Source of the DNA: a virus | Length of the DNA stretch: 32,163 bases | Strand: one strand, 5' to 3' | IMG/VR virus record: IMGVR_UViG_3300025467_000049 | Coordinates: 1-32,163 of that record | Made by a program: the position numbers and the translations under genes | Shown: positions 1 through 32,163 of the stretch, piece by piece | Layout of the letters: the number at the start of each line of letters is the position of its first letter | Position numbering within the stretch: position 1 is the stretch's first letter | Notes under the pieces: model-generated | Databases searched by the model: none | What the model saw: the letters and a program-made list of their open reading frames with translations, nothing else | Told to the model about the DNA's origin: nothing

Positions 1-2
1 CT

Positions 3-371
3 ATGTATATTACAAGTAAAAGACCAAAAAGAAGTTTGTTACAAAATAATTACTATGCGTTGTATCTATCGCTAATTTCAACGGCTAGTGGTTATACACC
101 AAAAGAATTACGTGCATGGGCAAAAGGAAAGTTTTTATCACGAGGAATAAAAGAAATCTACGGAGAAAAGACTAGGATTGTAGATAGTTCTGCGGATCTA
201 AGAATTGGTGAGTTCTGTGAGTTTCTTTGTCAGATAGAAGAAGCTACGGAAATACCATGTCCTAAAACTGATCCGTTCTTGAAAGCACTTACACAAGAGG
301 AGTTTAATGATCTAAAAGAATCTCAAAAACAGGCTTACTCAAAAATGAAAGCTAAAATCGTAATTAACTAA
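3..371 (+). CDS. NinB-like recombination protein, possibly cut at its 5' end
   Basis: 122 residues are visible. The segment KRSLLQNNYY (residues 9-18) followed by YTPKELRAWAK, an IVDSSADL stretch and a closing CPKTDP matches the order seen in NinB/Orf-type phage recombination proteins (RSLPQNxYYW, TPEE, STTxL, PDP). Members of that family bind single-stranded DNA and help phage recombination. Many relatives have about 60 extra residues before the QN-YY motif, so the ATG at base 3 may be internal and the true gene may begin outside the window. Residues 90-122 form a lysine-rich tail beyond the usual end. It is the first gene of a rightward run of tightly packed genes. The family assignment is by motif only and is moderately sure. 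Confidence 0.6.
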   Translation: MYITSKRPKRSLLQNNYYALYLSLISTASGYTPKELRAWAKGKFLSRGIKEIYGEKTRIVDSSADLRIGEFCEFLCQIEEATEIPCPKTDPFLKALTQEEFNDLKESQKQAYSKMKAKIVIN

Positions 372-372
372 C

Positions 373-528
373 ATGCCCTGCATTACCCACAAACTAGTTC
401 TCGTAGGCAACCACTACATTAACGGCAAGCAAGATAGTTCAACTTTCTCCGAGGGTGAATGGCGTGAAGAAAAAGTATGTAAGGTGTGTGGAGTGGTATG
501 GGATTATAAATTAAATAAAAAAAGATGA
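373..528 (+). CDS. 51-residue zinc-finger-like miniprotein
   Basis: A short ORF starting one base after the preceding stop and ending in an ATGA overlap with the next gene, which supports translation as part of the operon. The protein has C3-x2-H6 near its N terminus and C36-x2-C39 (VCKVCG) near its C terminus, a spacing typical of a small zinc-binding fold. Between them is a Gly/Ser/Glu-rich stretch and the end is lysine-rich (LNKKR). No family is recognised. It is one of several Cys/His miniproteins in this cluster, and a role in binding nucleic acid or host proteins is only inference. Confidence 0.6.
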   Translation: MPCITHKLVLVGNHYINGKQDSSTFSEGEWREEKVCKVCGVVWDYKLNKKR

Positions 529-947
529 CTCAACAAACATGTGATATATGTAATCCAAAAGAAAAAATACCAGAAAGCGGAACTATGACTGCATGTGGTA
601 AACACTCCGTAGATTATGTTCACCAACAAACATGGGAGGAAAGTATAATCAATCCAAGTAAAGGATTTGGAGACGGTGAATGGAAGGATATTCCTACTTG
701 GCAAGAAAGGTTTGATGAGAAGTTTGATAAACCATTATCAGATATAGTCCATAAACATTTAGCTAATCCTATTAGTCGATATACCTATTACGATAATACA
801 GAGATTAAATCCTTCATCTCCCAAGAACTTAACCGACAGAGAGAGGAGATAAAAGAAATTGCAGAATCATGTAAGGAAGAAATTGAAACTGATGGGGTGA
901 CTATTACCACTATAAATTATCAAAGATTTATTAAGCAACTCAAATGA
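525..947 (+). CDS. hypothetical protein with N-terminal CxxC/CxxH pair
   Basis: 140 residues. C6-x2-C9 and C24-x2-H27 suggest an N-terminal zinc knuckle. Residues 58-80 (TWQERFDEKFDKP) and 93-118 (EIKSFISQELNRQREEIKEIAES) form a predicted helix and coiled coil. The WxERFDxxF followed by IKxFISQ..xxxREEI arrangement is one I associate with hypothetical proteins of phages and small-genome bacteria in metagenomes, but no function is known to me. It overlaps the upstream 51-residue gene by ATGA, and its own TGA overlaps another ATG at 944 that opens only 12 codons. No Shine-Dalgarno box precedes the start. Confidence 0.7.
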   Translation: MTQQTCDICNPKEKIPESGTMTACGKHSVDYVHQQTWEESIINPSKGFGDGEWKDIPTWQERFDEKFDKPLSDIVHKHLANPISRYTYYDNTEIKSFISQELNRQREEIKEIAESCKEEIETDGVTITTINYQRFIKQLK

Positions 948-983
948 CCAAACAAGAGATAATTAAATCTAATAATAATTAAG

Positions 984-1169
984 ATGAAAAAGCCGAAGAA
1001 AATAAAGATAAAGTTATCCGAAATTGAAATGAGTATAATCATACAAAATTGGTTACTTGATAAGAAAGTTTCAAACATGGGGCTTATTTCAATAGAGGCT
1101 CACCGACATATACGAAAGTTTATAAAAGGGTTAAGAGCAATATGTTTATCAGAAGAATTGCAAGACTAA
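984..1169 (+). CDS. small basic hypothetical protein
   Basis: 61 residues, strongly lysine-rich at the N terminus (KKPKKIKIKL) and then mainly helical, with IIQNWLLDKK and HRHIRKFIKGLRAI. The high positive charge and amphipathic helices would suit nucleic-acid binding, but no known fold is recognised. It lies in the rightward cluster 36 bases after the 140-residue gene, across a 12-codon ORF (944-982) too short to call a gene with confidence. The start ATG is preceded by an A/T-rich leader with no ribosome-binding motif. Confidence 0.5.
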   Translation: MKKPKKIKIKLSEIEMSIIIQNWLLDKKVSNMGLISIEAHRHIRKFIKGLRAICLSEELQD

Positions 1170-1199
1170 TCCCCCACGATAATGGGGAAAAGAAATAAA

Positions 1200-1529
1200 A
1201 TGACCAACCCAAAAACAATAGCATATCAGGAACAAATGAAAGAGTTTGAAGCAAGATTCCCATTTTGGAAGGCAGGGCAGAACTGTATGCAAGAACCAAC
1301 AGATGAATCACAAGATATTAAACATTTTCTTACCTCCTCCTACCTCCACCAGCTTGAAGAAGAGGTGAAGAGGTTGAGGGGGAAGAAAAGGGAATTGAAA
1401 CACGATAAATGGTGCGACAGTTACGAATGTTCATGTGGTTGGGAACAAGGAGAAGGTTTTAATCAGTGTCTTGATTCCGAAATCGCCCTGTGTGAAGAAG
1501 CCATTAAAGAGATAAAAGAATTACGATGA
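1200..1529 (+). CDS. hypothetical protein, coiled coil with Cys cluster
   Basis: 109 residues from the ATG at 1200. An in-frame ATG at 1182 would add six residues, but the purine run GGGGAAAAG sits at a plausible distance before 1200 and not before 1182, so 1200 is preferred. Residues about 50-72 form a charged coiled coil (LEEEVKRLRGKKREL), followed by a Cys cluster with WCDSYECSCGW and NQC, then a second charged helix (EEAIKEIKEL). The cluster could bind a metal. The stop overlaps the next start as ATGA. No family is recognised. Confidence 0.6.
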   Translation: MTNPKTIAYQEQMKEFEARFPFWKAGQNCMQEPTDESQDIKHFLTSSYLHQLEEEVKRLRGKKRELKHDKWCDSYECSCGWEQGEGFNQCLDSEIALCEEAIKEIKELR

Positions 1530-1618
1530 AAAAGAAACCTAAACCATGCACCCACCCTAAACATTTGTATTGCGTAACCTGTGGTAGTGGTGGAGCAAGC
1601 ATTATCAATAAAACCTAA
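1526..1618 (+). CDS. 30-residue CTHP/CVTCG zinc miniprotein
   Basis: A tiny ORF with an ATGA overlap to the preceding gene, ending two bases before the methyltransferase start at 1621. It reads KKKPKPCTHPKHLYCVTCG followed by a Gly/Ser tail. C8, H10 or H13, C16 and C19 could form one zinc site. The ATGA coupling, the tight fit between two genes and the metal-site pattern shared with its neighbours are the reasons to call it. Its small size keeps confidence moderate. Confidence 0.45.
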   Translation: MKKKPKPCTHPKHLYCVTCGSGGASIINKT

Positions 1619-1620
1619 AT

Positions 1621-2259
1621 ATGGCAACAGAACTAAAAAGTGAATTGATAGAGGCGTGCGGTTGGCACACAATCGGATCCGAAGCGGATTGGCGAAAGTG
1701 CCAACAGTGTGTGAAGCGGTACAAGAAATACAACATCATCTACGCTGACCCGCCTTGGTCTTATAGGGATAAAGCCCTCGCTGGAAATAGAGGTGCTGGG
1801 TGCAAATATCCCGTTCAAAGCAAAGCGTGGTTAGAGGCATTGGATGTGAAAGGTATTGCCGACACCGACTGTATTTTATTTCTCTGGGTAACAATGCCGA
1901 AACTCGACGAGGCGTTTGACTTGATAAAGGCGTGGGGTTTCAACTACAAAACAGTGGCGTTCACTTGGGTAAAGCGCAATAAGAAAGCAGATAGTTGGTT
2001 TTGGGGAATGGGTAGGTGGACACGCGCCAATGCCGAGTTATGTTTACTTGCCACAAAAGGAAGCCCTACTCGCGTATACGCAGGTGTTCACTCTGTTGTT
2101 GATACGCCCATTGAAGGACATTCAAAAAAAACTGATTGTGTTCGGGGTCGAATTATTGACCTTGTTGGTAATGCGCCGCGCATTGAACTCTTTGCACGAC
2201 AAAAAACCGAGGGTTGGGACGTATGGGGGAACGAAATAGAAAGTGATATTGTTCTTTGA
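1621..2259 (+). CDS. MT-A70-type adenine N6 methyltransferase
   Basis: 212 residues. DPPW at residues 43-46 (IIYADPPWSYRD) is the catalytic motif of the MT-A70 family, which transfers a methyl group from S-adenosylmethionine to adenine N6. Other family landmarks follow in order: LFLWVTMP, GMGRWTRANAELCLLATKG, a VDTPIEGHSKK segment and a C-terminal RIELFARQKTEGWDVWGNE. Phage members usually methylate DNA and can protect it from host restriction. The N-terminal 30 residues contain C13-x2-H16 and C27-x2-C30, which looks like a small zinc site added ahead of the catalytic domain. The start is leaderless in style (cctaaatATG). A larger rightward ORF at 2030-2239 inside it is a shadow. Confidence 0.9.
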   Translation: MATELKSELIEACGWHTIGSEADWRKCQQCVKRYKKYNIIYADPPWSYRDKALAGNRGAGCKYPVQSKAWLEALDVKGIADTDCILFLWVTMPKLDEAFDLIKAWGFNYKTVAFTWVKRNKKADSWFWGMGRWTRANAELCLLATKGSPTRVYAGVHSVVDTPIEGHSKKTDCVRGRIIDLVGNAPRIELFARQKTEGWDVWGNEIESDIVL

Positions 2260-2287
2260 CGCTTTTATAAATTAACTAAAAAAATAT

Positions 2288-2452
2288 ATGAAAATAGAAA
2301 TGGGTGAGAAAAAATACTGTCCTGAATGTACACATGAGGAATGTCCAACATGCCACGCTTGCCACAATCAACCATGTGTATTCTTTCAAAATCCTTTTAA
2401 AGAATGTTACCAGGCATTATTAAGAACTTTTCCCTCCCCAACTAACTCGTAA
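2288..2452 (+). CDS. 54-residue Cys-rich zinc miniprotein
   Basis: The protein has C11-x2-C14, H16, C19, C22-x2-C25, H26, C30 and C40 in 54 residues, which is enough for two metal sites. The order CPEC, CPTCHAC, PCVFF resembles a treble clef or compact zinc ribbon, but no named family is recognised. It lies between the two methyltransferases and is preceded by the A/T leader aaaatatATG shared by other genes here. The C-terminal third (LLRTFPSPTNS) is not Cys-rich and looks unstructured. Confidence 0.6.
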   Translation: MKIEMGEKKYCPECTHEECPTCHACHNQPCVFFQNPFKECYQALLRTFPSPTNS

Positions 2453-2458
2453 ATATAT

Positions 2459-3025
2459 ATGAATCAAGGCGGAAAATTAGCTGGTGGAAACCCAGCCAGA
2501 GGTAGAGCAGATAATGATTATTATGCTACACACCCAGATAGTACAAAAGCATTGCTGGCTGTTGAGGAGATTATTTACCCTGCTTTAGAACCATCATGTG
2601 GTGAGGGACATATATCAAAACTGTTAGATGGGTATAGAACAAAGTCTTTTGATTTGATTGATAGAGGATATGGAAATGTGGGAACAGATTTTCTTACCAC
2701 TGATTTTGTTGGGGAATATGCAACAGTAATTACAAATCCTCCATTTAATTTGTTTCAAGAGTTTGTGGAAAAATCTTTGAGAATAGCTACAAAAAAAGTT
2801 ATAATGTTTGGTAAGTTACAAGCTCTTGAAGGTCAAAAGCGAGCAACATTTCTTCAAAAAACACCATTACGAACAGTATATGTTTTTAAAAAAAGACAGC
2901 AACCTATGAGAAACGGAAAATCAAATGATGAGGTTACAGGAAAGAAAATGAGTTCTACAATGGCGTTCGCTTGGTTCGTATGGGAAATTGGCTATCAAGG
3001 AAAACCAACTATTGAATGGATTTAA
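2459..3025 (+). CDS. phage DNA adenine methyltransferase (NPPF type)
   Basis: 188 residues. The SAM-binding motif I appears as EPSCGEGHI (44-52), motif II as DLIDRGYG (65-72), and the catalytic motif IV as NPPF (93-96). The start region NDYYATHPDSTKALL and the ending FAWFVWEIGYQGKPTIEWI are typical of a compact phage class I methyltransferase often annotated as DNA N6-adenine methyltransferase. It would methylate amino groups in DNA; target sequence cannot be read. It sits seven bases after a zinc miniprotein and is the second adenine-type methylase in the cluster. The start has no ribosome-binding motif. Confidence 0.85.
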   Translation: MNQGGKLAGGNPARGRADNDYYATHPDSTKALLAVEEIIYPALEPSCGEGHISKLLDGYRTKSFDLIDRGYGNVGTDFLTTDFVGEYATVITNPPFNLFQEFVEKSLRIATKKVIMFGKLQALEGQKRATFLQKTPLRTVYVFKKRQQPMRNGKSNDEVTGKKMSSTMAFAWFVWEIGYQGKPTIEWI

Positions 3026-3047
3026 TCCCCCTCACCCCTATAAACAA

Positions 3048-3230
3048 ATGAAAGAAGAAGTCGTAATGCCAAAAGTTCAGATGCAAAAGTATGGTAAAAA
3101 CTGGAGAGTAACTTTTACTATAGGTTATCAAACATTTGGAGTTGAATCATTCAGAACGAAAAAGGAGAACGAATGGCTTGTAAAAATGCTTAAAGAGGCG
3201 TTTGGAAGAATAAATCCACCTAATGAATAA
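3048..3230 (+). CDS. small hypothetical protein at end of rightward cluster
   Basis: 60 residues from ATG 3048. A second in-frame ATG at 3066 has a purine run (AAAGAAGAAG) just upstream and gives 54 residues beginning PKVQMQKYGKNW, so either start is possible. An ATG at 2988 would overlap the methyltransferase and is less likely. The protein reads as two or three beta strands (NWRVTFTIGYQTFGVESF) and a C-terminal helix (ENEWLVKMLKEAFGRI). No family is recognised. It is the last rightward gene before the convergent terminator. Confidence 0.55.
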   Translation: MKEEVVMPKVQMQKYGKNWRVTFTIGYQTFGVESFRTKKENEWLVKMLKEAFGRINPPNE

Positions 3231-3257
3231 TCCCCTACCCCAAAGAGTAAGATATGG

Positions 3258-3263
3258 TAGAAT
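3258..3263 (+). promoter_or_regulatory. candidate extended -10 promoter (TGGTAGAAT)
   Basis: TAGAAT with TG one base upstream forms an extended -10 element. There is no good -35 element at the usual distance. A start about seven bases downstream would give a short transcript of roughly 75 bases ending at the terminator at 3316-3350 with no ORF, so a small RNA is possible. The assignment is by motif only. Confidence 0.3.
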
Positions 3264-3277
3264 GTAATCTCACGCTG

Positions 3278-3289
3278 TCCTTGCAAGGA
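3278..3289. repeat. 12-base perfect palindrome
   Basis: TCCTTGCAAGGA reads the same on both strands. It lies about 15 bases after the candidate -10 element at 3258, where it could be an operator for a dimeric regulator or a small hairpin. A 12-base palindrome can occur by chance in a window of this length. Confidence 0.3.
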
Positions 3290-3315
3290 TTTTAGCTATT
3301 TATCACAGAGTAAAG

Positions 3316-3350
3316 AAACACCGTCAAATAAATGGCGGTGTTTTGTTATT
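3316..3350 (+). terminator. bidirectional intrinsic terminator between convergent units
   Basis: A ten-pair stem (AAACACCGTC with GGCGGTGTTT, one G-T pair) encloses an eight-base loop at 3326-3333. On the rightward strand it is followed by TTTTGTTATTT. On the leftward strand the stem starts two bases after the stop at 3346 and is followed by CTTTACTC, a weaker tail. Its position exactly between the ends of two converging gene runs supports a shared terminator. Confidence 0.8.
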
Positions 3351-3500
3351 TCGGCACAAGAATAGTTTTCTTGCCGTTTTTGACGACAATGATTCTAGTG
3401 TCATAGATTGGAAAGGTAAGTTCCAAACCTTGTGCAAGCGATTGTTCATTTGTATGTCAGAGCCTTGTAGGATGACAACATCTACCCAGAGGTGTTTCAT
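3346..3500 (-). pseudogene. small gene with an apparent -1 frameshift
   Basis: The ATG at 3500 overlaps the stop of the 57-residue gene as ATGA and opens MKHLWVDVVILQGSDIQ. Near 3449-3452 the protein-like reading moves to the -1 frame and continues as NEQSLAQGLELTFPIYDTR and then IIVVKNGKKTILVPK, stopping at 3346 just before the terminator. The original frame instead runs into the terminator stem. The joined product would be about 51 residues with beta-strand character. The switch falls at CAAATGAAC, where one missing A in a short A run would explain it. It may be a sequencing or assembly error, a broken gene, or programmed frameshifting; the first is simplest. No family is recognised. Confidence 0.45.
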
Positions 3501-3670
3501 GTTCCACCTCCTCGATCAGTTCCTTCGAGAGCGTCCCAAGGCAATTCGTTTTGAATGTGCGTAGGTGGTTCTTCAGGAGGGTGTGCAAAGACTGGACATT
3601 CGGTTGTGTTGTCGTTCGCTAACTGGCAACGATACCGACAGATACAGATTAAGCATGGTGAGTAGGTCAT
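3497..3670 (-). CDS. 57-residue Cys-rich protein
   Basis: The start overlaps the stop of the upstream 62-residue gene as ATGA, and its own TGA overlaps the next ATG in the same way, so three small genes form a coupled unit. C6, C9, C11, C15 and C25 with H30 (PCLICICRYRC, ECPVFAHPPEEPP) suggest a metal-binding N-terminal half. The C-terminal half contains LPWDALEG and ends in a Gly-rich tail. Rightward ORFs across this stretch are shadows. No family is recognised. Confidence 0.55.
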   Translation of the reverse strand: MTYSPCLICICRYRCQLANDNTTECPVFAHPPEEPPTHIQNELPWDALEGTDRGGGT

Positions 3671-3855
3671 ACAAACTCCTTCTCAAAAGGTTTATCAACA
3701 GGTTTGATTGCTGTAGCTGGGATAGTGAAAATATCAGCATAGTCCCAGAGTGTGGCACAATTCACGTCGCAAAAAGTTTCGTGATGACGATGAAAACAGG
3801 GTTGTCCGTTTAATGATTTGTTGCAGTAACGGCAGACCGCAGGTTTATTTTCCAT
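3667..3855 (-). CDS. 62-residue zinc-finger protein
   Basis: Cysteines at 8, 11, 20, 29 and 33 with histidines at 22, 24 and 25 (VCRYCNKSLNG, FHRHHETFCDVNCATLWD) match a small zinc finger of the MYM/TRASH style, where FCDxxCAxxW is a common closing motif. Unusually for this genome, a Shine-Dalgarno-like GAAAGGA lies before the ATG. The gene begins a three-gene leftward unit downstream of a separate terminator, so it probably has its own promoter. Binding to nucleic acid or a host protein is inference. Confidence 0.65.
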   Translation of the reverse strand: MENKPAVCRYCNKSLNGQPCFHRHHETFCDVNCATLWDYADIFTIPATAIKPVDKPFEKEFV

Positions 3856-3890
3856 AAGTTTCCTTTCAAGTTGAGTTGTTTAGAGCTGGT

Positions 3891-3924
3891 CTTGATTCAT
3901 AACTCTCGGTTATGTTTAATCAAG
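3891..3924 (-). promoter_or_regulatory. strong imperfect hairpin in the leader of the 62-residue gene
   Basis: CTTGATT pairs with AATCAAG (7 bp) and CATAAC with GTTATG (6 bp), separated on one side by a TTT bulge and closed by a five-base loop (TCTCG). No T run follows on the leftward strand, so it is not a simple terminator. It could be an operator or a structured leader between the candidate -10 at 3936 and the start codon at 3855. Confidence 0.45.
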
Positions 3925-3935
3925 GGTCTGATCTA

Positions 3936-3941
3936 AGTATA
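3936..3941 (-). promoter_or_regulatory. candidate -10 box for the three-gene unit
   Basis: The leftward strand reads TATACT here, about 80 bases upstream of the 62-residue gene and just downstream of the late-unit terminator. No convincing -35 hexamer is present at 17 bases. It is offered because the unit needs a promoter if the terminator at 3951-3979 is efficient. Confidence 0.3.
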
Positions 3942-3950
3942 CACCCATAA

Positions 3951-3979
3951 CAAAAATCCACTATTACAGTGTAGTGGAT
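3951..3979 (-). terminator. intrinsic terminator after the lysis genes
   Basis: On the leftward strand ATCCACTA pairs perfectly with TAGTGGAT (8 bp) around an eight-base loop, directly followed by TTTTG. It lies about 65 bases after the holin-like stop at 4046, so it closes the long leftward virion and lysis unit. Bases 3980-4045 hold no convincing gene. Confidence 0.75.
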
Positions 3980-4045
3980 AATTGTTTTAGGATAGCGACA
4001 TTTTACCGATAGTTGTGTGTTCGTTTCCTTGCTATTAGTATATCA

Positions 4046-4225
4046 CTATTTAACTCCTGTGATAATGTTGTATGTGTGTCCAATTGCTGTCAATCCTGAC
4101 AAAACGAAACCGATTACTACAGCTACCTGTGGGGAGACGAGACTTGTAATTGAACCTAGACCTGTAATAACGAAAGTAAGAATTATACCGATCTGAACTT
4201 TATGACTGTTTATATATGCGAACAT
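4046..4225 (-). CDS. two-helix holin-like membrane protein
   Basis: 59 residues with two hydrophobic segments, roughly 11-29 (QIGIILTFVITGLGS) and 33-49 (QVAVVIGFVLSGLTAIG), joined by a short SLVSP turn. The N terminus MFAYINSHK is short and charged. Size, two transmembrane helices and position right after a possible endolysin fit a small class II holin that would permeabilise the inner membrane for lysis. The stop is followed by an intrinsic terminator. No specific holin family is recognised, so the function is inferred from context and topology. Confidence 0.65.
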   Translation of the reverse strand: MFAYINSHKVQIGIILTFVITGLGSITSLVSPQVAVVIGFVLSGLTAIGHTYNIITGVK

Positions 4226-4259
4226 GTTTTTATTGTTAGTTTAATAAATCTGATAATAA

Positions 4260-5177
4260 TTATACACCGACCTTTTTGGCTTGTATAGAGCCAAACCATT
4301 GCTTCCAAAAGGCTAAAACCCCTGCATAGAACGAATTAGACATTCTTTGCTGTTGAGGAATAGGCGGTACGACCACAATAGGCTGTATAGGGCGTATAAA
4401 GCCTTGCGTGGCTACTCCAACATAGTAACCAGAGGCCAGAAACTTAGGATTAGGCTGATATTGGTCATTTATAGTCATATTGCCCACAGAATCAATACTT
4501 AGCAACGACACTTCGTGGCAGATCGATGTATCCGTGTTTACAGGTACATTCACTTGATTCCACTGATTTCCGTCTACTGGAATACCAATATTTAATGGTG
4601 CTTGCTGTAAAGCTGTTCTCATTGACTGTATATCTGTAGAAATACCCTGACTTTGAATGGTTACATACTTTAAGAATTGCTGACCTAGAGCTTTCATAGC
4701 AGGTGTTACACGAGAAACATTATAGTAATCCTCAATAAATACTTCCTCACTAGAATCTGCATTAGCTAAAGCCTGACTATAGTTGAGCATTGAACGGGGT
4801 ATAAAGCCTCTTGAAGCAAATGACTGCCATGCTTCTGGTGAAGTACCTCCATTATCTAGGTTTCCACAAAGTATCTCATGGAATAGTTCCGATAGTTGGA
4901 AAGTGCCATTAACTATATAACCATTAGTATTGAAAAAGTTAAGAGCTTCTGTACCGAATTGATTGTTGGCAAGTAGCCAGTTAATTTGGATCGTGGCGCA
5001 TTGGACCGAAGAGAGACACCAGCAGTCGTCTGAATCATAATTACCCCACTTTTGATTCTCAAAGAAAGGCGGTTGCCATACTGCATTTGGTTCACGGACA
5101 ACAAAAGGTATTGTTGATGAAAATATCCCCTTTACAAATGTCTTTATTTTTCTTCGGGGTAATGGTTTGAATTGCAT
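4260..5177 (-). CDS. papain-like cysteine peptidase, candidate endolysin
   Basis: 305 residues. The DDCWCLSS segment resembles the papain-type CWxxS nucleophile site, making C52 the likely catalytic cysteine. H220 in SICHEVSLLSID is in the right position for the catalytic histidine, and N237 in TINDQY could orient it. A Pro/Val-rich linker (261-275) leads to a C-terminal 30-residue module SNSFYAGVLAFWKQWFG that may bind membrane or wall. The N-terminal 30 residues are basic with no clear signal peptide. It lies between an XhlA-like membrane protein and a holin candidate, so peptidoglycan hydrolysis is the favoured role. A virion-maturation peptidase is the main alternative. The family call is based on motif positions only. 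Confidence 0.5.
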   Translation of the reverse strand: MQFKPLPRRKIKTFVKGIFSSTIPFVVREPNAVWQPPFFENQKWGNYDSDDCWCLSSVQCATIQINWLLANNQFGTEALNFFNTNGYIVNGTFQLSELFHEILCGNLDNGGTSPEAWQSFASRGFIPRSMLNYSQALANADSSEEVFIEDYYNVSRVTPAMKALGQQFLKYVTIQSQGISTDIQSMRTALQQAPLNIGIPVDGNQWNQVNVPVNTDTSICHEVSLLSIDSVGNMTINDQYQPNPKFLASGYYVGVATQGFIRPIQPIVVVPPIPQQQRMSNSFYAGVLAFWKQWFGSIQAKKVGV

Positions 5178-5181
5178 ATTG

Positions 5182-5466
5182 TTAAATCGCTCCGTGTGTT
5201 TTGGCAGTATTTATAACTAGTCCGACAATGGCAAGGATAATTACTCCTGCAACTAGATAAATACCCCATGTAAACGCTTTCTCTACCCAAACATTAGCTT
5301 TAGTCGAAATTTTCTCATCAATCTTATTCATTACCTTTTCCCAAACTTTCTCTTCGGCAAGAGCATGGTCTTTGATCATTTGCTTAATCTCTCCTACCTC
5401 TCCTTTTAAATAATCTATATCTTTTGCCATGAGTTCCATTTTAGTTGTTAATGAATAATCCTGCAT
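5182..5466 (-). CDS. XhlA-like coiled-coil membrane protein
   Basis: 94 residues. Residues 10-55 form a charged coiled coil (MAKDIDYLKGEVGEIKQMIK), followed by one transmembrane segment near 67-86 (WGIYLVAGVIILAIVGLVI) and a short tail. This coiled coil plus C-terminal anchor is the layout of hemolysin XhlA-type lysis accessory proteins, which sit in the inner membrane and cooperate with holin and endolysin. It directly precedes the cysteine peptidase with a four-base gap. A spanin component is a less likely alternative. Confidence 0.65.
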   Translation of the reverse strand: MQDYSLTTKMELMAKDIDYLKGEVGEIKQMIKDHALAEEKVWEKVMNKIDEKISTKANVWVEKAFTWGIYLVAGVIILAIVGLVINTAKTHGAI

Positions 5467-5472
5467 GACAAT

Positions 5473-5628
5473 TTACGCAGACTTCTCCTCTGCAGGTTTA
5501 GGATTGATAATAGTGTCAAGGACTTTGGCACATTCTACTAGAAAAGCATGTTCCTCTGCGGTCAATTTAGCTAGACGAGTAGCGTTGTAAAGGTTATTAA
5601 GGGCTTCTTTTGGAGTGATTTTAGGCAT
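5473..5628 (-). CDS. 51-residue helical hypothetical protein
   Basis: The ORF begins within the last codons of the 79-residue gene (overlap of 8 bases). It reads as an all-helical protein: ITPKEALNNLYNATRLAKL, then AEEHAFLVECAKVLDTIIN, then a Pro/Glu/Lys tail. The overlap and the clean fit up to the XhlA-like gene support it as real. No function is recognised. It may be a small structural or regulatory protein of the lysis region. Confidence 0.6.
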   Translation of the reverse strand: MPKITPKEALNNLYNATRLAKLTAEEHAFLVECAKVLDTIINPKPAEEKSA

Positions 5629-5860
5629 TTGTTGCAAGGTTATAGGCTTGTAATTTTTGTTCTGCTAAAGCTAATTGAGCCTGAAGTTGTTTTATATTAT
5701 CGTTTAGAAACTTAACCTGATTATTTAAACCCACTAGATTACCCAATTCTACAGAAGTAGTCTGATAGGAATTACCAGCTTGGTCTGTTTGTGTTGTGGT
5801 TGTAGAGATTTTGATTTCTCCGTTTGATAATTTTGTTGCTGTTACTGTTGGTGTGTTCAT
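5621..5860 (-). CDS. 79-residue hypothetical protein with C-terminal coiled coil
   Basis: The N-terminal half is Thr-rich and beta-like (MNTPTVTATKLSNGEIKIST), ending in SVELGNL. The C-terminal half is a coiled coil (LNDNIKQLQAQLALAEQKLQ). This split is common in small phage structural or chaperone proteins, but no family is recognised. It follows a 40-base A/T-rich gap after the methyltransferase; the leftward strand reads TATAAT at 5873-5868, which would place a start right at the ATG, too weak to claim as a promoter. Confidence 0.55.
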   Translation of the reverse strand: MNTPTVTATKLSNGEIKISTTTTQTDQAGNSYQTTSVELGNLVGLNNQVKFLNDNIKQLQAQLALAEQKLQAYNLATNA

Positions 5861-5900
5861 GGATATTATTATAACATTATTTTGATAATCATGCTGTGGA

Positions 5901-6461
5901 TTACTTCCTTAATACAACCAACGACCCTGATTGTAGATAAATCGTAATCCCTTTCTCACTAATGAACTTGTCAATGACTGTCTTTACATCTGGATATTCT
6001 TTGTTTCCGTAATCATGGAGACAGATAAAGCCGTTTTTGACTGTATGTTCCCATGCCCAGTTTAAATCCCCCGTGAGAGGCTTTTCAAAGTGTCCTCCGT
6101 CAATATAGACCATACCAAATGACCCTTGAACTAGAGGTAAGACATTCTCACTTCGACCTCGTAAGGTGATTATTCTATCGTTCAGCCCTAGCTTCTCCAT
6201 ATTCTCCCTAAAGGAAATTAGAGTGTCCTTGTAAACCACACTTCTATCGTTCCAATATGATTGACCTTTAGCGAACCAATCCACGCAGATTAGAAAGCCA
6301 TTACGGAGCTTTGCGACTTGTCCTATAACCGAAGCAGAACGACCCACGAAAGTCCCGACTTCTAGGAAGTTGGCGATAGGTGCGTCAATAGCGCAGTTGT
6401 GAAGCATACGAGCTTGCTCATCCATTAAAGAACCATGAATATTTTTATAGTCTATTTTCAT
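5901..6461 (-). CDS. class I SAM-dependent methyltransferase
   Basis: 186 residues from the ATG at 6461. The longer ORF to 6536 would overlap the glycosyltransferase by 92 bases, and the A/T leader actatattt just before 6461 matches other starts, so the shorter form is chosen. The SAM-binding motif LEVGTFVGRS is at residues 33-42, an acidic ICVDWF follows motif I, and VYIDGGH (118-124) with FICLHDYG matches the Methyltransf_24-like group of small-molecule or sugar methyltransferases. It is paired with the upstream glycosyltransferase, so a methylated glycan on the virion or host surface is a reasonable inference. The substrate is unknown. Confidence 0.75.
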   Translation of the reverse strand: MKIDYKNIHGSLMDEQARMLHNCAIDAPIANFLEVGTFVGRSASVIGQVAKLRNGFLICVDWFAKGQSYWNDRSVVYKDTLISFRENMEKLGLNDRIITLRGRSENVLPLVQGSFGMVYIDGGHFEKPLTGDLNWAWEHTVKNGFICLHDYGNKEYPDVKTVIDKFISEKGITIYLQSGSLVVLRK

Positions 6462-7359
6462 AAATATAGTGTGGACTGGCTTTGCCAACGTTAATTCGTC
6501 TTTTACCTTTGTTTGATTCAGGTACTTTGTATTCAAGCGCTGGATTTAAAGTTAAGTCCGTTCCGTCTGTATCGTAGAGAGGTGTTTTACATTGATAGCT
6601 TTTGAATATGAGAGCCTGTTCAGTACCGAGGTGTTCAAAGTGTACGAACTTTATATCCCAACAGACAGCTAACTTCTTTCCGAGATTTCTGATAGATATA
6701 CCAGCGAAGATATCCTGACCCCAAAATTCATTACAAGGAAAGTCGTGCTTGTCCAAAAACTCACCAGAATAGATTTGAAAACCTGTAGCTGTAGAGGTGA
6801 AGTAATCAGTACCAGTTTCTTTCTCTTGTTTGTAGTGGATGTTTCTTATCACATGACCCTCATCAAGATTCCAAATGAGCAGAGCCTTACCTTCGTGCCA
6901 TGTTTTCATGCGAGGGCATTGAACACCACCAACTGACCATACATCACCTTTTAATTCAGGTAACATTCGTTCATAAGCGTTCTCAGGCACGGCGATATCG
7001 TCTTCAAAGAAAACTATTCCTCCACCACCATTATCCTTGCGCCATTGATTGATTATTTGTAGGGTTTCGGCAACCGTAAATCTCTTTGTAAGGAATAATT
7101 CCCTTTGCTCATCTTTGCGAGGGCTTTCAGCCACATCAGCATATTTCTTAGGTGGGTCTTTGATGTAGTCTACTGACTTCCATTCGTTACCATGCTCTGC
7201 GATATACTTTTTGAATAGGGCAGTTATCTCGTCATCTTTCGCCATATCCACAAAGAGAAGTTTCATCTCACTTCTTGGCATACGGACACGCTGAAAATTG
7301 TGAAGCCAGACTTCATGTGTTTTGAGACCTCTATTTATAAATGGGCAGGCGACTATCAT
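6445..7359 (-). CDS. GT-A-type glycosyltransferase
   Basis: 304 residues. The acidic motif IVFFEDDIAVPENAYERML (115-133) holds the metal/nucleotide-sugar site of GT-A fold enzymes at E119-D121. Upstream KLLFVDMAKDD and a variable helix-rich region, and downstream DYFTSTATGFQIY and NEFWGQDIFAGISIRNLGK, follow the usual order of donor and acceptor regions in family-2-like transferases. It would move a sugar to an acceptor, possibly a tail or capsid protein or a host envelope glycan. It ends 16 bases inside the methyltransferase and starts one base after the 103-residue virion-type gene. No transmembrane anchor is seen. Confidence 0.7.
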   Translation of the reverse strand: MIVACPFINRGLKTHEVWLHNFQRVRMPRSEMKLLFVDMAKDDEITALFKKYIAEHGNEWKSVDYIKDPPKKYADVAESPRKDEQRELFLTKRFTVAETLQIINQWRKDNGGGGIVFFEDDIAVPENAYERMLPELKGDVWSVGGVQCPRMKTWHEGKALLIWNLDEGHVIRNIHYKQEKETGTDYFTSTATGFQIYSGEFLDKHDFPCNEFWGQDIFAGISIRNLGKKLAVCWDIKFVHFEHLGTEQALIFKSYQCKTPLYDTDGTDLTLNPALEYKVPESNKGKRRINVGKASPHYIYENRL

Positions 7360-7360
7360 G

Positions 7361-7672
7361 TTAGTTTACTGTTACTGTTCCGTCTGGATTAGTTGTTGTC
7401 TTTATTGTTGTCGTCAGGGTTATATACGAAGGATTCACAACAGAAAGAACTTGCTGACCAACAGTCAAGAATTGGAGTAATGCACCTGCGTCTGTTCCCC
7501 ATTGAATTAGAACTTGTTGTGGTGTGTAGTTAGGGTTATTGAATACTCCATTGAAAATGGAAGCTATACCAGCACTAAGCGTATTATTTACATTGATAAG
7601 CGAAGCCTTCTGACCGTCTACTGTCTCGCTGATTGTTGGAACTGATCTTTTTATTTGTGGTATTAATGACAT
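7361..7672 (-). CDS. 103-residue hypothetical protein after the propeller fibre
   Basis: The protein begins SLIPQIKRSVPTISETVDGQ and has a helical middle (LSAGIASIFNGVFNN), then ends in a Thr-rich beta tail (TTTIKTTTNPDGTVTVN). The tail resembles the edge strands seen in phage fibre-associated proteins. It may be a small fibre chaperone or structural protein. Its start follows the fibre stop by ten bases. No family is recognised. Confidence 0.5.
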   Translation of the reverse strand: MSLIPQIKRSVPTISETVDGQKASLINVNNTLSAGIASIFNGVFNNPNYTPQQVLIQWGTDAGALLQFLTVGQQVLSVVNPSYITLTTTIKTTTNPDGTVTVN

Positions 7673-7682
7673 ATGTTTTTAA

Positions 7683-9974
7683 TTAAACCCATGATGACCC
7701 ATTATAATAAGTTTGGGCATGAGTTGAAAAGTTATAAGCTAATTGACCCTCTACTGGCGAACTAATCGTAGTGTAATCTGGTAATAAATATCCCATCGCT
7801 GCCGACATCGCATTTAGAGTTGCTACTGGACCGACTGAAGCCACTCCACCTGCACCTGCTGCAACACCAGAACCACCAGTAACGACTCCTTGTGAATATA
7901 CAGGACCATCTACTTCCAATCGACCTGTTTTAATTGCTCCTGCGTTAATTCCAGCGACTTCTAGACCAGCGAATTTAATAACATAAAGGTCGCCAGCACT
8001 ATTATCTACAAGATACACATAGTTACCATCAGAGGTGATACCATTGACCGAACCTCCATAACTTAGATGAGCAACACCTACAGGAGCAGTTGGGTCATAC
8101 ACATCCATACACCAAAAGTCATGGTAGCCAGTAGAGAATATATATCGACCATTAAGAGTACAAAATGTTTGATATGCACCCAAGTGTGTCGTTGAAACAA
8201 TATAAGGTGCTGTTAAATCACCGATATTTAATATAACCAAATCTCCAGTATTATACATTGGAACGTAAACATATGGAGAATTAACTTGAAGTGATGGTCC
8301 AGAGCCTGATTCAACAAATGTCGAAGAAACTAGAGATGGACTAGAGGCATTTTGAAGACTATATATATTCAGATATGTGCTACCTCCATTGTAAAGAGAA
8401 ACGAACAAATTATTTTCACTTACTAGAGTATAAAATCCTGACACAAATCCTGTACTAATTGTATTCGCCAATTTAGGAGATGATGGATTTGAAACATCTA
8501 CTACAACAAGATTTCCTGTGTTGTCAGCCGTGTACACATACGAACCAGCTACTGCTGTACCTTGATAATATGAAGCTCCTGTTAATGTGCAATACCCAAA
8601 GAATACAGGAGCATCTTTATTTGTAACATCAATGACCTCCATATAATTACCATTTCCAAACAGATATACATAGTTACCTTGAACTGCACAAGTTCCAGGA
8701 CTTCCTCCAGTGATATAAGTAGGATAATAAACTCCAAGTATTTTCGGGTTGGTTGGAATCGTCAAATCATAAATCTGAAGATGACAAGCATAGTCGACTG
8801 AATAACCGAAGTTACCCGCTTTCACAAGATAGTTTGGTCCGTCATGACCTGCTGCAGTAACTGAACCCACTTGAGCTATTTGACTAACATTAGTAATGAC
8901 ATTATTTAAATTCTGACCAAGATTAACATTTCCTGCAACAGAGAGATTATTGTAAAGAGTAAGTCCACCATTAGGGTCAAAGAGAAAATCTAGCCCACCA
9001 CGAATAGAATCATAAAGATAAAATGTTTGAGTGCCGTCTTTGTAAACATCGTTACCCATTTCATACTTACTTTCAATGTTTCCATATCCAACATTATCAG
9101 AACCTAACCAATGAAATACTGTAGAGCGACTTGTGTTGACGGGAGAGTTTCTGTTTTTTAAAAATATACGAGTACGATTGTCGCTTGAACTTTCACCTGA
9201 TATTTGTGCAATACCTTCGCTATCTCCACTACCGAAGTTATTACCATAAACATCTAAAACAAATTGAGGATTTGAGAGACCAAAGCCATGATAAGTGTGT
9301 GTGGAATAAAAAGTATCTTCCTGTAACTGAAGAATGTGAGAATGACCCCCACTAGCCGACATTTGAAAAAATCTTGATTCGCCATTTAATGACATCCAAA
9401 TACTTGCCCAGTCTTGGTTATCAAATTTGAACACACCGCCATCATATCCCATGTAGGCTTGATGTCCGCTTCCGTCATTATAGAAAATAAGACCTTTTTT
9501 ACCTTGTGGATTTATGGAAATTGTTGAACCACCAACTTGCCAATAAGAACTTGAACCGCCATTACCGAAGTATCCTGCACCGTAGGAATGTAAAGATTGG
9601 TCTCCAAAATCTACCCAAAATGGGAAATATCCCCCTGAACCTGTTGGCTCTGCACCACTAGTAAGAACCCAGACATCGCTACCAGCGCCAGTAGGTTTAT
9701 AAGATGAAACTGAATTAAGATAGGCAAATCTAAACTCTCCACCAGATTGAGGTGTAAAACGGATTGTGGCAGCGCCTGTATTTGTGGCGTCTCCTACGGA
9801 AACTTTACCCCTAAAAGAGCCATTACCACTACTATCCAAAGTCGCATTATTAGTACCTGTTATAGTGTTAGTCCCTGAACCGAAGGCTATCTGTGTAGCA
9901 CCGATTGAGCCACCGATAGTGCCTGTATTGACTGCGTCGAGATTTGAGGTGAAGGGATTAAATACAAATTTCAT
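7683..9974 (-). CDS. tail fibre with seven-bladed LVIVD beta-propeller
   Basis: 763 residues. The N terminus (MKFVFNPFTSNLDAV) is a common virion-attachment start in phage fibres. Residues 20-350 are Gly/Ser/Asn-rich beta structure. Residues about 370-670 carry seven spaced copies of an LVIVD-type repeat with a DxxxPxxP core: near 399, 445, 489, 535, 579, 620 and 663, about 45 residues apart, enough for one closed propeller. The rest (670-763) ends in a Gly/Ala-rich region and SPVEGQLAYN with a final YYNGSSWV. Such propellers bind surface glycans or proteins, so it is a candidate receptor-binding fibre. The role is inferred from architecture and position. Confidence 0.75.
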   Translation of the reverse strand: MKFVFNPFTSNLDAVNTGTIGGSIGATQIAFGSGTNTITGTNNATLDSSGNGSFRGKVSVGDATNTGAATIRFTPQSGGEFRFAYLNSVSSYKPTGAGSDVWVLTSGAEPTGSGGYFPFWVDFGDQSLHSYGAGYFGNGGSSSYWQVGGSTISINPQGKKGLIFYNDGSGHQAYMGYDGGVFKFDNQDWASIWMSLNGESRFFQMSASGGHSHILQLQEDTFYSTHTYHGFGLSNPQFVLDVYGNNFGSGDSEGIAQISGESSSDNRTRIFLKNRNSPVNTSRSTVFHWLGSDNVGYGNIESKYEMGNDVYKDGTQTFYLYDSIRGGLDFLFDPNGGLTLYNNLSVAGNVNLGQNLNNVITNVSQIAQVGSVTAAGHDGPNYLVKAGNFGYSVDYACHLQIYDLTIPTNPKILGVYYPTYITGGSPGTCAVQGNYVYLFGNGNYMEVIDVTNKDAPVFFGYCTLTGASYYQGTAVAGSYVYTADNTGNLVVVDVSNPSSPKLANTISTGFVSGFYTLVSENNLFVSLYNGGSTYLNIYSLQNASSPSLVSSTFVESGSGPSLQVNSPYVYVPMYNTGDLVILNIGDLTAPYIVSTTHLGAYQTFCTLNGRYIFSTGYHDFWCMDVYDPTAPVGVAHLSYGGSVNGITSDGNYVYLVDNSAGDLYVIKFAGLEVAGINAGAIKTGRLEVDGPVYSQGVVTGGSGVAAGAGGVASVGPVATLNAMSAAMGYLLPDYTTISSPVEGQLAYNFSTHAQTYYNGSSWV

Positions 9975-10223
9975 TTAAGTTTGAATTATAGAAGCCATGA
10001 CTGCTTTAGTTGAATCGGTGTAGTTGATCGTGAGAGTCGCTACAGTAGTACCGCTTACACCGCCAGATTTATATACATATACATCGGAAGTTGAACCTGA
10101 ATAGTTTGGAACTATCGCATTATATGGTGGTATAGCAAAACCAGTAGCAGGATTTATTATCGTGCCGTTTGCGTTTTCTATTTTAGCAGGTGTTCCTGCA
10201 CTATTTGTTCCGGGTTCTATCAT
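9975..10223 (-). CDS. 82-residue virion-type hypothetical protein
   Basis: The protein is Gly/Thr/Ser-rich and beta-like: PATGFAIPPYN, then SDVYVYKSGG and TTVATLTINYTD, ending near ASIIQT. This pattern (short protein with a PxxY and VATLxIxYxD strand) recurs in small phage structural proteins, but no named family is recognised. Its ATG overlaps the TGA of a 34-codon ORF, and its stop is immediately followed by the propeller fibre start. Confidence 0.55.
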   Translation of the reverse strand: MIEPGTNSAGTPAKIENANGTIINPATGFAIPPYNAIVPNYSGSTSDVYVYKSGGVSGTTVATLTINYTDSTKAVMASIIQT

Positions 10224-10324
10224 CGGATTGATTTATTACTGATAATGTGATATATTTTAACCATGATTGACTTAATACTAGGTTGTATCGGATTAACTAT
10301 ATTTTGGAAAATTACTGATGTCAT
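10220..10324 (-). CDS. 34-residue ORF with ATGA overlaps at both ends
   Basis: The ATG overlaps the stop of the 525-residue gene, and the TGA overlaps the ATG of the 82-residue gene. Both junctions are ATGA, the type used by many genes in this window. The peptide is basic and hydrophobic (MTSVIFQNIVNPIQPSIKSI). It fits the otherwise empty gap exactly. A 25-residue rightward ORF (10263-10340) on the other strand also looks membrane-like, so the coding strand is uncertain. Confidence 0.4.
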   Translation of the reverse strand: MTSVIFQNIVNPIQPSIKSIMVKIYHIISNKSIR

Positions 10325-11898
10325 ATTTGGGGATTGTTAAACTCCGTTAAGAACGATTGCACTGGTTTGTTTACTAAACCCGGAGCTGAAGCGACTAAAC
10401 CTTTAATTAAATGACTAACAGTGTTAGAGTCTCCATTTTCTAATGCTGATGCCAACTTTGATTTTACCAATGCACTGGTCGTATGCCATGCAGGACTATT
10501 CACAAAATCAGATAATCCTTTCATGATAGCACTTCCAATTATAGGATGACCACTAGGTAATCCACTCATTGCACCTATACCGCCAGCTATACCTTTTCTA
10601 ATTACTCCGCTTTGTCCAGTCTTTCTGTTTATTGTATTTTCAAGGACTTGTGATGCTTTTGACCAGAAACTAAAATCTTTATTCAGTTTCGCAATATTAG
10701 GATATTGCTTAGCAAACTCACTTCGGATCGAATTAGATAATTCTAACCGAGCTGATTTATTTACTGTATCCAATGCAGTAGGAGAAAAACCACCCCTAGT
10801 GGCATTGTCTATTGACTGTCTCAATTTTCTTACATTTGCCACATCTGAAAATATCTTTTGTCCGTCTTCCGAGGGAGTAAGACCTATATTTGCAAGGTCT
10901 TGTGTCATAGTGGTAAGTGCTTCTGCATCCGCTTTATTAGTCGAAGGCAATTTTCCATTTATGTACAAATCACTGATTTTTTGATTTAGATTCTTGAAAA
11001 GATTTGTAACTTCAAACTTTGCATCCTGTGGAAGTGCTTGATATCCATTCTCCAAATCTTCACTAGCTTTTTCCATATTACCCTGATACTTTTCAAGTAA
11101 TCCTTCACGAGAGGTTGAAATAATACCTTTCTGTGCCAATTGAGGAGCTATTTTTTGAGTAATAGCTTTGTCTTCTTTACCTGTAGGGTTCAATACATTC
11201 GTTATATCTTTTGTGGCACTTTTTTGTAACGAACCTTCACCTGCTCCTCCAAACTTATTAGCCAATCCACCAGTCACACCACCTAATACTGCACTGATAT
11301 CATTATTTATATCCAAAGGATTTATTGACTGACCAATATCTTTTCCTTGTGAAAGATTAGAGGCAACACCCATACCATAACCAGTAGTTGCTCCTCCAAT
11401 AATTCCTTTTCCTGATAATGCCTTAGAGATTAAATTACCACCTTTTGTAGCATCAGCAATAGCTCCTGCACCCTCTACGCCAGCTTGTACGCCTCGTGCA
11501 GCTTCTCCAAACTCACCTAATCCGGGAATAAAAGGAAGTATCGAAAGAGCGGCATCTCCAACTTGTTGTAAACCTGTCTTAGTACCATCACCTTTAATAT
11601 CGTGGTACACATCCCCTACTATAGGAAATGCAAAATCTGCTGCATTTTTAATTGCTCCCCCAAAATCACCTTTTTGTATATCACCTAAAAATCCACTATC
11701 TCCTGTTGAAGAAGCGCCAGGTACAACAGGAGCTTGTCCATATTTCTGTTGATACTCTGCTCTCGTCATTTTAACTGGTTGAGCAGTATTATCTTGTTGA
11801 GGTTGAGAAGGTGTAATCTGATTATTTTGTGCATCTGAAATAGGCGGAGGCGCTCCGTAGGTTGCCTGATATTGCGCTCGTGTCATTGAAATTGGCAT
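10321..11898 (-). CDS. large internal virion protein candidate
   Basis: 525 residues. Two N-terminal copies of MTRAxYQxxYG lie at residues 5-15 and 44-54, joined by a Gln/Pro/Asn-rich linker. Next come hydrophobic Gly/Ala segments around 110-180 (LSILPFIPGLGEF, GIIGGATTGYGMG) and a helical middle with many Asn/Lys/Ser. A second Gly-rich stretch (IRKGIAGGIGAMSGLPSG) lies near 430. Long helical proteins with glycine hydrophobic patches after the tail genes are typical podovirus ejection proteins that enter the host envelope with the DNA. No family is recognised by sequence. The gene follows the 510-residue protein by one base. Confidence 0.5.
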   Translation of the reverse strand: MPISMTRAQYQATYGAPPPISDAQNNQITPSQPQQDNTAQPVKMTRAEYQQKYGQAPVVPGASSTGDSGFLGDIQKGDFGGAIKNAADFAFPIVGDVYHDIKGDGTKTGLQQVGDAALSILPFIPGLGEFGEAARGVQAGVEGAGAIADATKGGNLISKALSGKGIIGGATTGYGMGVASNLSQGKDIGQSINPLDINNDISAVLGGVTGGLANKFGGAGEGSLQKSATKDITNVLNPTGKEDKAITQKIAPQLAQKGIISTSREGLLEKYQGNMEKASEDLENGYQALPQDAKFEVTNLFKNLNQKISDLYINGKLPSTNKADAEALTTMTQDLANIGLTPSEDGQKIFSDVANVRKLRQSIDNATRGGFSPTALDTVNKSARLELSNSIRSEFAKQYPNIAKLNKDFSFWSKASQVLENTINRKTGQSGVIRKGIAGGIGAMSGLPSGHPIIGSAIMKGLSDFVNSPAWHTTSALVKSKLASALENGDSNTVSHLIKGLVASAPGLVNKPVQSFLTEFNNPQI

Positions 11899-11899
11899 G

Positions 11900-13432
11900 T
11901 TAGTCAGTGATTATTATTTGTGTTCCATCTGGTGCAGTTACTGTTGGACCAACTTGACCTGCTGAAGGGTTAGGATTTCTTCCACCACTAATATCTCCTG
12001 CAGCCGTTTGATAACCGCTAATCTTCTTTTGAGCCTGTGCATCAAGACCTTGAATAACTTGCTGGATTGTCGATCCCTTAGCCAGAGTATTTATCAATCC
12101 TTGTGCAGTAGCACGAGACGAATCAGTTGAAGCACCAGGATTAAGTATTTGAGCATAGGTTGCTGCAATATCTGTCATCTGATTCAGCAAAGTCTGGTAT
12201 TGAGGATCACTTGTATTTGAAGCAATGGCTTGAACTGCTGAGTTTGCCGCAGTTATGTTAGATGGATTAAAGTTTTTAGATGTCGCAAGTTGTCCTATCA
12301 ACGCATTACTCATATTTGAAACACTGTCTCGTATACCACTTAATTCGCCTGCAGTCTGAGTATTAGATGCTATAGCACCTGCATTACCTGCTATTTGTCC
12401 TGCCTCATATACAGAATTTGCTCCTGCTTTTCCGTAAGTAGATTGCTGATATGTAGGAGAGTTTTTCAAGTAATTATTTTGGAAGTTTTGTAGATTTTCA
12501 GCAGGGGTTTGTGATTGGTCATACTTGAATGACTGTCCATTAGCGTCTTTCGCATCAGGATATGAACCTATAAGATTATTGACCTGTTGAGCGTTCTGGT
12601 ATCCCTCATATCCACCAAGACCGCCAGCGATAGGCTGAGCATTATATGGATTGACTTCAGTCGTTCCAGGGGCTACCGCTACTGGGGTATATCCTTTCTC
12701 TAGTTGACTCTCTCTGTTATTAAAACCTGATTGCAAAGCTGACATTTCAAGTCCTAGATTTCCTTCTTCCTGTGCGGTTTTCATAGCATTGAAACTTCCT
12801 GCACCTGTTTGATTATTAAAGAAATCTGCTGTTGTAGGACTAGATAGAGCATTTCCGTATTGGTCTGTTACGAATTTATTTTGATTGCCTTGTATATTGG
12901 CTTCTTGACCAGCAACATTTTCTATGTTTGCGTTTATTGCCGACAATAGAGGGTCATTCAACATAGCGTTATCAGTAGTTGAAGGATTTGTCGTAGTTGT
13001 AGCAGGATTTTTTGCGACTGGTGTTGTAGGAGTTGTAGGAGTTGTTGTACCAATACCATATCCAAGAGAGTTATTGCCTGTATTTGCAGGTGTTCCACTA
13101 CCTGTTGGCTGAGGAGAATTAGCTACTTTAGGAGCATATAATCCATTTGTAGCAATATTTTTATTTGCGTCAGCAGGTGAAACTTGATTATATAACTGAC
13201 TTACTAAATCGTTACTTTTTGCACCTTGACTTATAACATTTGATTGTGCAGAAGTATTAGCAGGATGTTGGACTGCTGTTGAACTGGCTACTTTAGACGG
13301 ATCAGTTTGTCCGACTGGAGCAGGAGTATTTACTGGACTATTAGTATTTCCTTGTCCAAAAGAAAGCATACTGGAAAGATTAAAAGGTTTGTTTATTGCG
13401 TTCAGTCCTTGACTAATGTTTGGTATTGGCAT
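11900..13432 (-). CDS. Asn/Gln/Ala-rich virion protein, possible ejection protein
   Basis: 510 residues with strong compositional bias: Asn, Gln, Ser, Thr, Ala and Gly dominate, and charge is low. The N-terminal 150 residues are Pro/Thr/Asn-rich and probably disordered (TTTPTTPTTP). The rest is helical, including EEGNLGLEMSALQSGFNNRE, QNNYLKNSPTYQQSTYGKAG and LLNQMTDIAATYAQILNPG. It is placed between the nozzle-like and 525-residue proteins, where podoviruses encode internal core proteins. No enzymatic motif such as lysozyme is visible. I recognise the style from uncultured phages but no named family. Confidence 0.5.
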   Translation of the reverse strand: MPIPNISQGLNAINKPFNLSSMLSFGQGNTNSPVNTPAPVGQTDPSKVASSTAVQHPANTSAQSNVISQGAKSNDLVSQLYNQVSPADANKNIATNGLYAPKVANSPQPTGSGTPANTGNNSLGYGIGTTTPTTPTTPVAKNPATTTTNPSTTDNAMLNDPLLSAINANIENVAGQEANIQGNQNKFVTDQYGNALSSPTTADFFNNQTGAGSFNAMKTAQEEGNLGLEMSALQSGFNNRESQLEKGYTPVAVAPGTTEVNPYNAQPIAGGLGGYEGYQNAQQVNNLIGSYPDAKDANGQSFKYDQSQTPAENLQNFQNNYLKNSPTYQQSTYGKAGANSVYEAGQIAGNAGAIASNTQTAGELSGIRDSVSNMSNALIGQLATSKNFNPSNITAANSAVQAIASNTSDPQYQTLLNQMTDIAATYAQILNPGASTDSSRATAQGLINTLAKGSTIQQVIQGLDAQAQKKISGYQTAAGDISGGRNPNPSAGQVGPTVTAPDGTQIIITD

Positions 13433-13443
13433 GTTATTTATTA

Positions 13444-15228
13444 TTAAGAAGCTATTACTTCAGGCTTTTCGACTACCTGTACTTGTTCTAATTCATCGTT
13501 ACCCAAGAACTGCATACAGACTTTAAGCTGAATCTTTGTGTCGTTATTATTTATAGGAAAAGAAAACTTTGAAAACTGAGGTTTTAGAGTTGTAGTTGGT
13601 GTTATTGTACCAAGTTTAATCCAATGTGTAAAACGAGCCGTAGCAGTATTTGTCCCCACTCCTGTGAAAGTGTCATCGAGCGCAACAGTCAGACCACTAT
13701 TTGTTATTGATGTGATGTGAGCTGACTTTCCCCCACCATATCCTTGTACTATTTCGACCTCATCTCCAACAGCATAACCAGCAGTAATTACGGAAGAAGA
13801 TGCTGTGAAAGAAGATGTATTTATCCAAGTGATTGACTGCTCTGTAGGTATGTCAACGATAGAACGATATTTCAAAACTATCTCATCTGCACTATTCAAT
13901 AATTTTCTATAACGTGCATATACCATTCCCCACATACTTTCTATGTTTGATGAGTACATTTCAGGAGTGATTATATAACCCCATTTCTGAGTAGTATTTA
14001 GAGAATCGTTTGTATTTATTCCAGTTGAAAATGCTGTACTGCCACCGAATAATAAATTACCTGCATATGATCCAGCACCAGAATAAACATTTGCGTCTAC
14101 TAAAGCGCCTACACCAGTTACATAGTTTTGTCCATAGTCAGTTATGGTTGTTGTCCCCACCCCAGTATTTGTGAATGATGCTTTATGATACAGACCTACA
14201 GACGGCTCATACTCCCAGACACCTGAAGGACAGTAAGGCTCTATACCAGTATCAACAGCATTATTGACAAGTATATTTATTTTATCCCATGAAACTGTCA
14301 TACCATTTGGATGAATGAAACGACTGTTATAGAAAGTATTAGCACCACTCAATAATCTTTTATTATAAAGAGGAAGTCTTGCAATTTCTACAAAGTTAGC
14401 TCCGTTATATTCCATTAAAAATCCTCGTGCATCTATGATGTAAGGTATATCGTTCAAAACAACACATGAATATGCTCCGTTAGATTTAAGTTCAATTTGC
14501 TTATCAAAAGTTATAGGAGAAATACCATCCCAGACGAAAACATATCCATGTCCACCTAGTGTACTCATAGTACCTATGAACATTCTATTTTGAGCTACCT
14601 TCATGAACGTAATAGATAGGTTGTTTGCATTTGCAGTTTTTACAGTTATCGTGTTCTGGTTTCCTACAGTATTTCCTGCATTTGATATATTCCACGAAAC
14701 GATATCCGTAAGATTATTACTCATGTACATCAAGTTGTTGAATACACAAAGTAAATGAGGAGTATTGCCTACAACACTTAATCCTGTAACTGGAGTAGAC
14801 CATGTTGCACCATTGTACATATATATATTTGAACCAGAGCCTGTTACATATAACTGTCCATAAGCATAGGTAGTAGCATTAAATATTTCCATATCTGTAT
14901 AACGAGAATCTAAATCAGTAGGAGTGCTTGCAGTAGCGTCTTTCGTAAAACCACCAGAAGGATTCAATGTAGAAGTCATATAGACATATCTACCTGCTGC
15001 CGTTACCCATTTATTATTATAAGGTTTTATTGCCACAGGAACGTCATCAGTTGCGGTATTAAACATTCCTCTAGGAGATACACGAATCTTTCCTTTATTA
15101 GTATATAAGTCACAATTAAAAGTACCAGTAAAATCTCCTAATACAGTAGATGTATTGAGTTGAAGAAGGTCAATGTTTGTTTCTCCTACTCCGAAATTTT
15201 TGAATGATGATGGTATTACGATTGTCAT
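13444..15228 (-). CDS. nozzle-like tail protein (beta-propeller type)
   Basis: 594 residues from the ATG at 15228. The longer ORF to 15258 overlaps the collar gene by 26 bases, and the taacATG leader at 15228 matches other genes, so the shorter start is chosen. The protein opens with TIVIPSSFKNFGVGETN and carries repeated beta blades (WVTAAGRYVYM, YAYGQLYVTGSG, NNLMYMSNN, NRMFIGTM), then an IKLGTITPTTTL and beta-rich C terminus. Such a blade-rich protein of about 600 residues after an adaptor gene suits a podovirus nozzle or tail tubular B-like protein that extends the DNA channel. Assignment is by layout and composition. Confidence 0.5.
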   Translation of the reverse strand: MTIVIPSSFKNFGVGETNIDLLQLNTSTVLGDFTGTFNCDLYTNKGKIRVSPRGMFNTATDDVPVAIKPYNNKWVTAAGRYVYMTSTLNPSGGFTKDATASTPTDLDSRYTDMEIFNATTYAYGQLYVTGSGSNIYMYNGATWSTPVTGLSVVGNTPHLLCVFNNLMYMSNNLTDIVSWNISNAGNTVGNQNTITVKTANANNLSITFMKVAQNRMFIGTMSTLGGHGYVFVWDGISPITFDKQIELKSNGAYSCVVLNDIPYIIDARGFLMEYNGANFVEIARLPLYNKRLLSGANTFYNSRFIHPNGMTVSWDKINILVNNAVDTGIEPYCPSGVWEYEPSVGLYHKASFTNTGVGTTTITDYGQNYVTGVGALVDANVYSGAGSYAGNLLFGGSTAFSTGINTNDSLNTTQKWGYIITPEMYSSNIESMWGMVYARYRKLLNSADEIVLKYRSIVDIPTEQSITWINTSSFTASSSVITAGYAVGDEVEIVQGYGGGKSAHITSITNSGLTVALDDTFTGVGTNTATARFTHWIKLGTITPTTTLKPQFSKFSFPINNNDTKIQLKVCMQFLGNDELEQVQVVEKPEVIAS

Positions 15229-15232
15229 GTTA

Positions 15233-16057
15233 TTATGTTTTGATGATAAATGAAACAACTAAAGACGGCTGAATGTTGTTATGCGCTCCACCACCACCAG
15301 TTGATCCAGTATTTCCTATATTTATAATCGTGTTATAAGCAGAAGTAGTAGGATAAGAAGTACCTGATGCAAATTGTCCTGTTGTTTGTGGATGAGTATG
15401 GGCAGGCATTTCTGTAATAGAAAGTGTATGAGTTGCTTCACCGACTGCGCCACCTAGAGTACCGAAGTTTGTGTCGCCTGATTTATAACCAGCAGGAACA
15501 TTACCTCTTAAATCTGGCACGTTAAAATGAGAACCGTCTGCACTTCCATAAGTCGTACCAATGACCGCAAAAAGTGCTGCATAAGTACCTGAGCGAGCAT
15601 ATGATGTGCCATCACACAAGACATATCCTGTAGGAGCAGATGAACCACCAAAAGCAGATATTGTACCAGTCGGAGCAGAAGATGAAGAAATTAAACTCCA
15701 TGTTGTTGCGCCGTTTGTGTTTATATAGACAGTTGCATTATCTGTTCTTGAATATAAAGTACCTTCAGGAGCGTTAAATGTAGGCGCACCAGAACCAGAA
15801 GTTATAGGAGCATTTACAGGAACATTCCAAAGTTTGCCATTATAAGTTATTTGAAGATAACTAGGTGAAGATTCGAGAGTAGGATTTGTTGCACCTGATA
15901 GGACACCTGCATATTGAGTACCAAAAATTACAGCACGCTGAACATTACTGCGAATTTCATGTGGCATTGTATAGCTTATTTGATTCTGCTCCAAATAAGA
16001 ACATCTTATTGAAAGAGCTTGTATAGAATCATTAAGTTTTTTAATATCGTTATCCAT
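15233..16057 (-). CDS. tail fibre with phage collar domain
   Basis: 274 residues. An N-terminal coiled coil (IKKLNDSIQALSIRCSYLEQ) is followed by beta structure and then a phage collar domain near 129-190, seen in GTISAFGGSSAPTGYVLCDG and FNVPDLRGNVPAGY. A MPAHTHP metal-binding segment lies at 217-223, and the end NNIQPSLVVSFIIKT is typical of collar-containing short tail fibres and microcystin-dependent-like proteins. The domain marks the receptor-binding or distal end of a fibre. It sits between the adaptor and the nozzle-like gene. Confidence 0.85.
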   Translation of the reverse strand: MDNDIKKLNDSIQALSIRCSYLEQNQISYTMPHEIRSNVQRAVIFGTQYAGVLSGATNPTLESSPSYLQITYNGKLWNVPVNAPITSGSGAPTFNAPEGTLYSRTDNATVYINTNGATTWSLISSSSAPTGTISAFGGSSAPTGYVLCDGTSYARSGTYAALFAVIGTTYGSADGSHFNVPDLRGNVPAGYKSGDTNFGTLGGAVGEATHTLSITEMPAHTHPQTTGQFASGTSYPTTSAYNTIINIGNTGSTGGGGAHNNIQPSLVVSFIIKT

Positions 16058-16059
16058 TA

Positions 16060-17220
16060 TTATTGATTAGTTGACGAACCTGTGATGTTCACAGCCAAAT
16101 TAGGATTGATGAGACTCTTACCAAAATCATCATGTACAGTCGGATCAGTAGACTTATTACCGAAGTCAATCATCATCTGTGCAAATGATTTATCTGCCTT
16201 TTCCGTATATGCTCTTGCTCTTTCTGGGTCAACAGAAATAGTCTCGTAGTATTGAGCGACTGCCATATAAATAGGAATGACTTGATATGCTTCTGGTATT
16301 TGTGAAGTTTCTCCGATGAGATAAGTAGCTGAACCTGATGATATAGCAACACCTTGATAGCCTTTTTTAAGTGCCAAAGTAGTTGTGTTGTAAACAGTCT
16401 CTACTTTGTAATAAATACCATCTCCTGTCGTTGGTGCAATCTGCATATACCAGCCTTGCATATAAGTAGCCCATGATGTACCACTTCCTGTAACGATTGA
16501 ACCGCCAGTCGCAGTATTGATAGTAACTGCTGTTGTCTCAGCAGAAACAAGTCCAAAAGTCCAAGTAACCGTAGTTGCACCATTTGTTAAGGTCACAAGC
16601 CTTTTTTCGCCTGTATTAAAGACCATTTCATAGGTATCTGTAGGAAGTGTCCAATTAGACGATAAAGTAGCCGACAAAGCCCCTACAATAGGCGTGGCGG
16701 TGAGTGTGGCAGTAAATGGTACTGATACTATAGTTCCTGTCGTATAATCGGGCTGTGAGAAGTTTTTAGAGTCTTCCTGATAGCGAATAGTTGCCTGATT
16801 GTAACCAACCGCAGGTTTAGGATAGAGACCTACTTGACCATCATAAAAGAAATAATACTGTGGAATGTCAGATTGAATATTCTGATTCATATTTAAGGTG
16901 ATCCAACGTTCCATCGAAGGACATTCTTCAGGTTGCCAATTAAATCCTGCTACCGCTGGAATTGTACCGCTATTGTTATTCACCAAAACTGAAAGTGTAA
17001 TAATTTTACGGACATTCTGTGGCATTTCATAGAATTGAACACCAGGATATGTAACCATCGAAACACTATTCGTTCGCTCGGTATAGATAGAAGGTATTTT
17101 ATGTACTGTTTCATTGTCATATTGCTGTAATTGTGTAGCAAAAAAAGCATCAAACGAAGTGGTGTTCGTATTGTTTGTGAGTTGCTTTGCGAGTTGTAGA
17201 GAGCCTGTGTATGTATACAT
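16060..17220 (-). CDS. head-tail adaptor candidate
   Basis: 386 residues from the ATG at 17220; the upstream ATG at 17253 overlaps the glycine-rich gene and is not preceded by the aatatATG leader seen at 17220. The N-terminal part is helical with a Q-rich start (LAKQLTNNTNTTSFDAFFAT). Residues about 175-290 are a Thr/Val/Ala-rich beta insertion with ITVSG-style strands. The C-terminal segment AYQVIPIYMAVAQYYETISV followed by a charged helix (ERARAYTEKADKSF) is the kind of ending seen in podovirus adaptor or tail tubular A proteins that dock the tail on the portal. The assignment rests on size, ending and position. Confidence 0.5.
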   Translation of the reverse strand: MYTYTGSLQLAKQLTNNTNTTSFDAFFATQLQQYDNETVHKIPSIYTERTNSVSMVTYPGVQFYEMPQNVRKIITLSVLVNNNSGTIPAVAGFNWQPEECPSMERWITLNMNQNIQSDIPQYYFFYDGQVGLYPKPAVGYNQATIRYQEDSKNFSQPDYTTGTIVSVPFTATLTATPIVGALSATLSSNWTLPTDTYEMVFNTGEKRLVTLTNGATTVTWTFGLVSAETTAVTINTATGGSIVTGSGTSWATYMQGWYMQIAPTTGDGIYYKVETVYNTTTLALKKGYQGVAISSGSATYLIGETSQIPEAYQVIPIYMAVAQYYETISVDPERARAYTEKADKSFAQMMIDFGNKSTDPTVHDDFGKSLINPNLAVNITGSSTNQ

Positions 17221-17224
17221 ATAT

Positions 17225-17926
17225 TTATATAAAATTAAGTAAAAAAGCTGCATTGGTAGTTGAAGCTGTATATGTTAAACGAACATAACCTCCTGCACCG
17301 ATTCCACCAGATGTACCAGAACCGTAAGAACCTGAACCACCACCACCGTAGTTATTTCCAGTAGAACCATTACCACTACTTTGTGCGCCTTGTGCGCCTG
17401 CGCCAGCAATACCACCAGAAGCAGCAGAACCACCTCCATTACCTGTAGTTGTTCCACCATTACCACCTGTATCGGCTGCACCACCACCACCACCACCATA
17501 GTATGATCCAGCGTCTTTTCCATTTATTCCACCATCGCCACCACTATAAACAGTATCTCCTATACCTGAACCAGAAGCTCCACCTGCACCTCCACCGCCA
17601 CCATTTTTCTGACCACCTTTACCACCTTTAGCTAAAACTGTGCCAGAAGTAGAGAACCATGAATCATTACCGTCTCCTCCATTTACAGATGATGTACCAG
17701 CAGTTCCACCAGTTCCGACAGTTACAGTATAAGTATTACCAGGAGTAACGACTATAGTATTCTTTTTTGAATAAGCCCCTCCACCACCACCAGATCCGCC
17801 ACTTGTAGGAATTGAACCATTTGAACCACCAGCACCACCTCCAGCACCCCACACTTCTACTTGAACAGAAGTAACCCCTGCTGGAGCTGTCCATGTTGTT
17901 GTAGTTGTAAAGGTTTGTACTGACAT
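17225..17926 (-). CDS. glycine-rich tail fibre/adhesin
   Basis: 233 residues from the ATG at 17926; a start at 17941 would overlap the previous gene. The N-terminal 50 residues are a beta module (SVQTFTTTTTWTAPAGV, VEVWGAGGG) typical of glycine-rich domains in phage fibres. The middle is very Gly/Ser/Ala-rich with SGGGGG, GGKGG, YYGGGGGG and similar runs, the architecture of polyglycine adhesins that present variable loops. It ends with YVRLTYTAS and AFLLNFI. A His-rich rightward ORF in the same place is its shadow. A receptor-binding role is inferred. Confidence 0.7.
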   Translation of the reverse strand: MSVQTFTTTTTWTAPAGVTSVQVEVWGAGGGAGGSNGSIPTSGGSGGGGGAYSKKNTIVVTPGNTYTVTVGTGGTAGTSSVNGGDGNDSWFSTSGTVLAKGGKGGQKNGGGGGAGGASGSGIGDTVYSGGDGGINGKDAGSYYGGGGGGAADTGGNGGTTTGNGGGSAASGGIAGAGAQGAQSSGNGSTGNNYGGGGSGSYGSGTSGGIGAGGYVRLTYTASTTNAAFLLNFI

Positions 17927-17927
17927 A

Positions 17928-18995
17928 TTATTGTGTGGCAATTAAATATCCTTCAAAAGTATTTGACCCGGTACAGCGAAATCCGTATGAAGTATATCCG
18001 TTAGATGTAGTCGTTTGAACAGGAGCAGTACCACCTGAAGTAATCCATGTAATACCAGAAAACCACGTTACTGTATATGAAGTACCTGAACCTTGTTTTA
18101 CAACCACCATAAAACATTGACCTATTGAAAAATTTGATTGTGTAAATGTTTCAGAAGCCGCCAATGTTCGAGTAAAGATATTGGCAGTAGAACCATCAAG
18201 AGCTTGCGCAACCATTGCCGTAACAGTGTTTATAATCTTCTGAAATGTCTTAGCTCCCGTCACAGTCTCCGCATTTCCAAGTGTCATAGCTGTACCAGAT
18301 GAAGCTGGTCCAGTTAAGGTAACACCATCGGGAATAGTCAAAGTTGAACCAGTAGCAGGAGCTGTAATTGTTACTTTATTTATAGTTGTTGCTGATGCTA
18401 CGCCAAGTGTAGGAGTAGTAAGAACTGGTGATGTAAGAGTCTTATTTGTTAAAGTATCCGTCGAATTTTTGCTGACAAGTGTATCTGTTGCACCTGTAGG
18501 TAATGTGAGTATTCCACCAGAAACAGTAATTGATGCGATGCTAGGAGTAGTGAGAGATGGCGAACCAGACAATACGACAGTCGAACCTGAACCTGTCGTT
18601 GTGGCGGCTGAAATTGCTGTGCCATTACCTGCAAGGACAGGAGCATTTATTGTCGTGGAAAGAGTAATAGCAGGCGTAGTAGTCGCTGTGGCGACTGTTC
18701 CAGCTAATCCATTAGCTGATACCACAGAGACAGATGTAACCGTTCCTGTCGCACCAGTATTCGTTATAGTAGTAGTTCCTGCCACCGTAGCCACAGATAT
18801 ACCTGTGCCAGCAGCAATTACCTGTGCTTGTGTTGTATCTCCATTTATAGAAAGAATACCACTGCTTGCAGTAGCATTGGTAAGGACACGATGAGTGACA
18901 GGGTCTACGGCGACAGTAACAGGAGTAGAATAGTCTACGTTTGATACTCCTACGAGAGTTGCGACACTATTGACATCTTTGATTGAATATCCCAT
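17928..18995 (-). CDS. repetitive tail fibre protein with KDVN module
   Basis: 355 residues. The N-terminal 40 residues (YSIKDVNSVATLVGVSNVDY) match a module present twice in the downstream-numbered 90-residue gene. The body is low-complexity Thr/Ala/Ser/Val, with DTLTNKTLTSPVLTTPTLG, a segment found in many phage fibres. The C terminus (IGQCFMVVVKQGSG, TWFSGITWITSGG, YGFRCTGSNTFEG) is the likely folded tip. It is a fibre or appendage protein. The preceding genomic neighbour in its direction is the 90-residue module protein. Confidence 0.7.
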   Translation of the reverse strand: MGYSIKDVNSVATLVGVSNVDYSTPVTVAVDPVTHRVLTNATASSGILSINGDTTQAQVIAAGTGISVATVAGTTTITNTGATGTVTSVSVVSANGLAGTVATATTTPAITLSTTINAPVLAGNGTAISAATTTGSGSTVVLSGSPSLTTPSIASITVSGGILTLPTGATDTLVSKNSTDTLTNKTLTSPVLTTPTLGVASATTINKVTITAPATGSTLTIPDGVTLTGPASSGTAMTLGNAETVTGAKTFQKIINTVTAMVAQALDGSTANIFTRTLAASETFTQSNFSIGQCFMVVVKQGSGTSYTVTWFSGITWITSGGTAPVQTTTSNGYTSYGFRCTGSNTFEGYLIATQ

Positions 18996-18999
18996 ATAT

Positions 19000-19272
19000 T
19001 TATGTACTTTTTGTTAGGAGATTACCGTTGCTATCCGCATATATAGCTACAGGGGTAGTAAAATCTGCTGATGACACGCCAATGAGTACCGATACTCCGT
19101 TGTCATCTTTAATAGCACGAGTGAATCCATAATCAGTTCCTGTAGTGCCGTCAGAAATGCAAAGTGCGTGAGTAGTCGGAACGACATACACTCTCTGTAT
19201 AGTTACACCGTCTGTATTTAAAGGACAGATGAGTGTTGATACGCTATTTACATCTTTGGTGGCATTACTCAT
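19000..19272 (-). CDS. 90-residue protein made of two KDxNxV modules
   Basis: Two copies of a roughly 40-residue module are visible: KDVNSVSTLICPLNTDGV and then VYVVPTTHALCIS, and KDDNGVSVLIGVSSADFTTP and then VAIYADSNGNLLT. The same module opens the 355-residue fibre, so the two proteins share an origin and likely a docking site on the virion. The size suggests a small structural or fibre-base protein. Its ATG is two bases before the coiled-coil gene stop in the transcript order. Confidence 0.6.
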   Translation of the reverse strand: MSNATKDVNSVSTLICPLNTDGVTIQRVYVVPTTHALCISDGTTGTDYGFTRAIKDDNGVSVLIGVSSADFTTPVAIYADSNGNLLTKST

Positions 19273-19274
19273 GT

Positions 19275-19706
19275 TTATTCAAGTGCTTTAGTAAGTTTAT
19301 CGACCTTTGTTTGAAAATCTCTTTTATCTTCTGCTAGATTTGCTACTGCTACTTGATGTGTCGCTTTTTCGTTTTCCAACTGACTTCTTTCGACATCAAG
19401 TTTTGAGCGCTCAGCAGAAATTTCTGAACGAATCCTATTAGCTTCGACTTTGACCGAATCAAGCTCTTTGTTCGCTTCTGCGACTTGTGTTTTAATGTCT
19501 TCATTTCTTTTTACGAGTGAATTATATTCCTCGCTGGCTGCCTGTTTATCAGCTATCAGAGCTTCTGTGCTGTCAATGACCTTTTTCTTATCAGCAGTTA
19601 AATTAAGAATCTCTGATTGTATTCCACGAAGAACGATAGTAAGGTTTCGTTCCTCTGCTTTGAGTTGAGCAATATTATATTTTAGTACGTCTTCTTCGGT
19701 TTTCAT
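19275..19706 (-). CDS. 143-residue coiled-coil protein
   Basis: The protein is almost one continuous charged coiled coil with Leu/Ile spacing: YNIAQLKAEERNLTIVLRG, KKVIDSTEALIADKQAAS, ANKELDSVKVEANRIRSEI, then DKRDFQTKVDKLTKALE. No enzyme motif is present. It is part of a pair with the 227-residue coiled-coil protein, separated by a 98-residue beta protein, within the virion region. Possible roles are fibre stalk, tail assembly chaperone or internal protein. Nothing in the sequence separates these. Confidence 0.6.
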   Translation of the reverse strand: MKTEEDVLKYNIAQLKAEERNLTIVLRGIQSEILNLTADKKKVIDSTEALIADKQAASEEYNSLVKRNEDIKTQVAEANKELDSVKVEANRIRSEISAERSKLDVERSQLENEKATHQVAVANLAEDKRDFQTKVDKLTKALE

Positions 19707-19711
19707 ATTTT

Positions 19712-20008
19712 TTACATGTCATATGCTACGTAACTCGGTGTACCCGACGAAGCCACCGTTATAATACCTCCATAAACACATTCTCCTGCTTCTACGATTG
19801 CACCACCTGAACCATCAGCAGCACCAGCACCACCTTTTAAAATGATGTCGTAGCTCGATGTTGTAGCGCCTGACCCGAACTTCACATATAGTGCGCCTGT
19901 GTCAAGATTCTGAATCGAGAAGAATCTACGATCAACAAACGCTGCGAGAGCTGTAGTGCTATTTGAAGCACCATTTGTTCTCGTATTGATTGATTGTCTT
20001 TGTATCAT
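19712..20008 (-). CDS. 98-residue virion beta protein
   Basis: The segment RRFFSIQNLDTGALYVKFGS followed by YDIILKGG and GEVVYGG-like VYGGIITVASSG is a short beta sandwich style common in small phage decoration or fibre-associated proteins (IQNLxxxxLYVKFG). It overlaps the start of the upstream coiled-coil gene's stop by four bases. It may decorate the capsid or sit at a fibre base. The family is not named here with confidence. Confidence 0.55.
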   Translation of the reverse strand: MIQRQSINTRTNGASNSTTALAAFVDRRFFSIQNLDTGALYVKFGSGATTSSYDIILKGGAGAADGSGGAIVEAGECVYGGIITVASSGTPSYVAYDM

Positions 20009-20688
20009 TTTTTTAAGTGATTAAGTGTGATTTCTAATGTTGCGTATTTGTCTGCAATCTGTCTATCCTTATCGTTCAATTCCTTTTCTTTGACTTTGAG
20101 TTGAGCTTCCTTATCATCAAGTTCGTAACCTCTCTCACGGAGATAATCCAGTTTTGAGGCTATTTCTATGTCCCTTTTAGCATATTCCGAATGAAGTGAA
20201 TCTATTTTGAATAAATATTCATTCTCTCGCTCTTTAAGGACTTTTTCTTTGTAAAGGACTTGTTGCTCACGCTTATCAAGGTCAAGTTTCTTTTCTCCAA
20301 GCCTGTCTGATAAGTCTTCGGTATCTGATATCAGCTTATCGGCTTTAAGCTCTCGCTCAAATGCTGACTGCTCTTTATCAGATATGAATAACTCTCGGAC
20401 TTGAACATTCGTCTCCCTTTCTTGTACAGCCTTCTCTCTTTCGATTAAAGGTTTTTCAAGATGAGTACGCTCCTGTCTTTTAAAGATAAGGACATTCTCC
20501 AGATCGGCTATATCTTTAGACTTTTGCTCTTTTGAAGCATTGTACTCAGATTCCAGTTGTACCATTTTGTCCTTAAAGATATTCTCTAACCTTTCCAAGT
20601 CAGCAGTCTTCTCGAATATCGCTTTTTCAAGCTCTTTATCGAGTTGTGTGCGGTCTACGATAGGTCTTTTGAATATTCTTGTGGACAT
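20005..20688 (-). CDS. 227-residue coiled-coil protein
   Basis: Residues 15-227 are nearly uninterrupted coiled coil with high Glu/Lys/Asp content (LEKAIFEKTADLERLENI, ADLENVLIFKRQERTHLE, KEKVLKERENEYLFKIDSL, KEKELNDKDRQIADKYATL). The N-terminal STRIFKRPIVDRTQ is basic. Its ending overlaps the 98-residue gene by four bases. It shares its style with the 143-residue protein nearby and may form a heteromeric rod. No family is recognised. A second scaffold or tail-associated rod are both possible. Confidence 0.6.
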   Translation of the reverse strand: MSTRIFKRPIVDRTQLDKELEKAIFEKTADLERLENIFKDKMVQLESEYNASKEQKSKDIADLENVLIFKRQERTHLEKPLIEREKAVQERETNVQVRELFISDKEQSAFERELKADKLISDTEDLSDRLGEKKLDLDKREQQVLYKEKVLKERENEYLFKIDSLHSEYAKRDIEIASKLDYLRERGYELDDKEAQLKVKEKELNDKDRQIADKYATLEITLNHLKK

Positions 20689-21228
20689 TTATTTTACATA
20701 CTGTGAATCTTTAGATTTTCTACCCCCTTTGCCTAAGCCTTTTATGAGTGGAGCGCCGGCATTGTTTTTGTCGTCTGAAGCATCTGCGTCATCATCTTCT
20801 GATGTTTCCTTTTGAGCGACAGCTTCTGTCTTATTCTCAGGAGCAGGTTTAGCTTCTACAGCGTCTGTGTCTTTGATATCTATTCTCTCGAATGAACCAG
20901 CGACACCTGGCTGTTTTGACTTCTCAGGAAAACACTTTGCTTGAAACTCATTCATAAGATTCTCTGGTAATGCTTCATACTTAGCGGCTGCCTGTACTAC
21001 TTCATCAGGGCTGAGTTTATCTGCTTTTGCTTGCTTCTTTGCTGCTTCTGCCATTTGGTGAAGCTCACGAGTTGCAAGGTGCTTAGCGAAATGAACTGCG
21101 ATATCTGAAGGAATACTGTATGTGCCACCGGCTGCGAATGTATATGGTGTACCAGCATAGTTGTGAGTAAAATCTGTGCTTGTCCAATTTTTGAAAGGAA
21201 CTTCTTTGACGAATTGAATGTTTGACAT
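20689..21228 (-). CDS. structural protein with acidic tail, leader-regulated
   Basis: 179 residues. Residues 10-55 (FKNWTSTDFTHNYAGTPYTF, IPSDIAVHFAKHLATRELHQ) match a segment I have seen in phage virion proteins near capsid genes (NWTxxDFT...YxxPxxxAxHFAKHLxxREL). The middle is helical, and residues about 125-165 are very acidic and Ala/Glu-rich before a basic end (KGGRKSKDSQYVK). It may be a small head-closure or connector-associated protein. It is preceded by a 132-base non-coding stretch holding a candidate promoter and one copy of a duplicated leader. Confidence 0.6.
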   Translation of the reverse strand: MSNIQFVKEVPFKNWTSTDFTHNYAGTPYTFAAGGTYSIPSDIAVHFAKHLATRELHQMAEAAKKQAKADKLSPDEVVQAAAKYEALPENLMNEFQAKCFPEKSKQPGVAGSFERIDIKDTDAVEAKPAPENKTEAVAQKETSEDDDADASDDKNNAGAPLIKGLGKGGRKSKDSQYVK

Positions 21229-21278
21229 ATTTGTTAGCAGGGGTTTGTTTAATGTCTAACTCTCAGCAAAAGACGTTT
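21229..21278 (-). promoter_or_regulatory. leader element copy A (duplicated 5' leader)
   Basis: On the leftward strand this reads, in part, AAACGTCTTTTGCTGAG, then TTAGACATTAAACAAAC, then CCCTGCTAACAAAT directly before the ATG. It aligns with copy B at 24844-24892 at roughly three quarters of positions, including GTCTTTT, CTGAG, AGAC and CCTGCTAACAA. GTCT and AGAC can pair, and GTTAG can pair instead with CTAAC beside the start codon, so a switch between two folds is conceivable. Conservation between two unrelated genes suggests a cis-acting RNA. Confidence 0.5.
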
Positions 21279-21324
21279 AATTTTTAATTATTTCCTCTCT
21301 AATCTCTACCCCTTACCTACCGAT

Positions 21325-21330
21325 ATTATA
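21325..21330 (-). promoter_or_regulatory. candidate -10 promoter upstream of the 179-residue gene
   Basis: The leftward strand reads TATAAT here, within the only 132-base gap in the virion operon. The -35 region at 17 bases (TTTTCT) is weak. If used, the transcript would begin near 21318 and carry an 89-base leader including element A. The rest of bases 21279-21360 shows no ORF. Confidence 0.35.
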
Positions 21331-21360
21331 AGGGATAAAGTTAGAGAAGAAAACTAGTAA

Positions 21361-22098
21361 CTAGTCGATTCTCATGTTGACGAATGTGTACAAACCGTCT
21401 GAACCAGCCTGATCTGCTGAAGCAATACGCTGTGTAGTTGCGGCTGCAACCTGCAAAGCACCTGCTGTGGTTCCTGATGGAGCCATATCAAGTCCTTGTG
21501 TTGTTGTACCCTGACCGAGACATGTACCAATACCACCTGTCAAGAACCAACCCCATGTTTGAGCAGGAATAGCAACTTGGTTTACACCAGTTATTGTTCC
21601 TGTAATTGTTGTAGGAGCGATTATGACTGCTGAGTATGGGTTTGCCCATAGGTTAGCTGTAGCTGTACTTGCTGTAGCAATAACTATTGGGTCTTGCAAT
21701 TGCAAAACGATAGTTGTTGAAGAAGTAACGGCTGCATTTCCCTTGATCTGGAGTTGCTGAACTGAACCAGTACCAGTAACAATCGAGATAAAACCTTGTG
21801 AGAAGTAGTTAGCTGCGACTGTTGCTGCACCGCCGTTGAATGTATAAGTGATTGAAGTATCACCGATACTCTGAGCAGAAACTGTACCAAGAGAATACGA
21901 AGATGACTGAACAGGGCCTTGTGTATTCTTGTTTGTGGCAAGAGTAGTAGAAGCTGTGTTGTTGAATCCGAGACGGAATCTTCGACCGTCTGAAGTGATA
22001 CCCAAGCCTCCTATTGTAGAAGGTGTATCTTCGATATTAGCAGGCACGTAGGTCTGCAAGACATCGAATGGTGAGAGCTGAATGAAACCTGAAAGCAT
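21361..22098 (-). CDS. capsid decoration or head structural protein
   Basis: 245 residues. The N-terminal LSGFIQLSPFDVLQTYVPAN, then GLGITSDGRRFRLGFNNTA, then repeated beta strands with TSITYTFNGG, ISIVTGTGSVQQL and IVLQLQDPIVIAT, and a WANPYSAVIIAPTT motif, follow a layout I recognise from capsid-proximal proteins of many marine and freshwater podoviruses (SDGRRFR, then NPYxxVVxSP). The end has GWFLTGGIGTCLGQG. It likely decorates the head or coats a head interface. It is one of four virion genes between capsid and the 179-residue gene. Confidence 0.65.
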   Translation of the reverse strand: MLSGFIQLSPFDVLQTYVPANIEDTPSTIGGLGITSDGRRFRLGFNNTASTTLATNKNTQGPVQSSSYSLGTVSAQSIGDTSITYTFNGGAATVAANYFSQGFISIVTGTGSVQQLQIKGNAAVTSSTTIVLQLQDPIVIATASTATANLWANPYSAVIIAPTTITGTITGVNQVAIPAQTWGWFLTGGIGTCLGQGTTTQGLDMAPSGTTAGALQVAAATTQRIASADQAGSDGLYTFVNMRID

Positions 22099-22126
22099 GT
22101 TTTTTAATGATTAAGGTTGATAATGT

Positions 22127-22639
22127 TTATAATGCGATGAACTTAGAACCGACTGTACATACTGCTGTATCTGTAGCGTTAAAACTAAAGACAAGATATG
22201 TACCTGCTGGCCACAACTGTAACGTTGCATTAACTCCAGTTCCTGAAGTTGGTGCTGTCGTAGAAGATACATACAAAGTTGCTGATGTGGTAGCTAAAGT
22301 CAAGTTAGCTAAATAAGCTGTGCTTGAAGTTGTAGCAGCTGTCGAAGTAGCTGCTGTAACTGCCCAGGAACTATTCTGACTCTCTGAAGCAACTCCAGTA
22401 CAAGCTGCAAAAGTATCAGTAACAATTCTGTCGTAACTATTGTTATAGATTGCGAATGAACCTGTTGTAGTAGCAGTTGTAGAAGCCTGAATAGTCTCCT
22501 GAGCCACCTGAAGCTCTGACTGGACTGTTCCGCTAGGGCTACCTGAACCAACGAGTTGCGAAGGCTGTCCGTGGGTCGCATAACCGATTACTACACCAAC
22601 GATGAGAGCAATGACACCTGTTAGAATGTAATTTTTCAT
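22127..22639 (-). CDS. membrane-anchored Thr/Ser/Ala-rich protein
   Basis: 170 residues. The first 25 residues (KNYILTGVIALIVGVVIGY) form a signal anchor or signal peptide with no obvious lipobox. The rest is low-complexity Thr/Ser/Ala/Gly beta sequence, with TTATTTGSFAIYNNSYDRI, then AYLANLTLATTSATLYVSS and LQLWPAGTYLVFSFNAT. Similar chains are common in Patescibacteria genomes and their phages in my memory, which is one reason to suggest that kind of host. A membrane anchor in a capsid-region gene is unusual. It may be a host-surface or virion protein, unresolved. Confidence 0.55.
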   Translation of the reverse strand: MKNYILTGVIALIVGVVIGYATHGQPSQLVGSGSPSGTVQSELQVAQETIQASTTATTTGSFAIYNNSYDRIVTDTFAACTGVASESQNSSWAVTAATSTAATTSSTAYLANLTLATTSATLYVSSTTAPTSGTGVNATLQLWPAGTYLVFSFNATDTAVCTVGSKFIAL

Positions 22640-22640
22640 A

Positions 22641-22895
22641 TTAATTGATGTAATAAGATAGTGGTAATGTCGAGCTTTCGGAGTTCGATGAAGTAATTAC
22701 GACATTTCCTTCATTGTAAGTATAAGACCAGTTTCCTGCTTGTGGTGTAGACCCTGTAACCCATATTTCTATTTGACTATTAGGACTGATATTTCCGTCT
22801 GTGATAGTAGTAGTAGCTCCACCTGCACCCCATGTGGTTGTAGCTATTTTCTTGTATCTCATTCCTGGAATATCGTTTGCTAGTGAGTATGACAT
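22641..22895 (-). CDS. 84-residue virion-type beta protein
   Basis: The sequence KKIATTTWGAGGATTTITDG, then NSQIEIWVTGSTPQAGNWSY, then GNVVITSSNSE is a short beta sandwich rich in Thr, Ser and Gly. It directly follows the capsid gene and precedes the membrane-anchored protein. The IxxxVTGS...GxWxYxxxxGxVVItSS arrangement recurs in small virion proteins. A capsid-stabilising role is possible but not shown. Bases 22896-22946 before it hold a weak hairpin and no gene. Confidence 0.55.
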   Translation of the reverse strand: MSYSLANDIPGMRYKKIATTTWGAGGATTTITDGNISPNSQIEIWVTGSTPQAGNWSYTYNEGNVVITSSNSESSTLPLSYYIN

Positions 22896-22946
22896 GATTT
22901 TTGTAATTTAACCCTCCTCGTTCTTATAGAGTCAAGGGTGAATCTA

Positions 22947-23987
22947 TTAAATACCTGTGATGTTATAACCAACACCATGACGGCGTGGGTTCTTTGACCA
23001 GAACTCACCGGCGAGGATAACACGACCGACATAGGCAAGCTGATTAACAGGCTTGACCCAACCAGTCCAGTGGAATCCAAGACCCTTAACATTCTCATAA
23101 TCGTTGTCCTCAAAGTCCTTTTCAACGAACTTTACAGGCTCTGATTCTGGGAACTTCTCGATAGCACGGAACTCTATATCTTCCTCACGGATGAAGAAGA
23201 GCTGACCACCGCCAGTAGCGATAGGAACTTTACGATCTGGGACAATACCAAGACCTTTATAAGTCAAAGTAGTGAAGCCAGCAGTACCTGCGAGACCTTG
23301 CTTGTTATCCTTGCGGATTTCAGGCACTGTCGTATAGAGACGGTTCTTAGGTTCAATCAACTGTTCGTAGTATGAGTAAGTGTTACGATCTGCAAGACCC
23401 ATTGAAGGCATGATTGTGCCATCGGTGATAGCGTTGTAGAGCGTAGCCATTTTCTGCAAACTGATGTTTGGAGACCAGTTCGTGCGTGTTGCATCCAATG
23501 TAGGGAAGGTTGTACGAGACAAGCCACCATAAGTAGCATAGTTCGTTCCGTCATCTACGATATTTGCAAGACCGTTGAAATCGAGACCGCCATTACCTTG
23601 ACCATCAAGGTAGAAGATGTTACCGATAGAGTCAGCCATGTCTTCTGCTGATGAAGTCATTTCGGCTTCAGCGAGGTCGAGGACACGTTCGTCATCGGTC
23701 ATGTTGACTGCCATATCCGTTAGAGAAATGGTAACGTCAATCTGATAAAACTTCGCAGGGAAGAGCAAATACTGACGTGTATTGACTGCCTGTGAAGGAA
23801 GTGTTTGGAATCCAGCGAATGATGTTCCGTTGGTATTCTTTACAACCTTGACTGATTTCTTAATCTGCTCACCTCTCCATTTCTCAGGAGATGTAAGGAT
23901 TTTTTCAGTCAATGGATTTTCACGAAGCACTGTGTCTGTTACTTTTGGTAACAAATATGTGTTTGTGAGTGTGTTTAATCTTGACAT
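22947..23987 (-). CDS. HK97-type major capsid protein
   Basis: 346 residues. The position after the scaffold, the length and the pattern fit an HK97-fold capsid protein without a long delta domain: an N-terminal helix (SRLNTLTNTYLLPKVTDTVL) followed by ENPLTEKIL, then GGxxI-type strands, an E-loop-like KVVKNTNGTSFAGFQTLPSQ, the spine helix (DLAEAEMTSSAEDMADSIGN), and later FFIREEDIEFRAIEKFPES and WTGWVKPVNQLAYVGRVILA. It would assemble around the scaffold and form the icosahedral shell. No encoded protease is visible nearby, and no cleavage is predicted. The leader aagaatATG has no ribosome-binding motif. Confidence 0.8.
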   Translation of the reverse strand: MSRLNTLTNTYLLPKVTDTVLRENPLTEKILTSPEKWRGEQIKKSVKVVKNTNGTSFAGFQTLPSQAVNTRQYLLFPAKFYQIDVTISLTDMAVNMTDDERVLDLAEAEMTSSAEDMADSIGNIFYLDGQGNGGLDFNGLANIVDDGTNYATYGGLSRTTFPTLDATRTNWSPNISLQKMATLYNAITDGTIMPSMGLADRNTYSYYEQLIEPKNRLYTTVPEIRKDNKQGLAGTAGFTTLTYKGLGIVPDRKVPIATGGGQLFFIREEDIEFRAIEKFPESEPVKFVEKDFEDNDYENVKGLGFHWTGWVKPVNQLAYVGRVILAGEFWSKNPRRHGVGYNITGI

Positions 23988-24021
23988 ATTCTTATAATGT
24001 TATTGATAATTTGTTGATAAT

Positions 24022-24843
24022 CTATTCCGCATCTCGCCAGTTACCTCTGAGAGCCTTTCGGGAGATTGAAGGAATATTATTGTTCGATGAGGCTTTAACC
24101 TTTGAACGCATGATATCCGCACCTATCTTCTTTTGAGTCTCTTTCGTAGTATCTGGTTGCTTTGGCTGTAACTTTTGCATAAGTGTCAAAGACTTTCTGA
24201 AATCGTAGTTTCCTTCTGCGTCTAACAAACTTCCTGCACCATATTCCTTTTGGAAATCCACCATAAACTTTAGAAGCTCATTCCTCTCGAACTTCAATCC
24301 CTCGTCTTTCATCTCAGCAAGTTGAGTATCTACATACTCCTGTGCTTCCTGTTGATTTTTAGCTTCGGTCTGGGTCTTATTTTCAAGGTCTTTGGCAATC
24401 TCCTCCTTGATACGTTCACGTTCAGCTTGCGTAGCGGCGACATAATTTTCGTACGACTTCTTTGCTTCTGGTGTGTCTCCATAACGAGTCTTCCACCATT
24501 CAGGCAATACTGTTTCGCTCTTATTGCCCTTTTTTAGCTCCTCGATCTGTTTTTCAAACTCAGCGACACGCTTTTCATATTCTTTAAGCGTTTCCTGTGT
24601 CTTCTTCCAGCGAGGATGCTGATGAAACGGTAATTTTTCAGCAGAAGTATTATCAGGGTTAGATTTATCATCTACTTTCTGTTCGCCCTTCTGCGATGGC
24701 TCTTTAACCGCTTCTTTTTTTTCAGGTTGCGAATCTGAGGAAGTTTTGTCTCCCTTGTCCTTCGTTTCAAGGCGCTCGAATGACTTATCTATATCGAGCT
24801 GATTACCTTCGCTTGGGACTTCGTCAAAAATGTTTGTTGGCAT
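24022..24843 (-). CDS. scaffolding protein
   Basis: 273 residues, highly charged and helical, between portal-proximal genes and the capsid gene. The N-terminal region is acidic and disordered (DEVPSEGNQLDIDKSFERLE), followed by a Glu/Lys coiled coil (TLKEYEKRVAEFEKQIEELK) and a long helical middle, then a basic C terminus (RKALRGNWRDAE). This acidic-to-basic helical layout directly before a capsid gene is classical for phage scaffolds that direct procapsid assembly. Its leader holds copy B of a duplicated element. Confidence 0.75.
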   Translation of the reverse strand: MPTNIFDEVPSEGNQLDIDKSFERLETKDKGDKTSSDSQPEKKEAVKEPSQKGEQKVDDKSNPDNTSAEKLPFHQHPRWKKTQETLKEYEKRVAEFEKQIEELKKGNKSETVLPEWWKTRYGDTPEAKKSYENYVAATQAERERIKEEIAKDLENKTQTEAKNQQEAQEYVDTQLAEMKDEGLKFERNELLKFMVDFQKEYGAGSLLDAEGNYDFRKSLTLMQKLQPKQPDTTKETQKKIGADIMRSKVKASSNNNIPSISRKALRGNWRDAE

Positions 24844-24892
24844 ATTGTTAGCAGGCTGTTCTTTAGGGTCTTCAACTCAGGAAAAGACCTTT
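24844..24892 (-). promoter_or_regulatory. leader element copy B (duplicated 5' leader)
   Basis: The leftward strand reads AAAGGTCTTTTCCTGAGTTG, then AAGACCCTAAAGAACAGCCT, then GCTAACAAT before the scaffold ATG. A six-pair stem forms from GGTCTT (24889-24884) and AAGACC (24872-24867). It matches copy A at 21229-21278 in sequence and in distance to the start codon. No promoter is evident in the 61-base gap, so it probably acts within the operon RNA, for example on translation or processing. Confidence 0.5.
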
Positions 24893-24904
24893 AGTTATTT
24901 ATAA

Positions 24905-25123
24905 TTAACGCTCTTCAAAACGATTACCTTTCTTTGTATGACCCTTTTCCATAAGCTCAGAAGTAGAACTCTCTTCTACCTCATTGAAATGCTCGTCTGT
25001 CTTGTTACTCTCATCCATTTGAGTGCAATGAGCGCAAGGTGCGCCACATGTACCACAAGACTTTTCACCTGCTTTCTGGCTTCCCGATAACTTTATTGCT
25101 TCTTCTTGGTATTTATTATTCAT
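24905..25123 (-). CDS. 72-residue protein with CxxCxxxCxxC site
   Basis: KSCGTCGAPCAHC gives four cysteines in one tight cluster that could bind zinc or a metal cluster. The rest is acidic and then basic (HFNEVEESSTSELMEKGHTK, then KGNRFEER). The start overlaps the stop of the 55-residue gene by ATGA. It lies between portal-side genes and the scaffold. It may be an assembly or regulatory zinc protein; no family is recognised. Confidence 0.6.
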   Translation of the reverse strand: MNNKYQEEAIKLSGSQKAGEKSCGTCGAPCAHCTQMDESNKTDEHFNEVEESSTSELMEKGHTKKGNRFEER

Positions 25124-25287
25124 TTGATTTTATCTTTAATTGCTTTCAACTGATGAGCTGACCGACCTTCAACTCCTTTTATCTTCCCTGCGTTTTTCGA
25201 TGCGTAGAAGACCTGCTCGCCTTTGTCTTCTCCGTACTCCTTTTTCATGTTACTCATTATGTCCGAACCTTTTTTAGTGAGTGGCAT
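25120..25287 (-). CDS. small conserved phage protein of the MPLTKKGxxIM type
   Basis: 55 residues from the ATG at 25287 (atcaaataacATG leader). The larger ORF to 25404 overlaps the portal reading frame and its extra N terminus is portal shadow. PLTKKGSDIMSNMKKEYGED followed by FYASKNAGKIKGVEG is a recurrent sequence found beside portal genes in many phages; its role is unknown to me. It is basic and probably helical. It ends in an ATGA overlap with the 72-residue gene. Confidence 0.75.
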   Translation of the reverse strand: MPLTKKGSDIMSNMKKEYGEDKGEQVFYASKNAGKIKGVEGRSAHQLKAIKDKIK

Positions 25288-25288
25288 G

Positions 25289-27136
25289 TTATTTGATAGG
25301 AACTTGGCTAATAATCTGTTTCTCTTGCGCCTGAACTGGACTAGGGTTCGGTGCTGACGGAGTAACGCTATTCGGTGGAGCGCCACTTGTCGAAACAGGA
25401 GCATTAGGAGTTGGTGCCGTTGGCATAGGTGGTTGCATACCTAGATATTCCTGCATGTACTGTTGAGGCAAGAGTTTATACATCATTAACTTCATAGCAC
25501 TTTCAGTAGGGTTCTTATCTTTTGTCTTCTCAAAATAAGTCAAAGGGTCTAGCAATCCAGCTTCGTACTCGGAAAGAGCAGAATTAAATACGGACAACTC
25601 ATCCTGTGGAACGAGTGAGCCATTCTGAACATTTACTGTAAACTTTCTACCTTGTGGGATTTCACTTGCTTGCAACTGTGCCATTTGCTGAGTGTTTTCT
25701 GGTCCAATAACAGAAATCATGTGAGGAGTATCCCAGTACACATAAATCATCTGTAAGAAGTGATTAAAGATTCTGCCAGCCGCCAATTCAAGCATTTCGG
25801 TAACACCACCACCTGTGCGAGAAGTATCTTGCTGACCGACAATAATCTTTCCTCGTACAGTCTCCTCTTGCGAAGTAGATTCTGCTGTTGAGCCACTGAC
25901 ACCAAAACGTGCCATAAAGCGTGTCCTATCGTCTTGTATGCGTTCATAGACGACTTCTGGTATATCATGGTTCTCTGGGAACATAAGAGCCTTAGAAGGT
26001 TCGCCGGGAGTAACGATTGTACGACCTTGACGACGAGCCTCTGCAACCTGTGCCGCCTGTTCTTTGTTGAACATCAATCCATTTACAACGACACCGCCAT
26101 TGATGTTATCGACATTCCTATCGTACTGTTTCAGTCCTTTGTTGATGTTGTCCTGAGTGACAAGTCCCTGAGATACGAGACCTGTCTCATCGCATGGCTG
26201 AGTTCCTAAATCAAAAACTGTAAGGAATACAAATGGAATCTTAGGGCGTGGGAAGTGGTTATGTCCCGGTACTTCCTGCATCGTAGGCTGACCCATAGCG
26301 TCTACCGTCCGCTGTTGCTTTGGATAATTAAAGTTAGGGTTCTTTGACTTATGTAAAATGATATCGCCTAGCTTGTAGAATACATACTCGTCAGTCCAGC
26401 ATTGCTTATAGCCCATGAGTGAGCCGAGCTTGCCTTGTGCTTCCTTTTCAATCTTATCTTTATGTTCAGGGAAACGAGTAATAAGATTACGAGCAGTATC
26501 GTAGAGTTTAAGATTCAAGAACTCACCAACATATTCTCCGTCTTCAATGTAACCGTTAGGGTCAAGCTCTAGGTCTTTAGGATTGATAGCTTTAACAATG
26601 ATTTCATTATCCTCGCCGTTGTAACCAATCTGCCATACACCTAAGAAGCGTAGACTCCAATGACGAACACCTTTCTTCAACTTAGTTTTTAGATGATTGT
26701 ACTGTGCAAGATATTCAAGAGCCATGTGAATCTTGTCAGCAACCTCTTTCATTTCAGGAGAATTGTCACAGCCAACAATAGGTTCAGGGTTCTGTTGAGT
26801 GGCTTGTGGAATCATTGTCTCAACCGCTTCAAAGATTATGTTATCTGTGAGAGGTCGTTTGCCATTCTCGTATTCACTATCAGGAAATTGCTTGCCAATC
26901 CAATAACGCTGATTGATGTCTCCAGCTTCATGTATTTGTTTCTTGGTAGTTGATCCGTCATAAAGTAATCTCCATGATTTTTCAAGTTCAATCAAATCCC
27001 TATCATCCATGTCCAAAGTTAATTCACCGAGACTCTCAACTAATCCTTCCTGTTTTTCTCCGTCAGCATTTTTACCCTTCGCTTTATTATAGTTTGCGAA
27101 TAGTGAGTAAAATCCACTTGTGAGTATGCCTGCCAT
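25289..27136 (-). CDS. portal protein
   Basis: 615 residues. The stretch SWRLLYDGSTTKKQIHEAGD, RYWIGKQFPDSEY, RPLTDNIIFEAVETMIPQAT, and later FLGVWQIGYN, IKAINPKDLELDPNGY and PFVFLTVFDLGTQPCDETGL fits a podovirus-type portal, the dodecameric ring through which DNA enters and leaves the head. The long C-terminal helical region and Pro/Thr/Asn-rich end (QPPMPTAPTPNAPVSTS) are usual for such proteins. It is the first gene after the 240-base control region and begins the virion run. Confidence 0.85.
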   Translation of the reverse strand: MAGILTSGFYSLFANYNKAKGKNADGEKQEGLVESLGELTLDMDDRDLIELEKSWRLLYDGSTTKKQIHEAGDINQRYWIGKQFPDSEYENGKRPLTDNIIFEAVETMIPQATQQNPEPIVGCDNSPEMKEVADKIHMALEYLAQYNHLKTKLKKGVRHWSLRFLGVWQIGYNGEDNEIIVKAINPKDLELDPNGYIEDGEYVGEFLNLKLYDTARNLITRFPEHKDKIEKEAQGKLGSLMGYKQCWTDEYVFYKLGDIILHKSKNPNFNYPKQQRTVDAMGQPTMQEVPGHNHFPRPKIPFVFLTVFDLGTQPCDETGLVSQGLVTQDNINKGLKQYDRNVDNINGGVVVNGLMFNKEQAAQVAEARRQGRTIVTPGEPSKALMFPENHDIPEVVYERIQDDRTRFMARFGVSGSTAESTSQEETVRGKIIVGQQDTSRTGGGVTEMLELAAGRIFNHFLQMIYVYWDTPHMISVIGPENTQQMAQLQASEIPQGRKFTVNVQNGSLVPQDELSVFNSALSEYEAGLLDPLTYFEKTKDKNPTESAMKLMMYKLLPQQYMQEYLGMQPPMPTAPTPNAPVSTSGAPPNSVTPSAPNPSPVQAQEKQIISQVPIK

Positions 27137-27160
27137 TTTTATATTTTGTTTATTTAAATA

Positions 27161-27195
27161 CTAAAAGAGCGCCCAGAAAAAATCTGATGCGCTCC
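27161..27195 (-). terminator. early terminator just upstream of the portal gene
   Basis: On the leftward strand GAGCGC pairs with GCGCTC and CAGA with TCTG across a small bulge and a T-rich loop, then TTTTAG follows. This is an intrinsic terminator located about 25 to 55 bases after the predicted start of the consensus promoter and 25 bases before the portal ATG. It would end most transcripts before the virion genes unless overridden. Confidence 0.7.
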
Positions 27196-27224
27196 CATTG
27201 CGTTGGTTAAGCGTTTACGATGTA

Positions 27225-27253
27225 ATTATATTCCTACTATCCTAGAGTGTCAA
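27225..27253 (-). promoter_or_regulatory. consensus promoter for the virion operon
   Basis: The leftward strand reads TTGACA, a 17-base spacer, then TATAAT, a perfect match to the sigma-70 consensus at both hexamers with ideal spacing. A start near 27218 is predicted. No ORF lies between it and the portal gene. It lies between two intrinsic terminators in a 239-base gap. Confidence 0.85.
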
Positions 27254-27281
27254 ACAAGTCAAGGGTGTGTATAACTATAAC

Positions 27282-27305
27282 GCAAAAATTCCCAGAGAGG
27301 GGAAT
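27282..27305 (-). terminator. intrinsic terminator of the groEL-terminase unit
   Basis: ATTCCC and GGGAAT form a six-pair stem around CTCTCT, followed by TTTTG on the leftward strand. An upstream GGGAAT at 27336-27331 could pair with the same ATTCCC and act as an antiterminator, so the stem may be an attenuator rather than a fixed stop. It precedes the consensus promoter by about 30 bases. Confidence 0.65.
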
Positions 27306-27364
27306 GATTGCGATTATTAGCTTTGATCATATTCCCATGAATTTTGTAAAGAACATCTACCTAA

Positions 27365-27373
27365 ATTATACCA
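27365..27373 (-). promoter_or_regulatory. candidate extended -10 promoter (TGGTATAAT)
   Basis: The leftward strand carries TG, one base, then TATAAT just after the stop of the 68-residue gene. The -35 region is poor, as is usual for extended -10 promoters. Transcription from near 27358 to the terminator at 27282 would give an RNA of about 75 bases. It includes a possible nine-codon leader (MFFTKFMGI) with AGG shortly upstream. Confidence 0.45.
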
Positions 27374-27375
27374 CA

Positions 27376-27582
27376 CTAAAACTTATTTGACTTAGGTGAA
27401 TATGTGTATAAGTGCCTGTCCACAGATAGTATATCCCCCTCTTTGGAGAAGTTAATCGTTGAAGAACCACGCTTGATGTCCAATGCACCAGAGCTTATTA
27501 AAAAGGTTATTTTATCGTAATACTGCATAAAGAGCTTAAATGCTTCTGCATCTTGATTTGAAAGTGTGATAATCGCTGTCAT
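27376..27582 (-). CDS. 68-residue protein of unknown function after terL
   Basis: The protein TAIITLSNQDAEAFKLFMQY, then YDKITFLISSGALDIKRGSS followed by TINFSKEGDIL, is a compact alpha/beta chain of a type I have seen downstream of terminase genes in related phages (LSxxDAxxFKLFxxxYDxIxxLxxSGxxDIKxGxxxxxFxKEG). Its function is unknown to me. It ends in the control region and starts three bases after the terminase stop. Confidence 0.65.
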   Translation of the reverse strand: MTAIITLSNQDAEAFKLFMQYYDKITFLISSGALDIKRGSSTINFSKEGDILSVDRHLYTYSPKSNKF

Positions 27583-27585
27583 AAA

Positions 27586-29211
27586 TTATGTATAGCGCCA
27601 GTCCGATTCCTTTGGAGAAACTTCTGGCATTATTAATTGTATCCCATCTGTCGTATTGTTGTGATATCGATAAGGTGCTTCGGGTATAACTGATTTCCTT
27701 TCACTACCCCCAACGAACTGACTCTCATTCTCTGCGAATCTATCATAGGCTACTCGATAGTATACCATAGCAATAGCCCAGTCATTGCGGTCTGAACGCT
27801 CCCAGACATAGACAAGATTGCCCATTCTGTCCTCATCAACAATACGATACATATGAGACCAATGAAGCCACATATTCCACCATTTCTCTAAGTTACCCAT
27901 AAGGAGAATACGCTTGTCGTTCATCTCGTCTACTGTCTGCTGAATAATACGATTACGGTCTACAAGCACTCTGCCGTATTCTTCGCCGTCTCCCCACTTG
28001 ATAAGATTCATGGACTTTTTATCTTGCACGAATGAACATAAAAATACTTTACCTTTGTTATCATCTGCGAACTTACGGACTCCAATGATATCTCCGCCTT
28101 GGTCAATAACCATTATCCAGTCGTTATGCTTATCACATTCACGCTGTAGCTCCTCATAAGTATCACATTCGCCCATATCTATGAGCCCGTTCATATCACC
28201 ATAACACCAACGAATCTTTATACCTGTATCAACTCCAAATAATACACGACCCTTACGTTGTTTCTCCTCTGTCAAAATACCTTTAATTGTTTCAAGCGTA
28301 ACCTTTGACTTGTTATCAGCATAAGGCAAAGCGAGTACGAAGTTATGGAAGTATTGAGCTTCCTTCTCTTTAAAGTCTTTAATGATTTTACTAGCAGGAA
28401 TCCATGCACAGATAAGCTGTGGAATATGATAGCCACTAAACTCCGCTTCTGGGTTCTTCTTTCTCCAATGTCCCTCACGTCTATCTTGGTCAGTAATCTC
28501 ATTCTGACAAAATTTGCATTGATAACATTGTCTTTGCTGATCAACTGAGTATGGCCACTCCATGAACTGCCATTCTTTACAAGCTGAACATAAAATAAAC
28601 CATTCTTTCATATCGGATTTAGCCCAATATTGGTCTATACCGTTTCCAACCACACTAGGATGAGAGAAGTACCAACGCCAACCACCTGCTTCTGCTTGCT
28701 GGCGTGTTTCGTATTGGATAATAACCTCTGGATTAGAAGCGTCTATTTCGTCATGCACGTTTAACTGTGAGGAGAACATGGTAGCAGACTTGGTTGTGAA
28801 TGTACCACGCCAACGAATCATACTATCGCCTATCTTCTTCTGTTCAATTGTGTCATGGTCTTTAGTCCAATTTTGGAATACTTTGTTTTGAGCAATAATA
28901 CGGTTAATCTTATCGCCCACCATATCAAAGACATCGGACATAGTAGGCAATGTGTAGATGATGTCCTTCTTCAAGAAGCGAGCTACCCATAGAATCTTGA
29001 TAGTAAACATAACCGTAGCGCCTATCTGGGGAGCTTTCAGGATAGCTTGATATGGACTCATGTCCTCTAGAATATCTTTCAGAAACGGTCTATCACGAAA
29101 TGATAAAGACAAACCACGCTCACTTTTGATATCCTGTCCCTTAATAAAAAGATACGGATTTACCGCTTCAAGCTCTTCTGGTTTTATATCAAGAGGTTTT
29201 TGCTTTAGCAT
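27586..29211 (-). CDS. terL: terminase large subunit
   Basis: 541 residues. The ATPase site is KAPQIGAT (59-66), a Walker A variant of the type found in terminases, with Walker B at HDEID (153-157). A zinc ribbon with C208, C211, C232 and C235 lies between the two domains, as in GpA-like and related large terminases. The nuclease domain starts near VLFGVDTG (D328), with MVIDQGGDIIG and the late NDWAIAMVYYRVAYDR holding further acidic residues. It powers DNA packaging through the portal and cuts the concatemer. The 48-residue zinc gene overlaps its start by 23 bases. Confidence 0.9.
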   Translation of the reverse strand: MLKQKPLDIKPEELEAVNPYLFIKGQDIKSERGLSLSFRDRPFLKDILEDMSPYQAILKAPQIGATVMFTIKILWVARFLKKDIIYTLPTMSDVFDMVGDKINRIIAQNKVFQNWTKDHDTIEQKKIGDSMIRWRGTFTTKSATMFSSQLNVHDEIDASNPEVIIQYETRQQAEAGGWRWYFSHPSVVGNGIDQYWAKSDMKEWFILCSACKEWQFMEWPYSVDQQRQCYQCKFCQNEITDQDRREGHWRKKNPEAEFSGYHIPQLICAWIPASKIIKDFKEKEAQYFHNFVLALPYADNKSKVTLETIKGILTEEKQRKGRVLFGVDTGIKIRWCYGDMNGLIDMGECDTYEELQRECDKHNDWIMVIDQGGDIIGVRKFADDNKGKVFLCSFVQDKKSMNLIKWGDGEEYGRVLVDRNRIIQQTVDEMNDKRILLMGNLEKWWNMWLHWSHMYRIVDEDRMGNLVYVWERSDRNDWAIAMVYYRVAYDRFAENESQFVGGSERKSVIPEAPYRYHNNTTDGIQLIMPEVSPKESDWRYT

Positions 29212-29335
29212 GTTTTATCTTGTTAGCTCGTGTTCTTTTGATATTTCTCTCTTTCTTACAAGGAAAGCAACAAGCTGGAACTTTATTCTTTCGTTCAACG
29301 ATATCTCCACAATGTTGACAAGGTACTTTAATCAT
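29189..29335 (-). CDS. 48-residue zinc-ribbon miniprotein between terS and terL
   Basis: VPCQHCGDIVERKN and VPACCFPCKKERN give C6-x2-C9 and C22, C23 and C26, a compact zinc ribbon, followed by a very basic tail (KRTRANKIKHAKAK). The ATG overlaps the terS stop as ATGA and the end lies 23 bases inside terL. Its position suggests a packaging-associated role, such as DNA binding during terminase action, but that is inference. No named family is recognised. Confidence 0.7.
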   Translation of the reverse strand: MIKVPCQHCGDIVERKNKVPACCFPCKKERNIKRTRANKIKHAKAKTS

Positions 29336-29790
29336 TTTATTTCATCAGCAATTAACTTAGAAGCTATCTCTTTGGCGAGTATAGTCATCTTCTCTCGGTT
29401 TTCAGTGTTTACTTCTACATTTACATTCAAAGACTTTTCAGGAGCATACGCACCTTTCAATTTATAAGCCATTTCAAGTCCTTTAGATACTGCTTGCGTC
29501 TCTATTCCGTTATCAATCACTTCACCCTCGACAACGATGTTATCCCTCTTATTCAAAAGCTCTATATGCCTTTTGGTGATCAGTTCGTCAGGTATCATAT
29601 CAGCCAACGACTTTGACACATTAGCAATTTCCTGTTGAATCTTAATTTTTCTTAATAGGTTATGTCCCGTAACAGCAGATACATTATCGTCTTTCTTTTT
29701 CAAAACCTTTTTAACAGCCTGAGTAGCATTACCACCATTGAGTACATACTCTTTAGCAAATGCTTTGTCTTTAGGCTTTAGTTTGGTCAT
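29332..29790 (-). CDS. terS: terminase small subunit
   Basis: 152 residues from the ATG at 29790 (leader aattaaaaacaATG); an ATG at 29811 would overlap more of the previous gene. KPKDKAFAKEYVLNGGNATQ followed by AVKKVLKKKDDNVSAVTGHN and LLRKIKIQQEI is the DNA-binding helix-turn-helix start of the Terminase_2 family. The middle DELITKRHIELLNKRD and AVSKGLEMAYKLKGAYAPEK match the oligomerisation core of the same family. It would recognise the packaging site and recruit the large subunit. It sits directly upstream of the zinc miniprotein and terL. Confidence 0.85.
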   Translation of the reverse strand: MTKLKPKDKAFAKEYVLNGGNATQAVKKVLKKKDDNVSAVTGHNLLRKIKIQQEIANVSKSLADMIPDELITKRHIELLNKRDNIVVEGEVIDNGIETQAVSKGLEMAYKLKGAYAPEKSLNVNVEVNTENREKMTILAKEIASKLIADEIK

Positions 29791-29956
29791 TGTTTTTAAT
29801 TGTCCACCCATTAGGAAACTGCTTATCTAGTCTATCAAGCATTTCACCATAAGTAATCATTTCTTGTTTTAGACTAAGTACAAATAACAATGCTTCATCA
29901 GTCATTCTGTGGATCAATTCGATAAAGGCTAATTCAGATTGTCGTATGTAGGTCAT
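29771..29956 (-). CDS. 61-residue helical hypothetical protein
   Basis: TYIRQSELAFIELIHRMTDE, then LLFVLSLKQEMITYGEMLDR and LDKQFPNGWTIKNN describe an all-helical chain with no Cys. Its ATG overlaps the stop of the 46-residue zinc protein by ATGA and its own stop lies 20 bases inside terS. The coupling supports translation. No family is recognised. Confidence 0.6.
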   Translation of the reverse strand: MTYIRQSELAFIELIHRMTDEALLFVLSLKQEMITYGEMLDRLDKQFPNGWTIKNNDQTKA

Positions 29957-30093
29957 TTTGTTGTAAAGAATGTTGAATGTATGTGCTTGTATTTTGTATC
30001 ACAACCTGTTTTAGAGCATTTCCAACCTTTAGGAGTGGGAATGTAAACTGTTGTCGTGGAATCATCTACGATAGAAGCTAGATCATTCATCAT
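29953..30093 (-). CDS. 46-residue C2H2-like zinc protein
   Basis: The start at 30093 (MMNDLASIVDDSTTTV) lies at the end of the preceding gene; the ORF could start at 30144 but that overlaps the upstream frame more. IPTPKGWKCSKTGCDTKYKHIHS carries C-x4-C and H-x-H, a small zinc finger arrangement. The stop overlaps the 61-residue gene by ATGA. A nucleic-acid-binding role is plausible but not shown. Confidence 0.6.
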   Translation of the reverse strand: MMNDLASIVDDSTTTVYIPTPKGWKCSKTGCDTKYKHIHSTFFTTK

Positions 30094-30349
30094 CTTCTGA
30101 TTCTTTGTCTTTCTTCTTTTTTTTGTTTGGTTCGTATTTGCCATAGAGTTCTTCGTAGTTTTTGTTTGGTGTGCCGTCTTTGTTGAATGGTTGCTGGATA
30201 TCGGCTTCGTAATACTTTGCTTCTAACTCTAGCCTTCTTAAGAATGTACCTGATAGATTTCTCATCTCACAATTATCACATACTCGCTTTCCGTCTTTAT
30301 ACCGTAGGACTGTTACTTGTTTTCCGCATTGACACTTTAGTTTTCGCAT
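30083..30349 (-). CDS. zinc-ribbon protein with CxCG and CxxC pairs
   Basis: 88 residues from ATG 30349. A start at 30409 would add 20 residues (VRRIVVTPQDVREINTLTF) but overlaps the upstream gene by 113 bases. KLKCQCGKQVTVLRYKDGKR and VCDNC give a CxC-x13-CxxC ribbon. The rest is helical (GTFLRRLELEAKYYEADIQQ), ending in a lysine run and acidic tail. It resembles its neighbour at 30297-30557, suggesting tandem duplication of a ribbon module. Confidence 0.65.
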   Translation of the reverse strand: MRKLKCQCGKQVTVLRYKDGKRVCDNCEMRNLSGTFLRRLELEAKYYEADIQQPFNKDGTPNKNYEELYGKYEPNKKKKKDKESEDDE

Positions 30350-30557
30350 GAAGGTTAGGGTATTTATCTCTCTTACGTCTTGCGGAGTAACGACTATTCT
30401 CCTGACCATGCCAGCATTTACGGATTTGACCGACTGATACGATATAGGTTCTTCCGCAATGGCATTTTATTTCTTTGCGCACAAGAGCATGACTTCCTGA
30501 ATAAAATCTATCTGTTCTCGTACCGCTTCTCCTAATATTTGTTTTATAATTACTCAT
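30297..30557 (-). CDS. 86-residue zinc-ribbon-like protein after groEL
   Basis: SNYKTNIRRSGTRTDRFYSG leads into EIKCHCGRTYIVSVGQIRKC, where CHCG then C-x-H (KCWHG) mirrors the CQCG ribbon of the following gene. The C-terminal part is very basic (RYSARRKRDKYPNLHAKTK). The ATG lies within the last codons of groEL (overlap of 8 bases, ATGAGTAA), so it is co-translated with it. The C-terminal third overlaps the next gene in another frame, so its real end may be earlier. Confidence 0.55.
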   Translation of the reverse strand: MSNYKTNIRRSGTRTDRFYSGSHALVRKEIKCHCGRTYIVSVGQIRKCWHGQENSRYSARRKRDKYPNLHAKTKVSMRKTSNSPTV

Positions 30558-32076
30558 CTGATTTTGGTGGGACTTTTACAACTGCAATAGTTCCCTTGTT
30601 TATCAAACGACCTTTAGCGAATGAGACTGCATTTTCAATCGAACAACGTGTAGCTTTTACTGGATCAATTATACCAGATTTTATCATATCAACATAGGTT
30701 TCATTTTCTGCATCAAAGCCTTTTCCTTTTGGCATATTGACTAGAATGTCTGCGTAATCAAGTCCAATGTTATCAATGATTCTCTTGAACGGAGATAGGA
30801 TAGCTTTTTTCATAATTCTTTCACCGATATCCGTACTAGATAATTTCTGTGATACACGATAGAAAGCCATGCCACCACCTTCAACAATCCCTTCCTCTAA
30901 AGCGGATTTAACGGCATTTACAGCGTCTTCAACCTTGTCATAGAGTCCTTGTGTCTCTCCTTCAGTCTTTGAACCGACTGAAATGACGGCCACATTACCC
31001 TGCAAACGAGCTATACGCTTCTCTACCATGTCATAATCGTTATCATTGGTGATTGAGCCTAATTGCTGTTTTAGTTGCTTTACGGTTGATTTTACGTTTC
31101 CTGCGCCATTAAGAATGATAGTCTTACCACTTGTAGCAATAATCTTTTCAGCTTTACCGAGATTTTCAAGTGTAATTTCTTCTAGTTTATAACCTGCATC
31201 TTTTGAAATGAAAGTAGCACCAGTAACTAAAGCTACGTCTTCAAGGACTTCATTTTTCTGTGAAGCACACTTAATTACGAGGGTATTAAACATACCGACT
31301 TGCTTGTTATAGGCAAAAGTATTAAGTACGGCTGGGTCTATTTCAGTACAGAAAATAACAAGCTCTTTGATAGTAGCTGAGGCTTTTTCTAGGAATGGCA
31401 TAAGTTCAGCGATTGTAGATAGTTTCTCGCCGATCACCAGTGTACGAACCCCTTTGAATTCTGCCTTATTACCCTTATTGCACATGAAAGGGTGAACATA
31501 GCCTTTTTCTACTTCATAGCCTTCAACGAGTTTAACTTCGGTACTAGGTAGTTTAGATTCTTCAACAGTAATCTTTCCGTCTTTGCCGACTGCTTCAAAT
31601 GTATCGGTAATAATGTTAGCAATCTCTTCTGATTCAGATGAGACTAAGGCGACTTGATATATTTCTTTTGATGTTCGGATAGGCTTAGCTATCTTTCGCA
31701 ATTCGTCAATGATTTTAACCTTAGCCTTTTCGATAGATTTGTTTATCTTCTTAGGGTTTTCGGAATACTTAAATGCTTCTGTTGGGATAGCATGGCATAG
31801 GCAAATTGTTGTAGTAGTAGCATCTCCTGCTTCTTCATTAGTTTTAGCCGCCGCCTCGCACATAAGGTTAAGTGTTTGACGTTCAGTATCGTCATTAACT
31901 TCAAGTGCTTTAGCAACACTAACTCCATCAGTAGTAACACGAGGGACTGAAAAAGCTCGGTCTAGTGTTACTGCTCCACCGCCCGGGCCGAGAGTACAGC
32001 AGACGTACTCCTCGACCAAGTCCATAACTCGTATGATTTTCTGGCGATCTTCTATTCCGTTAGAGAGTATTTTCAT
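30550..32076 (-). CDS. groEL: phage GroEL-type chaperonin, divergent
   Basis: 508 residues, about 40 shorter than bacterial GroEL. The equatorial ATPase motifs are kept: TLGPGGGAVTLD (28-39), VTTDGVSVA with D50 (E. coli D52), GDATTTT with D85 (E. coli D87) and VEDAV with D384 (E. coli D398). The apical domain includes GYVHPF and LMPFLE, the region that binds substrate and GroES. Differences stand out: the usual GPKGRN is GPGGGA, the normally conserved APGFGDRRK stretch is replaced by CASQKNEV (270-277), and the C-terminal Gly/Met repeat is absent, the protein ending KVPPKSDE. A groES is not in the window. It likely folds phage virion proteins. It starts the leftward unit. Confidence 0.9.
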   Translation of the reverse strand: MKILSNGIEDRQKIIRVMDLVEEYVCCTLGPGGGAVTLDRAFSVPRVTTDGVSVAKALEVNDDTERQTLNLMCEAAAKTNEEAGDATTTTICLCHAIPTEAFKYSENPKKINKSIEKAKVKIIDELRKIAKPIRTSKEIYQVALVSSESEEIANIITDTFEAVGKDGKITVEESKLPSTEVKLVEGYEVEKGYVHPFMCNKGNKAEFKGVRTLVIGEKLSTIAELMPFLEKASATIKELVIFCTEIDPAVLNTFAYNKQVGMFNTLVIKCASQKNEVLEDVALVTGATFISKDAGYKLEEITLENLGKAEKIIATSGKTIILNGAGNVKSTVKQLKQQLGSITNDNDYDMVEKRIARLQGNVAVISVGSKTEGETQGLYDKVEDAVNAVKSALEEGIVEGGGMAFYRVSQKLSSTDIGERIMKKAILSPFKRIIDNIGLDYADILVNMPKGKGFDAENETYVDMIKSGIIDPVKATRCSIENAVSFAKGRLINKGTIAVVKVPPKSDE

Positions 32077-32127
32077 TTTGATATTGCAACTATTGACTTA
32101 TAATTTACGAAGAAAAAATTGGCATGT

Positions 32128-32156
32128 TCTATAACGTGAGACTCTTTTGAAAACAA
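32128..32156 (-). promoter_or_regulatory. candidate promoter for the groEL unit
   Basis: The leftward strand has TTGTTT, 17 bases, then TATAGA, followed by a 45-base leader and the groEL ATG at 32076. The match to sigma-70 hexamers is partial (3 and 4 of 6) but spacing is ideal. The 87-base stretch from 32077 to the window end contains no ORF. Confidence 0.4.
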
Positions 32157-32163
32157 TGCTTTA

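Follow-up and report, generated by a model that had tools for sequence, protein, structure and literature searches.

A putative late-operon attenuator with a covarying antiterminator hairpin before the portal gene of uncultured tailed phages

What might a long non-coding gap between the terminase unit and the portal gene do for the virion genes behind it? The stretch of DNA analysed here (the window) comprises 32,163 bases of an IMG/VR virus record, and the genes on its minus strand run in the order groEL, small genes, terminase small subunit, terminase large subunit (terL), a 68-residue gene, a gap of 239 bases, the portal gene and the virion genes. Reading 5′ to 3′ on that strand, an extended -10-like sequence and a hairpin come first in the gap; a perfect sigma-70 promoter follows, then another hairpin, with a short U tract, and finally the start of the portal gene. 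From comparison with related phages, we consider it quite likely that the virion (late) operon is controlled from this gap, which would act as a transcription attenuator.

30550-32076, minus strand: GroEL-like chaperonin (phrog_5725, E 5e-104)
27586-29211, minus strand: terL (phrog_675, E 5.3e-75)
27376-27582, minus strand: 68-residue gene directly after terL, predicted helix-helix-beta-hairpin
27365-27373, minus strand: extended -10-like TGGTATAAT, kept in the closest relatives only
27281-27312, minus strand: upstream hairpin CGCAA-UC-AUUCCC/GGGAAU-UU-UUGCG, a putative terminator
27248-27253, minus strand: -35 element TTGACA, the same promoter class preceding the portal in many distant relatives
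27225-27230, minus strand: -10 element TATAAT, with a 17-nt spacer to TTGACA
27166-27195, minus strand: intrinsic terminator hairpin, GGAGCGC AUCAGA ... UCUG GGCGCUC, GC-rich
27163-27166, minus strand: terminator U tract, short in the window (UUUUAGUAUUU) and longer in most relatives
25289-27136, minus strand: portal protein gene, first after the putative switch (phrog_156, E 1.9e-14; ATG at 27136)

Promoter and terminator signals in the gap

A preliminary description of this DNA had placed a perfect TTGACA-17-TATAAT promoter at 27225-27253, and this was borne out. On the minus strand it is the sole 12/12 match within the 12 kb scanned, base composition predicting about 0.05 such matches per 32 kb and 0.0002 in the gap, and it recurs in distant relatives; across 49 leaders the promoter score was 9.95 as compared to 7.83 ± 0.12 for shuffles. 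Transcription is predicted to start near 27218. The terminator claimed for 27161-27195 also held up, in the form of a GC-rich hairpin and short U tract (27195-27163) that immediately precede the portal ATG. The window leader folds better than its dinucleotide shuffles (z -3.0), and portal terminators outscore other terminators on the same contigs by a competing-hairpin score (p 8e-8), two high-scoring “controls” (L060, L095) being the element itself with a gene inserted before the portal.

Relatives were gathered by portal searches, which yielded close ones at 81-97% identity, distant ones at 33-42% and then hundreds, the larger scans taking the best 80 of hundreds of relatives per scan. A strong promoter and a final hairpin with U tract precede the portal in the relatives at 81% identity and also in distant phages, for example L009, L020, L021, L024 and L033, and the promoter-terminator arrangement recurs down to 33-42% portal identity (33-97% overall). 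It is not universal, as many relatives have the promoter and no terminator, or have terL running straight into the portal. Because many of the loci in the out-of-sample set described below lack a terminator and have a consensus promoter right next to the portal, the putative attenuator would be an added layer that some lineages lack. Six sister lineages of this kind, with the consensus promoter directly before the portal and without a terminator, are L220, L230, L249, L255, L260 and L268.

The preliminary description had counted two promoters and two terminators in the gap. Only the consensus promoter and the portal-side terminator are secure, because the upstream pair is limited to the closest relatives (L002, L003, L004 and L007; missing in the 81%-identical L005, L006 and L010) and because terminator-like sites in a generic scan of the window were no commoner than in shuffles (7 vs 7.7). 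The extended -10 sequence does lie at 27373-27365 but is absent beyond those closest relatives. The hairpin proposed as a terminator at 27282-27305 likewise exists, but it (27305-27288) is nested in a longer one (27312-27281), in which the T run is itself base-paired. A GGGAAU sequence upstream of this hairpin (27325-27336) could pair with its 5′ arm AUUCCC (27300-27305); this possible second competing fold is not kept beyond the closest relatives.

An alternative hairpin that overlaps the terminator

Between the promoter and the terminator sits a further hairpin, not part of the preliminary description, which we term the antiterminator:

27190-27213, minus strand: antiterminator hairpin, 24 nt, CGCU-UAA-CCA-acgcaa-UGG-G-AGCG, its P1 and P2 stems covarying across relatives
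27213-27210 with 27193-27190, minus strand: P1, CGCU paired with AGCG
27206-27204 with 27197-27195, minus strand: P2, CCA paired with UGG, loop ACGCAA
Between P1 and P2, minus strand: internal loop, UAA opposite G

By inspection, the leaders share a GCYYUAA-like box and, next to it, a small hairpin that lies immediately 5′ of the terminator. Across relatives, P1 has 3-5 bp and P2 2-5 bp, the internal loop sets two or three bases (GA, AA, UAA, CAA or AAC) against one, mostly A or C, and the apical loop is mostly A-rich, variable and 3-9 nt long. Where groEL takes the upstream place of the 68-residue gene, the element is still found with the portal. The 3′ strand of P1 falls within the first nine bases of the terminator 5′ arm, and antiterminator and terminator are thus mutually exclusive. 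In the window their folding energies are -5.2 and -17.2 kcal/mol, respectively, and across relatives -2 to -10 and -10 to -26 kcal/mol, the terminator always being the stabler of the two wherever energies were calculated for both. Given so large a difference, the leader should terminate by default and something must favour the antiterminator.

The pairing was tested against controls with the same automatic parser on all leaders, without hand parsing and in 200 rounds each. The mean own pairing score of 51 non-redundant leaders (13.45) was reached in 0 of 200 rounds by dinucleotide-shuffled leaders (5.41 ± 0.77, maximum 7.31) and in 0 of 200 by leaders joined to the terminator of another phage (6.43 ± 0.82, maximum 8.49). 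In the hand-parsed set, 99% of P1 cells and 97% of P2 cells were paired, and permutation brought these values down to 71 and 60% (0 of 2000). Compensatory pair types were CG, GC, UA, AU and UG in P1 and CG, UA, AU and GC in P2; because these positions had been chosen for pairing, the shuffle and swap score is the unbiased test. MAFFT alignments of such short elements were not in structural register, and pair statistics were therefore computed by script.

With the rules fixed beforehand, 84 newly fetched portal loci served as an out-of-sample set. A terminator was detected by rule in 32, of which 26 were new and non-redundant, and their mean score was 9.38 as compared to 6.18 ± 1.10 for shuffled and 6.14 ± 1.16 for swapped leaders (0 of 200 each). 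New covarying cases included AGUCC/GGACU, GUC/GAC and GGCUU/AGGCU, and about half of these out-of-sample terminators had no recognisable element. A whole-contig scan by a narrower rule, which missed known elements, located the element in two contigs, solely in front of the portal, and two further matches (G010, G013) look like chance.

The search for conserved pairing in related phages that the preliminary description had called for thus found promoter and stems kept in many distant relatives; loss of both among relatives, the outcome that it had named as speaking against its reading, was looked for and is not what we saw. Promoter, terminator, alternative hairpin, their mutual exclusion and the covariation across lineages are present in the sequences themselves.

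Rfam covariance models gave 0 matches at gathering score in the window and 15 related loci. Ribosome-coupled attenuation via a leader peptide was considered and dropped because the ATG in the window leader is not conserved (ACG in L005 and L006, none in L002). L002 has a portal 97% identical to that of the window and strongly diverged leader and terminator sequences, with both alternative folds kept. Three loci (L036 2140-2335, L083 3925-4120 and L093 1-122) share a second, larger RNA domain (GUUCGGAAUC ... CUGGCCAUUACUUA) between promoter and antiterminator, that of L083 being without an Rfam match at gathering score.

Proposed mechanism and its alternatives

In the reading that we favour, transcription would begin near 27218, from the consensus promoter, and RNA polymerase would by default stop at the terminator about 55 nt further on. 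If the nascent leader instead forms the small hairpin with its asymmetric internal loop, the outer stem would take the base of the terminator 5′ arm, and P1 would open the terminator base beside the U tract, leaving a shortened stem parted from that tract; polymerase could then read on into the portal gene and the virion genes behind it. The antiterminator would be stabilised by a factor that is synthesised, or already available, at the appropriate stage. From the greater stability of the terminator we infer that such a factor is needed in trans, and we likewise infer that termination and read-through both occur and that the factor is a protein. The switch would probably be a timer that turns on the late genes.

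The RAT hairpin of the BglG-LicT-SacY systems has two asymmetric internal loops, whereas the phage element has one (RA or UAA opposite one nucleotide). The phage element would also control virion genes rather than sugar operons, and no CAT_RBD protein (PF03123) was found in 14 related phage records, the control being positive in 4 genomes. It resembles RAT in being a small imperfect hairpin that overlaps the 5′ part of a terminator and that, once stabilised, excludes it (PMC3369936). LicT and ANTAR regulators act through a stabilised antiterminator that leaves the terminator with a shorter stem, detached from the U tract, and for the ANTAR proteins AmiR and NasR the likeness to the protein-stabilised hairpin proposed here lies in this step (PMC3369936). 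The phage element is a single hairpin with a loop of 3-9 nt, unlike the two hexaloop hairpins of ANTAR targets; a search for PF03861 (ANTAR) gave no match, its controls giving none either. By the comparisons made, it belongs to neither of these two families. With a terminator hairpin and U tract before the coding region, and an alternative, covarying hairpin that shares bases of the terminator arm, an attenuator of the RAT/ANTAR type is the best reading and in our judgement a probable one, within the limits of a short U tract in the window and a P1 of only 3-5 bp.

Processive antitermination of the lambda Q, N or put type, in which the hairpin is a loading site and polymerase ignores this and later terminators, would fit the order of promoter, leader, terminator and virion genes, and a GCUYUAA-like box with a small hairpin behind it recalls the arrangement of boxA and boxB. 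We nevertheless regard it as unlikely. A loading site does not need P1 to overlap and covary with a terminator arm, and in the window scan terminators were not in excess inside the virion operon. No Q-like (PF03589) or NusG-like protein (PF02357, which covers LoaP/RfaH-type NusG paralogues) was found in 9 related contigs (0/9 each), the controls being positive in E. coli and in 10 genomes, respectively. Lambda Q binds DNA inside the late promoter (PMC6606751), and a TAGGA repeat in the window promoter spacer is absent in the 81%-identical L005 and L006 (spacers compared by eye). The analogy to the lambda late promoter (pR′-tR′) drawn in the preliminary description therefore stands for the logic of strong promoter, early terminator and virion genes, which is conserved in distant relatives, but not for a mechanism of Q on a DNA site; in these phages a covarying RNA antiterminator overlaps the terminator. 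HK022 put RNA and the lambda nut sites are similar in being leader RNA elements between promoter and terminator of a phage operon. Put RNA acts on polymerase itself (PMC9378689), whereas the stem of the phage element competes with the terminator.

The same two folds could also be read by a riboswitch ligand or a host protein, as might be expected when no known antiterminator was found to be phage-encoded. This is improbable for so short an element (about 24 nt), whose apical loop varies, which has no Rfam match and which co-occurs with a phage gene. Very improbable is a small-RNA gene whose ~55-nt product acts in trans while the portal operon is read from elsewhere: promoter and terminator do delimit a short transcript in many relatives, but its position is always immediately before the portal, its sequence turns over while its structure is kept, and in sister lineages the same promoter class would fire directly into the portal without a terminator. 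An unregulated leaky terminator or 5′ UTR stem, serving only to tune the amount of virion mRNA, to insulate it or to stabilise it, would suit the short U tract in the window and the viability of lineages without any terminator but is hardly credible, since a passive stem leaves the second, competing, covarying hairpin unexplained.

Candidate factor, relatives and host

The best candidate for a factor acting in the proposed attenuator is, tentatively and from co-occurrence only, the small alpha/beta protein encoded directly after terL. Among 118 dereplicated phages, scored by a rule-based element detector that gives some false positives and misses longer element variants, the small gene was present in 36 of 42 element-positive and in 21 of 76 element-negative ones (Fisher 8e-10), and several of the latter 21 carry, by eye, longer variants that the rule missed (L002, L024 and L059, for example). 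When only phages with a terminator were compared, p was 1e-5; on independent branches, 7.0 pairs went the same way and 0.7 the opposite way (median p 0.06). The link between gene and element is thus suggestive, and weaker after tree correction. Two classes of small gene follow terL, the 68-residue class and a second one in a groEL-adjacent group. Both are predicted to form a helix and antiparallel beta strands, profile comparison of the two gave no significant similarity, and fold and sequence searches with the 68-residue protein returned no significant match and no known RNA-binding fold.

A Pfam scan of 20 proteins, from the window and from a 7.8-kb early region that is present in a related 38-kb contig and missing from the window, named no antiterminator. 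The small zinc protein suggested as the factor in the preliminary description does not fit the window, though in some relatives the position after terL is taken by a Com-like zinc ribbon (L106, L109 and L101; PF10122, E 2e-6 to 1e-4). L106 and L109 also have a larger leader RNA before the terminator.

Taken as a whole, a phage-specific late antitermination system in a large uncultured tailed-phage family whose closest named relative infects candidate phylum TM7 is a possibility that we advance with caution. Its two parts would be a ~24-nt antiterminator RNA overlapping the late terminator and an RNA-binding protein, small and of alpha/beta type, from the gene directly following the terminase. 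A literature search limited to papers open without subscription found no description of the element or of late control in these phages. If the proposal is true, late timing in dozens of lineages would involve a new RNA element that is mechanistically unlike lambda Q. With a short DNA segment and the 68-residue protein, the idea could be tested in vitro with no need to grow phage or host, and the phage family might be recognisable in metagenomes by the RNA structure.

Among named phages, the only relatives were the TM7 phage DolZOral124_53_65, at 28% portal identity, and a Manatee Spring record, at 23%. Neither has an equivalent gap, terminase and portal being 50 bases apart in the former and a 96-residue gene following the terminase almost directly in the latter. 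A DNA-level search of a phage collection gave no match, and one genome match was to an 8-kb contig binned as Ignavibacteriae. Because the closest named relatives include a TM7 phage, a Patescibacteria host is plausible. The TM7 phage also has a chaperonin gene, and in the related 38-kb contig (L115, 13652-15414) a small GroES-like gene lies just before the chaperonin gene. DNA methyltransferase-like genes occur in the window (1621-2259 and 2459-3025, plus strand) and in L115 (11048-11413), with matches to MT-A70 (3e-24), an EcoRI methylase-like family (4.5e-6) and Dam (2e-12). Most window genes start without a Shine-Dalgarno sequence and have A-rich stretches upstream, often with CUAAC or GCUAACAA before the ATG.
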